A DNA stretch of 64,000 nucleotides from positions 124,001-188,000 of the forward strand of contig NZ_CP010835.1 of assembly GCF_001577775.1 (NCBI RefSeq), read 5' to 3'. Position numbers and translations under genes: made by a program. Positions 1 through 64,000 of the stretch are shown here, piece after piece (position 1 is the stretch's first letter; every line of letters begins with the position of its first letter). The notes beneath the pieces were generated by a model. The model was not told the origin of the DNA. It was given only the letters and a program-made list of their open reading frames with translations, and ran no database searches. The stretch is from Pyrococcus kukulkanii. GTDB taxonomy: Archaea; Methanobacteriota_B; Thermococci; Thermococcales; Thermococcaceae.

Positions 1-744
1 TTTTTCCGCCATTTCAAGGGTCCATTTTATTTCATGAACATGTTTGACTTTGATAGAGTCTGTGATTATATCTCTTATGGAAAATCCATCCTTTGACACT
101 ATCCCATACTCTCCATCATCTAGGAATACTGCTTTCCTTGTATAAGCTAAAAATGCCGGGATATCACTTGCTATGAAACTTTCTCCTTTCCCAATTCCGA
201 TAATTAGGGGACTATCCTTTCTGGCCACATATAGCCTTTCTGGATCATCTGCGAATAAAACTACTAAAGCATATGATCCTCTTAACCTTAAAAGAGTCAT
301 TCGAAAAGCATCTTCAAAGTTTTTCACTATTCTAAGATTTTCTTCTATCAAATGAGCGATTACTTCGGTGTCAGTATCACTCTTAAAAACGTGGCCTTTT
401 TTTACTAACTCCTCTTTTATCTCTTGAAAGTTTTCAATAATCCCATTATGAACAACGGCTATCTTTCCGGTGCAGTCAAGATGGGGGTGAGCATTTATAT
501 CATTTGGAACTCCATGGGTTGCCCATCTTGTGTGTCCTATACCGATGTTTCCTGGAAGTTCTGTGAATTTTAGCCTTCTGAGTAACTCGTCTATTTTCCC
601 TGCTCCTTTCCTGAGAAATATTTTACCTTCATAACAAGTTGCTATCCCTGCTGAGTCATATCCTCTATACTCAAGCCTTTTAAGGCCGTCAACTATAATA
701 GCGGATGCCTTCCTTGGACCAATATAACCTATTATACCACACAC
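1..744 (-). CDS. glmS: Glucosamine-fructose-6-phosphate aminotransferase, N-terminal part (cut by window edge)
   Basis: Converts fructose-6-phosphate and glutamine to glucosamine-6-phosphate, the entry to amino-sugar synthesis. The first 248 residues are present. They form the N-terminal nucleophile (class II) glutaminase domain: MCGIIGYIG at the start with the catalytic Cys2, then [17 protein letters not shown] and HNGIIENF. The GTG at 742-744 is chosen as start because it puts Cys at position 2, as the Ntn mechanism requires, and it has a GGTGG ribosome binding site six bases upstream. A further GTG at 751-753 would bury the nucleophile. The isomerase half lies beyond base 1. Confidence 0.93.
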
Positions 745-789
745 GATTTCCACCTTGAGGTAGAATATTTTAATGAGCTTAAAAGTGTG

Positions 790-838
790 ATGATGAGCTG
801 GATCCGAGCTGATCTATGATGAGGGAGGTTTAACCTGA
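790..838 (+). ncRNA. C/D box sRNA (2'-O-methylation guide)
   Basis: Every element of an archaeal C/D box guide RNA is present with canonical spacing. Box C is ATGATGA (790-796), followed by a 12-nt guide (797-808) and box D' CTGA (809-812). A 3-nt spacer leads to box C' ATGATGA (816-822), a second 12-nt guide (823-834) and box D CTGA (835-838). Both guides being exactly 12 nt matches the known architecture for the L7Ae/Nop5/fibrillarin complex. By the D+5 rule the guides would direct methylation within 5'-CUCGGAUCCAGC-3' (fifth base, G) and 5'-GUUAAACCUCCC-3' (fifth base, A). The actual target RNAs were not identified. Its 3' half is antisense to the last codons of the gene ending at 814. The orientation is set by the boxes. 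Confidence 0.85.
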
Positions 839-1863
839 GCTATCATATCGACGGTTGTATTTGTCCTTTTTATTATATATTTGCCAAATTTTTGACGATA
901 GGATAGAGTTTTAAGCGCGCTTTCGAACATCTCCGCCGATGTTTCATTATTAAACTCTACTCTCCATATTACGGTTCCGTCTTCTGTTAGTACTATTTTG
1001 TCTCCCACCCAGGACTTTGCTATCTTCATTGCAGTATTCCAATCGTAAACTTCCCAAGTTATTAGGAATACATAGTAGGCCCCAAGCGTATCCTCTAAGA
1101 CTCCCGTAGCGTTAACTGTGACTCTCTTTGGTTTCCATCCTTCTAGGTATAAGTTGGGGAACATAACTGCCTTAGTTGAAGCAGGCGGGTTTTTGTACAC
1201 GGCATTTACAAGTTCCCATCCTCCTTTTTCATAGAGATATCTCACAAATCTATCGCCAAAGACATAAGGGAATACATTCAGGCTCCAGTATAGATGCTTC
1301 TTACTTATGTTTGTTATCTTAACTATAGGGATATTGTTTTCCTTGCAAAATATGTCTGCCACTAAGTCTGCATCTCCTTCAACTAAGGCTCTTATTGCGA
1401 GGGTTTCATCGAGTGTTTTTCCACTGTAAGTTGCGTTAAAATTCCTCTGCAATATGTGAGTGAGTTCATGTGCCGTGGCCCTTAATGCTATGGCTCCTGA
1501 GGATAGGAAATTTTCCCTTATTATGTATATCCTCTCACCAATAGTTGCTGCTATCCAATTAGCTGTATCCTCCTTCTCTTTTTTGAGAAGGCTGGCCTCT
1601 GGAGGTAGGATAAATGTTGCTTTATAAATGATTTCCCTGAGTTTCATTTCTTTGGTGGGCTTTGGAGGGGAGAATAATATCTTAGCATCCTGGCGAGTTA
1701 TAATTATCACCTTAGGTTGCTCTTGGAATTTTAGCCCCCTTATTTTTTCAACTTCGTTCTCAATGAATTGTATTTTCCTTAAAACAATATCATGGGGGGA
1801 TATCGAGGATAGGGCTTGAAATACAATTATGAAGGTAAGAAATATCGAGAAGAGTCTTTTCAT
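814..1863 (-). CDS. Secreted or membrane-anchored metallopeptidase-like protein, HELTH motif
   Basis: Function is not recognised beyond a probable zinc site. The 349-residue protein starts with a hydrophobic signal or anchor segment (about residues 2-20). HELTH at residues 132-136 fits the zincin HExxH consensus, inside ATAHELTHILQ, and an acidic LVEGDADLVADIF stretch follows about 30 residues later and could give the third ligand as in gluzincins. No transmembrane segment is seen after the N-terminus, so an extracellular location is inferred. It lies downstream of psmB on the same strand with a 14-bp gap, so co-transcription is possible. Its 3' end overlaps the C/D box sRNA on the opposite strand. 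Confidence 0.72.
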   Translation of the reverse strand: MKRLFSIFLTFIIVFQALSSISPHDIVLRKIQFIENEVEKIRGLKFQEQPKVIIITRQDAKILFSPPKPTKEMKLREIIYKATFILPPEASLLKKEKEDTANWIAATIGERIYIIRENFLSSGAIALRATAHELTHILQRNFNATYSGKTLDETLAIRALVEGDADLVADIFCKENNIPIVKITNISKKHLYWSLNVFPYVFGDRFVRYLYEKGGWELVNAVYKNPPASTKAVMFPNLYLEGWKPKRVTVNATGVLEDTLGAYYVFLITWEVYDWNTAMKIAKSWVGDKIVLTEDGTVIWRVEFNNETSAEMFESALKTLSYRQKFGKYIIKRTNTTVDMIAQVKPPSS

Positions 1864-1877
1864 AAATTTCAGGCTCC

Positions 1878-2471
1878 CTATGTAGTCACGAATTCTTCTT
1901 TCATGCCCTCCTTAGTTATGGTTACAACTTGAATCTTCTTGCTTCCTGTATAGACATCTCTCCTACCTGCAGCTTTTACAGCTTTAACTGCTAAATCCTT
2001 TGCCTTTTCTATGCTGAGGTTCTTCCTATATCCCTCCTCTAAAATTGCTATGGCAAATGGCGTTCCTGAACCGGTGGCGGTATAGTCATCAAAGATGAGT
2101 CCCCCAAGAGGATCTAAATTTGCTATTGTTGGCTCATCAACGTAGCCTCCAATTATTATTTGGACTAAATAAGGAAACCATCTGCTTTCATTGAGTAAAT
2201 TGCTAAGTAAGTTTGCCATTGCCCTTGTACTCATTGGTCGTCCCCATGTGAAGTAGTAATATCTAGCCTCGGCTTCTAAGATTCTTGCAAGCATTTGCAC
2301 ATCTCCAACGCTTCCGGCGGTTGTTATAGCTATTCTATCCGTAATTGGGATTATCTTCCTAATGTTGAGTGTTTCAACCATGTGATCGAGTGAGGCTTGA
2401 GTGTCAGCGGCGAGAACTACTCCCTCTTTCACTCTTATTCCTACGGTGGTTGTTCCGGTTTTCTTTTCCAT
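1878..2471 (-). CDS. psmB: Proteasome subunit beta
   Basis: Catalytic beta subunit of the archaeal 20S proteasome. It is a 197-residue precursor with a 6-residue propeptide (MEKKTG) ending in Gly before the nucleophile Thr. In mature numbering Thr1, Asp17, Lys33 and Gly47 of the proteasomal active site are all present, so it is an active beta. Thermococcales encode two beta paralogues; the [17 protein letters not shown] sequence resembles the one usually called beta 1, but that assignment is from memory. The start is the ATG at 2469-2471, which follows GGAGGTG with six intervening bases. An in-frame GTG nine bases earlier lies inside that binding site and is rejected. No alpha subunit is in the window. 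Confidence 0.94.
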
Positions 2472-2545
2472 CTCGTGCACCTCCTAAGTTGATGTGACTC
2501 CCTTAGATTTTTAACGTATTTGGTTAGTTGTTGGTGTGGATGCCT

Positions 2546-3913
2546 ATGAACTTTGAAAAAATGGCAAAGCTTATCCAAGAATATTCGGAAAAGTATAGGG
2601 CTAAATTCATAGACGTGAGAATTGAAGAAGTTGATTTTGTGAGTATAAATATAGAAAATGGAAAAGTTGAGGAGCTTGAAGCAAATCAGGATTTTGGAAT
2701 AGGGGTGAGGGTTCTCATAAATGGTTGGGGATTTTCGTCTACAACGAGCGTTGAAAATTTTGAGAAAACTCTAAAAATTGCCACGAAGATGGCAAAAATA
2801 TCTAAATCTGAAACTTCAGTCTATGTCGGGGATCCAATAAGCGATAGAGTTGAAATTAAGATGAGGAATCATCTAAGAGATGTAGACTTAGAGGATAAGC
2901 TCCAGTTTTTCCTAAGAGTAAATAAGATGCTTGAAACAAAGAAAATAAAGACTAGAAAGACATTTTATCATGATTCTATAGTTAAAAAGACCTATTTAAA
3001 CTCTGAGGGTAGTTTCGTTGAAATGGTGACTCCCCGAATAATGATTGGGATATCTGTTGTTGCAAGAGCTAATGAGTTAATGCAGAATTATTGGAAATAT
3101 TTTGGAGGTACCCAGGGATGGGAACTTGCCGAAAAGATAGACTTTCAATATTGGTCCAGGGTGGTAGTTAGAAAAGTAACTGAATTACTTGAGGCTAAAT
3201 CCCCTCCTTCCGGGAAGTTGCCAGTTATAATGGATCCCGAACTTACGGGAGTTTTTATTCACGAGGCCTTAGGTCATGCTGCTGAAGCGGATTCTGTGAG
3301 AAGTGGGGAGAGCATACTCACTGGAATGATTGGAAAGAAAATTGGGGTTGAAGAACTAACAGTGGTAGATGATCCAACGCTACCTGGGAAGTTTGGGAGC
3401 TATATATATGATGATGAAGGGGTCAGGGGAAAGAAAGTTGAGATAATAAAAAACGGCGTGCTAGTTAATTACTTAACTGACAGAGAGACTTCCGCTGTTC
3501 TTGGACTTGAGCCAAATGGACATGGAAGGGCTCAGAATTCAAGTTATGTTCCCCTAGTTAGAATGTCAAACACTTATGTCGCTCCTTCAGATTGGGAGTT
3601 TGATGAGATGCTTGAAGAAATTAAGTTTGGGGTCTATATGATCGGAGATAAGGGAGGGCAGGTAGATATTACCAATGGAAGTTTCATGTTTGGAGCTAAG
3701 GAGGGTTATATCGTAAGGAATGGGGAAATTAAAGAAATGATTAGGGATGTTGCACTTTCTGGAGATATCCTTCAAATCCTTAAGTCAATAAGGGCAATTG
3801 GCAATGATCTTAAGATAGAATTTCCAGGCTTTTGTGGAAAGGGACAATGGGTTCCGGTAGATGATGGTGGTCCTCATGTCTTGACCGAGGCAATAGTGGG
3901 GGGTTTAGGGTGA
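2546..3913 (+). CDS. tldD: TldD family metallopeptidase (zinc-containing subunit)
   Basis: TldD/PmbA-family peptidase, 455 residues. It carries the zinc motif HExxxH as FIHEALGHAAEAD near residue 238, the mark of the catalytic TldD subunit. TldD pairs with a TldE/PmbA-like subunit lacking zinc to degrade unfolded peptides, and the partner is the next gene. The start is taken as the ATG at 2546 (MNFEKMAKLI), nine bases after GGTG at 2533-2536; an ATG at 2540 is only three bases from it. The stop overlaps the GTG of the partner gene (GTGA), implying translational coupling and a heterodimer. Confidence 0.9.
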   Translation: MNFEKMAKLIQEYSEKYRAKFIDVRIEEVDFVSINIENGKVEELEANQDFGIGVRVLINGWGFSSTTSVENFEKTLKIATKMAKISKSETSVYVGDPISDRVEIKMRNHLRDVDLEDKLQFFLRVNKMLETKKIKTRKTFYHDSIVKKTYLNSEGSFVEMVTPRIMIGISVVARANELMQNYWKYFGGTQGWELAEKIDFQYWSRVVVRKVTELLEAKSPPSGKLPVIMDPELTGVFIHEALGHAAEADSVRSGESILTGMIGKKIGVEELTVVDDPTLPGKFGSYIYDDEGVRGKKVEIIKNGVLVNYLTDRETSAVLGLEPNGHGRAQNSSYVPLVRMSNTYVAPSDWEFDEMLEEIKFGVYMIGDKGGQVDITNGSFMFGAKEGYIVRNGEIKEMIRDVALSGDILQILKSIRAIGNDLKIEFPGFCGKGQWVPVDDGGPHVLTEAIVGGLG

Positions 3914-5175
3914 TTGACAAGCTTATAAAAATCCTTGAGAATATGAACGTTGATTGGGAAATATATTTCTCAAAATCTCAAGTCACATCGATAAAATTTA
4001 GAAAGATCAAGGAGGTAGAAATCGAGAGATCAACATACAGGATTGTGGGAGGGGTTGGGGTTAGAGTCATCGTGAATAGTTATATCGGTTTTTCTTACCT
4101 AAGTGGCTTTAGTTGGAGCGAGGAAAAGCTTGAGAATCTTGTGAAGAACGCTTATAAGATTGCAAAATTGAGTAAAAATTATCACCCTGGATTTCCAGTT
4201 CCCAAGGCTTATTCAACTGTTAAGGGATTATATGACAAGAATATAGAGGAGCTGACGATCGAAACTCTCATCTCCTGGGGTAATAGCCTCTTAGACGTTC
4301 CTCAAAATGGAGAAGCTTCTATAGGTTTTGAGGTTAGAGAAAGGGAGGTAATAAACTCCAATGGTATAAACGTTAGAGATAAGGGTACGGAGTTCGCTAT
4401 GCACTTGTACCTGTACTCGAAAGGGAAGGGGACTGGGAGCCACTTTGAAGTATATAGGACGCTCCCGAACGTTGAGGAGGAGATATTAAAAATAAAAGAA
4501 AACGCAAGTTGGGAATTTGAACTTAGCAGTAATGCTAAGAAGATACATGGATTCAGCGGAGAGATTATAATTGAGCCTAAGGCCTTGGCCTCTATTCTTT
4601 CAGTGTTCTTGCCTAATATTTCAGCAAGAAATGTGTACCTTGGGAAGAGTAGATTCTCAAAAATTGGTGAGAATGTTGCCTCTGAAAACTTCACCCTAAT
4701 TGATGATCCTACTTTGGAGGGTGGCGTTAACAGTTATCCTTTTGACGATGAAGGAAATCCTGGCAGAAGAAAGCCAATAGTTAAAGATGGTATCTTAATG
4801 TCTTTCTTAGCGGATGAGAAGTATGGACGGTTGCTTCATATTGAGGGTGGAAATGCCTCCAGATCATATAACTCCACACCTGAGATATCAACATCGAATG
4901 TTATAATCCCGCCTGGTGATTCTACACCAGATGAAGGAGTATTCATAAGGACAGTTTATGGAGAACATACGGCAAATTCAATAACAGGCGAGTTTTCTTT
5001 GAACATAGAACTGGGCTATAAAGTTCAGAGAGGGGAGATCACATCCTTCAAGGGTAACATGATAGTAGGTAATGTGTTCGACATGTTAAGAAATATCACC
5101 GAAGTTGGTAAAGATGTTGAAAGAGTGGGTGGGTTTATAGCACCAAAAGTTGTCACATATTCAAAGATAATTTAA
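3910..5175 (+). CDS. tldE: TldE/PmbA family protein (non-catalytic TldD partner)
   Basis: 421-residue TldD/PmbA-family protein, homologous in layout to its upstream neighbour but with no HExxxH motif. The corresponding region reads IIEPKALASILSVFLPN, so it should not bind zinc itself. This matches the known TldD-TldE arrangement in which only one subunit carries the active site. Shared features are the FTLIDDPTLEGGVNSYPFDDEG and NASRSYNS segments. The start is GTG at 3910, overlapping the tldD stop by four bases. TldD/E proteins process peptides or degrade unfolded fragments; the cellular substrate in archaea is not evident here. Confidence 0.86.
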   Translation: MIDKLIKILENMNVDWEIYFSKSQVTSIKFRKIKEVEIERSTYRIVGGVGVRVIVNSYIGFSYLSGFSWSEEKLENLVKNAYKIAKLSKNYHPGFPVPKAYSTVKGLYDKNIEELTIETLISWGNSLLDVPQNGEASIGFEVREREVINSNGINVRDKGTEFAMHLYLYSKGKGTGSHFEVYRTLPNVEEEILKIKENASWEFELSSNAKKIHGFSGEIIIEPKALASILSVFLPNISARNVYLGKSRFSKIGENVASENFTLIDDPTLEGGVNSYPFDDEGNPGRRKPIVKDGILMSFLADEKYGRLLHIEGGNASRSYNSTPEISTSNVIIPPGDSTPDEGVFIRTVYGEHTANSITGEFSLNIELGYKVQRGEITSFKGNMIVGNVFDMLRNITEVGKDVERVGGFIAPKVVTYSKII

Positions 5176-5256
5176 GAGTACCCCAAGTTGTAGGAGACTA
5201 ATACGTATTAAAGCTTAAAAGCCTTAGGCGCTAATGTATTCTGGAGGTACGTGGTC

Positions 5257-5871
5257 ATGGACTTCGAAGAATTTTTATCAAATTTTAGGCTTGGCGAGAC
5301 AGTGTTAGTAGAATATTCGGCATACTCTAGGCCTGAGTTGCTTTTCTATGATATTGTCACATATTCAAAATTACCGATAGTGGTAGATGATTTAATGGAT
5401 AGTTTGTATGAATATTATATTAGGCTTAAGTTAGCTGGAATCAATGTTGAGAAGTTGGACAGCATAAAAGTCATAAAAACTGGTGGATCTAAGAATGTGG
5501 GTAATGTCATTGGAAAGCTTGAACTTGGGAAATATGTAATGAACATAGGGGAATATGCGAAGATTATGGACAAAGCAGGAGAACCTCCATTTACTAATCC
5601 AGTGCTCGGTATCCACAAGCTAATATTCCTTGGGAACATCCTTGAGAACATGAAACTATTGAAGATGATATCCGACTACATTGGGAACGAGAGTAGAGTG
5701 GCATTCTACTTCCTTAACAGGGATGCAATAGAAAAATTCTCTCCTGCTGTTTTGGCCATGATGGAGGAGATAGCCACGTCTGTAATCGTCTTAGAGGGTA
5801 AAACGATGGTAGTTAAAAAGGCAATAAACGAAGATTTAGTGGGAGAAAAGGTGCCTCTATTGAAACCTTGA
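5257..5871 (+). CDS. DUF257 family protein
   Basis: 204-residue protein of the DUF257 family, a group described from Pyrococcus with no assigned function. It is a mixed alpha/beta soluble protein with no signal peptide or clear catalytic motif. Recognisable parts are FRLGETVLVEYSAYSRPE at the N-terminus and VAFYFLNRDAIE in the C-terminal third. The overall shape recalls degenerate RecA/KaiC-like ATPases, but no intact Walker A is present; this is inference. The start is the ATG at 5257, eight bases after GGAGGT; the GTG at 5251 is too close. It converges on and overlaps the next gene by 15 bp. Confidence 0.72.
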   Translation: MDFEEFLSNFRLGETVLVEYSAYSRPELLFYDIVTYSKLPIVVDDLMDSLYEYYIRLKLAGINVEKLDSIKVIKTGGSKNVGNVIGKLELGKYVMNIGEYAKIMDKAGEPPFTNPVLGIHKLIFLGNILENMKLLKMISDYIGNESRVAFYFLNRDAIEKFSPAVLAMMEEIATSVIVLEGKTMVVKKAINEDLVGEKVPLLKP

Positions 5872-6429
5872 GACCCTCTTAGCTATAGGAAGAGCAACAA
5901 ACATATCAACTGCTGTCTGAATTGTGTTTGGTAGTGCTATTGCGAGCCAGAAGGGAGTTTTTGTTAGCTCCTCTACAATTCTTATTACATCGTTTCTTGT
6001 CGCTATTTCGTATCCCATCATTTTCAAGTAAAGGGGAAGAGCGAAGTAGTAATTGAGTGCTATCATTAGGATGTCTCTGATTAATGTGGAAATAACAAAT
6101 GCAACTATCATATATAGGATATTTCGATCTTTAATCAAGCTTTCTGAAATTTTTAGCCCAAGTAAGACTGAAAGGGTAGCAAAAAATTTCATTAGTGGTC
6201 CAATTCCCATGGTGTTAACTCCTGAGATAACAGAAAGTCCTATAGTCATAACTATTAACCCAAAAGTCGAAGCTTGAAATCCTAAGATAAAGTATAAAGT
6301 AACTATTGGAACTGCGACCAGGTCTATGCTCATCCCCCAGGGTGTTCTTATCTTGAGAGGAAGAACTTGTAGGATTAAACTAAGAGCGGCCATTAAAGCC
6401 GAAAGTGCAATGATCTTGGCGTTCTTCAT
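5857..6429 (-). CDS. ECF transporter S component-like membrane protein
   Basis: 190-residue polytopic membrane protein with about five or six hydrophobic segments. It matches the S-component layout of energy-coupling-factor vitamin transporters: an N-terminal KIIALSALMAALSLILQVLPLKI helix, the PWGMSIDLVAVP loop and a central GINTMGIGPLMKF-like region. S components bind the vitamin and work with the shared EcfA/A'/T module, which is not in this window. The substrate cannot be named from sequence alone. The start is the ATG at 6427-6429, six bases after GGTG. It is divergent from the cysteine desulfurase gene. Confidence 0.7.
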   Translation of the reverse strand: MKNAKIIALSALMAALSLILQVLPLKIRTPWGMSIDLVAVPIVTLYFILGFQASTFGLIVMTIGLSVISGVNTMGIGPLMKFFATLSVLLGLKISESLIKDRNILYMIVAFVISTLIRDILMIALNYYFALPLYLKMMGYEIATRNDVIRIVEELTKTPFWLAIALPNTIQTAVDMFVALPIAKRVSRFQ

Positions 6430-6558
6430 TGTTATCACCGGTGCAACATTTATGAAACACTTATTTAAAATATTTGTTCCATTTATAGAACAAATATGGC
6501 CAGAAACGTTTAGAAACTCCTATAAGACCATTGAAAGAACTTTCATCGGTGGTACACT

Positions 6559-7761
6559 ATGAAAATTCCCGAGGACGTAAGAAAGGATATTCCTCTGACT
6601 CAAGAAGTTATATATTTTGACAATACGGCAACTTCCCTAACTCCTAAGCCCGTAATAGAGGCCATGAATGAGTATTATCTCAAGTATAGAGCCAACGTCC
6701 ATAGGGGAGTTCATAGGCTCTCTCAGCTTGCGACCCACAAGTACGAGGAAAGTAGAAGAATAGTCGCCGATTTCATAAATGCGAAGTTTGAAGAAATAAT
6801 ATTCACCAAAAACACGAGCGAAAGCTTAAACTTAGTTGCCCTTGGATTAGAACACATATTCAAGAAAGGAGATAAGATAGTCACAACTCCATATGAGCAT
6901 CATTCCAACTTACTCCCATGGCAAAGGTTAGCCAAAAAACTGGGTCTCAAGCTTGAGTTCATAGGGGGTGACGATGAAGGGAACCTTGATCTGAGTGATG
7001 CAGAGAAGAAAATCAAGGGTGCGAAATTAGTGGCAGTTCAGCACGTTTCTAATGCCCTTGGTGTTATTCATGAGGTTGAAGAGCTCGGCAAGATGGCCAA
7101 AGATGAGGGGGCAATCTTTGTTGTTGATGCTGCACAAAGCGTTGGGCATATGGAGGTTGACGTGAAAAAGTTGAAAGCTGATTTCTTAGCGTTTTCAGGT
7201 CATAAAGGACCAATGGGACCGACGGGAATTGGTGTCCTCTACATAAACGAGGATTTCTTTGACGTGTTTGAACCTCCGCTCATAGGCGGTGGAACTATAG
7301 AGGATGTCTCCCTTGATGAGTATAAGTTAACCAGGCCTCCTGAACGCTTTGAGGCTGGAACTCCCAATATAGGTGGGGCGATAGGGCTGGCGGCGGGAAT
7401 AAGGTACATAGAGAAGATAGGTCTTGACAAGATAGAGAAACAGGAGCGTAAGTTAGTCAAAAGAACTACGGAAGGCCTAGATGAGCTTGAAGTTCCATGG
7501 TATGGGCCAAGAAATTTAAAAAAGCATGCTGGGGTTGTGAGCTTCAACGTTCCGCCGTTACATCCACACGATGTCGCTTCAGTGCTGGATGAGCACAAGA
7601 TAATGGTAAGGAGTGGCCACCACTGTGCCCTTCCGGTTATGAAGAGGCTCAAAATTAACGGAACGGTTAGGGCGTCATTCCACGTATACAACAGCCTTGA
7701 GGAAGTTGAAACGTTCCTAGGAGTTATAGAGGATCTCGTGAGAAAACTAAGAGCCCAATGA
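6559..7761 (+). CDS. sufS: Cysteine desulfurase (SufS/CsdA type)
   Basis: PLP-dependent class V aminotransferase that removes sulfur from L-cysteine to supply Fe-S cluster or tRNA sulfur. 400 residues, full length. The PLP lysine is K216 in [12 protein letters not shown]. The persulfide cysteine is near residue 356 in [11 protein letters not shown], the short-loop arrangement of the group II (SufS/CsdA) enzymes. The start ATG follows GGTGG. No Suf scaffold genes are adjacent, so the acceptor is unknown; the two PP-loop tRNA enzymes elsewhere in the window are potential users (inference). The 3' end overlaps the convergent HAD gene by 15 bp. Confidence 0.9.
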
Positions 7762-8442
7762 ATTTAGGACTTTAAGTAGGCCTTTAATGCTTGGAACCTC
7801 AAATCCTCTCTCTTCTAACTTTTTTATTTCTCTTCTTTCGTGGTTTATCCACACTGCCCACATCCCGGCGTTCCTCGCTCCTTGGTAATCTTCGGCGTAG
7901 GTGTCCCCTATGTGCAGGGCTTCTTCAGACCTTACGCCAAAGGCCTCCAGGGCCTTCTGGAACATCTCCTTCCTGGGCTTGTACGTTAAAACTTCGTCGG
8001 CAAAGAAGCTCATGTCTATAAATTCCATGAGCCCAAATTTCTCTAGGAGGAGTCTCGTGTATGAGCCTGGCCAGAACATGACGTTCCCCAGGACTGCGGT
8101 GTTTATTCCTTTCCCTTTAACCTCTTTGAGGGTCTCCTTAGCTCCCTCAAGCACAAGTCTTTCATCTATGGAGAGAACGGCTCTCGCTCCTGCTCTTTTT
8201 ACGAGTTCAATGCTTATTCCTAGCTTCTCAGCCAGCATCCTCTGACTGCCCGTTAGAACTTCCCTGGGGTCTTCACTTGCTTTCGCTCTCATCTTTTTCA
8301 GGTTATCCCTAACATCAATGACTGACTGAACTACATCAGCGACGCATAATCCTGCTAACTTTGCTAGCTGGAAAGAAAATTCATCAAGCATTAAATTAAG
8401 ATCAAGTAGCGTATTCCAGACGTCAAACGTTATCAGCTTCAT
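7747..8442 (-). CDS. HAD superfamily hydrolase
   Basis: 231-residue haloacid dehalogenase-like phosphohydrolase. Motif I is [11 protein letters not shown], in which the usual second Asp is replaced by Asn in DxWNT, as seen in some subfamily I members. Motif II is in AVLGN, motif III Lys is in YKPRKEMF, and motif IV is [17 protein letters not shown]. The substrate is unknown; the cap region is of the C1 type. The start is the ATG at 8440-8442 behind GGAGGGAG. Reading further upstream would run into the overlapping upstream gene, with which it shares 20 bp, indicating co-translation. Confidence 0.85.
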
Positions 8443-8950
8443 TTTTTCTCCCTCCAATTTCCACCGCGAGCTTTGCGGCTTCTCTTGGATCATCTGTGAA
8501 AATAATTTTAACTATTTTCTTGTGGTCAAAGTAGCCATCTCTGGCCAACTCCTCTAGCTTATCACTTGCGTATCCCGTCCCCGTCACTACTATCACTGGG
8601 ACTCCCAGATTGTACGCCATTAGGGCTTCTATCATTGTTCCAACTCCGCCTCCAAGTACTACAAGAACATCGGCCGACTCTATAAGGATTCCACTTCTCT
8701 CCACAGGATTTAGACCCGTCTTTATCCTTATGGTGTTGAATTTATTTCCTTGATCGCTGTAGGGTAGAATTCCTACGGCAATTCCACCTCTCTTAGTGAA
8801 CTCTTCCGTAACAATTTCCATTATTCCACCTCTGCCCCCTGTAAGAAGAATGACGTTAAGAGGAAGGGCTCTTGCAAATTCTTTCGCCTTTCTAATTGCA
8901 GTTCCAAGTGGCTTTGGGTCACTTGATCCAGCTATTGCCACTTGAATCAT
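8423..8950 (-). CDS. LOG-like / SLOG (Rossmann) protein, TIGR00725-type
   Basis: 175-residue Rossmann-fold protein of the SLOG/LOG superfamily (often mis-named lysine decarboxylase). It shows the paired glycine motifs [14 protein letters not shown] and [14 protein letters not shown]. The first is the nucleotide/phosphoribosyl site and the second is the PGGxGTxxE-type motif with its conserved glutamate. Plant and bacterial LOG enzymes are nucleotide phosphoribohydrolases; whether this shorter protein has that activity is not known. Its ATG overlaps the stop of the upstream M50 peptidase (ATGA) and its end overlaps the HAD gene, so the three form an operon. Confidence 0.83.
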
Positions 8951-10071
8951 CCTGTCAGCCCCCTAATTGATGGCAGTATGTTTATTATGAGCAGTACAAG
9001 GGACAATGCTACAATTGAATACCCTATGGGCTTTCCAACTCTTGGGAACTTTTCGGTGAGTGTGTCCATAAGCATCCTCCCGCCATCCAGTGGATAGAGG
9101 GGAAGGAGGTTCATTAGTCCTATCCCTATGTTAAGAACATATATCCAGTAGAACGTGAAGAATAGGGTCATTAGTTCTCTTGTGAATCCAATTTTTGAAA
9201 TTAGATGCTGAATAGGATAAATGCCAATGAACCCTTTCCCCGGTTTCTCTGGGTGCTCTGCCAAGGTTATTTTGAGAGTTTCGATCTTTCCATTCTTAAG
9301 TACCGTTACGGTTATTGTCTGGTTTGGCCTCGTTTCATTCATTATCCTAATGAACTCTTCGATCGTTGTGAAATTCTTTCCATCAATTCCGACTATTACA
9401 TCTCCTGGGTGAAGAATTCCTTCTGCAGGACTTCCTTTTACAACACCTTGGACTTCAACTCCAGCAGGCTCAAAGGCGAGTCCTATTCCATTAATTATTA
9501 AAAGTGCAATTAAGGCAACTATTATATTTGCAAAGCTCCCAGCTCCAAGGACCCTTAACCTGCTCCTCAATGGAGCTTTTTTAAAGGCATCTTCGTCCGG
9601 TTCTACGAACGCTCCGGGGATAATGAAGAACAGAACTAGCCCTACAGATTTTAAAGGTATTCCCTCTGCCACTGCTACGAGTCCATGGCTTAATTCATGG
9701 ACGATTAACAGAACGGCAAGGGCTATTAACCCATAAGTTAGGGGGATCGTAACTCCTGGAATAACAAGTTGGGCTCCGGGGACTACTGGACCCTGGGGGT
9801 GTAATATCTTATATGCTTGGCGAGTAAGATAATATAGAACAACACCCATGCCAATGAACCCAACTACTATTCCAACATCCCCATAAATTTTCCAAAAGTT
9901 CTTTTTTTCTCTTCCAACCTTATATATGAAATTTAAAAATCTCTTAGTTCTCCATATAAGTTGAAAAGGAGCCACTTCAACGCTTTCACTGTCTTTGAAT
10001 TTAATTGTCCCGATTATCATTATTAGGGCCCAAAATGCCAAGATAGCCAAGATAATCATTGCTAGACTCAA
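8947..10071 (-). CDS. Site-2 protease family membrane metallopeptidase (M50) with PDZ domain
   Basis: 374-residue intramembrane zinc protease. The zinc motif HELSH is at residues 125-129 within a transmembrane helix, and the third ligand is in LLPLYPLDGGRML near residue 330. A PDZ domain lies between (about 200-275; GVEVQGVVKGSPAEG, then GDVIVGIDGKNF). S2P enzymes cleave membrane-bound regulators; the substrate here is unknown. The start is read as TTG at 10069-10071 because GGTGAG sits five bases upstream; an ATG at 10059 is the alternative but is badly spaced. It heads a minus-strand operon with the LOG-like and HAD genes. Confidence 0.88.
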   Translation of the reverse strand: MSLAMIILAILAFWALIMIIGTIKFKDSESVEVAPFQLIWRTKRFLNFIYKVGREKKNFWKIYGDVGIVVGFIGMGVVLYYLTRQAYKILHPQGPVVPGAQLVIPGVTIPLTYGLIALAVLLIVHELSHGLVAVAEGIPLKSVGLVLFFIIPGAFVEPDEDAFKKAPLRSRLRVLGAGSFANIIVALIALLIINGIGLAFEPAGVEVQGVVKGSPAEGILHPGDVIVGIDGKNFTTIEEFIRIMNETRPNQTITVTVLKNGKIETLKITLAEHPEKPGKGFIGIYPIQHLISKIGFTRELMTLFFTFYWIYVLNIGIGLMNLLPLYPLDGGRMLMDTLTEKFPRVGKPIGYSIVALSLVLLIINILPSIRGLTG

Positions 10072-10128
10072 TATTGCTCACCGGGGTTATGATTGATAGG
10101 CCAATTAAAAAGTTTTAAGGGGGTAAAC

Positions 10129-10644
10129 TTGAAAACCTGGGTGATGATTCGGGAAGTTCATGAACTGTTAAATAAGATGTGGGAGGGGATTTTTGAGCTT
10201 AGAGAAGAACTCAAGGAAGAGCTCAAAGAGTTTGAGGTTGAGGAGGTTAGTGAGGTATTTAACGCTTATCTCTATATAGACGGCAAATGGGAGGAGATGA
10301 AATATCCTCATCCGGTATTTGCTGTTAAACCTGCTGGAGAGATTGGTGCAACGCCTCAGGGCTTCTACTTTGTCTTTGCGTTTCCTAAGGATGATCTTAC
10401 CGAGGAGTTTGTGCGGGAATTCATAAGTAAATTCCAAAGATCGTTCATTTATGGGATGGAAAACTTTCTTGATGATTTCTACAATTACGAACATCCGAGG
10501 GATCCTAAGGAGGTTTGGGAAAGCATCGTTAAGAGTAGTGAAGAAATGATAAACTTCGAAGTAGACTTTCCTTTTGACAAAGAGAAACTTAAAAAAGACC
10601 TTTTTGATTTTATTGAACTTGCTAGGAGGTTTAATCTCCTATGA
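10129..10644 (+). CDS. Conserved hypothetical protein, acidic, soluble
   Basis: About 171 residues, strongly charged and Glu-rich, with no membrane segment. The N-terminal third is helical (ELREELKEELKEFEVEEV). The middle contains a beta-rich block ending in PQGFYFVFAFPKDDL, and helices finish the protein. I do not recognise a functional motif. The start is uncertain: TTG at 10129 sits behind AAGGGGGT, while an ATG at 10144 (MIREVHELL) has no properly spaced binding site. It overlaps the start of the following methyltransferase gene by four bases (ATGA), so a link to RNA modification is possible but only inferred. Confidence 0.6.
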   Translation: MKTWVMIREVHELLNKMWEGIFELREELKEELKEFEVEEVSEVFNAYLYIDGKWEEMKYPHPVFAVKPAGEIGATPQGFYFVFAFPKDDLTEEFVREFISKFQRSFIYGMENFLDDFYNYEHPRDPKEVWESIVKSSEEMINFEVDFPFDKEKLKKDLFDFIELARRFNLL

Positions 10645-11798
10645 GTTACTTAGAGGCATTTCCTCCAGAACTCCAGGAATATTATAGGAGATTATTCGGT
10701 AAGGAAGCTGAGGAGATAATGAGAAGGCTTAGGGAGCCCGTAGAACATTACTATATAAGGGTTAACACCCTTAAAATAAGTCGAGATAAGTTAATTGAGG
10801 AACTTAGGAAAGAAGGGCTGAGGCCAAAACGAAGCCCATACCTCTCGGAAGGTTTGTACTTCGTCAGGGAAGGGCCAAACTTTCCCGACGATTACAATCC
10901 AAAGCTTCCAACAGTTGTCGTTAATAAGTTTGCCGCTGAAAGTGTTTATCAGGGAGCAATGCTTTATGCCCCTGGGGTTTTAAAGGCAGATAAAGGTATA
11001 AGGGAGGGAGATGAGGTTCAAATTAGAGATTCTAGGGGACTCCTTGTTGGTGTTGGGATTGCAAGGATGGATTACAAGGAAATGATAGAAGCTACAAGAG
11101 GACTAGCTGTTGAAGTTACATTGCCTAAATTTAAGCTTCCGAGTTTAAGCGAGCTTAAGGCCTTTGAGAAGGGTTACTTCTATCCTCAAAGTCTCCCCTC
11201 AATGGTCACTGCTAGGGTTCTGGAACCTCAAGAGGAGGATGTAATAATCGATATGGCTGCTGCTCCTGGCGGTAAGACTACTCACATAGCTCAACTCCTC
11301 CAAAATAGAGGTGAAATAATTGCCATAGACAAATCAAAAAATAGGCTTAAAAAAATGGAGGAGAACCTTAAGAGGCTTGGCGTTAAGAACGTGAAATTAA
11401 TTCAGATGGACGCAAGGAGCTTACCCGATTTAGGAATAAAAGCGGACAAGATACTTCTTGATGCTCCATGTACTGCCCTAGGAGTTAGGCCAAAATTGTG
11501 GGAGGAGAGGACGCCAAGGCATATTGAAGCCACTGCAAGGTACCAAAGGGCCTTCATATGGGCTGCAATTAAGAGTTTGAGGAGGGGAGGTGTCTTAGTT
11601 TACTCTACGTGCACGCTGAGTTATGAGGAGAATGAGGAAAACGTTAAGTTCATGATAAAAAAGGGAATGAAGCTTGAGGAGCAGTCGCTCTTTATAGGTT
11701 CCCCAGGAATCGGACTTGAAAAGGTTCAAAGGTTTTATCCTCACAAACACTTAACTCAGGGCTTCTTTATAGCTAAGCTCAGAAAGGTGAGGGATTAA
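10641..11798 (+). CDS. tRNA m5C methyltransferase, NSUN6-type with PUA domain
   Basis: 385-residue SAM-dependent RNA cytosine-5 methyltransferase of the NSUN/RsmB family. An N-terminal segment (VEHYYIRVNTLKI) is followed by an inserted PUA domain (about residues 85-165; VYQGAMLYAPGV, then GLLVGVGIA) and the Rossmann catalytic domain. SAM motif I is DMAAAPGGKTT. The two catalytic cysteines lie in DAPCTALG (motif IV) and YSTCTLSYEEN (motif VI). A PUA insertion between these parts is the layout of NSUN6, whose Pyrococcus homologue methylates C72 of tRNA acceptor stems. That function is inferred from architecture. The stop overlaps the next start (TAATG). Confidence 0.87.
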   Translation: MSYLEAFPPELQEYYRRLFGKEAEEIMRRLREPVEHYYIRVNTLKISRDKLIEELRKEGLRPKRSPYLSEGLYFVREGPNFPDDYNPKLPTVVVNKFAAESVYQGAMLYAPGVLKADKGIREGDEVQIRDSRGLLVGVGIARMDYKEMIEATRGLAVEVTLPKFKLPSLSELKAFEKGYFYPQSLPSMVTARVLEPQEEDVIIDMAAAPGGKTTHIAQLLQNRGEIIAIDKSKNRLKKMEENLKRLGVKNVKLIQMDARSLPDLGIKADKILLDAPCTALGVRPKLWEERTPRHIEATARYQRAFIWAAIKSLRRGGVLVYSTCTLSYEENEENVKFMIKKGMKLEEQSLFIGSPGIGLEKVQRFYPHKHLTQGFFIAKLRKVRD

Positions 11799-12772
11799 TG
11801 AATGCCAAGAAGTACTTAACAATTATCGTTGGGATTGGAATAATCATAGTCCTGTTGTGGTGGGCGGGTATTAGGGATTCCATAGGTTTAATGCTTCAAG
11901 CTAATCTAAAGTACCTAGCTTTAGCTGTTCTTATGTATTGCATAGCTATTCTCTCGTGGTCTATTAGATGGGGTGTGTTCCTAAGAGGGGCGAATATTAG
12001 AACCTCATTTATTAAGGTAATTGAGGGTGTGTTTGTTGGTATATTCCTTAACAACTTGACACCAGGGGCCAGAACGGGCGGTGAGGCTATTAAAGCGTTG
12101 TATATTGCAAAATCCTCAAATGGTACATATCCAAAGGTTTTTGCGACTGTCATGGCTGATAGAATCCTTGACATTATACCTGTTGCCATGCTAATGCTAA
12201 TAGCTTTTATATATTCAGTTGTCCATGGAATAAAAGTCCTAGTATGGGTTCTTTTGCTGTCCTTGATTCTTTTAATGCTTGTTGTCATAATTACGGTTGT
12301 GTTCTCTGTTAAGGAAAATTATGCAATGTCATTGATAATGGGGATATTTAGGATTTTTAGAAGGATTTTCCCGAGTAGACTTTCAAACTACGAAGAAAAA
12401 ATGGAAAGTAAGATAAAGGGAGGGATTAGAGAATTTAAATCAACACTTATTGGTATATCAAAAAGGAAGAGAGACGTTGTATTTAGTACACTCTGGTCAT
12501 TTGTGTTATGGCTCTCTGACGTTTTAAGAACGTATTTTATTTTCTTAAGCTTGGGGAGTAGGGTGTCCCTGCTTCAGGTTTTGCTTGTTAAAATGGCGTC
12601 AATGGCCTTAGCCATGATTAGTGTTATCCCAGGAGGGATAGGAATTAGTGAAACTATCCAATCTGCCTTATTCCTAGCTGTTGGTGTGGAAAAAACGGTG
12701 GCAGTTTCTGCCACGGTTCTCGATAGGATAATCTCATTTTGGGCTCCTACATTTATAGGAGGGGTTCTTGTA

Positions 12773-14508
<1,736 letters not shown>

Positions 14509-14580
14509 TTAAGTCTTACCTCAATTTGAACCAAAAGTGATTTATTTCAGGAGTTGAATTCGGTGTCCAGAGGTGATAAC

Positions 14581-15456
14581 GTGATCAAAGAGAAGTTGAA
14601 AATTTTAGTTGAAATGGAACCCAAGAAAATGATCATTTACCCCCTCATTGTTTTCGGCATTGCGTTGATAATAATATTAGCCAACTATATTACCACGGGG
14701 AGTATAGTTAAAGAGGGAATAGAGCTTCAAGGAGGTTCAGTAATAACCCTTCAAGGTGTAACTGCAGATCCAGATACTATCGCCGAAAAAATAAGGGAAG
14801 AGACAGGGATAAATGTGAACGTAGAGAGGTTCACAAGTGTAACGGGCGGAGGAGGAATTAGGGTTTATATTCCGGCTGGAGAAAATGTTGATAAAGTTAG
14901 GGAAGCACTAAAACAGCTGTTTCCAAACGTGGAACCACAGACAACTGTGATAGGACCTACTTTCGGGAGAATGGTAAAGGAACAGGGAATAAAGGCTATA
15001 ACCTATGCATTTATAGGTATGGCCATTGTGGTCTTCCTATTCTTTAGAGTTCCAGTTCCATCGCTTACAGTCGTGTTCTCGGCGTTTTCAGATATGGTGA
15101 TCGCCATTGCATTAATGGACATTTTTGGAATAGAGCTTAGTCAGGCAACTATTGCAGCTTTACTCATGCTTATAGGTTATTCGGTTGATAGTAATATCCT
15201 TTTAACAACGAGACTTTTAAAACGGAAAGAATTTACTGTTGAGGAGGCATATTATTCATCTCTTAAGACTGGATTCACGATGAGCACCACTACATTAGGA
15301 GCACTGGCATCTTTGTGGCTCTTCTCGACTGCCCAGGTTATAGATGATATAGCCTCAGTACTGATATTCGGTTTACTTGCAGATTTCATGAATACTTGGA
15401 TATTAAATGCGGGGGTTCTAAGATTGTATATAACCAAGAGGGAGGGTAAAAAATGA
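14581..15456 (+). CDS. secF: Protein-export membrane protein SecF
   Basis: Auxiliary subunit of the Sec translocon that works with SecD to promote late steps of protein export. 291 residues with one N-terminal transmembrane helix, an external domain beginning [14 protein letters not shown], and five C-terminal helices with [18 protein letters not shown] and [14 protein letters not shown]. The start is GTG at 14581, five bases after AGGTG; an upstream TTG at 14554 is less well supported. The stop overlaps the secD start by four bases (ATGA). The order secF-secD is the usual archaeal one. Confidence 0.93.
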
Positions 15457-16976
15457 AATGGAAGAAGATACTGTTAAATGGTAGGGTTATCCTACTCATA
15501 TTCTTTTTGATGATTTCCATAATTTCCCTGGCAACAAGAGGACTAACATTTGGCCTCGATATAAGCGGTGGAATTTCCATAACTGTAAAGCTTGAGAAGC
15601 CCGTTGATCCTCAAACAATGGAACAGGTAAGAATAGCCCTGGACCAGAGGCTTAATGCCTTAGGCGTTAAAGATATTACAATAGAGCCCTGGGGTAACCA
15701 GTTTGTAATAATTAAAGTTGCAAGGGTAAGCGAAGAGGAAGCTGACCAGCTAGTTAAAACGATAGAGAGGCAGGGTGTATTCTATGCAGAATTTGAGGGG
15801 GTTATATTTGCTACTGGAAAAGACATTCTTAATGTAGGTAGCGTTAGTTACGATCCAAGGCAAAGCGCATGGGTCGTACCCTTTAGGCTTTCAAAGGAAG
15901 CAGCAGAAAAGTTTGCAGAATTGGCAAGAGGAAAGGCCGGGTATCCTGTTGACATGTTCTTAGATCCCCCCGTCAATTCAACGCTTGTAGTTTCAAAAGA
16001 ATTTTACAATGCATTGACATCCTCTGAGTTTATGATGGCAGGAAATATGACATTGGCGGAGAGAATTGAGAAGGCCTTTAATATAAAGATCCTCGTATAC
16101 AATAATCAGACAGCAGAGGAAATAGCCGAGGTTGCAAAAAACTCAGAAAGAGTAATATTAGTCGATGTAAATAGCGACCTCGCAAAGGAGCTTAAAGCTC
16201 TAGGACTAAGCGTTGAAATCAGAACTAGGGAGAAAGATGAGACAATGGATGAGTTCGTTAGGAGAGTACTCAGGCTTTATGGTCCATACAAGGTTGGCTC
16301 GGGACTTGCTACCGGGCAACCTCAAACTGAAGTTATGATATCAATTGGGGGATCTCAGAATGACGTCCGAGCAAGGAATGATGCACAGATTGTAGCTGTT
16401 GTCCTTAGAAGTGGTTCCCTTCCAGTAAAACTTTCAATTGAAAGGATAGACTACATATCTCCAAAACTTGGTGAAAACTTCAAACAACAAGTTTTAATTG
16501 CAGGCATTGCGGCCCTCTTGGTCGTTGGAGCGATTGTATATCTACATTATAGGAGGTTCAAAATAGCTATTCCTGTTATGTTCACAAGTTTCAGTGAGGT
16601 TCTAATAATCCTCGGCATTGCCTCGATGATCAGATGGAATCTTGATCTACCTAGTATAGCTGGAATAATAGCCGCAATTGGTACTGGGGTTGACCAACAG
16701 ATAGTAATTACGGATGAACTCCTTGGTGAAGTGGGTGGGGTGAAGAGACGGTCAGTAAAAAGGAGTGGAGTTCTAAAAAGAATGGGAAGAGCATTTTTCA
16801 TAATTCTAGCGTCGGCAACGACAACGATAGTTGCAATGAGTTTTCTCTTTAAGTTCTTCGTTGGGGGTCTGAGAGGATTTGCATTCACAACTATCTTAGG
16901 GGTACTTGTGGGGATCCTAATAACTAGGCCAGCGTACGGTGAGATAGCTAAGGTGCTAATTGGAGAGAGGAGGTGA
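15453..16976 (+). CDS. secD: Protein-export membrane protein SecD
   Basis: 507-residue partner of SecF. It has an N-terminal helix, the P1-type external domain ([14 protein letters not shown], then [25 protein letters not shown]), and five C-terminal transmembrane helices with [23 protein letters not shown] and the [24 protein letters not shown] region. Archaeal SecD/F lack SecA as partner and are thought to use ion gradients. It is translationally coupled to secF. The ribosome binding site of the next gene (GGAGGTGA) overlaps the secD stop. Confidence 0.93.
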
Positions 16977-16980
16977 TTCA

Positions 16981-17667
16981 ATGTACATTATAATCATGGG
17001 TGCTGGAAGAATAGGAACCTTAGTTGCTAAGATGCTTGAAAACGCTGGTCATGATGTTGCGATAATCGAGATGAATAAGGAAAGAGCCAAGGAAATTTCG
17101 GAACATATAACTGGCCTCGTAATTGAAGGAGATGCCACTGATCAAAAGGTCTTGGAAGAAGCCAACATAAAAAGGGCAGATGCTTTCGCTGCTTTAACTG
17201 GAAGAGATGACGCGAATATCTTAGCGTGTATCTTGGCGAAGCATATAAACTCCAATATTATGACGATTTTAAGGATTACGGATCCAACTAAGAAGCAAGT
17301 TTTCGAAGAGGTTAAAGAATTAAGGGCATACTTTGACATTGTAGTATCTCCTGAGGACATAGCAGCAAATTACATCTTTAGAACTCTTGTGACGCCAGGG
17401 TTTGACAGAGTTTTATTACCCAGAGAAGGAGCCGAGATAATCCAATTTCAAATAACAGAGGACAGTGAAGTTGCAGGTAAGCCTGTTAGAGAGTTAGGTC
17501 TTCCGAAAGACTCCCTAATAATAGCGATTTACGATGAAAGGGGTAACCTGGTGATCCCCTCTGGAGATACTGTTTTACCCGATAGGGGACAAGTTGTCAT
17601 CTTTGCAAAAAGTTCCGCATTACAGGATGTGAAGAAAATTATGGAGGCAAAGAAGAAAAAAGAATAA
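16981..17667 (+). CDS. trkA: TrkA-N / RCK domain potassium uptake regulator
   Basis: 228-residue cytosolic protein with an N-terminal Rossmann nucleotide-binding domain (MYIIIMGAGRIGTLVAKML, glycine motif GAGRIG; acidic strand end in VAIIEMNKERA) and a C-terminal TrkA-C domain (about residues 145-228; QITEDSEVAGKPVRELGLP). Such proteins gate Trk/Ktr potassium channels in response to NAD(H) or ATP/ADP. No channel subunit is nearby. The start is the ATG at 16981 behind GGAGGTG. Confidence 0.85.
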   Translation: MYIIIMGAGRIGTLVAKMLENAGHDVAIIEMNKERAKEISEHITGLVIEGDATDQKVLEEANIKRADAFAALTGRDDANILACILAKHINSNIMTILRITDPTKKQVFEEVKELRAYFDIVVSPEDIAANYIFRTLVTPGFDRVLLPREGAEIIQFQITEDSEVAGKPVRELGLPKDSLIIAIYDERGNLVIPSGDTVLPDRGQVVIFAKSSALQDVKKIMEAKKKKE

Positions 17668-17721
17668 ATTGAACGAATTTCATCCATTGTATACCTCCTT
17701 TGCAATTTTTCAAACACTTTT

Positions 17722-17737
17722 CGAAAATATTTATAAA
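17722..17737 (+). promoter_or_regulatory. BRE/TATA promoter of the ATP synthase operon
   Basis: An A-rich BRE-like element (CGAAAA, 722-727 of this kb) runs into TTTATAAA (17730-17737). It lies about 55 bases before the first start codon of the operon, in the 124-bp gap after trkA. This is the only strong promoter-like site found upstream of subunit H. Confidence 0.6.
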
Positions 17738-17791
17738 TTCATGCCCATATTTGCTCGTGTGTTTTCACATTCATAAAAGGGGATGATGCTC

Positions 17792-18103
17792 ATGGAGGAT
17801 ATCTTAAGAGAGATTGTTAAAGCTGAGAAACGTGCTGAAGAGAGAATTGAAAGGGCTAAGGTTCAAGCTAAGGAAATAGTGAAAAATGCAAAAATCGATG
17901 CTCGAAAAATTGAAGAAGAGATAATAAACAACGCACAAAAAGAGGCTGCAAAGATTATTGAAGAAAAGAAAAAAGAAGGTGAAGAGGAAGCTAAAAAGAT
18001 TCTTTCTGAGGGGGAGAAAGAAATTGAGGAACTTAAAACGAAGGCACAAGAAAGGTTTGAGCAGGCTGTTTCTGAGTGTTTAAAATTGGTAAGAGGGATG
18101 TAG
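17792..18103 (+). CDS. atpH: A-type ATP synthase subunit H
   Basis: Peripheral stalk subunit of the archaeal A1AO ATP synthase, forming a coiled coil with subunit E. 103 residues, almost wholly alpha-helical and charged with heptad-like AEERIERAKVQAKEIVKNA repeats and no membrane segment. First gene of the nine-gene operon H-I-K-E-C-F-A-B-D. The start is taken as the third of three in-frame ATGs (17792, MEDILREIV), which best fits the GGGGATGA binding site; 17783 and 17786 are alternatives. Confidence 0.88.
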   Translation: MEDILREIVKAEKRAEERIERAKVQAKEIVKNAKIDARKIEEEIINNAQKEAAKIIEEKKKEGEEEAKKILSEGEKEIEELKTKAQERFEQAVSECLKLVRGM

Positions 18104-18105
18104 GG

Positions 18106-19049
18106 ATGTTTAGGCCTGAAGAGATGGTAAAATTAGAAGTTGTTACATTAACTAGGTTTCGTGATACACTTTTAACTTTCCTTCACGAAAAGGGAACCGT
18201 TCACATTGAGGAGATACCCATTGAAGATATCCAGAAAGAAACGCCTAACGAATTTTACAGGAAGGCTACTTCCTATAGTATTACGATTTCAAGGTTAGTG
18301 GACACCCTTAGATCGTATCTTCCGCCTAGATCTGGCGGGATTAAAGAATTCATATTTCCTAAAGGAAAAGAAAAAAGAAGTTACAAGTACCGTGGGATAG
18401 AGGCTTTGATTAAGGATGTTGAATCTTTTCTTTCCCGGGTGGAGCCTAAGATCAGAGAAATTGAAAGTGAGGTCACTAGAATTTCCAATGAGATCTCAAA
18501 TATAAAATCTTCTATTGAGGTTTTAGAACTATTATCTGCATTAAACATTGAGGTGGAATACCTGAAGCCTGGAAATTTCCTAAATATTGAGGTTGGGATC
18601 TTAGAAAGAGAAAAGGCTGAAAAAGCAATAAAAGAAATTACTGAAGCTACTTCTGGTAAAGTGTATGTTCTTAGGAAAGATCTTGGAGCACTCTCCCTCC
18701 TTGTAGTCGTGACCCTTAAGGAAGATGCCGGTAAAATTACCTCAATACTTGCAAAGTATGGATTTGAGAAAGTTGAAATACCAGGGGGTAAGGGATTTCC
18801 AAAAGATCTTATTCCTAAGTATATGGACAAACTGAGAGAAAAAGAAGATGAATTAGAGCGGGTTAGAGCTAGGGGTAGAGAAATAGCAGAGAAATATTAT
18901 GAAGAGGTATTGTTTTATAAAGAGCTAATGGATAACGAGAGGGACAAAGCAAACTACCTTCAGTATCTTGTTAAGACTGAGATGACATTTGGACTTTCGG
19001 GCTGGGTTCCAAAATCAAAAGTTGACGAAATAATTGAAGGAATAAAAAG

Positions 19050-19053
<4 letters not shown>
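18106..19053 (+). CDS. atpI: A-type ATP synthase subunit I, N-terminal fragment (frameshifted gene)
   Basis: Cytoplasmic half of the a-type stator subunit (subunit I), which connects the peripheral stalks to the membrane motor. 315 residues are read, beginning MFRPEEMVKLEVVTLTRF, with a long coiled coil and alpha/beta lobes, ending GWVPKSKVDEIIEGIKR before TAA at 19051. Homology continues without a gap in the -1 frame from 19047 (KITQGKVYINIREPTEKEIE). With one extra A in the run at 19044-19048 the gene would be a single 662-residue frame, the normal family length. Start ATG at 18106; an upstream TTG would overlap subunit H. Confidence 0.85.
19044..19053 (+). other. Frameshift site in ATP synthase subunit I (A5 run before a stop)
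   Basis: The bases read ATA AAA AGA TAA in the upstream frame. Five As (19044-19048) stand where six would keep the frame. Slippage of the lysyl-tRNA by one base backwards on AAAAAG would give ATA AAA AAG ATA and skip the stop. So the site is either a one-base deletion, a sequencing shortfall in a homopolymer, or a usable -1 slip site. Confidence 0.85.
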
Positions 19054-20574
<1,521 letters not shown>

Positions 20575-20602
20575 TCCTTTATCCTTTTAGGAGGATACAA
20601 AA

Positions 20603-21199
20603 ATGTCTGGGGCTGAGCTAATAATACAGGAGATCAACAGGGAGGCAGAGCAGAAGGTAAAGTACATCCTAGAAGAGGCACACAAGGAAGCTGAGAAGAT
20701 AAAGGAGGAAGCTAGGAGGAAGGCTGAAGCTAGGGCTGAGTGGATACTTAGGAAGGCAAAAACTCAGGCCGAATTAGAAAAACAGAGAATAATAGCAAAT
20801 GCAAGACTTGAAGTAAGGAGAAAAAAACTGGCTGTGCAGGAGAAATTAATTCGGGAGGTCATTGAAGAGGTTAAGAAAAGGCTGAGGGAGCTCCCCCAGG
20901 AGGAATACTTTGAAACGATAAAAGTCTTACTGAAGTCGGCAGTCCAGGAGCTTGGAGAAAAGAAGGTTAGAGTTTATTCAAACGAGAGAACGCTCTCCTT
21001 GATAGCTTCGCGGATTGACGAGTTAAGGGCCGAACTTGAGGACGTCTCGATAGAGATAGGCGAGGCAATAGAGACCATTGGAGGAGTTGTAATTGAAAAT
21101 GAAGCAGGAGACATAAGGATAGACAACACCTTCGAGGCAAGAATGGAGAGAATGGATAGTGAAATCAGGTCTAGAATAGCAAAAGTTCTCTTTGGGTGA
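20603..21199 (+). CDS. atpE: A-type ATP synthase subunit E
   Basis: Peripheral stalk subunit that pairs with H. 198 residues: an N-terminal helical coiled coil (to about residue 100, rich in Lys/Glu/Arg/Ala) and a C-terminal globular domain (VRVYSNERTLSLIASRI, then GGVVIENEAGDIRIDNTFEARME, the conserved E-subunit signature). It starts at ATG behind AGGAGG. It overlaps the start region of subunit C. Confidence 0.93.
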   Translation: MSGAELIIQEINREAEQKVKYILEEAHKEAEKIKEEARRKAEARAEWILRKAKTQAELEKQRIIANARLEVRRKKLAVQEKLIREVIEEVKKRLRELPQEEYFETIKVLLKSAVQELGEKKVRVYSNERTLSLIASRIDELRAELEDVSIEIGEAIETIGGVVIENEAGDIRIDNTFEARMERMDSEIRSRIAKVLFG

Positions 21200-21204
21200 A
21201 CCAA

Positions 21205-22317
21205 ATGGAAGTATCGACGATAACCGCAATACTCGATACGACATTAGCTGTTGTCTTTACATGGGTAGCCTATAAGACCGGCCAAATAATCTGGAAGTAT
21301 ACCCCTTACTCGTATCCAAATGCTAGGATAAAGGCAATGGAAGCTAGGTTGCTATCAGATCAGAGAATACTTGAGCTTTCAGAAAGTAGAACACTGCAGA
21401 ACTTCGTGGTTAACCTTGAAGATTCCGATTATGGACCAAGGCTTACAAGCATTGAGAACGTGAACTTAAGGAACGTTGAGATGGCACTAGAACTTTCGCT
21501 TGTTGATTTGCTTGAGCTAATGGTAAAAATAATGCCTAAGAGAGTAAAGGGATTCTTTGAGCTACTTGAAGAGAGCATTGATGTTAGGAACATCTCTAAC
21601 GTTGTAAAGGCAAAGCTCAACGGTTTGCCTGCCCAGGATTATATAATACCTGCGGGCAAGATGCTTCCAAAAGTGAAGGCAATAACCGAGGCAAAAACAA
21701 TGGAGGAAATTCTCGTAATACTGGAGGGAACCGAGTACGAAGAGCCCCTTAGGAAGCTCTTACTTAAGGAGATAACCATTCAAGAGTTTGAGCTTGACCT
21801 GTATCGGAACTATTACACGAAGCTATTTAAGTATGCAAACTCAAGGAAGGGCGAGGAGAAAGTGATCCTGCTCGAATTTGTTAGGATGCTCATAGATGAG
21901 AGGAACATATCAACAATACTTAGGGCAAAGATGGCCGGAATGTCCCCAGAGAACCTAAAGAGGCTGATAATTGAGGGTGGAAGCCTTTCTAGGGCAACTC
22001 TCGATGCCATGGTAAACGCTGAGGATCACATAATGGCAATGGGGGAGCTTGAGGGAACTAAGTACGGCCAGGTTATAAGGGATGTCAGAGAGGAACTTGA
22101 GAGTGGCAATCTCGAGGCAATTGAAAGGGCTATAAGAAGGTACAGGCTAACTAGAATGAAGGAGTTGGCTCAGTTCTATCCGCTGAGTGTCGGCGTTGCT
22201 CTAACGTATATCTTAGAGAGGGAGATGGAAGTCAGGAAGCTTAGAGCAATTGCAAAGCTTATTGTTGATGGTGTAAAGCCCGAAAAGATCAAGGAGCTCG
22301 TTGGTGAGGTAGCATGA
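21205..22317 (+). CDS. atpC: A-type ATP synthase subunit C
   Basis: Central stalk socket subunit (d-like) that joins the rotor ring to the D/F shaft. 370 residues, all alpha, built of three related helical repeats with paired [15 protein letters not shown]-type and [16 protein letters not shown] segments. The start is ATG at 21205, five bases after GGGTGA; a GTG at 21196 lies within that site. The stop overlaps the subunit F start (ATGA). Confidence 0.92.
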
Positions 22318-22625
22318 AAATAGTTGTTATGGGGGACGAAGACACGATAGTTGGATTCAAGCTTGCTGGGGTTCATGAAGCTTATGAGTTTGATTTATCT
22401 GACCTATCAGTTGAGAGGGCTAGAAATAAGCTGAAGGAACTAGTTGAGAGGGATGATATTGGGGTTATACTTATCACCGAAAGGCTTGCCCAGAAAATAG
22501 GGGAACTACCCGATGTTAACCTTCCAATCATCCTCCAAATTCCCGACAAGTTTGGCTCCCTTTACGGTGAAGAGTTGCTGAAAGAGATAGTTAGAAGGGC
22601 GATAGGTGTTGAGATAAAGAGGTGA
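22314..22625 (+). CDS. atpF: A-type ATP synthase subunit F
   Basis: Central shaft subunit, 103 residues, with a CheY-like alpha/beta N-terminal domain ([20 protein letters not shown], then [12 protein letters not shown]) and a C-terminal helix ([21 protein letters not shown]) that docks to subunit D. ATGA overlap with atpC; its stop overlaps the region just before atpA. Confidence 0.93.
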
Positions 22626-22630
22626 AGGAA

Positions 22631-24397
22631 ATGCCAGCCAAGGGAAGGATAATTAGGGTTACGGGTCCTCTCGTAGTTGCCGATGGGATGAAAGGGGCAA
22701 AGATGTATGAGGTCGTTAGAGTCGGTGAGCTTGGTCTCATAGGGGAAATCATTAGACTTGAGGGAGACAAGGCGGTGATTCAGGTTTACGAGGAAACGGC
22801 TGGAGTTAGACCTGGCGAGCCCGTCGTTGGAACTGGAGCATCGTTAAGTGTTGAACTCGGTCCTGGGCTTTTAACCTCAATATACGATGGTATTCAAAGG
22901 CCTCTTGAAATCCTTAGGGAGAAGAGTGGCGACTTCATAGCTAGAGGTATTACAGCTCCTGCCCTCCCCAGGGACAAGAAGTGGCACTTCACTCCAAAGG
23001 TTAAAGTTGGAGACAAGGTCGTTGGAGGAGATATAATTGGTGAAGTGCCTGAAACCAGCATTATTGTTCACAAGATAATGGTGCCCCCAGGGATAGAGGG
23101 TGAGATAGTTGAGATCGCCGATGAAGGAGAATATACTCTTGAAGATGTCATTGCAAAAGTTAAGACTCCCAGTGGCGAGATTAAGGAATTGAAAATGTAT
23201 CAGAGGTGGCCCGTTAGAGTAAAGAGACCGTACAAGGAAAAGCTTCCTCCAGAAATTCCGCTCATTACAGGGCAGAGAGTTATTGATACGTTCTTTCCAC
23301 AGGCTAAAGGAGGAACTGCTGCGATTCCGGGACCCTTCGGAAGTGGAAAGACGGTCACCCAGCACCAATTGGCGAAATGGAGCGATGCACAGGTCGTAAT
23401 CTACATTGGATGCGGTGAGAGAGGAAATGAGATGACAGATGTTCTCGAGGAGTTTCCAAAGCTTACCGATCCTAACACGGGTAAGCCACTTATGGAGAGA
23501 ACAGTTTTAATTGCAAACACATCCAACATGCCTGTCGCAGCGAGAGAGGCCTCAATTTACACTGGAATTACAATTGCGGAGTACTTCAGAGACATGGGGT
23601 ACGACGTTGCTTTGATGGCAGATTCAACGTCAAGATGGGCTGAGGCGTTGAGAGAGATTTCGGGAAGACTTGAGGAGATGCCCGGTGAGGAGGGTTACCC
23701 TGCCTACCTCGCATCAAAGCTCGCTGAATTCTACGAGAGGGCAGGAAGAGTTGTAACCCTGGGTAGCGACTACAGGGTGGGTAGCGTCAGTGTAATTGGA
23801 GCAGTTTCGCCTCCGGGCGGTGACTTCTCCGAGCCCGTAGTCCAGAACACCCTGAGAGTTGTGAAGGTCTTCTGGGCTCTCGATGCTGACCTAGCGAGAA
23901 GGAGGCACTTCCCTGCAATTAACTGGCTAACGAGCTACTCCCTTTACGTAGATGCAATTCAGGGCTGGTGGCACAAGAATGTCGATCCAGAGTGGAGAAA
24001 GATGAGGGACAAGGCAATGGAGCTACTGCAGAAGGAAGCTGAGCTACAGGAGATCGTTAGAATTGTAGGTCCCGATGCCCTTCCAGAGAGGGAGAGGGCT
24101 ATCCTACTGGTTGCAAGGATGCTCAGAGAGGACTACCTGCAGCAGGACGCCTTCGATGAAGTCGATACCTACTGTCCACCTCAGAAACAGGTAACGATGA
24201 TGAGGGTTCTCCTCAACTTCTACGAGAAGACGATGGAGGCAATAAGCAGGGGAGTTCCGCTTGAGGAGATAGCAAAGTTACCAGTTAGGGAAGAGATCGG
24301 TAGAATGAAGTTTGAACCGGATGTTGAGAAGATCAAGGCTCTAATTGATAAGACCAATGAGCAGTTTGAGGAGCTCTTCAAGAAGTATGGAGAGTGA
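22631..24397 (+). CDS. atpA: A-type ATP synthase catalytic subunit A
   Basis: Catalytic nucleotide-binding subunit, 588 residues. The P-loop is GPFGSGKTV at about residues 233-241, with the A-type [15 protein letters not shown] segment and the [27 protein letters not shown] region. The non-homologous bulge domain unique to A/V types is present (about 115-190). No intein interrupts the P-loop, although some Pyrococcus relatives carry one there. The start is ATG at 22631 behind GAGGTG. The stop overlaps the atpB start region. Confidence 0.96.
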
Positions 24398-24402
24398 TGA
24401 TC

Positions 24403-25791
24403 ATGAGCAAGGAGTACTCAACGATAAGCAAGATCTATGGCCCCTTAATGATAGTTGAAGGTGTAAAGGGAGTAGCCTATGGTGAGGTCGTTGAGATAGA
24501 GACTGAGACAGGTGAGAAGAGAAAGGGTCAGGTTTTAGATGCTAGGGAGAACCTAGCTATAGTTCAGGTCTTCGAGGGAACGAGAGATCTTGACATCAAA
24601 ACTACCAGCGTTCGCTTTACCGGAGAGACATTGAAGGTTCCAGTTTCAATGGACATGCTTGGAAGGATATTCAACGGTATCGGTAAGCCCATCGATGGCG
24701 GACCCGAGATAATCCCAGAGGACAGGAGAGATGTTCACGGTGCTCCCCTTAATCCTGTTGCTAGAGCTTATCCGAGAGACTTCATCCAGACTGGAATCTC
24801 GGCAATAGATGGGATGAACACCCTTGTTAGGGGCCAAAAGTTGCCAATCTTTAGTGGTTCAGGTCTACCCCACAACAAACTTGCAGCTCAAATAGCTAGG
24901 CAGGCGAAGGTCCTCGGAGAAGAGGAAAGCTTCGCAGTAGTCTTCGCGGCGATGGGTATCACATACGAGGAGGCAAACTTCTTCAAGAAGAGCTTTGAAG
25001 AGACTGGAGCAATTGAAAGGGCTGTGCTATTCTTAAACTTGGCTGATGATCCAGCAATTGAGAGAATTATAACCCCAAGAATGGCATTAACAGTAGCTGA
25101 GTATTTGGCCTTTGACTATGATATGCAGGTTCTCGTAATTCTTACGGACATGACGAACTACTGTGAGGCCTTGAGAGAGATATCCGCGGCAAGAGAAGAG
25201 GTTCCAGGAAGAAGAGGTTACCCGGGTTACATGTACACAGACTTGGCTACTATCTATGAGCGTGCCGGCCGTGTAAGGGGAAGGAAGGGATCAATAACTC
25301 AGATGCCCATCCTCACGATGCCGGACGATGACATAACCCATCCAATCCCAGACCTTACCGGTTACATTACTGAGGGCCAGATAGTCCTGAGCAGAGAGCT
25401 TCACAGGAAGGGTATCTACCCGCCAATTGATGTCTTACCTTCGCTCTCAAGGCTGATGAAGGACGGTATAGGCAAAGGCAGAACAAGGGAGGATCACCCA
25501 CAACTTGCCCAGCAGTTATATGCTGCATACGCAGAGGGTAGGAGCTTGAGAGATCTAGTTGCTGTAGTTGGAGAGGAGGCACTAAGTGAGACCGATAAGA
25601 AGTACTTGGAGTTCGCTGACAGGTTCGAGAGGGAGTTCGTCGCGCAGGGCTATGACGAGGACAGGAGTATTGAAGAAACTCTCGATCTTGGTTGGGAGCT
25701 CCTATCGATACTGCCAGAGAGCGAGCTGAAGAGGGTAAAGAAGGAAATGATTATGAAATACCATCCAAAGTACAGGAAGCGCTCCTCTTAA
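24403..25791 (+). CDS. atpB: A-type ATP synthase regulatory subunit B
   Basis: Non-catalytic nucleotide-binding subunit of A1, 462 residues. The P-loop is degenerate ([19 protein letters not shown]), as expected for B. Other family segments are [36 protein letters not shown] in two parts and the C-terminal [18 protein letters not shown]. The start is taken as the ATG at 24403 ([14 protein letters not shown]); GTG 24394 and ATG 24397 are in frame but sit inside the binding-site region. Confidence 0.95.
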
Positions 25792-25815
25792 CCACTTTTT
25801 AAAAGGTGACAGAGA

Positions 25816-26460
25816 ATGCCAGAGATTCTCAAGGTCAAGCCCACAAGAATGGAACTGCTTAAGCTCAAGAGGAGGGTTAAGCTGGCTGAGAGAGGGCATA
25901 AGCTACTCAAGGAGAAGCAGGATGCACTAATAATGGAGTTCTTCACGATATACGATGAGGCTTTAAACCTCAGGAAGGAGCTCATCCAGAAGATGGAGGA
26001 AGCTTTTGAAGCTCTAAGAAAGGCTCAGGTTGACATTGGCTCACTAAGGCTCAAGGAGATTGCTATAGGTGTTAATCCAAACAAGGAGATCGAAGTGAGA
26101 ACGAGGAACGTAATGGGCGTTAGGGTCCCCCTCATCGAGATGCCCGAAATGAAGAGGAAGACTGGAGAAAGAGGGTATTCGTTCATAGCGACGACTTCCA
26201 CTGTAGATGCTGCAGCTGAAAAGTTTGAGGAAGTTCTCGAGCTCGCCGTAAGGTTGGCCGAGGTTGAAGAGGCCCTTAAGAGACTTGGTAGAGAAATAGA
26301 GAAGACAAAGAGAAGGGTTAATGCTCTCGAATATATAATAATCCCGAGAATGAAGAACACAATAAAATTCATTGAGCAGCACTTGGACGAGATGGAAAGG
26401 GAGAACTTCTTTAGGCTCAAGAGGGTTAAGGCATTAATTGAGGCTAGGTCTCAAGGATAG
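25816..26460 (+). CDS. atpD: A-type ATP synthase subunit D
   Basis: Central rotor shaft subunit, 214 residues, forming a long antiparallel coiled coil. The N-terminal helix has [28 protein letters not shown] and the C-terminal helix has [39 protein letters not shown] (family hallmarks, given in parts). Last gene of the operon; the start follows AAAAGGTGA. A new promoter-like element follows its stop. Confidence 0.94.
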
Positions 26461-26491
26461 CGTTTGTGTAGGTTGTTATGTAGGCAAATCG

Positions 26492-26499
26492 CTTAAATA
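26492..26499 (+). promoter_or_regulatory. TATA box for the MBL/chemoreceptor/AlaX operon
   Basis: CTTAAATA preceded by an A-rich BRE-like AAATCG, 32 bases after the atpD stop and about 38 bases before the chosen GTG start. It suggests the next three genes have their own promoter in addition to any read-through from the ATPase operon. Confidence 0.5.
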
Positions 26500-26533
26500 T
26501 TTCCTTTTTCTATCCCTCTTTTGGTGGGGGAAG

Positions 26534-27301
26534 GTGGGAGAGTACTTTATCACTTCAAACTTGGATCCCAGAAAAGATCACGTCCTCTACAAGGACGATG
26601 AACACATGGTTGTTTATTTGGGAACTCAAGAAGGAGGGCAGGACGTTGACGTTAACAGCTACCTCATCGTGAGTAGGGGAAGGGGGATTCTCATAGATCC
26701 CGGAGGGTATAAGATATTCTCAAAGGTTCTTGCGAATATATCAAAGTACATTGATCCCAGGAATATTGACTACATCTACATGTGTCATCAGGATCCAGAT
26801 GTTGCTGGGAGCATTCCCCTATGGAGGGAAATTAGTGATGCAAAAATCTTAGTCCACTGGCTCTGGGTCAGGTTCTTGCCTCACTTCGGATTCGAGAGCA
26901 TAGGTAGCTATGCTCATGAGCTACAGGATGAGGGGGAGATTCTCGAGTTCGGGGCTACAACACTGGAGTTTATTCCTGCCCATTTTCTTCATAGCCCTGG
27001 CCACTTCACGGTTTATGACCACAGGAGCAAGTTCCTGTTTACGGGTGATATTGGGATAGCGTTCCCCGATGAGGGCTACCTCGTCGTCGAGGACTTTGAA
27101 AAGCACGTTCAGTACATGAGGCCTCTCCATGAGAGGTTAATGGCGAGCAATAAGGCCCTAAAGGTCTGGGTGAACAAGGTTAGGTACCTGGATATAGAGG
27201 CAATTCTTCCCCAGCATGGTGCCATAATACCCAGGAAGTACGTCAAGAGGTTCTTTGACTGGCTTGAGAACCTGAAGGTTGGTGTTGACCTTATGAGGTG
27301 A
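26534..27301 (+). CDS. Di-iron metallo-beta-lactamase fold protein, ODP (oxygen-binding) like
   Basis: 255-residue soluble MBL-fold protein related to the di-iron domain of flavodiiron proteins and to stand-alone ODP oxygen-binding proteins. Putative metal ligands are H85, D87 and D89 (HQDPD, the HxDxD variant), H153 or H157 (HSPGH), D172 (FTGD) and H228 (PQHG). There is no flavodoxin domain. In Treponema an ODP works with a cytoplasmic chemoreceptor as an oxygen/iron sensor; here a chemoreceptor-domain gene follows directly. GTG at 26534 is chosen because GGTGGGGG precedes it closely; reading further upstream would begin inside atpD. Oxygen binding itself is inference. Confidence 0.82.
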   Translation: MGEYFITSNLDPRKDHVLYKDDEHMVVYLGTQEGGQDVDVNSYLIVSRGRGILIDPGGYKIFSKVLANISKYIDPRNIDYIYMCHQDPDVAGSIPLWREISDAKILVHWLWVRFLPHFGFESIGSYAHELQDEGEILEFGATTLEFIPAHFLHSPGHFTVYDHRSKFLFTGDIGIAFPDEGYLVVEDFEKHVQYMRPLHERLMASNKALKVWVNKVRYLDIEAILPQHGAIIPRKYVKRFFDWLENLKVGVDLMR

Positions 27302-27306
27302 TTTCA

Positions 27307-28071
27307 ATGAACATTAGGAACATAGAAAAGGCATCAAATGCTTTGGCTCAATCATTGAGGATAAAGACTTCAAGCAAGGAGGCCAGCAAGATAGTTGAAG
27401 AGCTCGCTGAGGAGATAAGCGGAAAGTTCATGGAGAACAATACAATGATACTTGAAAATATCGAAAGATTGTCTCAAGTGATGGTTGAGCTGGATAAGTT
27501 CAGGAAAGAATTCTTACCATTCTTCCAAAGGTTTGAAGTGTTCGCTAGGGAGTTCAACACCTTAGTTCAGAACCTTGAATACGTCTCAAAGATCAGCGAT
27601 TCTATTGCGAGCGTTGCTAAGCAGACTAACCTTGTTGCTCTAAATGCATCAATAGAGGCGGCGAGGGCTGGAGAGGCTGGAAGGGGTTTCGCTGTAGTTG
27701 CCGACGAAATTAGGAGGATGGCAGTTCAGACAATGAATTTAGCTAAAGAGATAAAGGACTTTAACTCGAGGGTCATGTCCCAGCTTGATGCATTGAGGGA
27801 TGCCTTGGAGGTCATGGACAGAATAAAAGAGGGGACTGAAATCTTGGGGAGGGACATTGAGGTTATAGTTGAGATAAGCAACGTGCTCAGCGAAATTTCC
27901 AAGGAGCAGGAGCAGTTCATAAACGACATAAAAAGGCTCAAGGGTATAGCTCTAGCTTTGAGGAAGTTTGCGGACATGCAGGATAAGTACAATAAAGAAC
28001 TGGCTACCCTTCTTAGGTTAATGGTTAGTGAATACTCGAAGGAGCAACTTGAGGAGGAGGGTATATTATGA
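27307..28071 (+). CDS. Soluble methyl-accepting chemotaxis (MCP) signalling-domain protein
   Basis: 254 residues, all helical, with no transmembrane or ligand-binding domain. The centre is the conserved MCP hairpin tip: VAKQTNLVALNASIEAARAG, then EAGRGFAVVADEIRRMA, with the turn near residues 117-123. About 110 residues flank it on each side, so it is essentially a bare signalling hairpin. It lacks obvious HAMP. In other organisms the tip contacts CheA/CheW; no che genes are in the window. The start is ATG at 27307 behind AGGTGA. It is flanked tightly by the ODP-like gene and AlaX (ATGA overlap), suggesting the MBL protein is its sensor (inference). Confidence 0.85.
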   Translation: MNIRNIEKASNALAQSLRIKTSSKEASKIVEELAEEISGKFMENNTMILENIERLSQVMVELDKFRKEFLPFFQRFEVFAREFNTLVQNLEYVSKISDSIASVAKQTNLVALNASIEAARAGEAGRGFAVVADEIRRMAVQTMNLAKEIKDFNSRVMSQLDALRDALEVMDRIKEGTEILGRDIEVIVEISNVLSEISKEQEQFINDIKRLKGIALALRKFADMQDKYNKELATLLRLMVSEYSKEQLEEEGIL

Positions 28072-29282
28072 CGGAAAGGCTGTATTACGAGGATCCCTAT
28101 CTGAGAGAGGCTGAGGCGATAGTTGAGGACGTAAAGGTTGAGGGAGATAGGGTTGCAATAAAGCTTGACAGGACAATATTCTATCCGGAAGGCGGTGGTC
28201 AACCTGGGGACAGGGGAAAGATAAAGGGTGAGGGGTTTGAAGTTTTAGTAGAAAATACCGTTGAGAAGGCGGACGGGATATGGCACCTTGGAACTTTGAA
28301 AGGTTCAACGCCTAAGAAGGGAGATAAAGTTAAGCTCGACCTTGACTGGCGCTGGAGATATGAGAATATGAAGCTCCATACTGGCCAGCACATATTCTCC
28401 GCAGTACTAAAGAAGCTGTACGATCTCGATACTTCGGGCTTTCACATTTTCGAGGATTATGCAAAGATAGAGGTTAACGGCGAGGTTACGTGGGAGATGA
28501 TAGAAAGGGCCGAGCTTGAAACTAACAACATAATTCAAAAAGATCTACCAGTTACCGTGGAGGAGTATAAGTACCTCCCTGACGATATTGCAAATATCCT
28601 GAGGAAACATGTTACTAAAGTCAAGGACAAGGTGAGGATCGTAAAGATAGGAGATATTGATGTAACTCCATGTGGTGGAACCCACGTTAACTCTACCAGG
28701 GAGGTTGGCTTCCTTAAAGTTCTCAGGTTCTATAAAAAGTCGAAAGGAGTTTGGAGAATTGAGTTCGTTGCGGGCGAAAGGGTGATAAGGAAGCTTAACG
28801 AGATATTAAAGGATTACTGGGAGTCCCTAGATCTAATGCCAAATAAGAACCCTCCGCTCTCTGAGAGGGTCAAGGAAATTCTTGGCTCAATTGATAAACT
28901 TGAGGATGAGTTTGATGCCCAGAGGAGAGAGCTCTGGAAGTGGAAGGAGCAGGCGTTGCTCAGTAGAAGCTGGGAAGTGGGTGACTATAACGTCGTGACT
29001 TTCGTGGAAAGCTGGGAGATGAAGGATGCCCAAGCGTTTGCGGTGGACTTCGTTAAGAACAACCCTGGAACGATAGTTATTTTGGCAAGTGAGGACTATG
29101 TAATCTTCGCTAGAAACGAGGAGGTTCCTGTTTCGATGAAGGAGCTACTCAAGAAGGTCATGGAGGAGCTTGGCGGAAAGGGGGGTGGAACAGATAATTT
29201 AGCGAGGGGCAAGATAGAGGCAGAGCCTGAAGATGTGATAGATGTCGCCCTCGAAAAGCTAAAGGAGATGCTCGAGGCCTAA
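28068..29282 (+). CDS. alaX: Alanyl-tRNA editing protein AlaX-L
   Basis: Free-standing trans-editing enzyme that hydrolyses Ser-tRNA(Ala) (and possibly Gly-tRNA(Ala)). 404 residues, the long AlaX-L (type II) form. The glycine-rich N-terminal motif YPEGGGQPGDRG is at about 39-51. Zinc ligands are H104 and H108 (HTGQHIFSAVL) and C202 and H206 (CGGTHVNSTREVGF). A C-terminal helical plus DHHA1-like region ends in GGKGGGTDNLARGKIE. ATGA overlap with the chemoreceptor gene. Full AlaRS (alaS) starts beyond the right edge of this window, so this is not a broken alaS. Confidence 0.92.
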   Translation: MTERLYYEDPYLREAEAIVEDVKVEGDRVAIKLDRTIFYPEGGGQPGDRGKIKGEGFEVLVENTVEKADGIWHLGTLKGSTPKKGDKVKLDLDWRWRYENMKLHTGQHIFSAVLKKLYDLDTSGFHIFEDYAKIEVNGEVTWEMIERAELETNNIIQKDLPVTVEEYKYLPDDIANILRKHVTKVKDKVRIVKIGDIDVTPCGGTHVNSTREVGFLKVLRFYKKSKGVWRIEFVAGERVIRKLNEILKDYWESLDLMPNKNPPLSERVKEILGSIDKLEDEFDAQRRELWKWKEQALLSRSWEVGDYNVVTFVESWEMKDAQAFAVDFVKNNPGTIVILASEDYVIFARNEEVPVSMKELLKKVMEELGGKGGGTDNLARGKIEAEPEDVIDVALEKLKEMLEA

Positions 29283-30083
29283 CCTCCTGTACACGTACTC
29301 TTTTTGTTCTTTTGGAACTTTCGGCTTTTCCACTTTCTTTAAGGCTTTCTCTTTATCCAGAAGGCCGTACCTCACTAGCGCAGCTATCCTTCTGTGCTCA
29401 AAGGAATAACCATGCTTCTCCCAGAACCTCTCCAATGCTGGCCCTAGGATTAAACAGTTGCTCGTGTACCCAGGAAGCTCTGGAAGCTTAAATGGCAGGC
29501 TTTTGAGAATCTTAAGCCTTTCCTCCTCAGTCATTAGGGAGAGCAGTCTTACCTGAATAATCCCCCCGCTCATAAGCATGTAGGGGTGGTGGCCGAACGG
29601 TATTTCGTGCCCAGTTATTATGTACCTGTATCCATTCTTCAGGGCATACTTTCGAAGGGTTTCCATTGTTCTTTTAGAGCACTTCCTGCAGGGTGATTTG
29701 GCTTTAAGGAGAGCGTCTCTAAATATATCCGAATAGTCCCTTTTTATAACTTCAAAAGGCACCCCTAGGTACTCCGCAACCCTTCTGGCATTTTCTATTG
29801 CCTCTTTGGCTATGAAGCCGTGATCAACCATTACGGCCTTGAGCTCTGGGATTTTGTAGTGCTCCTTTGCTAGGTACAATGCTACCGTTGAATCTTTGCC
29901 CCCAGAATATGCCACGATTGCTCTGTCAACATTCTTCATTATCTCCTCCAGCTCTCTTCTTATCTTTTCTTTGTTTGGCGGATGCTCGAGATAGGCCTTG
30001 CATTCTTTGCATATAGGTTTTCCATCTATTATGAATATCCTCGTTATCCTCTCGTCGTTTATGCAGATTGAGCATTTGAGCAT
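29259..30083 (-). CDS. PP-loop ATPase with N-terminal zinc-ribbon cysteines (tRNA thiolation-like)
   Basis: 274-residue N-type ATP pyrophosphatase. The PP-loop is AYSGGKDST near residues 58-66. Four N-terminal cysteines (CSIC, CKEC) look like a zinc ribbon and a second pair is in SPCRKCSKRTME. This layout resembles TtuA/Ncs6-type tRNA sulfur-transfer enzymes, but the C-terminal zinc finger of TtuA is missing and the conserved GHEIPFGHHPYML differs from the usual GHNLDD. Substrate unknown. It follows a radical SAM gene by nine bases in the pyrC-pyrK operon. The 3' end overlaps the convergent alaX by 24 bp. Confidence 0.75.
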   Translation of the reverse strand: MLKCSICINDERITRIFIIDGKPICKECKAYLEHPPNKEKIRRELEEIMKNVDRAIVAYSGGKDSTVALYLAKEHYKIPELKAVMVDHGFIAKEAIENARRVAEYLGVPFEVIKRDYSDIFRDALLKAKSPCRKCSKRTMETLRKYALKNGYRYIITGHEIPFGHHPYMLMSGGIIQVRLLSLMTEEERLKILKSLPFKLPELPGYTSNCLILGPALERFWEKHGYSFEHRRIAALVRYGLLDKEKALKKVEKPKVPKEQKEYVYRRLGLEHLL

Positions 30084-30092
30084 TTTATCACC

Positions 30093-31001
30093 CTATAGCT
30101 CAAGTTTGCTCCTCTTTACTAGAGGGGCAACTTCTCTGGCGACTCTTCTAACGCTGAACAACGTTAGTGGATCCATCGGCTTCAGCTGAACCAGTAAGCA
30201 ACCGCTTATCCTGACATCTATGTACTTCTTAGCTTCCATTGCTGCCTTTAGGAATTCCCTAACGCTCTCGGCCCTTTCAAAGTCCAATCCAGCTTTCCTC
30301 AATCTCTCAACATTTAGCTCATGGATGGTTAGCGGTTGCAGGAACATCTCATCAATCCCTAGAGATGCCGCCAGCTCCGCGATCTTTGGGATGTCTTTGT
30401 CGTTTATTCCAGGCATGAATATCGTTCTTACGGCCGAGACTACGCTCTTATCTTCTCCAACTATCTTTAGTGCATTAACGACGGCATCAAATGTATCTGC
30501 ATTGGTTATCATTCTGTGTTTTTCCCTCGTCGCTGCATCAAGGCTTATCATGACCACATCGAAATCAAGCTTCTCCCATAGTTCCCTTGTGAGGAGGGAA
30601 CCGTTTGTTTGGAGGTCCAGTCTGGCCTCTGGGAACCTCTCCCTGAGCATCTTGTTGACCTCGACTATCCTCGGGCTTAGGAGGGGCTCCCCATACTGGG
30701 AGACGGTTATGGCCTTGGGATTGTCCCAGCCGTAATAGCCGGGTTTTGGTGCCTTCCCCAGCTTTACCGCTACATTTGAATAACAAAAGATACAATCATG
30801 ATTGCACGCCGGAGTTAATTCGTAGCTTGGATGGTGAACTGGGTTGGGGTTGCTTAAATCTAAGCCTTGACAGTAATTGCAGTGTGTTGGCCAAGTTATT
30901 TCATCGACGAATTTCTTAAGCAATCTCGCTTCCTTGTTCTCTAGAACCTGGGGCTCAATTCCCATGAGCCTCGCGAACTCTTCCCATGAGTACTTCTTCA
31001 T
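30093..31001 (-). CDS. Radical SAM protein
   Basis: 302 residues. The [4Fe-4S]-SAM motif is CNHDCIFC, a CxxxCxxC variant, in ELTPACNHDCIFCYSNVAVKLG. Downstream are the SAM-binding QYGEPLLSP (GE motif) and the DVVMISLDAATREKH strand. An extra N-terminal pair THCNYC may bind a second metal or cluster. No function can be assigned; the adjacency to a PP-loop ATPase suggests a shared RNA or cofactor modification (inference). Its ATG overlaps the pyrK stop (ATGA), and GGTGAAAAT precedes it. Confidence 0.8.
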   Translation of the reverse strand: MKKYSWEEFARLMGIEPQVLENKEARLLKKFVDEITWPTHCNYCQGLDLSNPNPVHHPSYELTPACNHDCIFCYSNVAVKLGKAPKPGYYGWDNPKAITVSQYGEPLLSPRIVEVNKMLRERFPEARLDLQTNGSLLTRELWEKLDFDVVMISLDAATREKHRMITNADTFDAVVNALKIVGEDKSVVSAVRTIFMPGINDKDIPKIAELAASLGIDEMFLQPLTIHELNVERLRKAGLDFERAESVREFLKAAMEAKKYIDVRISGCLLVQLKPMDPLTLFSVRRVAREVAPLVKRSKLEL

Positions 31002-31738
31002 ATTTTCACCTTCCTGCCGTCAGGTAGCCTCGAGTACTGGCCAAATTCCGTATTCTTAAGTTGCTCTCCCGTGAATACTGGCCCATCCCTGCAGACTAGG
31101 TAGGGGCCAAGGGCGCAACTCCCGCACACTCCAATCCCACACTTCATGTACCTCTCCGCTGAAATCTGGACTCTCTCGTAGTTCATGATTTCTAGGACTT
31201 TCTTCAGCATTACTTCGGGCCCGCATGCGTACACCTGAGTAAATTCTTCCTTTCTCTTTTCTAAAATGTCAGTGGGAAATCCTTTAATTCCCTGAGAACC
31301 GTCATCAGTGGTTATGATGACTTCATTAACGTAATTCTCAATATCTAAGAGAGCTAGCTCATCCTTACTTCTTGCGCCATAGATTAGGATTTTTTCTTCG
31401 AGGTTACCATGCTTGGCAAGGGCATAGATTGGAGGAATCCCAATCCCTCCGGCAACTAGCGCAACTCTTCCCTCAACGGGAGAAAATCCATTCCCATAGG
31501 GGCCTCTAATCCATATGTAATCTCCTTCTTCTAGCTTGAAGAGTTCTGTTGTGAACTTTCCGACTTTCTTCACGACTATGAGATCTCTATCGGCTAAGCT
31601 GAATGGCTTCTCTCCCTTCCCTGGGAGCCACGTCATTATGAACTGTCCTGGGGTGAAGTCTAACTTCTTGTCAAATCTAAATGCCTTGATGTTCCTCGCG
31701 ACTTCCCACACTTCCCTCAGCTGAACCCGCTCTAACAA
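30998..31738 (-). CDS. pyrK: Dihydroorotate dehydrogenase electron transfer subunit PyrK
   Basis: Iron-sulfur flavoprotein that passes electrons from dihydroorotate dehydrogenase B to NAD+. 246 residues: an FAD-binding domain (FTPGQFIMTWLPGKGEKPFSLAD, RGPYGNGF), an NAD-binding domain (VALVAGGIGIPPIYAL) and a C-terminal [2Fe-2S] site with C-x4-C-x2-C (CGIGVCGSCALG) plus a later Cys in LVCRDGPVF. The start is read as TTG at 31736-31738, overlapping the end of pyrC by 62 bp; the residues from there (MLERVQLREVWEVARNIKAF) match the family start. The PyrD subunit is not in the window. Confidence 0.9.
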   Translation of the reverse strand: MLERVQLREVWEVARNIKAFRFDKKLDFTPGQFIMTWLPGKGEKPFSLADRDLIVVKKVGKFTTELFKLEEGDYIWIRGPYGNGFSPVEGRVALVAGGIGIPPIYALAKHGNLEEKILIYGARSKDELALLDIENYVNEVIITTDDGSQGIKGFPTDILEKRKEEFTQVYACGPEVMLKKVLEIMNYERVQISAERYMKCGIGVCGSCALGPYLVCRDGPVFTGEQLKNTEFGQYSRLPDGRKVKI

Positions 31739-32930
31739 TCCTCTCCCCCCTTGGTTTTCCTATTACCTCATCCTCCTCCATCACTATCTCTCCCCTTAGG
31801 ATCGTCATTATAACTTTTCCCTTCAGCCTCCATCCCTCGTAGGGGGTCCATCCTGCTTTCGTGTAGAAGTTCTCAGCTTTGACAGTCCACTCCCTCTTCA
31901 TGTCAACGATTATAATGTCTGCATCTTTTCCTTCTCCCCAGCCTTTGTTCTTTATCCCAAATATCCTTGCTGGGTTTATGCTCATCTTTTTCACGATGTC
32001 CCATAGCGATATTAACCCTTTACTAGCAGCATTTAGAAGTAGGTGGACTTCAGTTTCTAGCCCTGGAAGCCCTGCAGAGCCAGCTTCCTTATCTTCAGGT
32101 GTATGTGGAGCGTGATCACTTGCTATTATTGGGATATCTTTTATCCTTGACCAGAGGTACCTTCTCTCCTCTTCGCTCCTTAATGGTGGGTAAACCTTCA
32201 GGAACTTGTTCCTCTCGTAGTCCTTCTCCGTGAGAAATAAGTGGTGAGGGGTTACTTCAAAGCTGACCCAGGGTAACTTTTTGCTTAGTATCTCGTGAAG
32301 GCCTCCTTTTGTTGAAACGTGACATATGTGTAAGGGCTTCTTCAACTTTTCAGCTGCCGACAGAGCTTTTCTTATTGCGGTCACCTCAACTATCGGTGGT
32401 CTCTCCGGGTACTTCTGAATTAACTCGTGATCCTCGGCGTGGACGCTCACGATCCCTGGGGCTTTTCTGAAATCTTCCTCGAAGTTCTTTGAGTATATCC
32501 CTCCAGTTGATGCTCCCATAAATATTTTGTAGAAATCTGCTTGCACAGGCTCGTTCCCAGCTAGCAGGAAGCCAAGGGCGTAATCTGCATAGCTTTTCTT
32601 CCTAAAAAGGAACTTTCGTATTCTGAGGGTTTTCTTGTCCATTATGGGTGGTTTCGTGTTTGGCATATCGAATACCGTTGTTACTCCTCCGTGAAGTGCT
32701 GCCTTTGTCCCGCTTTCGACGGTTTCCTTTTTGTATTCTTCAAAATCCCTCAAGTGGACGTGCACATCTATTAACCCTGGGAGAATTATTTGACCCCTGC
32801 CTACTCTAACTTCACTGTCACCCTTTAGTTTCCTCAGGGAGAATTTTGATATTTTGCCATCCTGTATCCCAATGTAGCCGTCAAAAATCCTTTCATTAAG
32901 AAGAAATTTACCTACAATGACCATATCCAT
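31677..32930 (-). CDS. pyrC: Dihydroorotase
   Basis: Zinc-dependent cyclisation of carbamoyl aspartate to dihydroorotate in pyrimidine synthesis. 417 residues. The first metal motif is GLIDVHVHLRDF. The bridging-lysine region differs from the standard, with MGASTGGIYSKNF probably at the active site. Histidines are in VHAEDHE, HICHVSTKGG and the catalytic aspartate in IIASDHAPHTPEDKE. It is a class I/type III amidohydrolase. The start is ATG at 32928-32930, six bases after GGTG. The end overlaps pyrK. Confidence 0.92.
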   Translation of the reverse strand: MDMVIVGKFLLNERIFDGYIGIQDGKISKFSLRKLKGDSEVRVGRGQIILPGLIDVHVHLRDFEEYKKETVESGTKAALHGGVTTVFDMPNTKPPIMDKKTLRIRKFLFRKKSYADYALGFLLAGNEPVQADFYKIFMGASTGGIYSKNFEEDFRKAPGIVSVHAEDHELIQKYPERPPIVEVTAIRKALSAAEKLKKPLHICHVSTKGGLHEILSKKLPWVSFEVTPHHLFLTEKDYERNKFLKVYPPLRSEEERRYLWSRIKDIPIIASDHAPHTPEDKEAGSAGLPGLETEVHLLLNAASKGLISLWDIVKKMSINPARIFGIKNKGWGEGKDADIIIVDMKREWTVKAENFYTKAGWTPYEGWRLKGKVIMTILRGEIVMEEDEVIGKPRGERIVRAGSAEGSVGSREEHQGI

Positions 32931-33238
32931 ACTGAACACCTTTTTACAACAAAATTTTTAGGGTTCTTAAGTTTTTTCTGGATTTCCTCTCCTCTCCTCT
33001 GGATCTTTGAATGAAGTAGGGGTGTATTTCTACTTCAATTGCACAAACTAAAGGGAAGGAAACTTTTACATCTGTGTTAAGGTTTAAGATGGAAAAAATA
33101 GGTGAATTGTCCATTGATTTAACGGATTTTAGAATTTGTCGTAATCCTTAAATACCGCATTCAATGTATAAAATCATGCCATACTTCCTCATTAGTGGCA
33201 TTGTTGTGCCTCTCGAGATACACGGTAGGTGATATACA
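32931..33238. other. Divergent intergenic region between pyrC and the Dpp operon
   Basis: A 308-bp gap between divergent genes. It is AT-rich and holds the two TATA-like elements listed separately for the rightward operon and a T-rich stretch near pyrC. I saw no open reading frame of substance, no C/D boxes and no tRNA. Confidence 0.6.
33146..33174 (+). promoter_or_regulatory. Promoter elements of the Dpp-type transporter operon
   Basis: Two TATA-like sequences lie 65-95 bases before the start codon: CCTTAAATAC (33146-33155) and TATAAAAT (33167-33174). Either would place transcription start in the 33175-33200 region, leaving a leader with GGTGAT just before the ATG. Which is used cannot be decided from the sequence. 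Confidence 0.5.
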
Positions 33239-33934
33239 ATGAAGAGGTTGCTTGGAATATTGACAATATTGGTTGCCCTTGGTATGGTAGTGACACCCCT
33301 TCTGAAGCCAGTAGCTGCAGAGGATCAGAAAGTTCTCAAGATAGCAATGTACTCAGCAACTGGTTCACTCTTCATGGGTGCATGGAATCCAAGTGCAGCA
33401 GGTTTCAGAGATGTGTATTCAACTAGAGCAGCAAGCCTTGCCCAGGATGAGGGAGCAAGCGTCTGGGGTATTGATGGTGACTACCACCCCTACAGGTGTA
33501 CAGTAGTCAAGGCAGAGGAAAATGTAAAAGTCCCTGACGATGCTTTGATATTCAACTCAACGACCAAGGAGTGGGTCGCAGCTTACGCTGGAGAGACCGC
33601 TCCAACCGCCGTTACATTCAAGTGTCAGAAGATCTACTTCCACGATGGCCACAAGCTTAGTGTTGCTGATGTGATGTACAGCTTCTACTGGTCCTGGGAG
33701 TGGACTAGCCAAGACGGAGACAACGATCCTTACTACGACAAGAACGAGGCTGACTGGAGCGCAGAGACAATGCAAAAGCTTCTTGGTCTAAAAGTTGTTA
33801 GCGAGGACGACAACCACTTCGTAATCACGATCTACCACACCTACACCTTCCCACCCTACAAGAAGTATCAGTATATCAGTACTGGTACTTCACACCATAC
33901 ACCTCATATCCATGGCAACTCATCTATGCGATGA
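33239..33934 (+). CDS. Dpp/Opp-type substrate-binding protein, N-terminal fragment (frameshifted gene)
   Basis: First part of an extracellular solute-binding protein family 5 (SBP_bac_5) protein. It begins with a signal peptide (MKRLLGILTILVALGMVVTPLLKPVAA, roughly residues 1-27) followed by KVLKIAMYSATGSLFMGAWNP. True homology ends near PPYKKYQ, after which an 8-bp duplication shifts the frame and a short tail ends at TGA 33932-33934. Removing one repeat copy gives a single 827-residue protein ending at 35730. As written, this fragment alone could not bind substrate. Confidence 0.85.
   Translation: MKRLLGILTILVALGMVVTPLLKPVAAEDQKVLKIAMYSATGSLFMGAWNPSAAGFRDVYSTRAASLAQDEGASVWGIDGDYHPYRCTVVKAEENVKVPDDALIFNSTTKEWVAAYAGETAPTAVTFKCQKIYFHDGHKLSVADVMYSFYWSWEWTSQDGDNDPYYDKNEADWSAETMQKLLGLKVVSEDDNHFVITIYHTYTFPPYKKYQYISTGTSHHTPHIHGNSSMR
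33866..33881 (+). repeat. 8-bp tandem duplication causing a frameshift
   Basis: TATCAGTA occurs twice head to tail (33866-33873 and 33874-33881). Removing either copy restores ...KKYQYWYFTPYTSYPWQLIYAMSEVV in parts and joins the two fragments in one frame exactly (2,484 bases, 828 codons with stop). A perfect tandem repeat at the break shows how the lesion arose. Confidence 0.93.
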
Positions 33935-35730
33935 GTGAGGTAGTTGCTCACAACAAGAAGTACTCCTTCAGTGAGTCAACCGAGGAAGTTCAGCAGATTG
34001 ATATGCTAACTCCTGAACACGCAAAGGTTGTTATGGAGGAGCTCGAGAAGCTTAAGAAGGAGAAACCAATTCCAGATGCAATTAAGCAGTTCATTTATGA
34101 CGAGCAGGACGAGATTAAGGAGTATGATGACATAATCAACTTCATCAAGCAACACAACCACATGTTCATATCAACTGGTCCCTACATAATTGACGTTTAC
34201 AAGCCCGAGAACCTCTACCTTAGGTACGTTAAGTTTGAGAAGTGGGTTAAGCCTGAGTACGCAGAGCCAATGTACAACTTCGAGCCATACTTCGACGTTA
34301 TCGAGCTCTACGGTATACAGAACGAGAACACAATAATCCTTGGTGTTGCTAAGGGAGATTATGGTCTATCCTGGTACTCATTCCCATCATTCAAGTTCTC
34401 AGGACTTAGTGAGGAGGATAAGAAGAACATTGACATGTACGTTAACATTGGTGGATTCTGGGACATGGTCTGGAATCCAGTTCACGACAAGGACAATCCA
34501 TATCTAATTACCGTTGGTGACAAGAAATACTTCAACCCATTCGCAATCAGGGAGATAAGGTTTGCAATGGAGTACCTCATCAACAGGAACTATATCGTCC
34601 AGAACGTCCTCCAGGGTTCAGGTGGGCCAATGTACACTCCATGGACGAGTGGTGACAAGCTCGCAATCGAGAAGTTACAGCCAGTCATTGATGCCTTTGG
34701 AATTGATGCTCAGGGTGATGAGGAGTACGCACTGCAGTTAATTGACGAGGCCATGAAGAAGGCTGCAGAGGATCTCGCTAAGATGGGCTACAAGCTTGAG
34801 AAGAAGGATGGCAAGTGGTACTTCAACGGTGAGCCTGTTAAGATCGTTGGTATTGGAAGGCAGGAAGACGAGAGAAAAGATGAAGCATACTACATTGCAG
34901 AGATACTCAAGAAGGCTGGATTCGACGTCCAGGTTAAGATCGTGGACAGAAGAACTGCAAACAAAATGGTTTACCTTAGTGATCCGGCTAATTACGAGTG
35001 GAACTTCTACACTGAGGGTTGGGTTGCGAGTGGTAGCGTTAAGTTCTCAATAAGCAGGATCCTGCAGTACTATACCACAGCATGGTTCGGTCCAGGATTT
35101 GTTGGATGGAAGTTCACACCGGAGAACACCTATAGAGCAACCGTCAGGGAAGTTCTTGAGTTCCTTGGCAATGGTGACATCCAGAGCGCAATTGACATGC
35201 TTGGACTTGAGTACTATACTAGCGTTGACAAGCTTAAGCCAATACTTGATTGGACTGCTGATGATGTTGGATGGCTAATCTACACCAGCCACTACAAGAA
35301 CTTGACCCTAGACTCAGAAGCTAAGTACTGGGACATGACCAAGCTTGGCGCTGCTCTCGGTATCTACGAGAGCTTCAGAGTCTTTACTGCAGAGAACTGG
35401 GAGTTCTTCCCAGTCAACAAGAAGATCAAGTTCAGAGTCATGGATCCAGCAGTTGGTCTCGGTAACAGCATCGTCATGAAGAGCGCTTATCTCGCTGAGG
35501 CTCCAGAGACACCAACCCAGACTGAAACCGAAACCAAGACCGAGACAAAGACTGAGACCCAGACACCAACCCAGACGGCAACTGAAACTGTAACCCAGAC
35601 AGTGACCCAGACTGTTACTCAGACTGTATCACCAACCGAGACCACTGAAACCGAGGGTGGCATTTGTGGTCCAGCTGCTATCCTAGCACTAGCAGCAGTT
35701 CCACTTCTCTTAAGAAGGAGAAAGCTTTAA
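33931..35730 (+). CDS. Dpp/Opp-type substrate-binding protein, C-terminal fragment with CGP-CTERM tail
   Basis: Main body of the solute-binding protein, 599 residues from an ATG that overlaps the stop of the upstream fragment (ATGA). SBP family 5 features include FISTGPYIIDVYKPENLYLRY and IREIRFAMEYLINRNYIV. The tail is a Thr/Glu/Gln-rich linker (about residues 525-570) then GGICGPAAILALAAVPLLLR and RRKL, a CGP-CTERM signal: invariant Cys-Gly-Pro, hydrophobic helix, basic end. This signal is characteristic of Thermococcaceae surface proteins and implies membrane anchoring or processing. Without the upstream signal peptide this fragment alone would stay in the cytoplasm. Confidence 0.85.
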   Translation: MSEVVAHNKKYSFSESTEEVQQIDMLTPEHAKVVMEELEKLKKEKPIPDAIKQFIYDEQDEIKEYDDIINFIKQHNHMFISTGPYIIDVYKPENLYLRYVKFEKWVKPEYAEPMYNFEPYFDVIELYGIQNENTIILGVAKGDYGLSWYSFPSFKFSGLSEEDKKNIDMYVNIGGFWDMVWNPVHDKDNPYLITVGDKKYFNPFAIREIRFAMEYLINRNYIVQNVLQGSGGPMYTPWTSGDKLAIEKLQPVIDAFGIDAQGDEEYALQLIDEAMKKAAEDLAKMGYKLEKKDGKWYFNGEPVKIVGIGRQEDERKDEAYYIAEILKKAGFDVQVKIVDRRTANKMVYLSDPANYEWNFYTEGWVASGSVKFSISRILQYYTTAWFGPGFVGWKFTPENTYRATVREVLEFLGNGDIQSAIDMLGLEYYTSVDKLKPILDWTADDVGWLIYTSHYKNLTLDSEAKYWDMTKLGAALGIYESFRVFTAENWEFFPVNKKIKFRVMDPAVGLGNSIVMKSAYLAEAPETPTQTETETKTETKTETQTPTQTATETVTQTVTQTVTQTVSPTETTETEGGICGPAAILALAAVPLLLRRRKL

Positions 35731-35785
35731 TTCCAAATTTTCTATCTTCTTATCCCTTTTCTGTTTATTTCTCTTGTAATCTTCC
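35731..35785 (+). terminator. T-rich putative terminator or attenuator after the binding-protein gene
   Basis: Repeated T-rich pyrimidine tracts follow the stop at once (TTTTCTATC, CCCTTTTCTG, TTTATTTCTC). Archaeal termination needs T tracts without a strong hairpin. Such a partial terminator would allow high expression of the binding protein over the permeases. The rest of the 209-bp gap to 35939 holds a TATA-like TATTTAAAG stretch (near 35857-35866) and no gene. Confidence 0.45.
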
Positions 35786-35939
35786 CAAAAGCTATTTAGA
35801 TTTTGAACTACATTTCTTTTCTAGAACATTCATTTAGATGAATTTCGAAAAGAAGATATTTAAAGTAGTTTTACAAGCTTGAAAAAGATGATGCTCAAAA
35901 ATGTTCGTTACGAAACTTGGTTGAACAGGAGGGTGAGAA

Positions 35940-36989
35940 ATGGGGATGGGTAAATACCTGCTCATAAGAGCAATAAACGCGTTAATAGTACTCTCAATAG
36001 TCACCCTAGTAGTCTCGGCACTGTTCGTTAAGATGGCCGAAAAGGACTTGGAGAACAGGATTCAAGAGTTAGTGAATTCGGAATACCAAAGTTTGCTCCA
36101 ACAAAATAAAGCTCCTTCTGATCCTGAAAAATGGAGGGAAGAAAGAATAGCGTACTACAGGCACCAGTTCAAGTTAGATAGGCCGTACTGGTGGAGAGTT
36201 CTGTACTATGCAAAGAGAACAATAACCTTAGATTTCGGTAATACAAGGATCCCAATATTTGGAACTGAGAGAAACGTAAAGAACATAATTGCCCTAGCAC
36301 TTCCAAGAACGATACTCCTGTTCACAACCGCTCAGATAATAGTTATTATCATTGGACTGCTCCTGGGAGTTAAGGCTGCTCAGATGGTTGGTAGCCTCTT
36401 CGACAGGGCTTTGTCTATTTTGGCGCTGATTACCACGAGTATACCAATGTGGTGGTTCGGAATGATGATGCTCCTGATCTTTGCGTTCAAGCTTGGGTGG
36501 TTCCCAGCGAATTCTATGCCCGATCCAAACTTAACGGGTCTTGCTCACGTGCTTGACGTAGCAAAGAGGTTGGTACTTCCAGTTACCACAATAGTATTCG
36601 TTCTCTTCGGAGGATGGGCTTGGGTCACGAGGAACATAATGATTGGAACTATGCAAGAGGACTTCATCATGGCTGCAAGGGCAAAGGGTGTTCCAGAGAG
36701 AAAGGTAATTTATGGCCACGCCTTAAGGGCAGCAGCTCCACCAATCGTTACAATGACAATATTCTCGCTCCTTGGTTCATTAGGCGGTGCAATAATCACA
36801 GAGAGTGTGTTCAATTGGCCTGGAATGGGTAGAGTTTATTGGATTGCGATTCAGACTAATGAGATAAACCTCGTTATGGGACTGACGTTCATAAGCGTGG
36901 CACTATACCTAATTGGAGTAATAATCGCCGACATATCATATGGTTTCCTCGACCCAAGAGTAAGAGTTGGTGCCTCAGCAAGTATGTGA
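35940..36989 (+). CDS. Dpp/Opp-type ABC transporter permease 1
   Basis: DppB-like membrane component, 349 residues. One N-terminal helix is followed by a large external segment (to about residue 120) and five C-terminal helices. The cytoplasmic EAA-type loop that contacts the ATPase is DFIMAARAKGVPERKVIYGHALR. ATG at 35940 follows GGAGGGTGA; the ATG two codons later is possible. It is followed with a short gap by the second permease. Confidence 0.9.
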   Translation: MGMGKYLLIRAINALIVLSIVTLVVSALFVKMAEKDLENRIQELVNSEYQSLLQQNKAPSDPEKWREERIAYYRHQFKLDRPYWWRVLYYAKRTITLDFGNTRIPIFGTERNVKNIIALALPRTILLFTTAQIIVIIIGLLLGVKAAQMVGSLFDRALSILALITTSIPMWWFGMMMLLIFAFKLGWFPANSMPDPNLTGLAHVLDVAKRLVLPVTTIVFVLFGGWAWVTRNIMIGTMQEDFIMAARAKGVPERKVIYGHALRAAAPPIVTMTIFSLLGSLGGAIITESVFNWPGMGRVYWIAIQTNEINLVMGLTFISVALYLIGVIIADISYGFLDPRVRVGASASM

Positions 36990-36999
36990 GGTGGGGGAA

Positions 37000-38430
37000 A
37001 TGGTTAGGTGGGTTGACCTTAAGGACTCCCTCTCAAACTTTTGGTTTGAGTTTAAGAGGCAGAAGACTGGAATACTCGGTATCCTCCTCCTCATATTTTG
37101 GATCCTTGTTGCAATAGGGGCTCCATACATTACTGAACCAGATATCCCAGAAAAATGGAAAACCATATGGATAGAATATCCAAAAACGGTTCCTCCAACC
37201 TGGGTTGGCGTATTTACTGGGGTTAGTGAGGCTCCCCAATATGTGGTGCCTCCAGAAGAATTGCAGAAGTACGTGAGAGTGGAAGGCACTAAGATAATAA
37301 TTGACGTTCCTTACAACATGAAGTACGACGTTCCACCCCAGGATATCGTTATAATGGACATTTCGGGGAATTCGACAAATAGAAGACTAAAACCGTCCCT
37401 CACATTGAAAGTCTTAAGACCAGATGGAGAAGAAATAACTTTGGTTTCAGGGCTTAAAATCAAGGGAACTACCGACGTTCAGGTGGCCAGGGATAGTTCA
37501 GTCAGGAAAGCGGTTATAAATTGGGTTAAACAGAAGACCGGAATCCAACTGGATCCCACTAAGGAATTTCAGCTTGTAACGACTCTTGATACACTTAAGG
37601 TAGTTTTTGCAAAGCTATCCCCTGACATGCTTGACAATCCACAGGCCCTTAAGGGCGAGTATCATATAATAGTAGAGATCAAGACACCTAAGGGAACCTC
37701 CGTTGATTTATCAAATACCAAGCTTATCCTTACTGGAAGAACTTACGGTTATCTTGGAACAGATAATAAGGGAAGAGACTTATTTGCAGGAATTGTCTGG
37801 GGTTCAAGAGTGTCCCTAACTATAGGAATAGCAACTGCAGTCCTTACAGTTATCGTTGGTATATTCTATGGTGTTGCAGCTGCATACTTTGGTGGATGGA
37901 CGGATGAGCTTATGATGAGATTCCAGGAGTTCATGGCATCAATTCCAAGCCTTCCGATCTTGATCCTCCTGGGAACGTACTTCGGGGGCCACATTCAGCT
38001 CTGGCAGATAGTATTACTGTTAACGGTCTTCGGTTGGGTTGGAATAGCGAGAGTAGCGAGAAGTATGGCTTATCAGATTAAGGAGCAAACCTACGTAGAG
38101 GCAGCAATAGCCCTTGGAGCTGGAACTGGTAGGATAATCTTCAGGCACATGGTTCCACAGCTGTTGCCTTATGCCTTCGCTCAGATGGCTTTAAATGTTC
38201 CGAGTGCCGTGCTCGCTGAGGCATCACTTAGCTTCCTAGGTCTTGGAGATCCAACCCAAGTAACTTGGGGACAGATATTACACGACGCTCAGAATGCTGG
38301 TGCAGCAGTAAACGGTTACTGGTGGTGGGTAATTCCTCCAGGACTTGCAATCGCCTTAGTGGCGTTAACGTTCGTTCTCTTAGGTACCGCGCTTGATAGG
38401 GTGTTGAACCCAAGACTCAGGAGGTTGTGA
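37000..38430 (+). CDS. Dpp/Opp-type ABC transporter permease 2 with enlarged external domain
   Basis: DppC-like membrane component, 476 residues, much longer than the usual about 300. After the first helix (GILGILLLIFWILVAIGAPYI) there is a non-membrane insertion of roughly 210 residues. Its beta-rich sequence includes VEGTKIIIDVPYNM and LTLKVLRPDGEEITLV. The normal permease core follows (TIGIATAVLTVIVGIFYG onward) with the EAA loop TYVEAAIALGAGTGRIIFRHMVPQ. The start is ATG at 37000 behind GAGGTGGGGG; an earlier ATG at 36967 lies inside the previous gene. Confidence 0.9.
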   Translation: MVRWVDLKDSLSNFWFEFKRQKTGILGILLLIFWILVAIGAPYITEPDIPEKWKTIWIEYPKTVPPTWVGVFTGVSEAPQYVVPPEELQKYVRVEGTKIIIDVPYNMKYDVPPQDIVIMDISGNSTNRRLKPSLTLKVLRPDGEEITLVSGLKIKGTTDVQVARDSSVRKAVINWVKQKTGIQLDPTKEFQLVTTLDTLKVVFAKLSPDMLDNPQALKGEYHIIVEIKTPKGTSVDLSNTKLILTGRTYGYLGTDNKGRDLFAGIVWGSRVSLTIGIATAVLTVIVGIFYGVAAAYFGGWTDELMMRFQEFMASIPSLPILILLGTYFGGHIQLWQIVLLLTVFGWVGIARVARSMAYQIKEQTYVEAAIALGAGTGRIIFRHMVPQLLPYAFAQMALNVPSAVLAEASLSFLGLGDPTQVTWGQILHDAQNAGAAVNGYWWWVIPPGLAIALVALTFVLLGTALDRVLNPRLRRL

Positions 38431-38432
38431 AT

Positions 38433-39392
38433 ATGGCGAGGAAGATACTTGAGGTTAAGAACCTTAAAATGTACTATTTCACTTCAAGAGGTCCAGTTAA
38501 GGCAGTTGACGATGTCACCTTTGACCTCGAGAAGGGAGAGGTACTTGGCTTAGCAGGAGAGAGTGGATGTGGAAAATCATCAATAGGCTTCACCCTCATG
38601 GGGATGCCCCAGCCCCCAGGAAGGATCGTTAGTGGAAGCATTAAGATCGATGGACGGGAAATAGTTGGCTTACCCGAGGATGTCCTTAGAAGGGAAATTA
38701 GATGGCAAAAGATCTCGATGATATTCCAGGGTGCTATGAACGCCCTTAACCCCGTTTATACTATTGGTTACCAGATGATAGAGCCTCTAATTTACCACAA
38801 AGGCATGGAGAGAGAAGAGGCCCTAGAAAAGGCAATGAAGTACTTGGAGCTTGTTGGTCTTGACCCCGAGATAGTCTATAGGTATCCACACGAGCTTTCG
38901 GGTGGGATGAAGCAGAGAGTTGTCATTGCGACTGCCTTAATACTTGAGCCGGACATAGTGATAGCTGATGAGCCAACTACAGCCCTTGATGTTGTTGTTC
39001 AGGCTCAGATAATAAACCTAATGAAAAAGCTAAAGAAGAAGCTTGGTCTTTCAATGATATTCATCACCCATGACCTCAGTATCTTGGCCGAAATAAGTGA
39101 CAGGGTTGCGATAATGTACGCGGGGAAGATCGTGGAGATAGGGCCAAGCGAGAAGATATATAATGAACCAGCACACCCGTACACGCAAAAGCTCTTGGCC
39201 GCAATCCCAAGGCTACATGAGGACGTTGAAAAGCTAGAGTTCATTCCGGGAAGCCCTCCAAATCTGCTTGATCCTCCAAGTGGTTGTAGGTTCCACCCAA
39301 GATGCCCCTATGCCATGGACAGATGTAGACAAGAGGAACCAAAGCTTGTTGAAGTTGATAAGGATCACTACGCTGCATGTTGGCTCCTGTGA
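38433..39392 (+). CDS. Dpp/Opp-type ABC transporter ATP-binding protein 1 (DppD-like)
   Basis: 319 residues. Walker A GESGCGKSS, signature LSGGMKQRVVIA, Walker B DIVIADEPTTALD and switch His in FITHDLS. A C-terminal oligopeptide-transporter domain holds four cysteines (CRFHPRCPYAMDRC, then AACWLL); in a bacterial DppD structure this region binds a [4Fe-4S] cluster. The start is ATG at 38433; the GTG two codons earlier overlaps the permease stop. Confidence 0.92.
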   Translation: MARKILEVKNLKMYYFTSRGPVKAVDDVTFDLEKGEVLGLAGESGCGKSSIGFTLMGMPQPPGRIVSGSIKIDGREIVGLPEDVLRREIRWQKISMIFQGAMNALNPVYTIGYQMIEPLIYHKGMEREEALEKAMKYLELVGLDPEIVYRYPHELSGGMKQRVVIATALILEPDIVIADEPTTALDVVVQAQIINLMKKLKKKLGLSMIFITHDLSILAEISDRVAIMYAGKIVEIGPSEKIYNEPAHPYTQKLLAAIPRLHEDVEKLEFIPGSPPNLLDPPSGCRFHPRCPYAMDRCRQEEPKLVEVDKDHYAACWLL

Positions 39393-39401
39393 GGTGATCG
39401 T

Positions 39402-40409
39402 ATGGCTGAGCCAGTCCTAAAGGTTGTTAACCTTAAGAAGTACTTCCCAGTCAGGAGAGGATTACTGGCTTCACTTAGGGGAGAACCTCCAAAGTTCGTT
39501 AGGGCAGTTGATGGGGTAAGCTTTGAAGTTTACAAGCAGGAAGTGTTCGCATTAGTTGGAGAGAGTGGATGTGGTAAGACCACAACGGGAAAGCTGGTAA
39601 TGAAGCTGTTGGAACCCACGGATGGAAAGATATACCTCGAGGGGCAAGATGTTACAGAACTAAGAACTAAGGAGGAGATAAAGGCATATAGAAGAAAGGT
39701 TCAGATGATATTCCAGGATCCCTTCAGTTCAATGAATCCCAGGTTTAGGATCTATGATGTCCTTGAGGAACCTCTCCTAATTCACGGTATCGGTGAGACA
39801 AGAGCTGAGAGAGAGGAGCTAATTTATAAGGCCCTTGAGATGGTCAAGATAGTTCCACCAGAGGAGTACGTCCACAGATTCCCCCACATGCTCTCGGGAG
39901 GTCAGAGGCAGAGAGTCGCTATTGCTAGGGCCCTTATCCTTAACCCAACATTCATAGTTGCAGATGAGCCAGTATCAATGCTTGATGTTTCAATTAGAGC
40001 AGAAATCCTTGAGCTGATGAAAGAACTTAAGGAGAAAATGGGAGTTACATACCTTTACATTACACACGACCTCTCTACTGCAAGGTACTTTGCTGACTGG
40101 ATTGCGGTGATGTACCTCGGAAGGATTGTTGAGATGGGTCCAGCTAAGGAAGTCATTGACAATCCAATTCACCCATACACGAGGGCCCTTCTTACTGCAG
40201 TTCCTGAACCTGATCCCTCAAGGAAAGATGTCATTAAGGAACTCCCAATCAAGGGTGAAGTGCCAAGCGCTGTGAACATACCACCGGGCTGTAGGTTCCA
40301 CCCAAGGTGCGTGTACTTCCAGAAGGGCTTGTGCGACAAGAAAGAACCCCAAATGATAGAATACTCCCACAACCACTGGGTCGAATGCCACCTAGCTGGA
40401 AAGATATGA
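39402..40409 (+). CDS. Dpp/Opp-type ABC transporter ATP-binding protein 2 (DppF-like)
   Basis: 335 residues. Walker A GESGCGKTT, signature LSGGQRQRVAIA, Walker B TFIVADEPVSMLD, H-loop YITHDLS. The C-terminal domain again has the cysteine pattern CRFHPRCVYFQKGLC with a final Cys in VECHL. Forms the ATPase heterodimer with the previous gene product. Substrate of the system is peptide or, as for related Thermococcales systems, an oligosaccharide; sequence alone cannot decide. Confidence 0.92.
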   Translation: MAEPVLKVVNLKKYFPVRRGLLASLRGEPPKFVRAVDGVSFEVYKQEVFALVGESGCGKTTTGKLVMKLLEPTDGKIYLEGQDVTELRTKEEIKAYRRKVQMIFQDPFSSMNPRFRIYDVLEEPLLIHGIGETRAEREELIYKALEMVKIVPPEEYVHRFPHMLSGGQRQRVAIARALILNPTFIVADEPVSMLDVSIRAEILELMKELKEKMGVTYLYITHDLSTARYFADWIAVMYLGRIVEMGPAKEVIDNPIHPYTRALLTAVPEPDPSRKDVIKELPIKGEVPSAVNIPPGCRFHPRCVYFQKGLCDKKEPQMIEYSHNHWVECHLAGKI

Positions 40410-40419
40410 GGAAATGACG

Positions 40420-40953
40420 ATGGGGATCATTAAAGGTCTAAGGTATCCAACTATACTTGCCGGTCTCCTTCTACTATTTCTTTCATTAGGCTTAGCATTC
40501 ATTGCCTTGCAAGGCGAAATTATTAGCAAAGAGCTTTCTGGTGATTTAAGCCCAGGAACGCATTTTCTTTATGACAAGCAGATAGTAAAGATAATTGATG
40601 CCAATTTAACACTCTATTCAACAAATGCTAACGTTTCTGTGTCATGGGAAGGCAAGTACTACAACTTTGAACTTAAGAACGACAGTAGGACAATTACCGG
40701 TTTACATGACTTTCCGGCAATAACTACCGATGGAATGGTAACGTACAAGCTTGCAGTTGTTGGGTACTCTTATCCTTATTCGTGGTTGTCTCCAATAGGC
40801 TTTATCGCGATGATAGCAGGTAGCATGCTTTCCCTTCTGGGCTTTGTTAGTTACATGCAGGGAGAAATGGAAAAGGTGAAAAAGAGGAAGAAAGAAAACA
40901 CTCATGGTGGTGAAGATGTACAAGGAGCCGCTTGGCGTAAAGGTAGACTTTGA
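40420..40953 (+). CDS. Small membrane protein of unknown function
   Basis: 177 residues with a hydrophobic helix near the N-terminus (LAGLLLLFLSLGLAFIAL) and another near residue 130 (PIGFIAMIAGSMLSLLGFV). About 90 residues of beta-rich, probably external sequence lie between, and the cytoplasmic tail is basic (KVKKRKKENT). Not recognised. It follows the Dpp operon by about ten bases, suggesting co-transcription. The 3' end overlaps pgiA by 38 bp. ATG 40414 is an alternative start two codons earlier. Confidence 0.68.
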   Translation: MGIIKGLRYPTILAGLLLLFLSLGLAFIALQGEIISKELSGDLSPGTHFLYDKQIVKIIDANLTLYSTNANVSVSWEGKYYNFELKNDSRTITGLHDFPAITTDGMVTYKLAVVGYSYPYSWLSPIGFIAMIAGSMLSLLGFVSYMQGEMEKVKKRKKENTHGGEDVQGAAWRKGRL

Positions 40954-41485
40954 AACTGGGATAATTCCTGGGGCCAAGAAGTCCGTGAGAAGACTAAGCG
41001 ACATGAAGGGGTACTTCTTGGATAAGAAAGCCTGGGAGGAAATGGTCAAAAACGGAGACCCTGTGGTTTACGAAGTTTATGCGGTGGAGCAGGAGGAAAA
41101 GGAGGGTGACTTGAACTTTGCAACCACTGTTTTATACCCAGGAAAAGTCGGTAAAGAGTTCTTCTTCACCAAGGGGCACTTCCATGCCAAAAAAGATAGG
41201 GCTGAAGTTTACGTTGCATTAAAAGGTAAGGGGGGCATGCTCCTTCAAACCCCAGAAGGAGAGGCGAGATGGATTCCAATGGAGCCTGGGACTGTAGTGT
41301 ATGTTCCTCCTTACTGGGCCCACAGGACGGTTAACACTGGAGATGAACCGTTCATATTTCTCGCGATTTACCCGGCCGATGCAGGACATGACTACGGGAC
41401 AATAGCAGAGAAAGGATTCAGCAAGATCGTCATAGAAGAGGACGGCGAAGTTAAGGTAGTTGACAATCCCAGGTGGAAGAGCTGA
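40916..41485 (+). CDS. pgiA: Cupin-type glucose-6-phosphate isomerase
   Basis: Interconverts glucose-6-phosphate and fructose-6-phosphate in the modified Embden-Meyerhof pathway of Thermococcales. 189 residues, a cupin unrelated to classical PGI. The metal ligands of the Pyrococcus furiosus enzyme are all present at the same positions: H88, H90, E97 (GHFHAKKDRAEVY) and H136 (PYWAHRTVN). The start is ATG at 40916 behind GGTGGTG, inside the end of the upstream membrane-protein gene. Confidence 0.95.
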   Translation: MYKEPLGVKVDFETGIIPGAKKSVRRLSDMKGYFLDKKAWEEMVKNGDPVVYEVYAVEQEEKEGDLNFATTVLYPGKVGKEFFFTKGHFHAKKDRAEVYVALKGKGGMLLQTPEGEARWIPMEPGTVVYVPPYWAHRTVNTGDEPFIFLAIYPADAGHDYGTIAEKGFSKIVIEEDGEVKVVDNPRWKS

Positions 41486-41489
41486 TATC

Positions 41490-41515
41490 TCTTCTTCACT
41501 AATTTTTAATCTTTG
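41490..41515 (+). terminator. T-rich terminator after pgiA
   Basis: Pyrimidine/T-rich tract TCTCTTCTTCACTAATTTTT followed by AATCTTTG immediately downstream of the stop. Typical of hairpin-free archaeal termination. Confidence 0.5.
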
Positions 41516-41573
41516 AGTTCGTTTGCACTTGAAGCTTTAGGTGCTGAATTGACATTTCTATGTGTAAATAATC

Positions 41574-41582
41574 CTTAAAAAC
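41574..41582 (+). promoter_or_regulatory. TATA-like element of the purSQL operon
   Basis: CTTAAAAAC preceded by AATAATC, about 37-45 bases before the purS start. It is the best promoter candidate in the 133-bp gap after pgiA. Confidence 0.42.
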
Positions 41583-41618
41583 TTCTAATTTTTACATATT
41601 CATGCCAAGGTGATATGG

Positions 41619-41861
41619 GTGAAATGGAGGGTTAGGGTTCTCGTCAGGCTGAAGGAGGGGCTAAACGATCCAGAAGGGAGGGTTATAGGCAACGCACTCA
41701 GGAACCTTGGCTACAAGGTTGAGGATCTTAGGGTTCCTAAGTGCTTTGAGTTTACCCTAGAGAGCAAGAGGCCTGAGGAAGAAGTAGAAGAGATGTGCAA
41801 AAGGTTACTTGCAAATCCCTTGATCCACACTTGGGAGTACACAATTGAGCCGGTGAAGTGA
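41619..41861 (+). CDS. purS: Phosphoribosylformylglycinamidine synthase subunit PurS
   Basis: 80-residue small subunit that bridges PurQ and PurL in the FGAM synthase complex of purine synthesis. [22 protein letters not shown] at the start (initiator read from GTG) and [15 protein letters not shown] are family features. The start is GTG at 41619, correctly spaced from AAGGTGAT; an in-frame GTG at 41610 is inside that site. One base separates its stop from purQ. Confidence 0.9.
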
Positions 41862-41862
41862 G

Positions 41863-42534
41863 ATGCCCAGGTTCGCGGTTATAGTGTTTCCAGGAACGAA
41901 CTGTGACTTTGAAACAGTCGAGGCCATAAGGAAGGCGGGAGGAAAGGCTGAGAGGGTATGGTATAAGGGATCAATAAAGGACTATGATGGCGTCGTTCTT
42001 CCGGGAGGCTTTAGCTACGCCGATTATCTAAGGGCAGGAGCTATCGCGGCAAGGCAGAGGATAATGGATGAGGTTAGGGAGTTCGTAGAAGAGGGAAAGC
42101 CTGTCCTTGGAATATGCAATGGCTTTCAGGTTCTAACTGAATCGGGGATTTTGCCTGGTGCCTTAAGGCCGAACAAGATCCCGAGGTTCATCTGCAGATG
42201 GGTTTACCTTAAGGTAGTTGATACCAACACGGCATTTACACGGCTCTACGAGCCCGGAGAAGTTATTAAAATGCCGATAGCTCACGCTGAGGGTAACTAT
42301 TACATTGATGACCCCTCAAAGGTGAGGATAGTCTTCCAGTATAGCGACGAGAAGGGAAACATAACCGAAGATACGAATCCCAATGGATCAGTCTTGAACA
42401 TAGCCGGGATAAGCAATGAGAAGGGCAACGTTTTGGGCATGATGCCTCATCCTGAAAGGGCAAGTGACAGGTTCCTGGGAAGCGAGGACGGGCTTAGGGT
42501 GTTTAGAAGCATGGTAGAGTGGGTTAAGAGGTGA
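41863..42534 (+). CDS. purQ: Phosphoribosylformylglycinamidine synthase subunit PurQ (glutaminase)
   Basis: Class I glutamine amidotransferase subunit, 223 residues. The nucleophile is in [12 protein letters not shown] and the His-Glu pair is in [20 protein letters not shown] at the N-terminus and [10 protein letters not shown] are PurQ hallmarks. It supplies ammonia to PurL. GTGATTTTTATG joins it to purL with overlap. Confidence 0.94.
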
Positions 42535-42539
42535 TTTTT

Positions 42540-44654
42540 ATGTTCCCGCACGAGGAAAAGTACATTCGTGAGAGGCTAGGTAGGGAACCAAATGAACTTG
42601 AGTGGGCAATGCTTGAGGTAATGTGGAGCGAGCATGCATCTTACAAATCAAGTAGGCCTTGGCTCAAGCTTCTGCCCACGAAGAACGAGCATGTAATTCT
42701 TGGCCCAGGAGAAGATGCCGGGATAATAAAGTTCGATGATGAAACTTGGATAGTTGCCGGAATAGAGAGTCACAATCATCCCTCCGCCGTTGAACCTTAC
42801 GGTGGGGCCGCAACTGGAGTTGGTGGGATTGTCAGGGATGTCCTTTGTATGGGAGCTAGGCCCATAGCGTTATTAGACCCGATAAGATTTGGGCCCCTTG
42901 AGAACGACAGGAACAGATACCTTTTCGAGTACGTGGTTAAAGGTATAGCTGATTACGGGAACAGAATAGGCGTTCCGACCGTTGGGGGAGAGACGGAGTT
43001 TGATGAGAGCTTAGATAACTACACACTCGTAAATGTAGCCTGTATAGGAATAATGAGGCCAGAGCACTTAGTTCACAGCTACGTTACCGAGGCTGGATTA
43101 AAGCTCGTGTTGGTAGGTAATAGAACTGGGAGGGATGGAATTCACGGAGTTACGTTCGCTAGCGAAGAACTTAGTGAAAATGCTGAGGAAGAGGATCGCT
43201 CCGCCGTCCAGATCCCCGATCCCTTCACTGAGAAATTGTTGATAGAGGCAACTCTTGAAGCCGTGTACACGGGTAAAGTTAAGGCATTGAAGGACTTGGG
43301 TGGTGGCGGCTTAACCTGCGCTGCCTCCGAGATGGCCGGGAAGAGGGGCTTTGGGGCAATAATATACGCCGACAGGGTTCCCTTGAGGGAGCCTGGAATG
43401 AATGTCGTTGAGGTCATGATTTCCGAGAGCCAAGAGAGGATGCTCTTTGCGGTAAGGCCTGAGGACGTTGAAATCCTGGGGAAGATATTTGAGAAGTACG
43501 GGCTTGAGTGGGCTGTTGTGGGGGAAACTATAGAGGAGCCCCGCTTTATCGTCTACTGGAAAGGCGAGAAGGTTGCAGATCTTCCCATTGATCTCCTCAC
43601 TGACGTCCCCACGATTAAATGGCCCTTGAAGGAGTATAAGATTGAGGAGGACGTTGAAACTCCTCAAATTTCCTTGGAAGAAGCCTTCGATAGGGTTTGG
43701 AGGAGTCCGAACATTATAGCGAAGAAGTGGATTTGGGAACAGTATGACCATGAAGTTCAGGGGAGAACCGTTGTAAAGCCTGGATTTGATGCCGCAGTTT
43801 TGAAGATAAACGATGAGTATGGCCTAGCCTTTGTTGCCGATGGCAATCCCAGGCACAGCTACTTAAACCCCTATCACGGAGCCATGGGGGCGGTTGCTGA
43901 AGTCGTGAGGAATCTCGTTAGTGTTGGAGCTAGACCCATGGCATTAATCGATAACTTGAACTTCGCCTCTCCTGAAAGGCCCGAAGTTTACTGGACCTTT
44001 GCCGAGACCGTGAGGGGTTTAGCTGATGCAGCTAAAGCTTTCAACCTAGCTTACATAAGTGGGAACGTCAGCTTTTACAATGAGGTTGTGGATAAGCCAA
44101 TAAAACCGACTCCAGTTGTAGCTGGCCTTGGAAAGGTTAAACTTGAAGTAATCCCTAAAGGTCCCAGGAGAGGAGATCTCATCGCCATCGTGGGGGAAAC
44201 TAAGAAGGAGCTTGGTGGTTCTGAGCTGTACACGATCTTGGGAATCAGCAAGGGAGTAGCACCGAGGGTTGACCTTGAGAGAGAAAGAAGGAACGCCTAC
44301 GGGGTTCTTGAACTCATCGAGAGTTCGTTGGTATCCTTTGTTCACGATGTATCAAAGGGTGGAATCGCAGTGGCTTTAGCAGAGATTAGCGCGTGGTTCA
44401 GCGTTGGGGTTTCTGTCAAAATTAAGACTAACTTAAAGCCAGTAGACTTTGCATTTAGTGAAAGCCATGGGAGGTATGTTATAACGTTCCCAGAGGAGAG
44501 CTTAGAGAAAGTTCGGAGAGTTCTCCCAGTTGAAGTTGTTGGACGTATCGGTGGGAAAGAATTTGAGTTAGAGATAAACAATGAAAAAGTTACAAAGGAC
44601 GTTCAATGGCTTCGGGATATCTACTGGAACGAACTGTACAGGATTATGGACTAA
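42540..44654 (+). CDS. purL: Phosphoribosylformylglycinamidine synthase subunit PurL
   Basis: ATP-dependent synthetase subunit of FGAM synthase, 704 residues, the small PurL type. Family segments: [35 protein letters not shown] and [14 protein letters not shown]; in the second half [20 protein letters not shown] and [14 protein letters not shown]. It holds two AIRS-like domains. The start is ATG at 42540 after GAGGTGA; the GTG at 42531 is part of that site. The end overlaps the convergent nnr gene by four bases. Confidence 0.95.
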
Positions 44655-46093
44655 AACTCCACAACATCTTTTAATGCCCTCGGTATCTTTTCCGCAACAT
44701 CAATTGCCGTATATGCCTCTTCTCTCTCTTCTTTTAGAAGATCTCCAGCGTACCCAACGAGAAATGCGGCAGCTTGAGCTGCTCTTAGAGGATTATTGCC
44801 TAAAGCCAAGAACGCTCCAACGGTTCCAGCTAAAACGTCTCCAGTTCCCCCAGTTGTCATGCCCTTGTTTCCAGTTTTATTGTAGTACCATCCATTTCCA
44901 TCGCTTATAATGTCAATTGGCCCCTTTAGGAGTATCGTTCCTTCAATTTCTTTGGCTTTTTCCATTACAAGTTTAGCCCTTTCCTCAAGAGAACCCTCGG
45001 GCTTAACCCCAAAAAGAGTAAAGAACTCTCCTGAGTGAGGTGTTAACACGAAAGCCTTGCCCTTTAAGGACTCCTTATGTTCAGCCACTATCTTAAGGCC
45101 GTCTGCATCTATCACGATTGGCTTATTCACTCTCTCCAGGAATTCAGAAACGAAAGCCTTCGTTGCCTCATTTATTCCTATCCCCGGCCCCAGGACTATA
45201 GCATCAACTTTCTCAGCAAGTTTCAGCGCCTCTTCTACATGTCTTGCCGTTAGGTTTTCACCCCTAACTTCTCTAATGATTAGATTGGGGTCGGTAATTT
45301 TCTTTGCTACCCTCTCTGGAGTTAAGAGAAACACAAGATCAACGAGATAACTTGCGGCTTTAGCAGCTAAGTATGGAGCTCCATAATAGTTTTCGCTACC
45401 TCCTATGATGAGCAACTTCCCATTCTGGCCCTTATGTTCGCCTTTCCTCTTGAACGCAAATTTGACGTGGGCTGGCCCTACCAAGTGGTACAGCTCCCTG
45501 GGATATCCTATCTTCACTATGACCCTCCCAAAGTCCCTGAACTCTTCCTTATCCCACTGAAATGTAATTGCTAGGTCACACTCTACCCTTACCTCGGAAG
45601 GATATCCGCTTGGTAAGTCAATACTTACAATCTTAGCCTTCCCGGAGTATTCGTTTATCTTCTCTATCGCTGACCTTATCGGTTCCCTGGGTTCACCCTT
45701 CGTTCCAGCTCCAAGGAGAGCGTCAACTATTACATTAAAACTAGATAAGTCCAAATCTTTTATCTGACTTGAATCTTTTAGTACCTTTACCTTTACAAAT
45801 TCAAGGTTCTTGAGTATGCCCCAGTTAAGCTTAGCCTCTTCGCTCCTTATCTTTGCTTCATCCCCCACAAGGAAGACCGTAACATCATTCTCAAAACTTA
45901 GGTGTCTTGCAGCAACGAACCCATCCCCTCCGTTATTCCCAGTTCCACAGAAGACAGCTATCTTAAGGCCCTTCCCAAATCTCTCCTCTATAACTCTAGC
46001 AACCCCGGCCCCTGCATTTTCCATTAGCTGGAAAGGAGTTATCCCAAGCCACTTAGCGTTTATGTCCCATATGTAAACGTCTTCGATCCTCAT
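44651..46093 (-). CDS. nnr: Bifunctional NAD(P)H-hydrate repair enzyme (epimerase and ADP-dependent dehydratase)
   Basis: Repairs heat- or enzyme-damaged hydrated NAD(P)H. 480 residues. The N-terminal YjeF_N epimerase domain (1-200) has [12 protein letters not shown] and [19 protein letters not shown]. The C-terminal carbohydrate-kinase-like dehydratase domain (about 210-480) has [13 protein letters not shown] and [20 protein letters not shown]. Two ATGs two codons apart are possible; 46093 suits the GGGGATGA binding site better. Fusion of both activities is the common archaeal form. Confidence 0.93.
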
Positions 46094-46187
46094 TCTCATC
46101 CCCAGGATAGGATGGCAAAGAGGACTTTAGGGTTTTTGCATTATTAAGTTAAATTAGGACTTTTAAATGTCCACTTTTGTGCGTAAA

Positions 46188-46197
46188 GTTTATAAAG
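46188..46197 (+). promoter_or_regulatory. TATA box of the initiator tRNA gene
   Basis: GTTTATAAAG centred about 35 bases before the mature 5' end of the tRNA, the standard archaeal position. Confidence 0.6.
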
Positions 46198-46227
46198 CCA
46201 ATGCTGAGAGTTAGTATTGGGTCTCGC

Positions 46228-46302
46228 AGCGGGGTGGGGCAGCTAGGAGTGCCCGCCGGGCTCATAACCCGGAGGTCGGAGGTTCAAATCCTCCCCCCGC
46301 TA
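46228..46302 (+). tRNA. Initiator tRNA-Met (CAT)
   Basis: 75-nt cloverleaf. The acceptor stem is AGCGGGG/CCCCGCT with the A1-U72 pair of archaeal initiators and discriminator A. The anticodon stem CCGGG/CCCGG carries the three G-C pairs typical of initiators around the loop CTCATAA (anticodon at 46263-46265). The T arm is GGAGG TTCAAAT CCTCC. The 3' CCA is not encoded. No intron is seen. Confidence 0.96.
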
Positions 46303-46337
46303 TACATTTATTTTCTGTGGTAATTATTTTCGGAGGA

Positions 46338-47165
46338 TTATGAGTAATATTCTTGAAGAAACATTGCTAGCTTTTCTTGCTTTCGTAAGATGGTGAACCC
46401 AATGAGTTCAGCGAACCTTGCAACACTGCTCCTCCTGTGAATACTGATTCTGTATAGATCGCTAGTGTACTCGTATTCCTGTCCCCTAATTACAACTTTT
46501 GTTCCTTTCTTTCTAGCCAAGTACACCGTGGAGTGAATTCCCATACCCTCAAGAAGATCCCTACATAATTTAAGGACGTCTTTATCATAGTTATCTGCAG
46601 TTATACTAGCTTTTCGTGGGTTCTTTTTGCTTATGGAAACGCTCCCCTCGCTATCAAAGAATCCCCTTAGGAATTCTACGGGCCACCTCCCTGCAACTTC
46701 GAACAGCTTCTCCCTTGGCCCGCTCAAAAACATGTAAAGCTCCTTGCTTACAGCTTCAACGACCCACCTTCCAACTCTTGAAGAATCGTTCTCCCAGTAG
46801 AGGCTTGGCCTCAAGCCTATATCTTTAAGGGCCTCAGCGAAGGCCCCAGCGAACTCCCTGTCAACTACCTTAAGCCTTATCCTGTATCTGTATCTATCGT
46901 CAAGGCTCACACTCCCATCCCCGAGGTGTACTCCAACTACATAGGCAAGAGAAGGTGATTCAAAGTTAATCCTCCTGACTTTCCTCAGAGGATCACTCTC
47001 CCCTTTGCACCATCTCATAACAGTAGCCTTCGAGATCCCAACCCCGTATTCCTCCTTAATGATCTCGGTTATCTTGGAATAACTCAAGCCCTCCTTTCTT
47101 AACCTTCTCACTTCTTCACGAACCTTCTCGACCTCTTGGGGACTTAAATCCTTAAGGGATCGCAT
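46338..47165 (-). CDS. Free-standing LAGLIDADG protein with N-terminal helix-turn-helix
   Basis: 275 residues. An N-terminal helix-turn-helix (about 8-55; LRKEGLSYSKITEIIKEEY, ISKATVMRWCKGES) precedes a LAGLIDADG fold. Its two motifs are LAYVVGVHLGDGSV (acidic residue D83) and EFLRGFFDSEGSVS (D171). Both acidic catalytic positions are kept, so nuclease activity is plausible. There are no intein splicing motifs, so it is not an intein remnant. It starts 36 bases from a tRNA gene end, but on the opposite strand. ATG 47165 has a TATA-like TTTAAATACTTATA just upstream, suggesting a leaderless or short-leader transcript. Function unknown: a homing enzyme or a domesticated regulator. Confidence 0.8.
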   Translation of the reverse strand: MRSLKDLSPQEVEKVREEVRRLRKEGLSYSKITEIIKEEYGVGISKATVMRWCKGESDPLRKVRRINFESPSLAYVVGVHLGDGSVSLDDRYRYRIRLKVVDREFAGAFAEALKDIGLRPSLYWENDSSRVGRWVVEAVSKELYMFLSGPREKLFEVAGRWPVEFLRGFFDSEGSVSISKKNPRKASITADNYDKDVLKLCRDLLEGMGIHSTVYLARKKGTKVVIRGQEYEYTSDLYRISIHRRSSVARFAELIGFTILRKQEKLAMFLQEYYS

Positions 47166-47189
47166 ACTCAGCACTATCAATATAAGTAT

Positions 47190-48428
47190 TTAAATTTTTA
47201 GATGATAATAAGCTTTATAACTTCCCATGATGGTCACAGAGACCTGAGAAACTAAAGTTGCAAGTGCCGCTCCAGAGGCTCCATACTTGGATATGAGAAT
47301 ATAGTTCAGCACTACATTTAGCAGGGCTGTGAAACCCACTATCTTCGTAAACTCAAGCTCCTTACCGGTTGCGTTCATTAGACTTCCTATAAGGGAGTTC
47401 AGGAACATAAAAGGAACTGCAACCCCTAGGATTTTGAGAATTGGAATGCTGGGTAGGAATTTACTTCCCAAGAAAATGGTGATCAAGAGGTTAGGGAATG
47501 CCATCAATCCACCGGCACCTACGATTCCTAGTCCTAAGAGGGTCATATAGGCTTTATTGAACAGCGTTCTGACTATTCTCTTATCCTTCTCCCATAGCCT
47601 TGCCATTGGAGGTAGGATGGTTGGAATCACAACCGTAGGGACAAGCAAGGCAACTTGAATAAACATATATGCCCCTCTATAGAGGCCCGTCTCGTAATTT
47701 CCCCTCAGCAGGTTTAACATGACAACATCGGTCTGATAATATATCATGGTGAATAAGTTAATTAGCCAGAAGGGATATGACCTTCTGAGAATCCCTAGCC
47801 ACTCTTTAAGTTTAAACTTAGGCTTCACAAATCCGGCAATTTTGGTTGTGAAGTAAATCTTCATGGTATCTCTGATAACGTATCCAGCCACTAAGGCTTC
47901 CACAAAGGTTCGCAGTGATCTGAGGTAGTACAGAATTGGAACTCCCGTTATAAAGGCCCAGCACCTTTCTGTGATTCTCGCTATAGCCTCATACTTGGTA
48001 ACCTCGTGCGCGTACATAAGTCCAGTAAAGAAAGTAGCTACCCAGTATAGAATAGCTTCTACGCCAACTCCCAAGATCAGGAGCTTCACCCAGAGGGGCT
48101 TTGGAAGGAATAGAGTTATTACGGCTAGAATCACGAAATTCATAAATGCTAAGGAAATCTTCAGTCCAAGGGCTACTGGAACTAAATCGCGGAGTCTATT
48201 TTTATCTTTGGAGACTTCCTTCGTTACATAGAAGTTAACGCCAAAGTCCGAAAATACTCCCAGGATTCCAACGTAGTAGAATATGAAAGAGTATAGCCCA
48301 AGCCCCTCTGGTCCCAAGGTTCTTCCCATGACAACTATTATACCATAGGCTAAAACTTTCGAGAGTACTTCAGCAATGAAAAGCCAACCAGCGTTTTCTA
48401 TGAGCTTCCACTTGAGGCTTTTGGCCAT
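47190..48428 (-). CDS. Polysaccharide flippase (Wzx/MATE-like, RfbX family)
   Basis: 412-residue membrane protein with about twelve helices, matching the oligosaccharide flippase (PST) family. Typical features are GRTLGPEGLGLYSFIFYYVGI at the start, YYQTDVVMLNLLRGNYETGLYR in the middle and NATGKELEFTKIVGF near residue 345. It would move lipid-linked sugars across the membrane for surface polysaccharide or N-glycan assembly. No glycosyltransferase is adjacent. No clear ribosome binding site precedes the ATG. Confidence 0.85.
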   Translation of the reverse strand: MAKSLKWKLIENAGWLFIAEVLSKVLAYGIIVVMGRTLGPEGLGLYSFIFYYVGILGVFSDFGVNFYVTKEVSKDKNRLRDLVPVALGLKISLAFMNFVILAVITLFLPKPLWVKLLILGVGVEAILYWVATFFTGLMYAHEVTKYEAIARITERCWAFITGVPILYYLRSLRTFVEALVAGYVIRDTMKIYFTTKIAGFVKPKFKLKEWLGILRRSYPFWLINLFTMIYYQTDVVMLNLLRGNYETGLYRGAYMFIQVALLVPTVVIPTILPPMARLWEKDKRIVRTLFNKAYMTLLGLGIVGAGGLMAFPNLLITIFLGSKFLPSIPILKILGVAVPFMFLNSLIGSLMNATGKELEFTKIVGFTALLNVVLNYILISKYGASGAALATLVSQVSVTIMGSYKAYYHLKI

Positions 48429-48459
48429 CGCTAAAAGAAAGGAGGGAGGGTTAAAAAAG

Positions 48460-49971
<1,512 letters not shown>

Positions 49972-49981
49972 TTAGGGCAAC

Positions 49982-49991
49982 CTTTAAATAT
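49982..49991 (+). promoter_or_regulatory. TATA box for the HTH-ACT regulator
   Basis: CTTTAAATAT about 40 bases before the ATG at 50028. The 110-bp gap is shared with guaB on the other strand, whose own TATA-like sequence TTTTTATATCC lies near 49960-49970. Confidence 0.5.
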
Positions 49992-50027
49992 ACATTTTTA
50001 CCCAATATTGAGTAAGAGGTGACAGGA

Positions 50028-50612
50028 ATGATACACATACTTGAGGAATACTTCAAGAACTATCCAGCAAGGAGGAAGGTTGTTGAGTTCCTATGGAGTG
50101 CTGGATTGTCTGTAAAAAATGGTAAGGTTTACATCAAGGATGTTGAAGTTCCCATAACAGGTATAGCCCAGGCTACCGGTGTTAACAGGAAGATAGTCTA
50201 TCACACTATAGAGTACATAGAATCAAAGCCCGCTTTAAAGATACTATTCGAGAATCTCTCCCCCAAGTCAAGCTTGGTCTCAATAGCTCCCTTAATGGGA
50301 TGGGAAGTTCTTGAATTAACAATACAGAAGGGATCTTATGAAAAGGTACTTGCTAAGGTTCTCAGTATCTTGGCAGAGAAAAGGATTAGGGTCGTGGAGA
50401 TATTTGGCAGTAATCCTTATGAGGATAAAAGTAAGGCTTACCTTGTCATAGAAGGTGTTCTCCCTTTTGAAGTCATAGCATCAATGAGAACAGAGGGAGC
50501 ACTCGAGAGAATCGTAATACACACTCCCGAGAGAAATAAAGAGAGAATGATATGTCCTAAGTGCGAAGTTAAATACTGCCCCAGGAAGGTTGTATTTACC
50601 CCAGAATCCTAA
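50028..50612 (+). CDS. HTH and ACT domain regulator (COG2150-like)
   Basis: 194 residues. An N-terminal winged-helix-like region (about 10-75; [21 protein letters not shown]) precedes an ACT-like domain (about 85-165; [33 protein letters not shown], given as family features). A C-terminal cysteine cluster ([13 protein letters not shown]) may bind zinc. ACT domains sense amino acids or nucleotides. The protein is encoded divergently from guaB, so control of purine synthesis is a guess. Start ATG 50028 behind AGGTGACAGGA. Confidence 0.78.
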
Positions 50613-50871
50613 AGCCTTTTTCGCCCTTAGGTTCCTCCCACTCAATCTCCACCCTTGTGACCCTTGCCAGTGGTGGTCCTTGATGAGCCCATCCTATTAA
50701 TGCTTCGACTCTTTCTTCTTCCCCCTCAAGTACTGCCTCAACGCTCCCATCTGGAAGATTCCTGACCCACCCATTTACACCAAGTTTCCTTGCTTCCCTT
50801 TGCATGCTCCATCTAAAGCCAACTCCTTGAACCCTCCCGTATATTCTTAGGTGGGCTCTAACAATTGCCAT
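50596..50871 (-). CDS. acyP: Acylphosphatase
   Basis: Hydrolyses acyl phosphates such as 1,3-bisphosphoglycerate. 91 residues, the standard length. The phosphate-binding loop and catalytic Arg are in [10 protein letters not shown] and the catalytic Asn is in [14 protein letters not shown]. The start is ATG at 50869-50871 after GGAG. The end overlaps the convergent regulator gene by 17 bp. Confidence 0.95.
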
Positions 50872-50903
50872 GACTCCTCCCACCCATATATCCTAGGAGA
50901 TAC

Positions 50904-51542
50904 TTAAGATATTTTCTTGAGCATAACGTCTAATCCCTCTAAGTCTATTACCGCGTAGTATCCCCTTGAAAGTGGGCCGGGGTTAATTGCTATGGTCTCT
51001 CCAATTCTTTCAATTCCTCTTCCTTCGTGAATGTGGCCGCAGATGCATATTGGGGGCTGTTCCTCTTCTATAAATCTTCTTAATCCCCTGCTTCCAGCAT
51101 GAAGTCCCGAAAAAGTCTTATCGAGTTTAGTTCCGTAGGGTGGGGCATGCGTCAGTATTAAATCTCCAGCTTTGTAGTTTCTCTTTAATGATTCATAAAT
51201 TACGTCGTCGGGGAATTCCCATATTGTTGAGAAAGGAGTTATGTTTGATCCCCCAAATCCCACTATTCCAACGCCTCTAATCTCTATTCTTCTATCGTGA
51301 ACACTTATTCCAAGTTTTTCCAGTGTTTCAAGAACATCTTTTCCATCACAGTTGCCCATTACTGCTAAAATTGGCTTTTTCGTCTTAAGAAGTGGCGATA
51401 AAATTCTCTCTGCCTCTCTTCCATTGCTGAAATGTGTTATATCTCCAGCAACTAAGATTACATCGAAATCTTGAACACCCTTAGCTAACGCTTTAACTGC
51501 CGAGTAATTCCCGTGTATATCAGTTATAGCGAGAATTCTCAT
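50904..51542 (-). CDS. Calcineurin-like metallophosphoesterase
   Basis: 212 residues with the full dimetal motif set: DIHGN (residues 7-11), GDITHF, GNCD, THAPPYGTK and CGHIHEGRG. Substrate unknown; related archaeal enzymes act on phosphodiesters. It starts at ATG behind GGGTGATAAA and is divergent from the next gene. Confidence 0.9.
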   Translation of the reverse strand: MRILAITDIHGNYSAVKALAKGVQDFDVILVAGDITHFSNGREAERILSPLLKTKKPILAVMGNCDGKDVLETLEKLGISVHDRRIEIRGVGIVGFGGSNITPFSTIWEFPDDVIYESLKRNYKAGDLILTHAPPYGTKLDKTFSGLHAGSRGLRRFIEEEQPPICICGHIHEGRGIERIGETIAINPGPLSRGYYAVIDLEGLDVMLKKIS

Positions 51543-51627
51543 TTTATCACCCTAAAAATCTCTATGCAGGCTATTATAAGCCTTAAGCTTAAAAGGTGAA
51601 ATTTTCTTCATGAATATGGTGGTGAGG

Positions 51628-51942
51628 ATGGGATGGAGAGAGGATCTTAGGAGTGAGGGCTTTCTTGACCTTGGAGAGTTTATAATTGAGCTGATTTACG
51701 TTAACTGTCCTTGCGAGCCAATTCCTCCAGTCTTAGCTATATATGATAAGAGGGAGGATGAGTGGTATAGAGTTGATGAAACTCCAACCGTAAATAATTA
51801 TAGTGAAGCATGTGATTGGGCTATTGAAGTTATAGAGAGGATAAGGGAGGGAGAAGGAGTTAAGATAGTTGGCCTTGATGGGCCTGCTCCTCTAAAGATG
51901 GTGGTGAGATTAAGAAAGAGTCTTCAAAGATTAACTGATTAA
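51628..51942 (+). CDS. Small conserved hypothetical protein
   Basis: 104 residues, acidic, with no membrane segment. Notable parts are YVNCPCEPIPPVLAIYDKREDEWYRVDETPTV (two close cysteines and prolines) and KIVGLDGPAPLKMVVRLRKSL. Not recognised. The start is ATG at 51628 immediately after GGTGAGG. It precedes the FAD dehydrogenase gene by 93 bp, which has its own TATA box. Confidence 0.6.
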   Translation: MGWREDLRSEGFLDLGEFIIELIYVNCPCEPIPPVLAIYDKREDEWYRVDETPTVNNYSEACDWAIEVIERIREGEGVKIVGLDGPAPLKMVVRLRKSLQRLTD

Positions 51943-51995
51943 TGTCAAAATTAGGGGTTAACGAAATAATGGTTAAACTGAAATTTGCCAAAAGA

Positions 51996-52003
51996 TTTAT
52001 AAG
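51996..52003 (+). promoter_or_regulatory. TATA box of the FAD-dependent dehydrogenase gene
   Basis: TTTATAAG with A-rich upstream CAAAAGA. It is 33-40 bases before the ATG at 52036, implying a leader of only a few bases and supporting that start. Confidence 0.55.
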
Positions 52004-52035
52004 GGGATTGGATGTGCACCTCAGTAAGGGAACTA

Positions 52036-53487
52036 ATGAGGTACGATGTAGTTATAATTGGTGCCGGTCCTGCAGGTCTTTTTGCAGCATATGAACTCGT
52101 TGAAAAAAGCAATTTGAGTGTTCTTATCATAGAAGAGGGTGGAGATGTAGATCAGAGAGTTTGTCCCATGTATGAACTTGGGTATTGTGTCGGTTGCAAG
52201 CCCTGCCACATAATGAGCGGTGTTGGAGGAGCTGGAGGACTAAGCGATGGAACCATAAACTTAAGGCCGGATATCGGTGGGGATCTTACGGAATTAACCA
52301 ACGATGAGAATTATTCTTGGCAACTCGTCTGGGAGGTTGATCAAATACTCCTTAAACATGGAGCCCCTGGGAACTTGTACAAGGGAGACCCGGATCAAAT
52401 AAAATACTGGGAGAGGAGAGCAGCACAGGCAGGGGTTAAGTTTATTCCCATAATTCAGAGACATATCGGAAGTGATCACACACCTCGAGTCATCAAAAGC
52501 ATCAAGCAGTACTTGGAGAGCAAGGGCGTAAAGTTCATGCTCTGGACAAAGGCTTTAGAATTTAACAGGGGCTGGGTTAAAGTTCAAAAAGGCAAAGACA
52601 TCTTCACGACAGAGGCTAAGTACATAATTGTAGCCCCAGGAAGGGGAGGTGCTGAGTGGTTCCATGATGTTGCTAAGAAGATCGGGTTAAAATCAAGGCA
52701 TGGACCCATAGATGTGGGAGTTAGGGTTGAAGTCCCCGCAATTATCATGGAGCCCATAACGAGCATAAACCACGATCCTAAGTTCCACATTTATACCGAC
52801 ACTTACGATGATTTCGTAAGGACATTCTGTACCAACCCGTACGGTTTCGTAGTTGAAGAAAGGTATGACAATTATGTCGGTGTTAACGGACACTCAATGA
52901 GGGAGAAGAAGAGTAACAACACGAATTTTGCCTTCCTCACGAGGATAGAGCTTACTGAGCCTGTAGAGGATACAACGGCCTACGGTAGGAGTATAGCCCA
53001 ATTGGCGACAACGATAGGTGGAGGAAGGCCAATAATCCAACGTTTAGGTGATTTAAGAAGAGGAAGGCGGAGTACATGGTCGAGGATTAGGAAGAGTGAT
53101 GTTGAGCCAACGCTCAAGCACGTCACACCAGGGGACATAGCGATGGCTCTACCTCACAGGGTCGTGACTAACATAATTGAAGGCCTTGAGAGGCTTGATA
53201 GGGTGATTCCTGGAGTTGCAAACGATCATACTCTCCTCTATGCTCCAGAGATAAAGTACTATGCAATGAAGGTTGAGGTAAACGAGTTGCTTGAGACAAG
53301 TATAGAGAACGTTTTTGCAGCTGGTGATGGTGCAGGGCTAAGTAGGGACATAGTTAACGCTGCTGCAACTGGAATCATGGCTGCGAGAGGAATACTTGTG
53401 AAGGAAGGTATGTTCAATCTTAAGGACTTTAAGAAGCCTGGTAACTGGAAGCAGAAGATAGAGAGCCTAGAGCCCGAATCACCTTGA
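52036..53487 (+). CDS. FAD-dependent dehydrogenase (COG2509-like)
   Basis: 483 residues. The dinucleotide-binding motif VVIIGAGPAGLFAAYEL is at the N-terminus and the second FAD motif ENVFAAGDGAGLSRDIVNAAATG is at the C-terminus. An early cysteine group (VCPMYELGYCVGCKPCHIMSGVGGAGG) is typical of this uncharacterised family. The electron acceptor is unknown. An upstream GTG or ATG (from 52012) is possible, but the TATA position favours 52036. Confidence 0.85.
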   Translation: MRYDVVIIGAGPAGLFAAYELVEKSNLSVLIIEEGGDVDQRVCPMYELGYCVGCKPCHIMSGVGGAGGLSDGTINLRPDIGGDLTELTNDENYSWQLVWEVDQILLKHGAPGNLYKGDPDQIKYWERRAAQAGVKFIPIIQRHIGSDHTPRVIKSIKQYLESKGVKFMLWTKALEFNRGWVKVQKGKDIFTTEAKYIIVAPGRGGAEWFHDVAKKIGLKSRHGPIDVGVRVEVPAIIMEPITSINHDPKFHIYTDTYDDFVRTFCTNPYGFVVEERYDNYVGVNGHSMREKKSNNTNFAFLTRIELTEPVEDTTAYGRSIAQLATTIGGGRPIIQRLGDLRRGRRSTWSRIRKSDVEPTLKHVTPGDIAMALPHRVVTNIIEGLERLDRVIPGVANDHTLLYAPEIKYYAMKVEVNELLETSIENVFAAGDGAGLSRDIVNAAATGIMAARGILVKEGMFNLKDFKKPGNWKQKIESLEPESP

Positions 53488-54618
53488 GAATGCCCATTTG
53501 AGGAGGAATGGAGTTATTAGGGTAGTTACAACTACCATAGTTACTGGAATAGCAAATAGTCCTCTGTCGAATACTCCTTCCTTCAGGGCTATGTTAGCTA
53601 TGATTAATGCTACCTCCATCCTGGGAACCATTCCAACTCCTATTTGGAGGGCCTCTATTGGTTTAAACTTCATCATCAAGGCTCCAACTCCACATCCCAC
53701 TATCTTACTTATTATTGCGATTAGGGAGTAAAGACCGGCAAAGAGTCCTACATGAAGGAGGACAGTTATATCGCTCTCTATTCCTATGCTGACCAAGAAT
53801 ATTGGAATGAAGAGGGAATAACCTATCGTCATAATTCTGTCGGTTATCTTCTTCGCTTCCTCGGTAGTGGCAATCAAGATCCCCGCGAGATAAGCTCCGG
53901 TGATCCCTGCTATCTGGAACTTTTCGGCTAAATAGGCAAAGAACAACATTATCGCCAAGGCAAACGCAGTTACGGTTTCAGGAAGAGTTATCCTCTCGGA
54001 AAGCTTTAGTGCTTCCCTGATTGCAGGATGCCCCAGGAATATTCCTGCAAGGAAGAACAACGCCACTTCTACAAGTATTATTACAACATCAAGTGCCCGA
54101 ACGCTACCTCTAACGTTCATTGCAACCAAAATAGTTAGTATCATTATTCCAAGAATGTCGTCAACAACGGCAGCGGCAAGTATAGTTGTTCCAACTTTAG
54201 TTCTCAGCTTCTTCATCTCCATTAATATACTCGTCGTTAAGCCAACGCTGGTGGCGGTTAGTATACCACCAAGGAAGAGGGCTTGAATATCGCTAAAGCC
54301 AAAGGCCAGGCCAAGGACGTATCCCAGGAGGAGGGGAAAGAAGACCCCCATAACAGCTATTATAAAGGCAGAAAGGCCGACGTGCTTAAACTCTTCAACA
54401 TCAGTTTCAAGTCCTGCCAAGAACAATAATATTACAACACCAAGTTCAGCTAGCAACCTTACCTCAGGCCCGTAAGAAACTATATTAAGCAACGATGGTC
54501 CTATAATTATTCCTCCGATTAACTGACCTAGGGCTGCGGGAAAGCCAAGTCTAAGCGAGATGTATCCAAAAACCTTAGCTATTATTAGGACTAGTGCAAG
54601 CTCAAGGAATACGTCCAT
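53479..54618 (-). CDS. Na+/H+ antiporter (CPA2 family, NapA/KefB-like)
   Basis: 379 residues with about twelve or thirteen transmembrane helices. The ion-binding aspartate pair is in AAAVVDDILGIMIL near residue 155, as in electrogenic CPA2 exchangers. No C-terminal TrkA-N domain follows. Probably controls internal pH or sodium, which would connect to the sodium-linked energetics of the ATP synthase. Start ATG behind GGAGGAA. It converges on the FAD dehydrogenase with 9 bp overlap. Confidence 0.9.
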   Translation of the reverse strand: MDVFLELALVLIIAKVFGYISLRLGFPAALGQLIGGIIIGPSLLNIVSYGPEVRLLAELGVVILLFLAGLETDVEEFKHVGLSAFIIAVMGVFFPLLLGYVLGLAFGFSDIQALFLGGILTATSVGLTTSILMEMKKLRTKVGTTILAAAVVDDILGIMILTILVAMNVRGSVRALDVVIILVEVALFFLAGIFLGHPAIREALKLSERITLPETVTAFALAIMLFFAYLAEKFQIAGITGAYLAGILIATTEEAKKITDRIMTIGYSLFIPIFLVSIGIESDITVLLHVGLFAGLYSLIAIISKIVGCGVGALMMKFKPIEALQIGVGMVPRMEVALIIANIALKEGVFDRGLFAIPVTMVVVTTLITPFLLKWAFSR

Positions 54619-54708
54619 GTAAATTCCTCCTTATTGTAGCCTGGATCAGGACATATTTGGGTAGTATAAATTTTAAGGGTTTTCACTAACTCCGTGGAGG
54701 TGGGTGTC

Positions 54709-55632
54709 GTGAAATGCAAATTCTGCTCAAGTGAGGCCTACATAAAGCTACATTACCCTAAGATGTACCTTTGCGTTGATCATTTCATAGAATATTTTGA
54801 GAGGAAGGTACAGAGGACTATAGAGAGATACAAACTTCTCAACAAAGATGAGAAAGTTTTGGTAGCGATAAGTGGTGGGAAAGACTCCGCTGTCACAGCC
54901 TACGTTCTCAATAAGCTTGGTTACAATATTGAATGTCTTCACATAAACCTTGGTATAGGTGAATACTCTTTGAAAAGTGAAGAGTTCGCGAAAAGACAAT
55001 GTAAGCTTATAGGGGCTCCTCTCCACATAGTTAGGATTAAGGAGATCCTGGGGCATGGAATAGGAGAAGTCAGAACGAGGAGACCACCGTGTTCTTACTG
55101 TGGATTAACGAAGAGATACATAATGAATAAGTTCGCTCATGATAATGGATTCGATGCGATAGCTACGGGACACAATTTGGATGATGAAGCATCGTTCCTC
55201 CTCAACAACCTCCTACATTGGAACACGGAGTATTTAGCAAAAGGTGGCCCCTTGCTTCCTGGGGAGGGCAAGTTCGTTAAGAAGGTCAAACCCCTCTACG
55301 AACTTACGGAGAGGGAAGTTGTTGCCTATGCCCTTGCTGTGGGCCTAGAATACCTCGTTGAGGAGTGCCCACACGCGAGAGGAGCAACTACCCTCGACAT
55401 GAAGGCAATATTGAACGAGCTTGAGGAGAAGAGACCCGGAACGAAGTTCACATTTGTAAGGGGCTACCTAAGAAAGAGGAAGTTGTTTAAGGTTGAGGTA
55501 GAGAAAAAAGAGTTAAAGGAGTGCAAGGTTTGTGGAATGCCTTCGAGCGGGGAAATTTGTGCCTTCTGCAAGTTCTGGGGGCTGAAAGAGCCCCTTAATT
55601 TTAAGGTGGGTCGTGATGAGGGTGATCTCTGA
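54709..55632 (+). CDS. ttuA: tRNA-5-methyluridine(54) 2-sulfurtransferase TtuA
   Basis: Puts sulfur on U54 of tRNA, stabilising the T loop at high temperature. 307 residues. N-terminal zinc ligands C3, C6, C22, H25; PP-loop SGGKDS at 55-60; Fe-S cysteines C128 and C131 (PPCSYCG) and C220 (EECPH); GHNLDDEA; C-terminal zinc finger CKVCGMPSSGEICAFC. This full set matches structurally studied TtuA. The start is GTG at 54709, seven bases after GGAGG; an earlier GTG at 54694 precedes that site. Confidence 0.93.
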   Translation: MKCKFCSSEAYIKLHYPKMYLCVDHFIEYFERKVQRTIERYKLLNKDEKVLVAISGGKDSAVTAYVLNKLGYNIECLHINLGIGEYSLKSEEFAKRQCKLIGAPLHIVRIKEILGHGIGEVRTRRPPCSYCGLTKRYIMNKFAHDNGFDAIATGHNLDDEASFLLNNLLHWNTEYLAKGGPLLPGEGKFVKKVKPLYELTEREVVAYALAVGLEYLVEECPHARGATTLDMKAILNELEEKRPGTKFTFVRGYLRKRKLFKVEVEKKELKECKVCGMPSSGEICAFCKFWGLKEPLNFKVGRDEGDL

Positions 55633-56113
55633 AGTACCTAGGGAAAGGGTTAGGCTACTTAGGATACTTAAGCTCTACACCTTGTACTCCCTCTTCTCTG
55701 CGATACTTTGCTCGATGCTTGTGGGGCTTTATCTATTCAGCGAAAAACCCCATAAGTCAATATTGTATTTAGTCGGGACTTTCCTTTTCGTGACTACCTA
55801 TCTAATGCACCTAGACTTTCTGGATAAGCTGAAGAAGACTCGTTTTAATTCGTACTGGATGTTCTTTAGAAGGTACTCGCCGCCTTTCGGATCATATGGA
55901 TTCCTCCATATAATTATCTCCCTCGTGCTTGCCATTGCAGACGTGCTAAAGGGTGGCTACGGAGTTTTAGCGGCCTTAATTGCCGTAAAGGGCCTTTTTG
56001 AAATAGTATTACACGACGAAATACACTCCCTCATGGTTCTCTCATACCTTCACTTCGAATTGACTATGAGCAACATAGACCTCCTCGTGATAGTAGACCC
56101 GTTTTCTAAGTAA
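55616..56113 (+). CDS. Membrane protein of unknown function
   Basis: 165 residues with about four hydrophobic segments (near 20-40, 48-65, 95-115 and 120-140). Not recognised. Conserved-looking parts are FFRRYSPPFGSYGFLHI and a C-terminal HDEIHSL. It overlaps the end of ttuA by 17 bp, so the pair is probably co-expressed. The 3' end overlaps the convergent glycosyltransferase gene by 8 bp. Confidence 0.65.
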   Translation: MRVISEVPRERVRLLRILKLYTLYSLFSAILCSMLVGLYLFSEKPHKSILYLVGTFLFVTTYLMHLDFLDKLKKTRFNSYWMFFRRYSPPFGSYGFLHIIISLVLAIADVLKGGYGVLAALIAVKGLFEIVLHDEIHSLMVLSYLHFELTMSNIDLLVIVDPFSK

Positions 56114-57443
56114 ATCTCTTGGTTTTCTCCCACTGCAACTTTCCCATTATCAGCCTAATAAGTCCTCTCGTAGTGTAAATAACGGAAAATACTACAAATA
56201 TAATGAAATATAGGGGATATACGAGAACAAAACCCCAATTAACACAGTATCCTGTTCTCTTCTTTTCGATCCAGTTAGAATAAGCTATTGAGAACCAAAA
56301 CAGAAGGAAAGAGAGGAAGGCCAAAATTAGGGAAACTTTGGGAGGTATTATTGAGGAAGGCGGGTGTTCCACGAGCATTAAGTAGGAATTGAGCACGATG
56401 GATGAGAACCAGAAAACTGGAACTAAGTAACTCAACAGGTAAAAGTGTTCTATGAATGCCTCGGGGATGCTTGAGGCTCCTCTAATAACGGGCCAGTAGT
56501 AGTCTACCATAACCTGAAAGTGACCCTGAGCCCATCTTGATCTCTGCTTTATATAGTGCCTCACATCTTCAACAGCTTCCTCCCATCCTATAACGCCATG
56601 ATAGTACCAGAACCTGTATCCAGATATGAAAGCCCTAGCCCAGAGCTCTGTATCCTCGGTAACAACATCCTCATTGAAGAATCCCAGACTTGATAGGTGT
56701 TTATATCTAATAAGAATCACTGTACCCCCATTCTTACCATTTTCATTGAACTTCATATCTCCCTCTATGGCAACGTTAAAACCAACGAGCCTCTCAAGTG
56801 TTATGAACTTGGTTATGAAGTTTTTCTTCCAGTTTCTAGGTCTCACATTCCCCTGGATTCCGATAACGTAGTTTGGGGCCTTTTCCATTATTCTCACAAG
56901 TTTTCTTATTGCGTCCCGGGGTATTATGTAATCGGCATCGAGTATGAACACGAACTCAGGCTTCGGGAAGGCTATGCTTATTATCTCAAGTGCATAGTTC
57001 AATGCCTTAGGCTTTTTTCTTCCCCTTTCTGGCGGTACGTTTATAACGACGACCCTCTTATCCTTTTTCTCAAATTCCCTGAAGATTTCAAGGGTTCCAT
57101 CAGTTGAGTTGTCGTTTATCAGGAACACTCGCATGTTCTTATAGTCCTGATTTAATACGGATGTCACCGTAGCTCTAATTACGGACTCTTCATTGTGAGC
57201 AGGTATAAGCACGTAAACGAGCGGATCGAGAGGAGTAGAGGGATCATCAGGTACTTCAAAGGGATAATCCCTCCTGGTGGCCAGCATTAGGAGGGAGTAG
57301 AAGATTGCACCAGAAAATACCATAAAGAACAGAAAAACAAGTATGCCTTGCAAAACAAGCCAGAGAGGGAATATCTCTAATAACCCGAGGACTAAGAGGA
57401 GGTATAGATAGAACGTTGACTGAATTCTCAAGGAAGGTCTCAT
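56106..57443 (-). CDS. Membrane glycosyltransferase family 2 (processive type)
   Basis: 445 residues. Two or so N-terminal helices, a cytosolic GT-A domain (about 70-310) and C-terminal helices. Motifs: VYVLIPAHNEESVI, FILDADYIIP (DxD), TEDTELWARAF (TED) and QRSRWAQGHFQVM (QxxRW), the set found in cellulose, chitin and hyaluronan synthase-like enzymes. It would polymerise and extrude a sugar chain. No binding site for ribosomes is evident upstream. Product unknown. Confidence 0.85.
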   Translation of the reverse strand: MRPSLRIQSTFYLYLLLVLGLLEIFPLWLVLQGILVFLFFMVFSGAIFYSLLMLATRRDYPFEVPDDPSTPLDPLVYVLIPAHNEESVIRATVTSVLNQDYKNMRVFLINDNSTDGTLEIFREFEKKDKRVVVINVPPERGRKKPKALNYALEIISIAFPKPEFVFILDADYIIPRDAIRKLVRIMEKAPNYVIGIQGNVRPRNWKKNFITKFITLERLVGFNVAIEGDMKFNENGKNGGTVILIRYKHLSSLGFFNEDVVTEDTELWARAFISGYRFWYYHGVIGWEEAVEDVRHYIKQRSRWAQGHFQVMVDYYWPVIRGASSIPEAFIEHFYLLSYLVPVFWFSSIVLNSYLMLVEHPPSSIIPPKVSLILAFLSFLLFWFSIAYSNWIEKKRTGYCVNWGFVLVYPLYFIIFVVFSVIYTTRGLIRLIMGKLQWEKTKRFT

Positions 57444-57488
57444 GAGTTATCGATAGCTTATTATATTGGATATTTTAAGAGGATTTGC

Positions 57489-57917
57489 GTGGCCGTGATA
57501 AAAATAGTGAATCCTTCATACCAAGTGGCGTTTATACGGGAGTTCCTAGAAGGAGGAGAGTTCATGGAATCATCGAGCCAGGAAAGGATAGTCGCTCAAG
57601 GTAAGGTGGAAGGAGCACGATTTAAGCTGATCTATGAATTCTCCACCGGGAACATAATCATCTGGACCCCTGACGAAGATATGAAACTAATATTGTCAAA
57701 GCTCATAAAACACGAGAAATTCCTTCGAAACTCGATAATAATTGGCTTTTCCCATAAACTTGGGGCTGAAGGAGATGGATATATACTAATCAGGAAGAAT
57801 AGAGGGACAGTGAAATTCATTAGGGTAGGTGAGGAGGCGTGGGTAGCCAGAGGGGAAGATGGTTGCTACTTTTCAGCAACGATAAAAGGGTTAAGGGAGA
57901 TCTTAGCAGAAATGTAG
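57489..57917 (+). CDS. Small hypothetical protein upstream of a GT-C-like protein
   Basis: 142 residues, soluble, mixed alpha/beta, with no known motif. SQERIVAQGKVEGARFKLIY and NIIIWTPDEDMKLILSKLI are the more structured parts. The start is GTG at 57489, with GAGG upstream; GTG 57495 is an alternative. It shares 79 bp with the following gene in another frame, an unusually long overlap. Confidence 0.58.
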   Translation: MAVIKIVNPSYQVAFIREFLEGGEFMESSSQERIVAQGKVEGARFKLIYEFSTGNIIIWTPDEDMKLILSKLIKHEKFLRNSIIIGFSHKLGAEGDGYILIRKNRGTVKFIRVGEEAWVARGEDGCYFSATIKGLREILAEM

Positions 57918-60124
57918 CAATCGCCGGAATATTCATTGTTTGGTCGGTTATTATCTTTCTGCCATTCTATAGAGCTCCCGAGATTCCAGCCCTTCCTGTT
58001 GACGGAAATGGCCATCTATTCAAGGTTTACAAACTCATGCAGGATGGATGGAAGCCATGGATAAATGATTGGTACACTGGATATCCATTCCTCAAGTATT
58101 ACCCGCCACTCTCATACTTGGTCGCTGCCTTCTTTGGGAAAATTTTAGGAACGCCTATTCGAGGACTAGCCATAACATTAACCCTCTTCTCGCTAATTGG
58201 AGTGGTTTCCCTTTATAAGCTGACTAAAAACGTGCCACTGTCATTACTCTATCCAACACTGCTTGCACACTCTCCAATAGTAACGATCGAAGGTGCATAT
58301 CCAAGACTGTGTGCCCTTCTTGCGGCCCCAGCCTTTATCCTTGGTGTAGAGCTGATATTAGAGGGAAACGCTAGAGGGGTAACTCTCGGCTCAATGCTGG
58401 TCTCGATAGTGCTACTAACCCACCACTCAGCTCTCCTTCCTCTTGTAGTTCTAGTAGGTGTGCTTTATCTAAGAAAAATGCCCAGCATACATAACATTGT
58501 GAGAGTTATTGGAATGATTCTTGTGCTGACGGCTTTCTTCTACGTGCCATTTATTCTCGATTACAGGTACTCCAACTTCTTTACGATAACCAAATATCCT
58601 TACCTATTTGAGTATACGTCAAAAAAACTAGGGGAGATCGTCCTATCAAAGTACTTCCTCCTAATGATCCCGCTGTTGCTTACACTATTCTTGAGTGTTA
58701 GAAAAACTATCGGACACCTCGCATTAGTTGTCGCGCTCATGCTACTAGCAACGGGATACTATTCGCCAGTTAGAAGCTTCTACAACCTGCCACTACTCTC
58801 CAAGATGCTTCCCTATAGATGGCTTGATGTGTTACCTCTAGTTTTAGTCTTAGGGAGCTCGGAAGTTAAGAGGAAGTTAGCTGTAAAGATAGTTGCAGTC
58901 GCCTTAATTATCGCGGTAACTCTAGCACTACCCTACTCCATCGGAGTAATGCCTAAAGATTATTTGGAACTCGCTAAGTTCCTGAAAGACGAGAAAGGTA
59001 GGGACTGGAGGTTTTATGTTATTCCAGCTGTCGCCCCCTATTCCTATCTTCCAGCCTTAACAGATAAGCTAAGTCTAAACGGCTGGTACCATGAGGGTAA
59101 CTCTGCAGATAAAGAATACTCTAGGATGGTGTATGTTGTTGACGGGGTGATATGCCATGGCCAAGACAACCATCTCGCGGAACACTACCTCTTACCCTAC
59201 GCCACGAGATTCTTCATAACGACTCTTCAATCACCAGTTCCAGAACCGTATAAGTACGTCGGGAAAATTGGAAAGTTCAGAATATATGAAGCTAATACGA
59301 GCTTCTTTACACCTGTAGATCTGCTAATCGTTGGGAAATTCTGTGATTTTCCCTACAGGTACATATACATGCCCTCCCTTACTGACGTACCCCATGGAGT
59401 TAGCACCGTAATGTACTTAGGAGAGCCTAAAAAGAGCGAAGAAAGAATCCTGTTAGAGTTCGTAAAGGAAGGAGGTACCCTGATTGTAATCCCCGAAAGG
59501 GCTGGAAAGTTCCTGGGTACTAAGAGCGTTTTAATAGCGATGCCTAATGTAACAGGATTTGCACCATTTGTGTATGAAGGAAAAACATGGTATGGTTCTG
59601 TCTTTCAAGGGAATTTAACTCCCATTATCAAGGTAGGCAATTACACGCTCATCGGATTTAGAGACGTAGGGAAGGGTCGTATCTATTTCATCGGCGGCAA
59701 TCTATTGTTTCACTCACTTTACTGGAACTCGAGTAAGGAACTAAGCCGCATATTCTCCCTAGTAAAGAACAAAAATGTTTCCCTGGGGTATAAGGACTTC
59801 ATGATCAGCGACACAAGGTTTAGCGCAACCATCACTTCAACGTCCAGAGCAACTGTGATAGTCTCAATAGCATACTACCCATATTGGAAGATCTACATAG
59901 ATGGCAAGGAGGTGAAAGTTTGGAGGGACTACAGAACTGGGCTTATGGTTGTAAGCATTCCAGGGGGTATCCACAAAATAGAGGGAGTGTATAGGGATCC
60001 ATTTATTAACCTGCGATATTATTCATTACTAGGATGGATGTTAGCTGGAGCATACGTCCTGACAAAGAGAAAGAAAACTGGAAAAATTAAGCCGATGAGG
60101 CCTCTTTCGGGCACTGATAGGTGA
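57839..60124 (+). CDS. Large membrane protein, 6-PTPS-related domain (GT-C-like)
   Basis: 761 residues. The first about 380 residues hold some ten hydrophobic helices; DGNGHLFKVYKLMQDGWKPW after the first helix gives the acidic-plus-His loop of GT-C glycosyltransferases and of the family annotated as 6-pyruvoyl-tetrahydropterin synthase-related membrane domain. The C-terminal half is external and beta-rich, with a final helix and a basic tail. The start GTG at 57839 has GGTGAGGAGG close by. Probably involved in surface glycan or glycolipid synthesis (inference). Confidence 0.75.
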   Translation: MGSQRGRWLLLFSNDKRVKGDLSRNVAIAGIFIVWSVIIFLPFYRAPEIPALPVDGNGHLFKVYKLMQDGWKPWINDWYTGYPFLKYYPPLSYLVAAFFGKILGTPIRGLAITLTLFSLIGVVSLYKLTKNVPLSLLYPTLLAHSPIVTIEGAYPRLCALLAAPAFILGVELILEGNARGVTLGSMLVSIVLLTHHSALLPLVVLVGVLYLRKMPSIHNIVRVIGMILVLTAFFYVPFILDYRYSNFFTITKYPYLFEYTSKKLGEIVLSKYFLLMIPLLLTLFLSVRKTIGHLALVVALMLLATGYYSPVRSFYNLPLLSKMLPYRWLDVLPLVLVLGSSEVKRKLAVKIVAVALIIAVTLALPYSIGVMPKDYLELAKFLKDEKGRDWRFYVIPAVAPYSYLPALTDKLSLNGWYHEGNSADKEYSRMVYVVDGVICHGQDNHLAEHYLLPYATRFFITTLQSPVPEPYKYVGKIGKFRIYEANTSFFTPVDLLIVGKFCDFPYRYIYMPSLTDVPHGVSTVMYLGEPKKSEERILLEFVKEGGTLIVIPERAGKFLGTKSVLIAMPNVTGFAPFVYEGKTWYGSVFQGNLTPIIKVGNYTLIGFRDVGKGRIYFIGGNLLFHSLYWNSSKELSRIFSLVKNKNVSLGYKDFMISDTRFSATITSTSRATVIVSIAYYPYWKIYIDGKEVKVWRDYRTGLMVVSIPGGIHKIEGVYRDPFINLRYYSLLGWMLAGAYVLTKRKKTGKIKPMRPLSGTDR

Positions 60125-60147
60125 TGAGGGCCTCCCTAACCGAGGCT

Positions 60148-62076
60148 TCAAACCTCTCTGAACTTTATTCTTATTCTCTCCTCTCCATTTAGGGGCAATA
60201 TCACTGTATAGCTAACGCCCTGCTGAATTAAGTCCCATCCACTCTCACTCTGGCTTAAGGTTTTCACGGGAAACTTCCATAGCTCAACTTCCCTGTCGAA
60301 TTCAAGTCTAAACTTTCCTACTGCGTACTTATCATCAACCTCAAGCTCTTTTACCTTAAGTACTTCAGGTCTTTCCATTATGCTTTGGACGGCTATGTTA
60401 AGCTCTATTGCAAGAACCATACCCTCTCCAGAGGCAGCGTAGTCTACGACGAAACCATCGTTTAATAGCCTAAATGACTTTTCTATCCTAAAACTCTCCT
60501 CCTCAAACCACAGATTTATTCCATTCTCAAACATATCGAAGTTATAAGGCTTGATGGGTAGCTCCAAGATTTCCTCGTTTCTTGAGAGCCTAAAATCGTC
60601 TATAGTAGTTCCCTGGGGGAGAAGGTGATCCTGAAGCATGAGCCTTTGGTACTTATCGTATGCAATCTCTCCCCTGAGGTTCTCTGGAAGTCTCTTCTCA
60701 AGCTCGTGTATACTTGGCACACCAGCACCATCATAAGAAGCCTCTATCCCATGATAATGCTCCCATCTCCTTGTTAGGACGTCTGCATAATTAACTAACC
60801 TCCTCTTACTTGAGAATTCCACCAGTGAACCTCCATAGGAGGGCTTAAAGACTGCATAGAAGTTATCACCTTCAAGAAAGACTTCTTCCTTTCCATCGAA
60901 GTCTATGTCTCTAATAAAGTTCCCTGGGGAGGCATAGGTGTTTGCCTTTATCAGGTTGCTCCATACGGCTCTTCTTAAGTGGGGGAGATAAATTCCACCG
61001 AAGAGACCGTGCCAATATGCATCGTTACATTGAGCCTTGAACAGGTATTTCCTTGCCTCGGGAGTGTTCCTTACAAGCTTACTCACCATTAGCATTCTCT
61101 TATGCATATAGTTGCTCTCTGGATACTTGTAGAAGAAGTTCTTCCAAATACCTCCTCTTACGAAGACCTTATATCTGTCAAACATTCCTTTTATCTTTAG
61201 CTCGTTGACAAACTCCACAAATAACTTTGCCTGTTTTGCCGGTAATGACCACTCACTCATCTCGAAATAAGAGGCTATTGGTAGGTATACCAACCCCCTA
61301 GGCTTGAATTTTTTCAGGTACTCAGTGTATAGCATGAGGTTTATCTTCTCATCGGAAGTTACCTTCTCAAAAAACTCTCTAAGCCATCCTTTCTCGTAGA
61401 CCCATTCGTACGTTCCTGGCCAGATTCCAAACTTCTCTCCATCATCGTGAAATACAGCAACCTTACTTTCGTCTCCATCATCTAGTGAATGCAAGTAATC
61501 AAGAACTTGCTCAACTGGTCTGAAGGGGATTAAATATCGGAGCTTTTCATCTATGGGGAACACAACTACTGTTTCCCCTCCGTCTTCAGTGTAATAAGGC
61601 CAGAATAGCTGTTCTTTTAACAAGCCCGCACTCATGAAGTGGTAATCATCTACTACCACGTACTCTATTCCACTTTCTTTCAGCGTTTTCACGAGCTCAG
61701 GCTGCCAAACTCTTTCTGTTAGCCAAACTCCCTTGGCGTCGAACCCAAGGCTTTTGGCCCACTCTCTCATAAGTCTTATCTGCTCTAACCTATCCTCCTT
61801 AGGTATCGCGGCTAAGACTGGCTCGTAAAATCCAGCGACAACAATTTCCACTTGACCCTTTTTGACAAGAGACTTTAAAAGATCGACGTATTCTGGCGTA
61901 TTTTCCTGTAACCACTCTATTAGAGGGCCGCTGATATGAATTGCGACTTTCATATCTGGATATTCCTCCAGAGTTTCAAGGAACGGTCTGTAAGCTTTCT
62001 TATAGGCTTCCTCAAAGACCCAGCCAAAGTTTCCTAGAGGTTGGTGATTGTGAACCCCAAATATGAAGTTTACCAT
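60148..62076 (-). CDS. 4-alpha-glucanotransferase (GH57)
   Basis: 642 residues, close in length and sequence to the GH57 enzymes of Thermococcus litoralis and Pyrococcus furiosus that disproportionate maltooligosaccharides. HNHQPLGNFGWVFEEAY begins the catalytic barrel. The nucleophile is E121 (WLTERVW) and the acid/base D212 (FHDDGEKFGIWPGTYEWV), corresponding to E123 and D214 of the T. litoralis enzyme. C-terminal beta domains follow. No signal peptide, so it is cytoplasmic. The start follows GGTGGGAGG. A TATA box and a possible TGM-like operator precede it. Confidence 0.94.
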   Translation of the reverse strand: MVNFIFGVHNHQPLGNFGWVFEEAYKKAYRPFLETLEEYPDMKVAIHISGPLIEWLQENTPEYVDLLKSLVKKGQVEIVVAGFYEPVLAAIPKEDRLEQIRLMREWAKSLGFDAKGVWLTERVWQPELVKTLKESGIEYVVVDDYHFMSAGLLKEQLFWPYYTEDGGETVVVFPIDEKLRYLIPFRPVEQVLDYLHSLDDGDESKVAVFHDDGEKFGIWPGTYEWVYEKGWLREFFEKVTSDEKINLMLYTEYLKKFKPRGLVYLPIASYFEMSEWSLPAKQAKLFVEFVNELKIKGMFDRYKVFVRGGIWKNFFYKYPESNYMHKRMLMVSKLVRNTPEARKYLFKAQCNDAYWHGLFGGIYLPHLRRAVWSNLIKANTYASPGNFIRDIDFDGKEEVFLEGDNFYAVFKPSYGGSLVEFSSKRRLVNYADVLTRRWEHYHGIEASYDGAGVPSIHELEKRLPENLRGEIAYDKYQRLMLQDHLLPQGTTIDDFRLSRNEEILELPIKPYNFDMFENGINLWFEEESFRIEKSFRLLNDGFVVDYAASGEGMVLAIELNIAVQSIMERPEVLKVKELEVDDKYAVGKFRLEFDREVELWKFPVKTLSQSESGWDLIQQGVSYTVILPLNGEERIRIKFREV

Positions 62077-62092
62077 TTCCCTCCCACCATAT

Positions 62093-62122
62093 AGTCACTA
62101 TGAGTGGTGAATATTTATAAAT
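62093..62122 (-). promoter_or_regulatory. Promoter of the 4-alpha-glucanotransferase gene with imperfect TGM-like operator
   Basis: On the minus strand the TATA element is ATTTATAAAT (62113-62122). Just downstream is AGTCAC-N5-GTGGTG (62093-62109, read on the plus strand). It resembles the Thermococcales glycolytic motif TATCAC-N5-GTGATA bound by TrmBL1/TGR, with four of six matches in each half. Downstream placement would mean repression when regulator is bound. Confidence 0.4.
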
Positions 62123-62164
62123 TATTTGTCGGTAACAAAATACATATATGTTCTGAAGAACCGG

Positions 62165-62190
62165 AGGCTGTCTAAGATGGCAGCCTTTTT
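62165..62190 (+). other. Hairpin followed by T run in divergent spacer
   Basis: AGGCTG and CAGCCT form a perfect six-pair stem around a 10-nt loop, followed by TTTT. It looks like a bacterial-type terminator but lies between divergent genes, upstream of the next gene, and a TATA-like CTTTTTATAA overlaps it. Confidence 0.45.
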
Positions 62191-62227
62191 ATAACTCCAG
62201 TGTCAATAAAGGTTTGGAGGGATAAAC

Positions 62228-62683
62228 GTGGACAAGAGGCTTATAGTGGTTCTAGTGGTATTCCTGTTTGTTCTATGGTACGCCCTTAGAACTGCCCAAA
62301 TACCTCCAGCGAGTATTCAAGCGTCAGCGGAAGTCTTCTACATCAACAATGAAACAGTAACCATAGTAGAAAAGGATGGATGGGGGCTATTTACTTTAGA
62401 AGTAAAGCCCAGGATCTCAGGGTTTACGTTCGAAATTGAGTTTCCTGAAGGCACTGAATACTTAATCAAGGTCAACGGGAAGGAGTACAGGGGGAACACG
62501 ACTTTCAAAACGACAATAGATAAGGACAGTGAAATCTACATAAACTTCAGGCTTCCAGACGAAGATACCAAGAAGCTCTATAGAGGAGAGGGCCAGTACT
62601 ACTTAACGATAAAGGCAAGCAAGCTTCCAATATGGTACGTTGAATATAAGATAAAACTGATTCCAAGGAAAGAGAAAGACTAG
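62228..62683 (+). CDS. Membrane-anchored or exported protein of unknown function
   Basis: 151 residues. One N-terminal hydrophobic helix (LIVVLVVFLFVLWYAL) anchors a beta-rich domain with TFEIEFPEGTEYLIKVNGKEYRG in two parts and several Asn/Thr N-glycosylation-type sites. Not recognised. The start is GTG after GGAGGGA. Confidence 0.65.
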   Translation: MDKRLIVVLVVFLFVLWYALRTAQIPPASIQASAEVFYINNETVTIVEKDGWGLFTLEVKPRISGFTFEIEFPEGTEYLIKVNGKEYRGNTTFKTTIDKDSEIYINFRLPDEDTKKLYRGEGQYYLTIKASKLPIWYVEYKIKLIPRKEKD

Positions 62684-62728
62684 CTTCCCATTCTATATTT
62701 TTGCACAAAGAAAAATTAAAAGACAGTA

Positions 62729-63535
62729 TCAACAAGATGGTTTCCCGTTCCATTTATTGCCATAACCATCAAAATCTACCTCCGCCCATGCATTGACAAA
62801 AACCCTTGGATGACTATCAAAGTGCCTAAACGCAAGATGGTAATGTGCATCTGCATAGACTCCCGCAGATAGTGGACCGTCGTCAGTATGGTGTGAAAAT
62901 GAACAAAGCCCAACTTTCATGTCATGATACTCCCATGAAAGGTCATCAACATCCACTATTTTGTTTCCATAATCAACCCAGAATTTGCCTTTTGCTCCAG
63001 TTTTTGTTAGAGTATCTTTTTCTCCTACCCATGTCCAGATGTATACATATTCTGCCAGGACTACTTTGATTGTCTTTAGAGACTTTACATTATCTACTTC
63101 GGCAACTTTGAAACTTTTCTGAGCAATGACTTTCACTTTCTTTTTACCGTAAATCGTTAAGATCGTGTATTCGCCAATAACGTCGCTTTTTGAGCTTTCT
63201 TTAATTACTTTAAATTTCAGTTCTCCAAATTTTTTAACGCCTGTCTTGTCCCAAACAACATAATAAGCCTTTGGAGGGAATTGATCTTTGACTTCGATAA
63301 CTGAATAGTGCAAGGAGTCTTTAGAAAGGGTACCGACATGCTTAAACGTCTTTATTCCGACTTGTTTGACTAGATAATTTGAAATCTCTGTTGGCAAAGT
63401 AGTGTTTATCGCTCTCTCGAAGGAAGGCTTATCCAAAGTTTGAACATTGCATTTCTCAATTGTTGTTTTCTCAATATCAAATCCATATACAAAAACTATT
63501 CCTCCAAGAATAATTCCAATTAATACCAATAGCAT
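62729..63535 (-). CDS. Exported protein of unknown function (start region possibly frameshifted)
   Basis: 268 residues from ATG 63535. A short hydrophobic start (MLLVLIGIILGGIVFVYGF) looks like a signal peptide lacking its basic end. The C-terminal third is rich in His and aromatic residues (CSFSHHTDDGPLSAGVYADAHYHLAFRHFDSHPRVF, shown for composition only in part) and ends in WNGKPSC. I do not recognise it. The only good ribosome binding site, GGAGGTG, is six bases before another ATG (63543-63541), which reads MKK and would join this frame only with one more A in the A run. The region is AT-rich. Confidence 0.68.
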   Translation of the reverse strand: MLLVLIGIILGGIVFVYGFDIEKTTIEKCNVQTLDKPSFERAINTTLPTEISNYLVKQVGIKTFKHVGTLSKDSLHYSVIEVKDQFPPKAYYVVWDKTGVKKFGELKFKVIKESSKSDVIGEYTILTIYGKKKVKVIAQKSFKVAEVDNVKSLKTIKVVLAEYVYIWTWVGEKDTLTKTGAKGKFWVDYGNKIVDVDDLSWEYHDMKVGLCSFSHHTDDGPLSAGVYADAHYHLAFRHFDSHPRVFVNAWAEVDFDGYGNKWNGKPSC

Positions 63536-63613
63536 TTTTTCATATTTTCACCTCCAGATTTAAAACAAACACAATGTGTTCTTTATATTTTATGAACTTT
63601 TCTAATTAGGCAG

Positions 63614-63645
63614 AGATACTTGCCAAATATAGTATCTTAAGATAC
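63614..63645. promoter_or_regulatory. Palindromic operator-like cluster
   Basis: AGATACT (63614-63620) and AGTATCT (63631-63637) form an inverted repeat with a 10-nt spacer. The second half also belongs to the perfect 14-bp palindrome GTATCTTAAGATAC (63632-63645). It lies upstream of the TATA-like CATAAAATATAAAG (about 63583-63597, minus strand) of the exported protein gene and downstream of alaS. Confidence 0.45.
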
Positions 63646-63680
63646 AATAAGAAGTAAAAACTCGAGAAATTAAATTAACA

Positions 63681-64000
63681 TTAGGCAAGCCTATCCTTGA
63701 TCTCCTTAATTGCCTTCTCAGCTTTCTCTGGGTCTTTTATCTTACCCTGGGCTAACTCCTTTCTTCCACCGCCTCCACCGCCTGCTGTAGAGGTAATGAC
63801 CTTTGCTAGATCGCCAGCCTTAAGGTCAAGTGCATCGCCAACAGCAACCACGAAGTGGCCTTCCCTGCTTATTAAAACTACAATCCTGTTGTCCTTCCTA
63901 AGCTTGTTAGCTGCCTCCCTGAGGTCGTCCATCGTTCCCTCTACTATGGCTCCTATGAACTCAATATCGTTAATCTTCTCAACCTTGCCCTCAAGCTCGT
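63681..64000 (-). CDS. alaS: Alanyl-tRNA synthetase, C-terminal part (cut by window edge)
   Basis: The last 105 residues of AlaRS are present, corresponding to the C-terminal DHHA1 domain. IVVLISREGHFVVAVGDALD and the glycine-rich STAGGGGGGRKELAQGKI are diagnostic. The frame is open to base 64000 (ELEGKVEKINDIEFIGAIVE), so the rest of the gene lies outside. The C-terminal domain bridges the aminoacylation and editing domains on tRNA(Ala). The free-standing editing enzyme AlaX-L is elsewhere in the window. Confidence 0.93.
   Translation of the reverse strand, partial: ELEGKVEKINDIEFIGAIVEGTMDDLREAANKLRKDNRIVVLISREGHFVVAVGDALDLKAGDLAKVITSTAGGGGGGRKELAQGKIKDPEKAEKAIKEIKDRLA

What the first reader, a model, noticed from the sequence alone, without database searches (positions are those of the whole stretch)
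26492..29282. Candidate oxygen/redox-sensing operon: ODP-like di-iron MBL protein, bare chemoreceptor hairpin and AlaX-L
The sequence shows an MBL protein with a complete set of putative di-iron ligands (H85, D87, D89, H153/157, D172, H228). It is followed at once by a 254-residue MCP signalling hairpin with no membrane or sensor domain, and then by alanyl-tRNA editing AlaX-L through ATGA overlap. A TATA box sits just before the first gene. In Treponema denticola an ODP acts with a cytoplasmic chemoreceptor as an iron/oxygen sensor. An archaeal version joined to tRNA quality control would be new as far as I know. No CheA/CheW is in the window, so the output could be chemotactic or something else.
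Basis: partly seen in the sequence, partly recalled or inferred. Interest (0 to 1): 0.72.

Follow-up and report, generated by a model that had tools for sequence, protein, structure and literature searches.

The report
Archaeal oxygen-sensor and chemoreceptor gene pair
A Pyrococcus-like archaeon carries a two-gene oxygen/iron-sensing chemotaxis module of an already described kind (a di-iron sensor protein plus a stripped-down chemoreceptor); its own promoter ties it to the swimming genes, while the tRNA-editing gene behind it is just an old chromosomal neighbour.

Summary
26534-27301 encodes a true ODP (Pfam ODP, 242 bits; model matches T. maritima and T. denticola ODP at TM 0.83-0.90; six di-iron ligands invariant). 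27298-28071 is a bare MCP hairpin (two helices). The pair is adjacent in 30/30 loci of this ODP clade in Thermococcaceae and also occurs in Methanothermococcus-type and Desulfurobacteriaceae genomes. ODP-MCP operons in bacteria and archaea were already described, so this is a new member of a known kind. Two parts of the reading fail. (1) "No CheA/CheW": the same genome has both, elsewhere. (2) The tRNA-quality-control link: in 55/55 testable relatives without the pair, alaX directly follows V-ATPase subunit D; ODP-MCP is a ~1.6-kb cassette between them (27/27). Two things appear new: the ODP promoter carries two boxes matching the published EarA (archaellum activator) motif, shared with the arl, che and MCP promoters, which predicts membership of the motility regulon; and in one complete genome that lost CheA/CheW the ODP has lost a ligand (H153R) and the MCP its first arm. 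Most likely function: ODP reads O2/Fe(II) and signals through this MCP into the CheA array.

The parts
25816..26460 (+). V-ATPase subunit D gene (upstream neighbour, not part of the module)
   Evidence: PF01813 2e-66; directly precedes alaX in 55/55 testable ODP-MCP-less relatives
26465..26484 (+). two EarA-type boxes GTGTAGGT / ATGTAGGC, 12 bp apart
   Evidence: conserved in nearly all ODP-A promoters; match the reverse complement of the published A(C/G)(C/G)TACA(T/C) EarA motif; shared with arl, che and MCP promoters
26484..26500 (+). BRE-like and TATA box (GCAAATCGCTTAAATAT)
   Evidence: sequence; conserved in relatives
26534..27301 (+). ODP: oxygen-binding di-iron protein of the metallo-beta-lactamase fold, 255 aa
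   Evidence: PF19583 242 bits; TM 0.83-0.90 to ODP crystal structures; six ligands invariant
27298..28071 (+). sensor-less cytoplasmic chemoreceptor (MCP signalling hairpin); likely start ATG 27307, 254 aa
   Evidence: PF00015 99 bits; two-helix hairpin model pLDDT 87, best matches chemoreceptor cytoplasmic domains; adjacent to ODP in 30/30 ODP-A loci
28068..29282 (+). AlaX-L alanyl-tRNA editing protein (co-oriented neighbour, probably co-transcribed; not a functional partner)
   Evidence: tRNA_SAD + DHHA1; present in 90/94 relatives, with or without ODP-MCP; ancestral neighbour of V-ATPase D

Best explanation
An ODP-MCP chemosensory cassette. The di-iron ODP binds Fe(II) and O2 in the cytoplasm (inferred from family and ligands). 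Its state is relayed to the adjacent membrane-free, sensor-free MCP hairpin (inferred by analogy with T. denticola). The MCP tip joins the CheW/CheA array encoded elsewhere in the genome (CheA/CheW presence shown; assembly inferred) and so biases archaellum switching through CheY: aerotaxis, or avoidance of oxygen by an anaerobe. Transcription starts from its own promoter with two EarA-type boxes, placing it in the motility regulon (prediction). AlaX downstream is a positional passenger.
For: ODP family, fold and ligands. MCP bare hairpin with conserved tip. ODP-A is followed by MCP in 30/30 loci and in all 21 clade members of the ODP tree, archaeal and bacterial. CheA and CheW are in the same genome; ODP-MCP is in 28 of 34 CheW+ genomes and 3 of 60 CheW-. 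In complete CheW-less G069 the ODP has H153R, the only ligand change in 30 sequences, and the MCP lacks about 100 N-terminal residues. EarA-type boxes: in the own genome the sites with at most 2 mismatches lie at ODP, arlB, MCP/cheR divergent and MCP promoters; across 94 genomes 53 have hits against 3 control hits; 61 of 72 sites checked lie by ODP, arl or MCP genes. EarA gene beside arl, PF07381. T. denticola precedent read.
Against: No biochemistry on any archaeal ODP here. The CheW association is partly shared ancestry: independent pairs go the same way on average 3.8 times against 0.2 the other way, not significant. Six CheW+ genomes lack the pair. The boxes in the ODP promoter are inverted and closer to the BRE than at arl, so EarA might repress, or another factor might bind. 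ODP-MCP contact was not modelled.
Confidence: 0.82

Rival explanations
1. ODP, MCP and AlaX-L form one functional redox / tRNA-quality-control operon (serine misacylation control under oxygen, signalled by ODP).
For: Same strand, ATGA overlap in the window and close relatives; ODP-MCP-AlaX stays together in G001 and G093, where V-ATPase D lies on another contig.
Against: alaX follows V-ATPase D directly (42-136 bp) in 55/55 relatives without ODP-MCP; in G081 ODP-MCP lies on another contig than V-ATPase D-alaX; spacing varies -23 to +50 bp; no AlaX beside ODP-MCP outside Thermococcales; AlaX is near universal while ODP-MCP is not.
Confidence: 0.04
2. ODP is a cytoplasmic O2/NO-detoxifying or other MBL enzyme, and the MCP beside it only a passenger.
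For: Same superfamily as flavodiiron proteins; stand-alone ODP-B paralogues without an MCP exist in Thermococcales, and other ODPs in Aquificota and Campylobacterota.
Against: No flavodoxin domain or partner beside it; the ODP-A clade is never found without the MCP; joint decay with the MCP where CheA/CheW is lost.
Confidence: 0.08
3. The MCP acts outside chemotaxis, for example as a scaffold in a CheA-independent response.
For: ODP-MCP detected in G049 and G081 without CheW.
Against: Both are incomplete drafts (96% and 79%); G049's sister G057 has CheW; the truly CheW-less complete genome G069 has a broken pair.
Confidence: 0.06

Closest known systems
T. denticola ODP (TDE2498) with cytoplasmic MCP TDE2496
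   Same: ODP beside a chemoreceptor without membrane or sensor domain; same fold and ligands
   Different: 47% identical; this one is in a hyperthermophilic archaeon, in a separate ODP clade, with archaeal promoter boxes
T. maritima ODP (6qrq, 6qwo) and T. maritima soluble chemoreceptor (3g67)
   Same: fold TM 0.90 for ODP; soluble hairpin receptor among the best matches
   Different: 44% identity for ODP; receptor about 22% identical
Flavodiiron proteins (e.g. 1vme, 1e5d)
   Same: MBL domain with equivalent di-iron ligands
   Different: no flavodoxin domain, about 20% identity, TM about 0.7
EarA regulation of the arl operon in P. furiosus (PMC10665913)
   Same: motif A(C/G)(C/G)TACA(T/C), repeats upstream of BRE/TATA
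   Different: reported there for arl promoters; here found at ODP-MCP, che and MCP promoters, and inverted at ODP

Membership tests
ODP (oxygen-binding di-iron protein) | ODP family sequence profile above cut-off | tested here: met
   PF19583 242 bits against cut-off 27.2
ODP (oxygen-binding di-iron protein) | di-iron ligand set HxDxD...H...D...H | tested here: met
   H85 D87 D89 H153 D172 H228 invariant with solved ODPs
ODP (oxygen-binding di-iron protein) | stand-alone MBL domain without flavodoxin | tested here: met
   255 aa, model TM 0.83-0.90 to 6qnm/6qrq/6qwo
ODP (oxygen-binding di-iron protein) | binds two irons and O2 as a peroxo adduct | not testable with these tools
   needs the protein
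ODP-coupled cytoplasmic chemoreceptor | MCP signalling hairpin with no TM or sensor domain | tested here: met
ODP-coupled cytoplasmic chemoreceptor | gene adjacent to ODP, conserved | tested here: met
   30/30 ODP-A loci; bacteria too
ODP-coupled cytoplasmic chemoreceptor | CheA/CheW available in the genome | tested here: met
ODP-coupled cytoplasmic chemoreceptor | ODP state changes CheA activity | not testable with these tools
   reported for T. denticola only
EarA regulon | EarA gene in genome and EarA-type boxes upstream of BRE/TATA | tested here: met
   L071:178-504 PF07381; boxes 26465-26484
EarA regulon | box orientation and distance as in arl promoters | tested here: not met
   inverted and adjacent to the BRE at ODP
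EarA regulon | EarA binds and controls the promoter | not testable with these tools
   needs ChIP/EMSA or an earA deletion
tRNA-editing-linked sensor operon | alaX linkage depends on ODP-MCP | tested here: not met
   alaX follows V-ATPase D without ODP-MCP in 55/55

The most novel reading that the evidence does not exclude
In Thermococcales one regulator with EarA-type boxes controls archaellum, che, chemoreceptor and ODP-MCP promoters together, so that oxygen/iron sensing is switched on with swimming; ODP-MCP is a mobile promoter-plus-two-gene cassette that spread between archaea and Desulfurobacteriaceae and decays when CheA is lost.
Probability: 0.5. Interest if true: 0.5.

Novelty: new member of a known kind. 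Interest (0 to 1): 0.4.

Why it matters
It extends a characterised bacterial oxygen/iron chemosensor to hyperthermophilic archaea with evidence that the pair works through CheA (joint decay), removes a tempting but false link to tRNA quality control, and gives a ready-made prediction of a wider motility regulon, which the P. furiosus EarA paper named as open (PMC10665913). Strict anaerobes of vents could use it to avoid oxygen.

Tried and rejected
AlaX functional link: rejected by synteny. Rfam elements in 25500-29600: none. Sigma-70/terminator scans: uninformative for archaea. Tree-corrected ODP-MCP/CheW association: right direction but too few independent changes for significance. The 3-mismatch genome scan has as many control hits (4) as real ones (5), so only sites with at most 2 mismatches plus their context, or the family-wide scan, were used. 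EarA-type boxes in Methanothermococcus-type ODP promoters: none clear. Muok 2019 full text not held; what it says beyond searches is from memory and not relied on. ODP-MCP complex was not modelled (single chains only).

Full report
WHAT IS THERE. The three genes are real and at the stated place. Protein 1 (26534-27301, GTG start) matches Pfam ODP at 5e-72 and its nearest solved structures are the oxygen-binding di-iron proteins of T. denticola and T. maritima. An AlphaFold model (pLDDT 91, pTM 0.91) superposes on those crystal structures with TM 0.83-0.90. H85, D87, D89, H153, D172 and H228 are invariant in 20 diverse homologues; H157 is not conserved in the solved ODPs. Protein 2 is an MCP signalling domain with no TM segment and is predicted as two long helices with a tip at residue 124, most like chemoreceptor cytoplasmic domains. 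Protein 3 is AlaX-L.

CONSERVATION. Of 94 Thermococcaceae genomes, 31 hold this MCP. Thermococcaceae ODPs fall into clade A (65% or more identical to the window's) and clade B (about 45%). Clade A is followed by the MCP in 30 of 30 loci looked at, window included, G069's MCP being truncated; clade B never is. In an outside search of 80 loci, MCPs of about 220-310 aa follow the ODP in roughly half, in Methanothermococcus-type MAGs, Aquificota, Spirochaetota, Nitrospirota and others. In the tree the window's ODP lies in a clade of 21 (SH-aLRT 100) made of Thermococcales, Methanothermococcus-type and Desulfurobacteriaceae/Aquificota sequences, all with a downstream MCP; that suggests transfer between domains (inference).

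OUTPUT. Across the family ODP-MCP is present in 28 of 34 genomes with a strong CheW match and in 3 of 60 without. Much of this is shared ancestry: on a V-ATPase D + AlaX tree there are 7 changes of ODP-MCP, and independent pairs agree on average 3.8 to 0.2, not significant. The three exceptions are informative: G049 and G081 are incomplete drafts, and G069 is complete but damaged, with ODP ligand H153 changed to R (the only ligand change in 30 sequences) and an MCP lacking about 100 N-terminal residues. Archaellin genes persist in many genomes without che or ODP-MCP, so the pair tracks che rather than the archaellum.

ALAX. alaX is found in 90 of 94 genomes. In every genome without ODP-MCP in which both genes lie on one contig and strand (55 of 55), alaX starts 42-136 bp after V-ATPase subunit D. 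In 27 genomes ODP-MCP sits between those two genes, 1.6 kb long (2.6-2.9 kb in G027 and G069, where a further MCP was inserted). In G081 ODP-MCP lies on another contig and V-ATPase D-alaX is uninterrupted. In G001 and G093 ODP-MCP-alaX is together but V-ATPase D is on another contig. The ATGA overlap is not conserved. So co-transcription is likely but a functional link is not supported.

PROMOTER. Upstream of clade A ODPs lies TRTGTAGGTnnTTRTGTAGGCAAAtyGCTTAAATAT, two 12-bp-spaced boxes followed by BRE/TATA; it is kept at G081's separate location and, in G027 and G069, in front of the inserted MCP. The boxes match the reverse complement of A(C/G)(C/G)TACA(T/C), reported as the EarA motif of Thermococcales arl promoters (PMC10665913). 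In the window's genome the sites with at most 2 mismatches lie at ODP, at the arl operon, between an MCP and cheR, and before another MCP; chance for the three sites other than ODP is about 1e-9 to 4e-8 on a simple model. Across the family 53 of 94 genomes have hits with at most one mismatch, against 3 control hits; of 72 sites checked 61 lie by ODP, archaellin or MCP genes with loose distance limits. EarA (PF07381) is encoded beside the arl operon. Caveat: box orientation and distance at ODP differ from arl, so the sign of control is open and another factor could bind.

MECHANISM. Shown here: family, fold, ligands, hairpin, adjacency, CheA/CheW in the genome, joint decay in one genome, shared promoter boxes. 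Inferred from T. denticola (PMC7666581, PMC6978683): Fe/O2 binding, conformational signalling from ODP to the MCP, and change of CheA activity. Inferred from general chemotaxis knowledge: CheY to archaellum.

KNOWN OR NEW. ODPs recruited to bacterial and archaeal signalling, including ODP-MCP operons in two gene orders, are attributed to Muok et al. 2019 in PMC7319448. This locus is therefore a new member of a known kind. In the papers searched I found no report of EarA boxes outside arl promoters in Thermococcales; the library is partial, so that is not proof of novelty.

Noticed in passing
L113:758-4885 (G018); also G020, G032, G055, G067: CheA, CheY and CheC-like genes beside the arl operon in genomes with no MCP (PF00015 zero hits) and no separate CheW gene; three of these genomes are closed. 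A receptor-less CheA module, with EarA-type boxes nearby.
   Followed up: partly
L104:2002, L105:2002, L106:2002; L122 near 2000: EarA-type boxes in a conserved divergent promoter between seryl-tRNA synthetase and a Vps4-like AAA ATPase.
   Followed up: partly
L053 and L068 (G027, G069): A second MCP (about 417 aa) inserted between the EarA-box promoter and ODP, giving promoter-MCP-ODP-MCP-alaX.
   Followed up: partly
L011-L046 clade B ODPs: A second, stand-alone ODP clade (about 45% identical) with no MCP beside it, grouping with Desulfurococcales ODPs.
   Followed up: no
L130-L133: Desulfurobacteriaceae/Aquificota ODP-MCP pairs group with the archaeal clade rather than with other Aquificota ODPs: likely inter-domain transfer.
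   Followed up: partly
window 29259-30083 (-): A PP-loop (ATP pyrophosphatase-like) protein gene convergent with and overlapping the 3' end of alaX by 24 bp.
   Followed up: no
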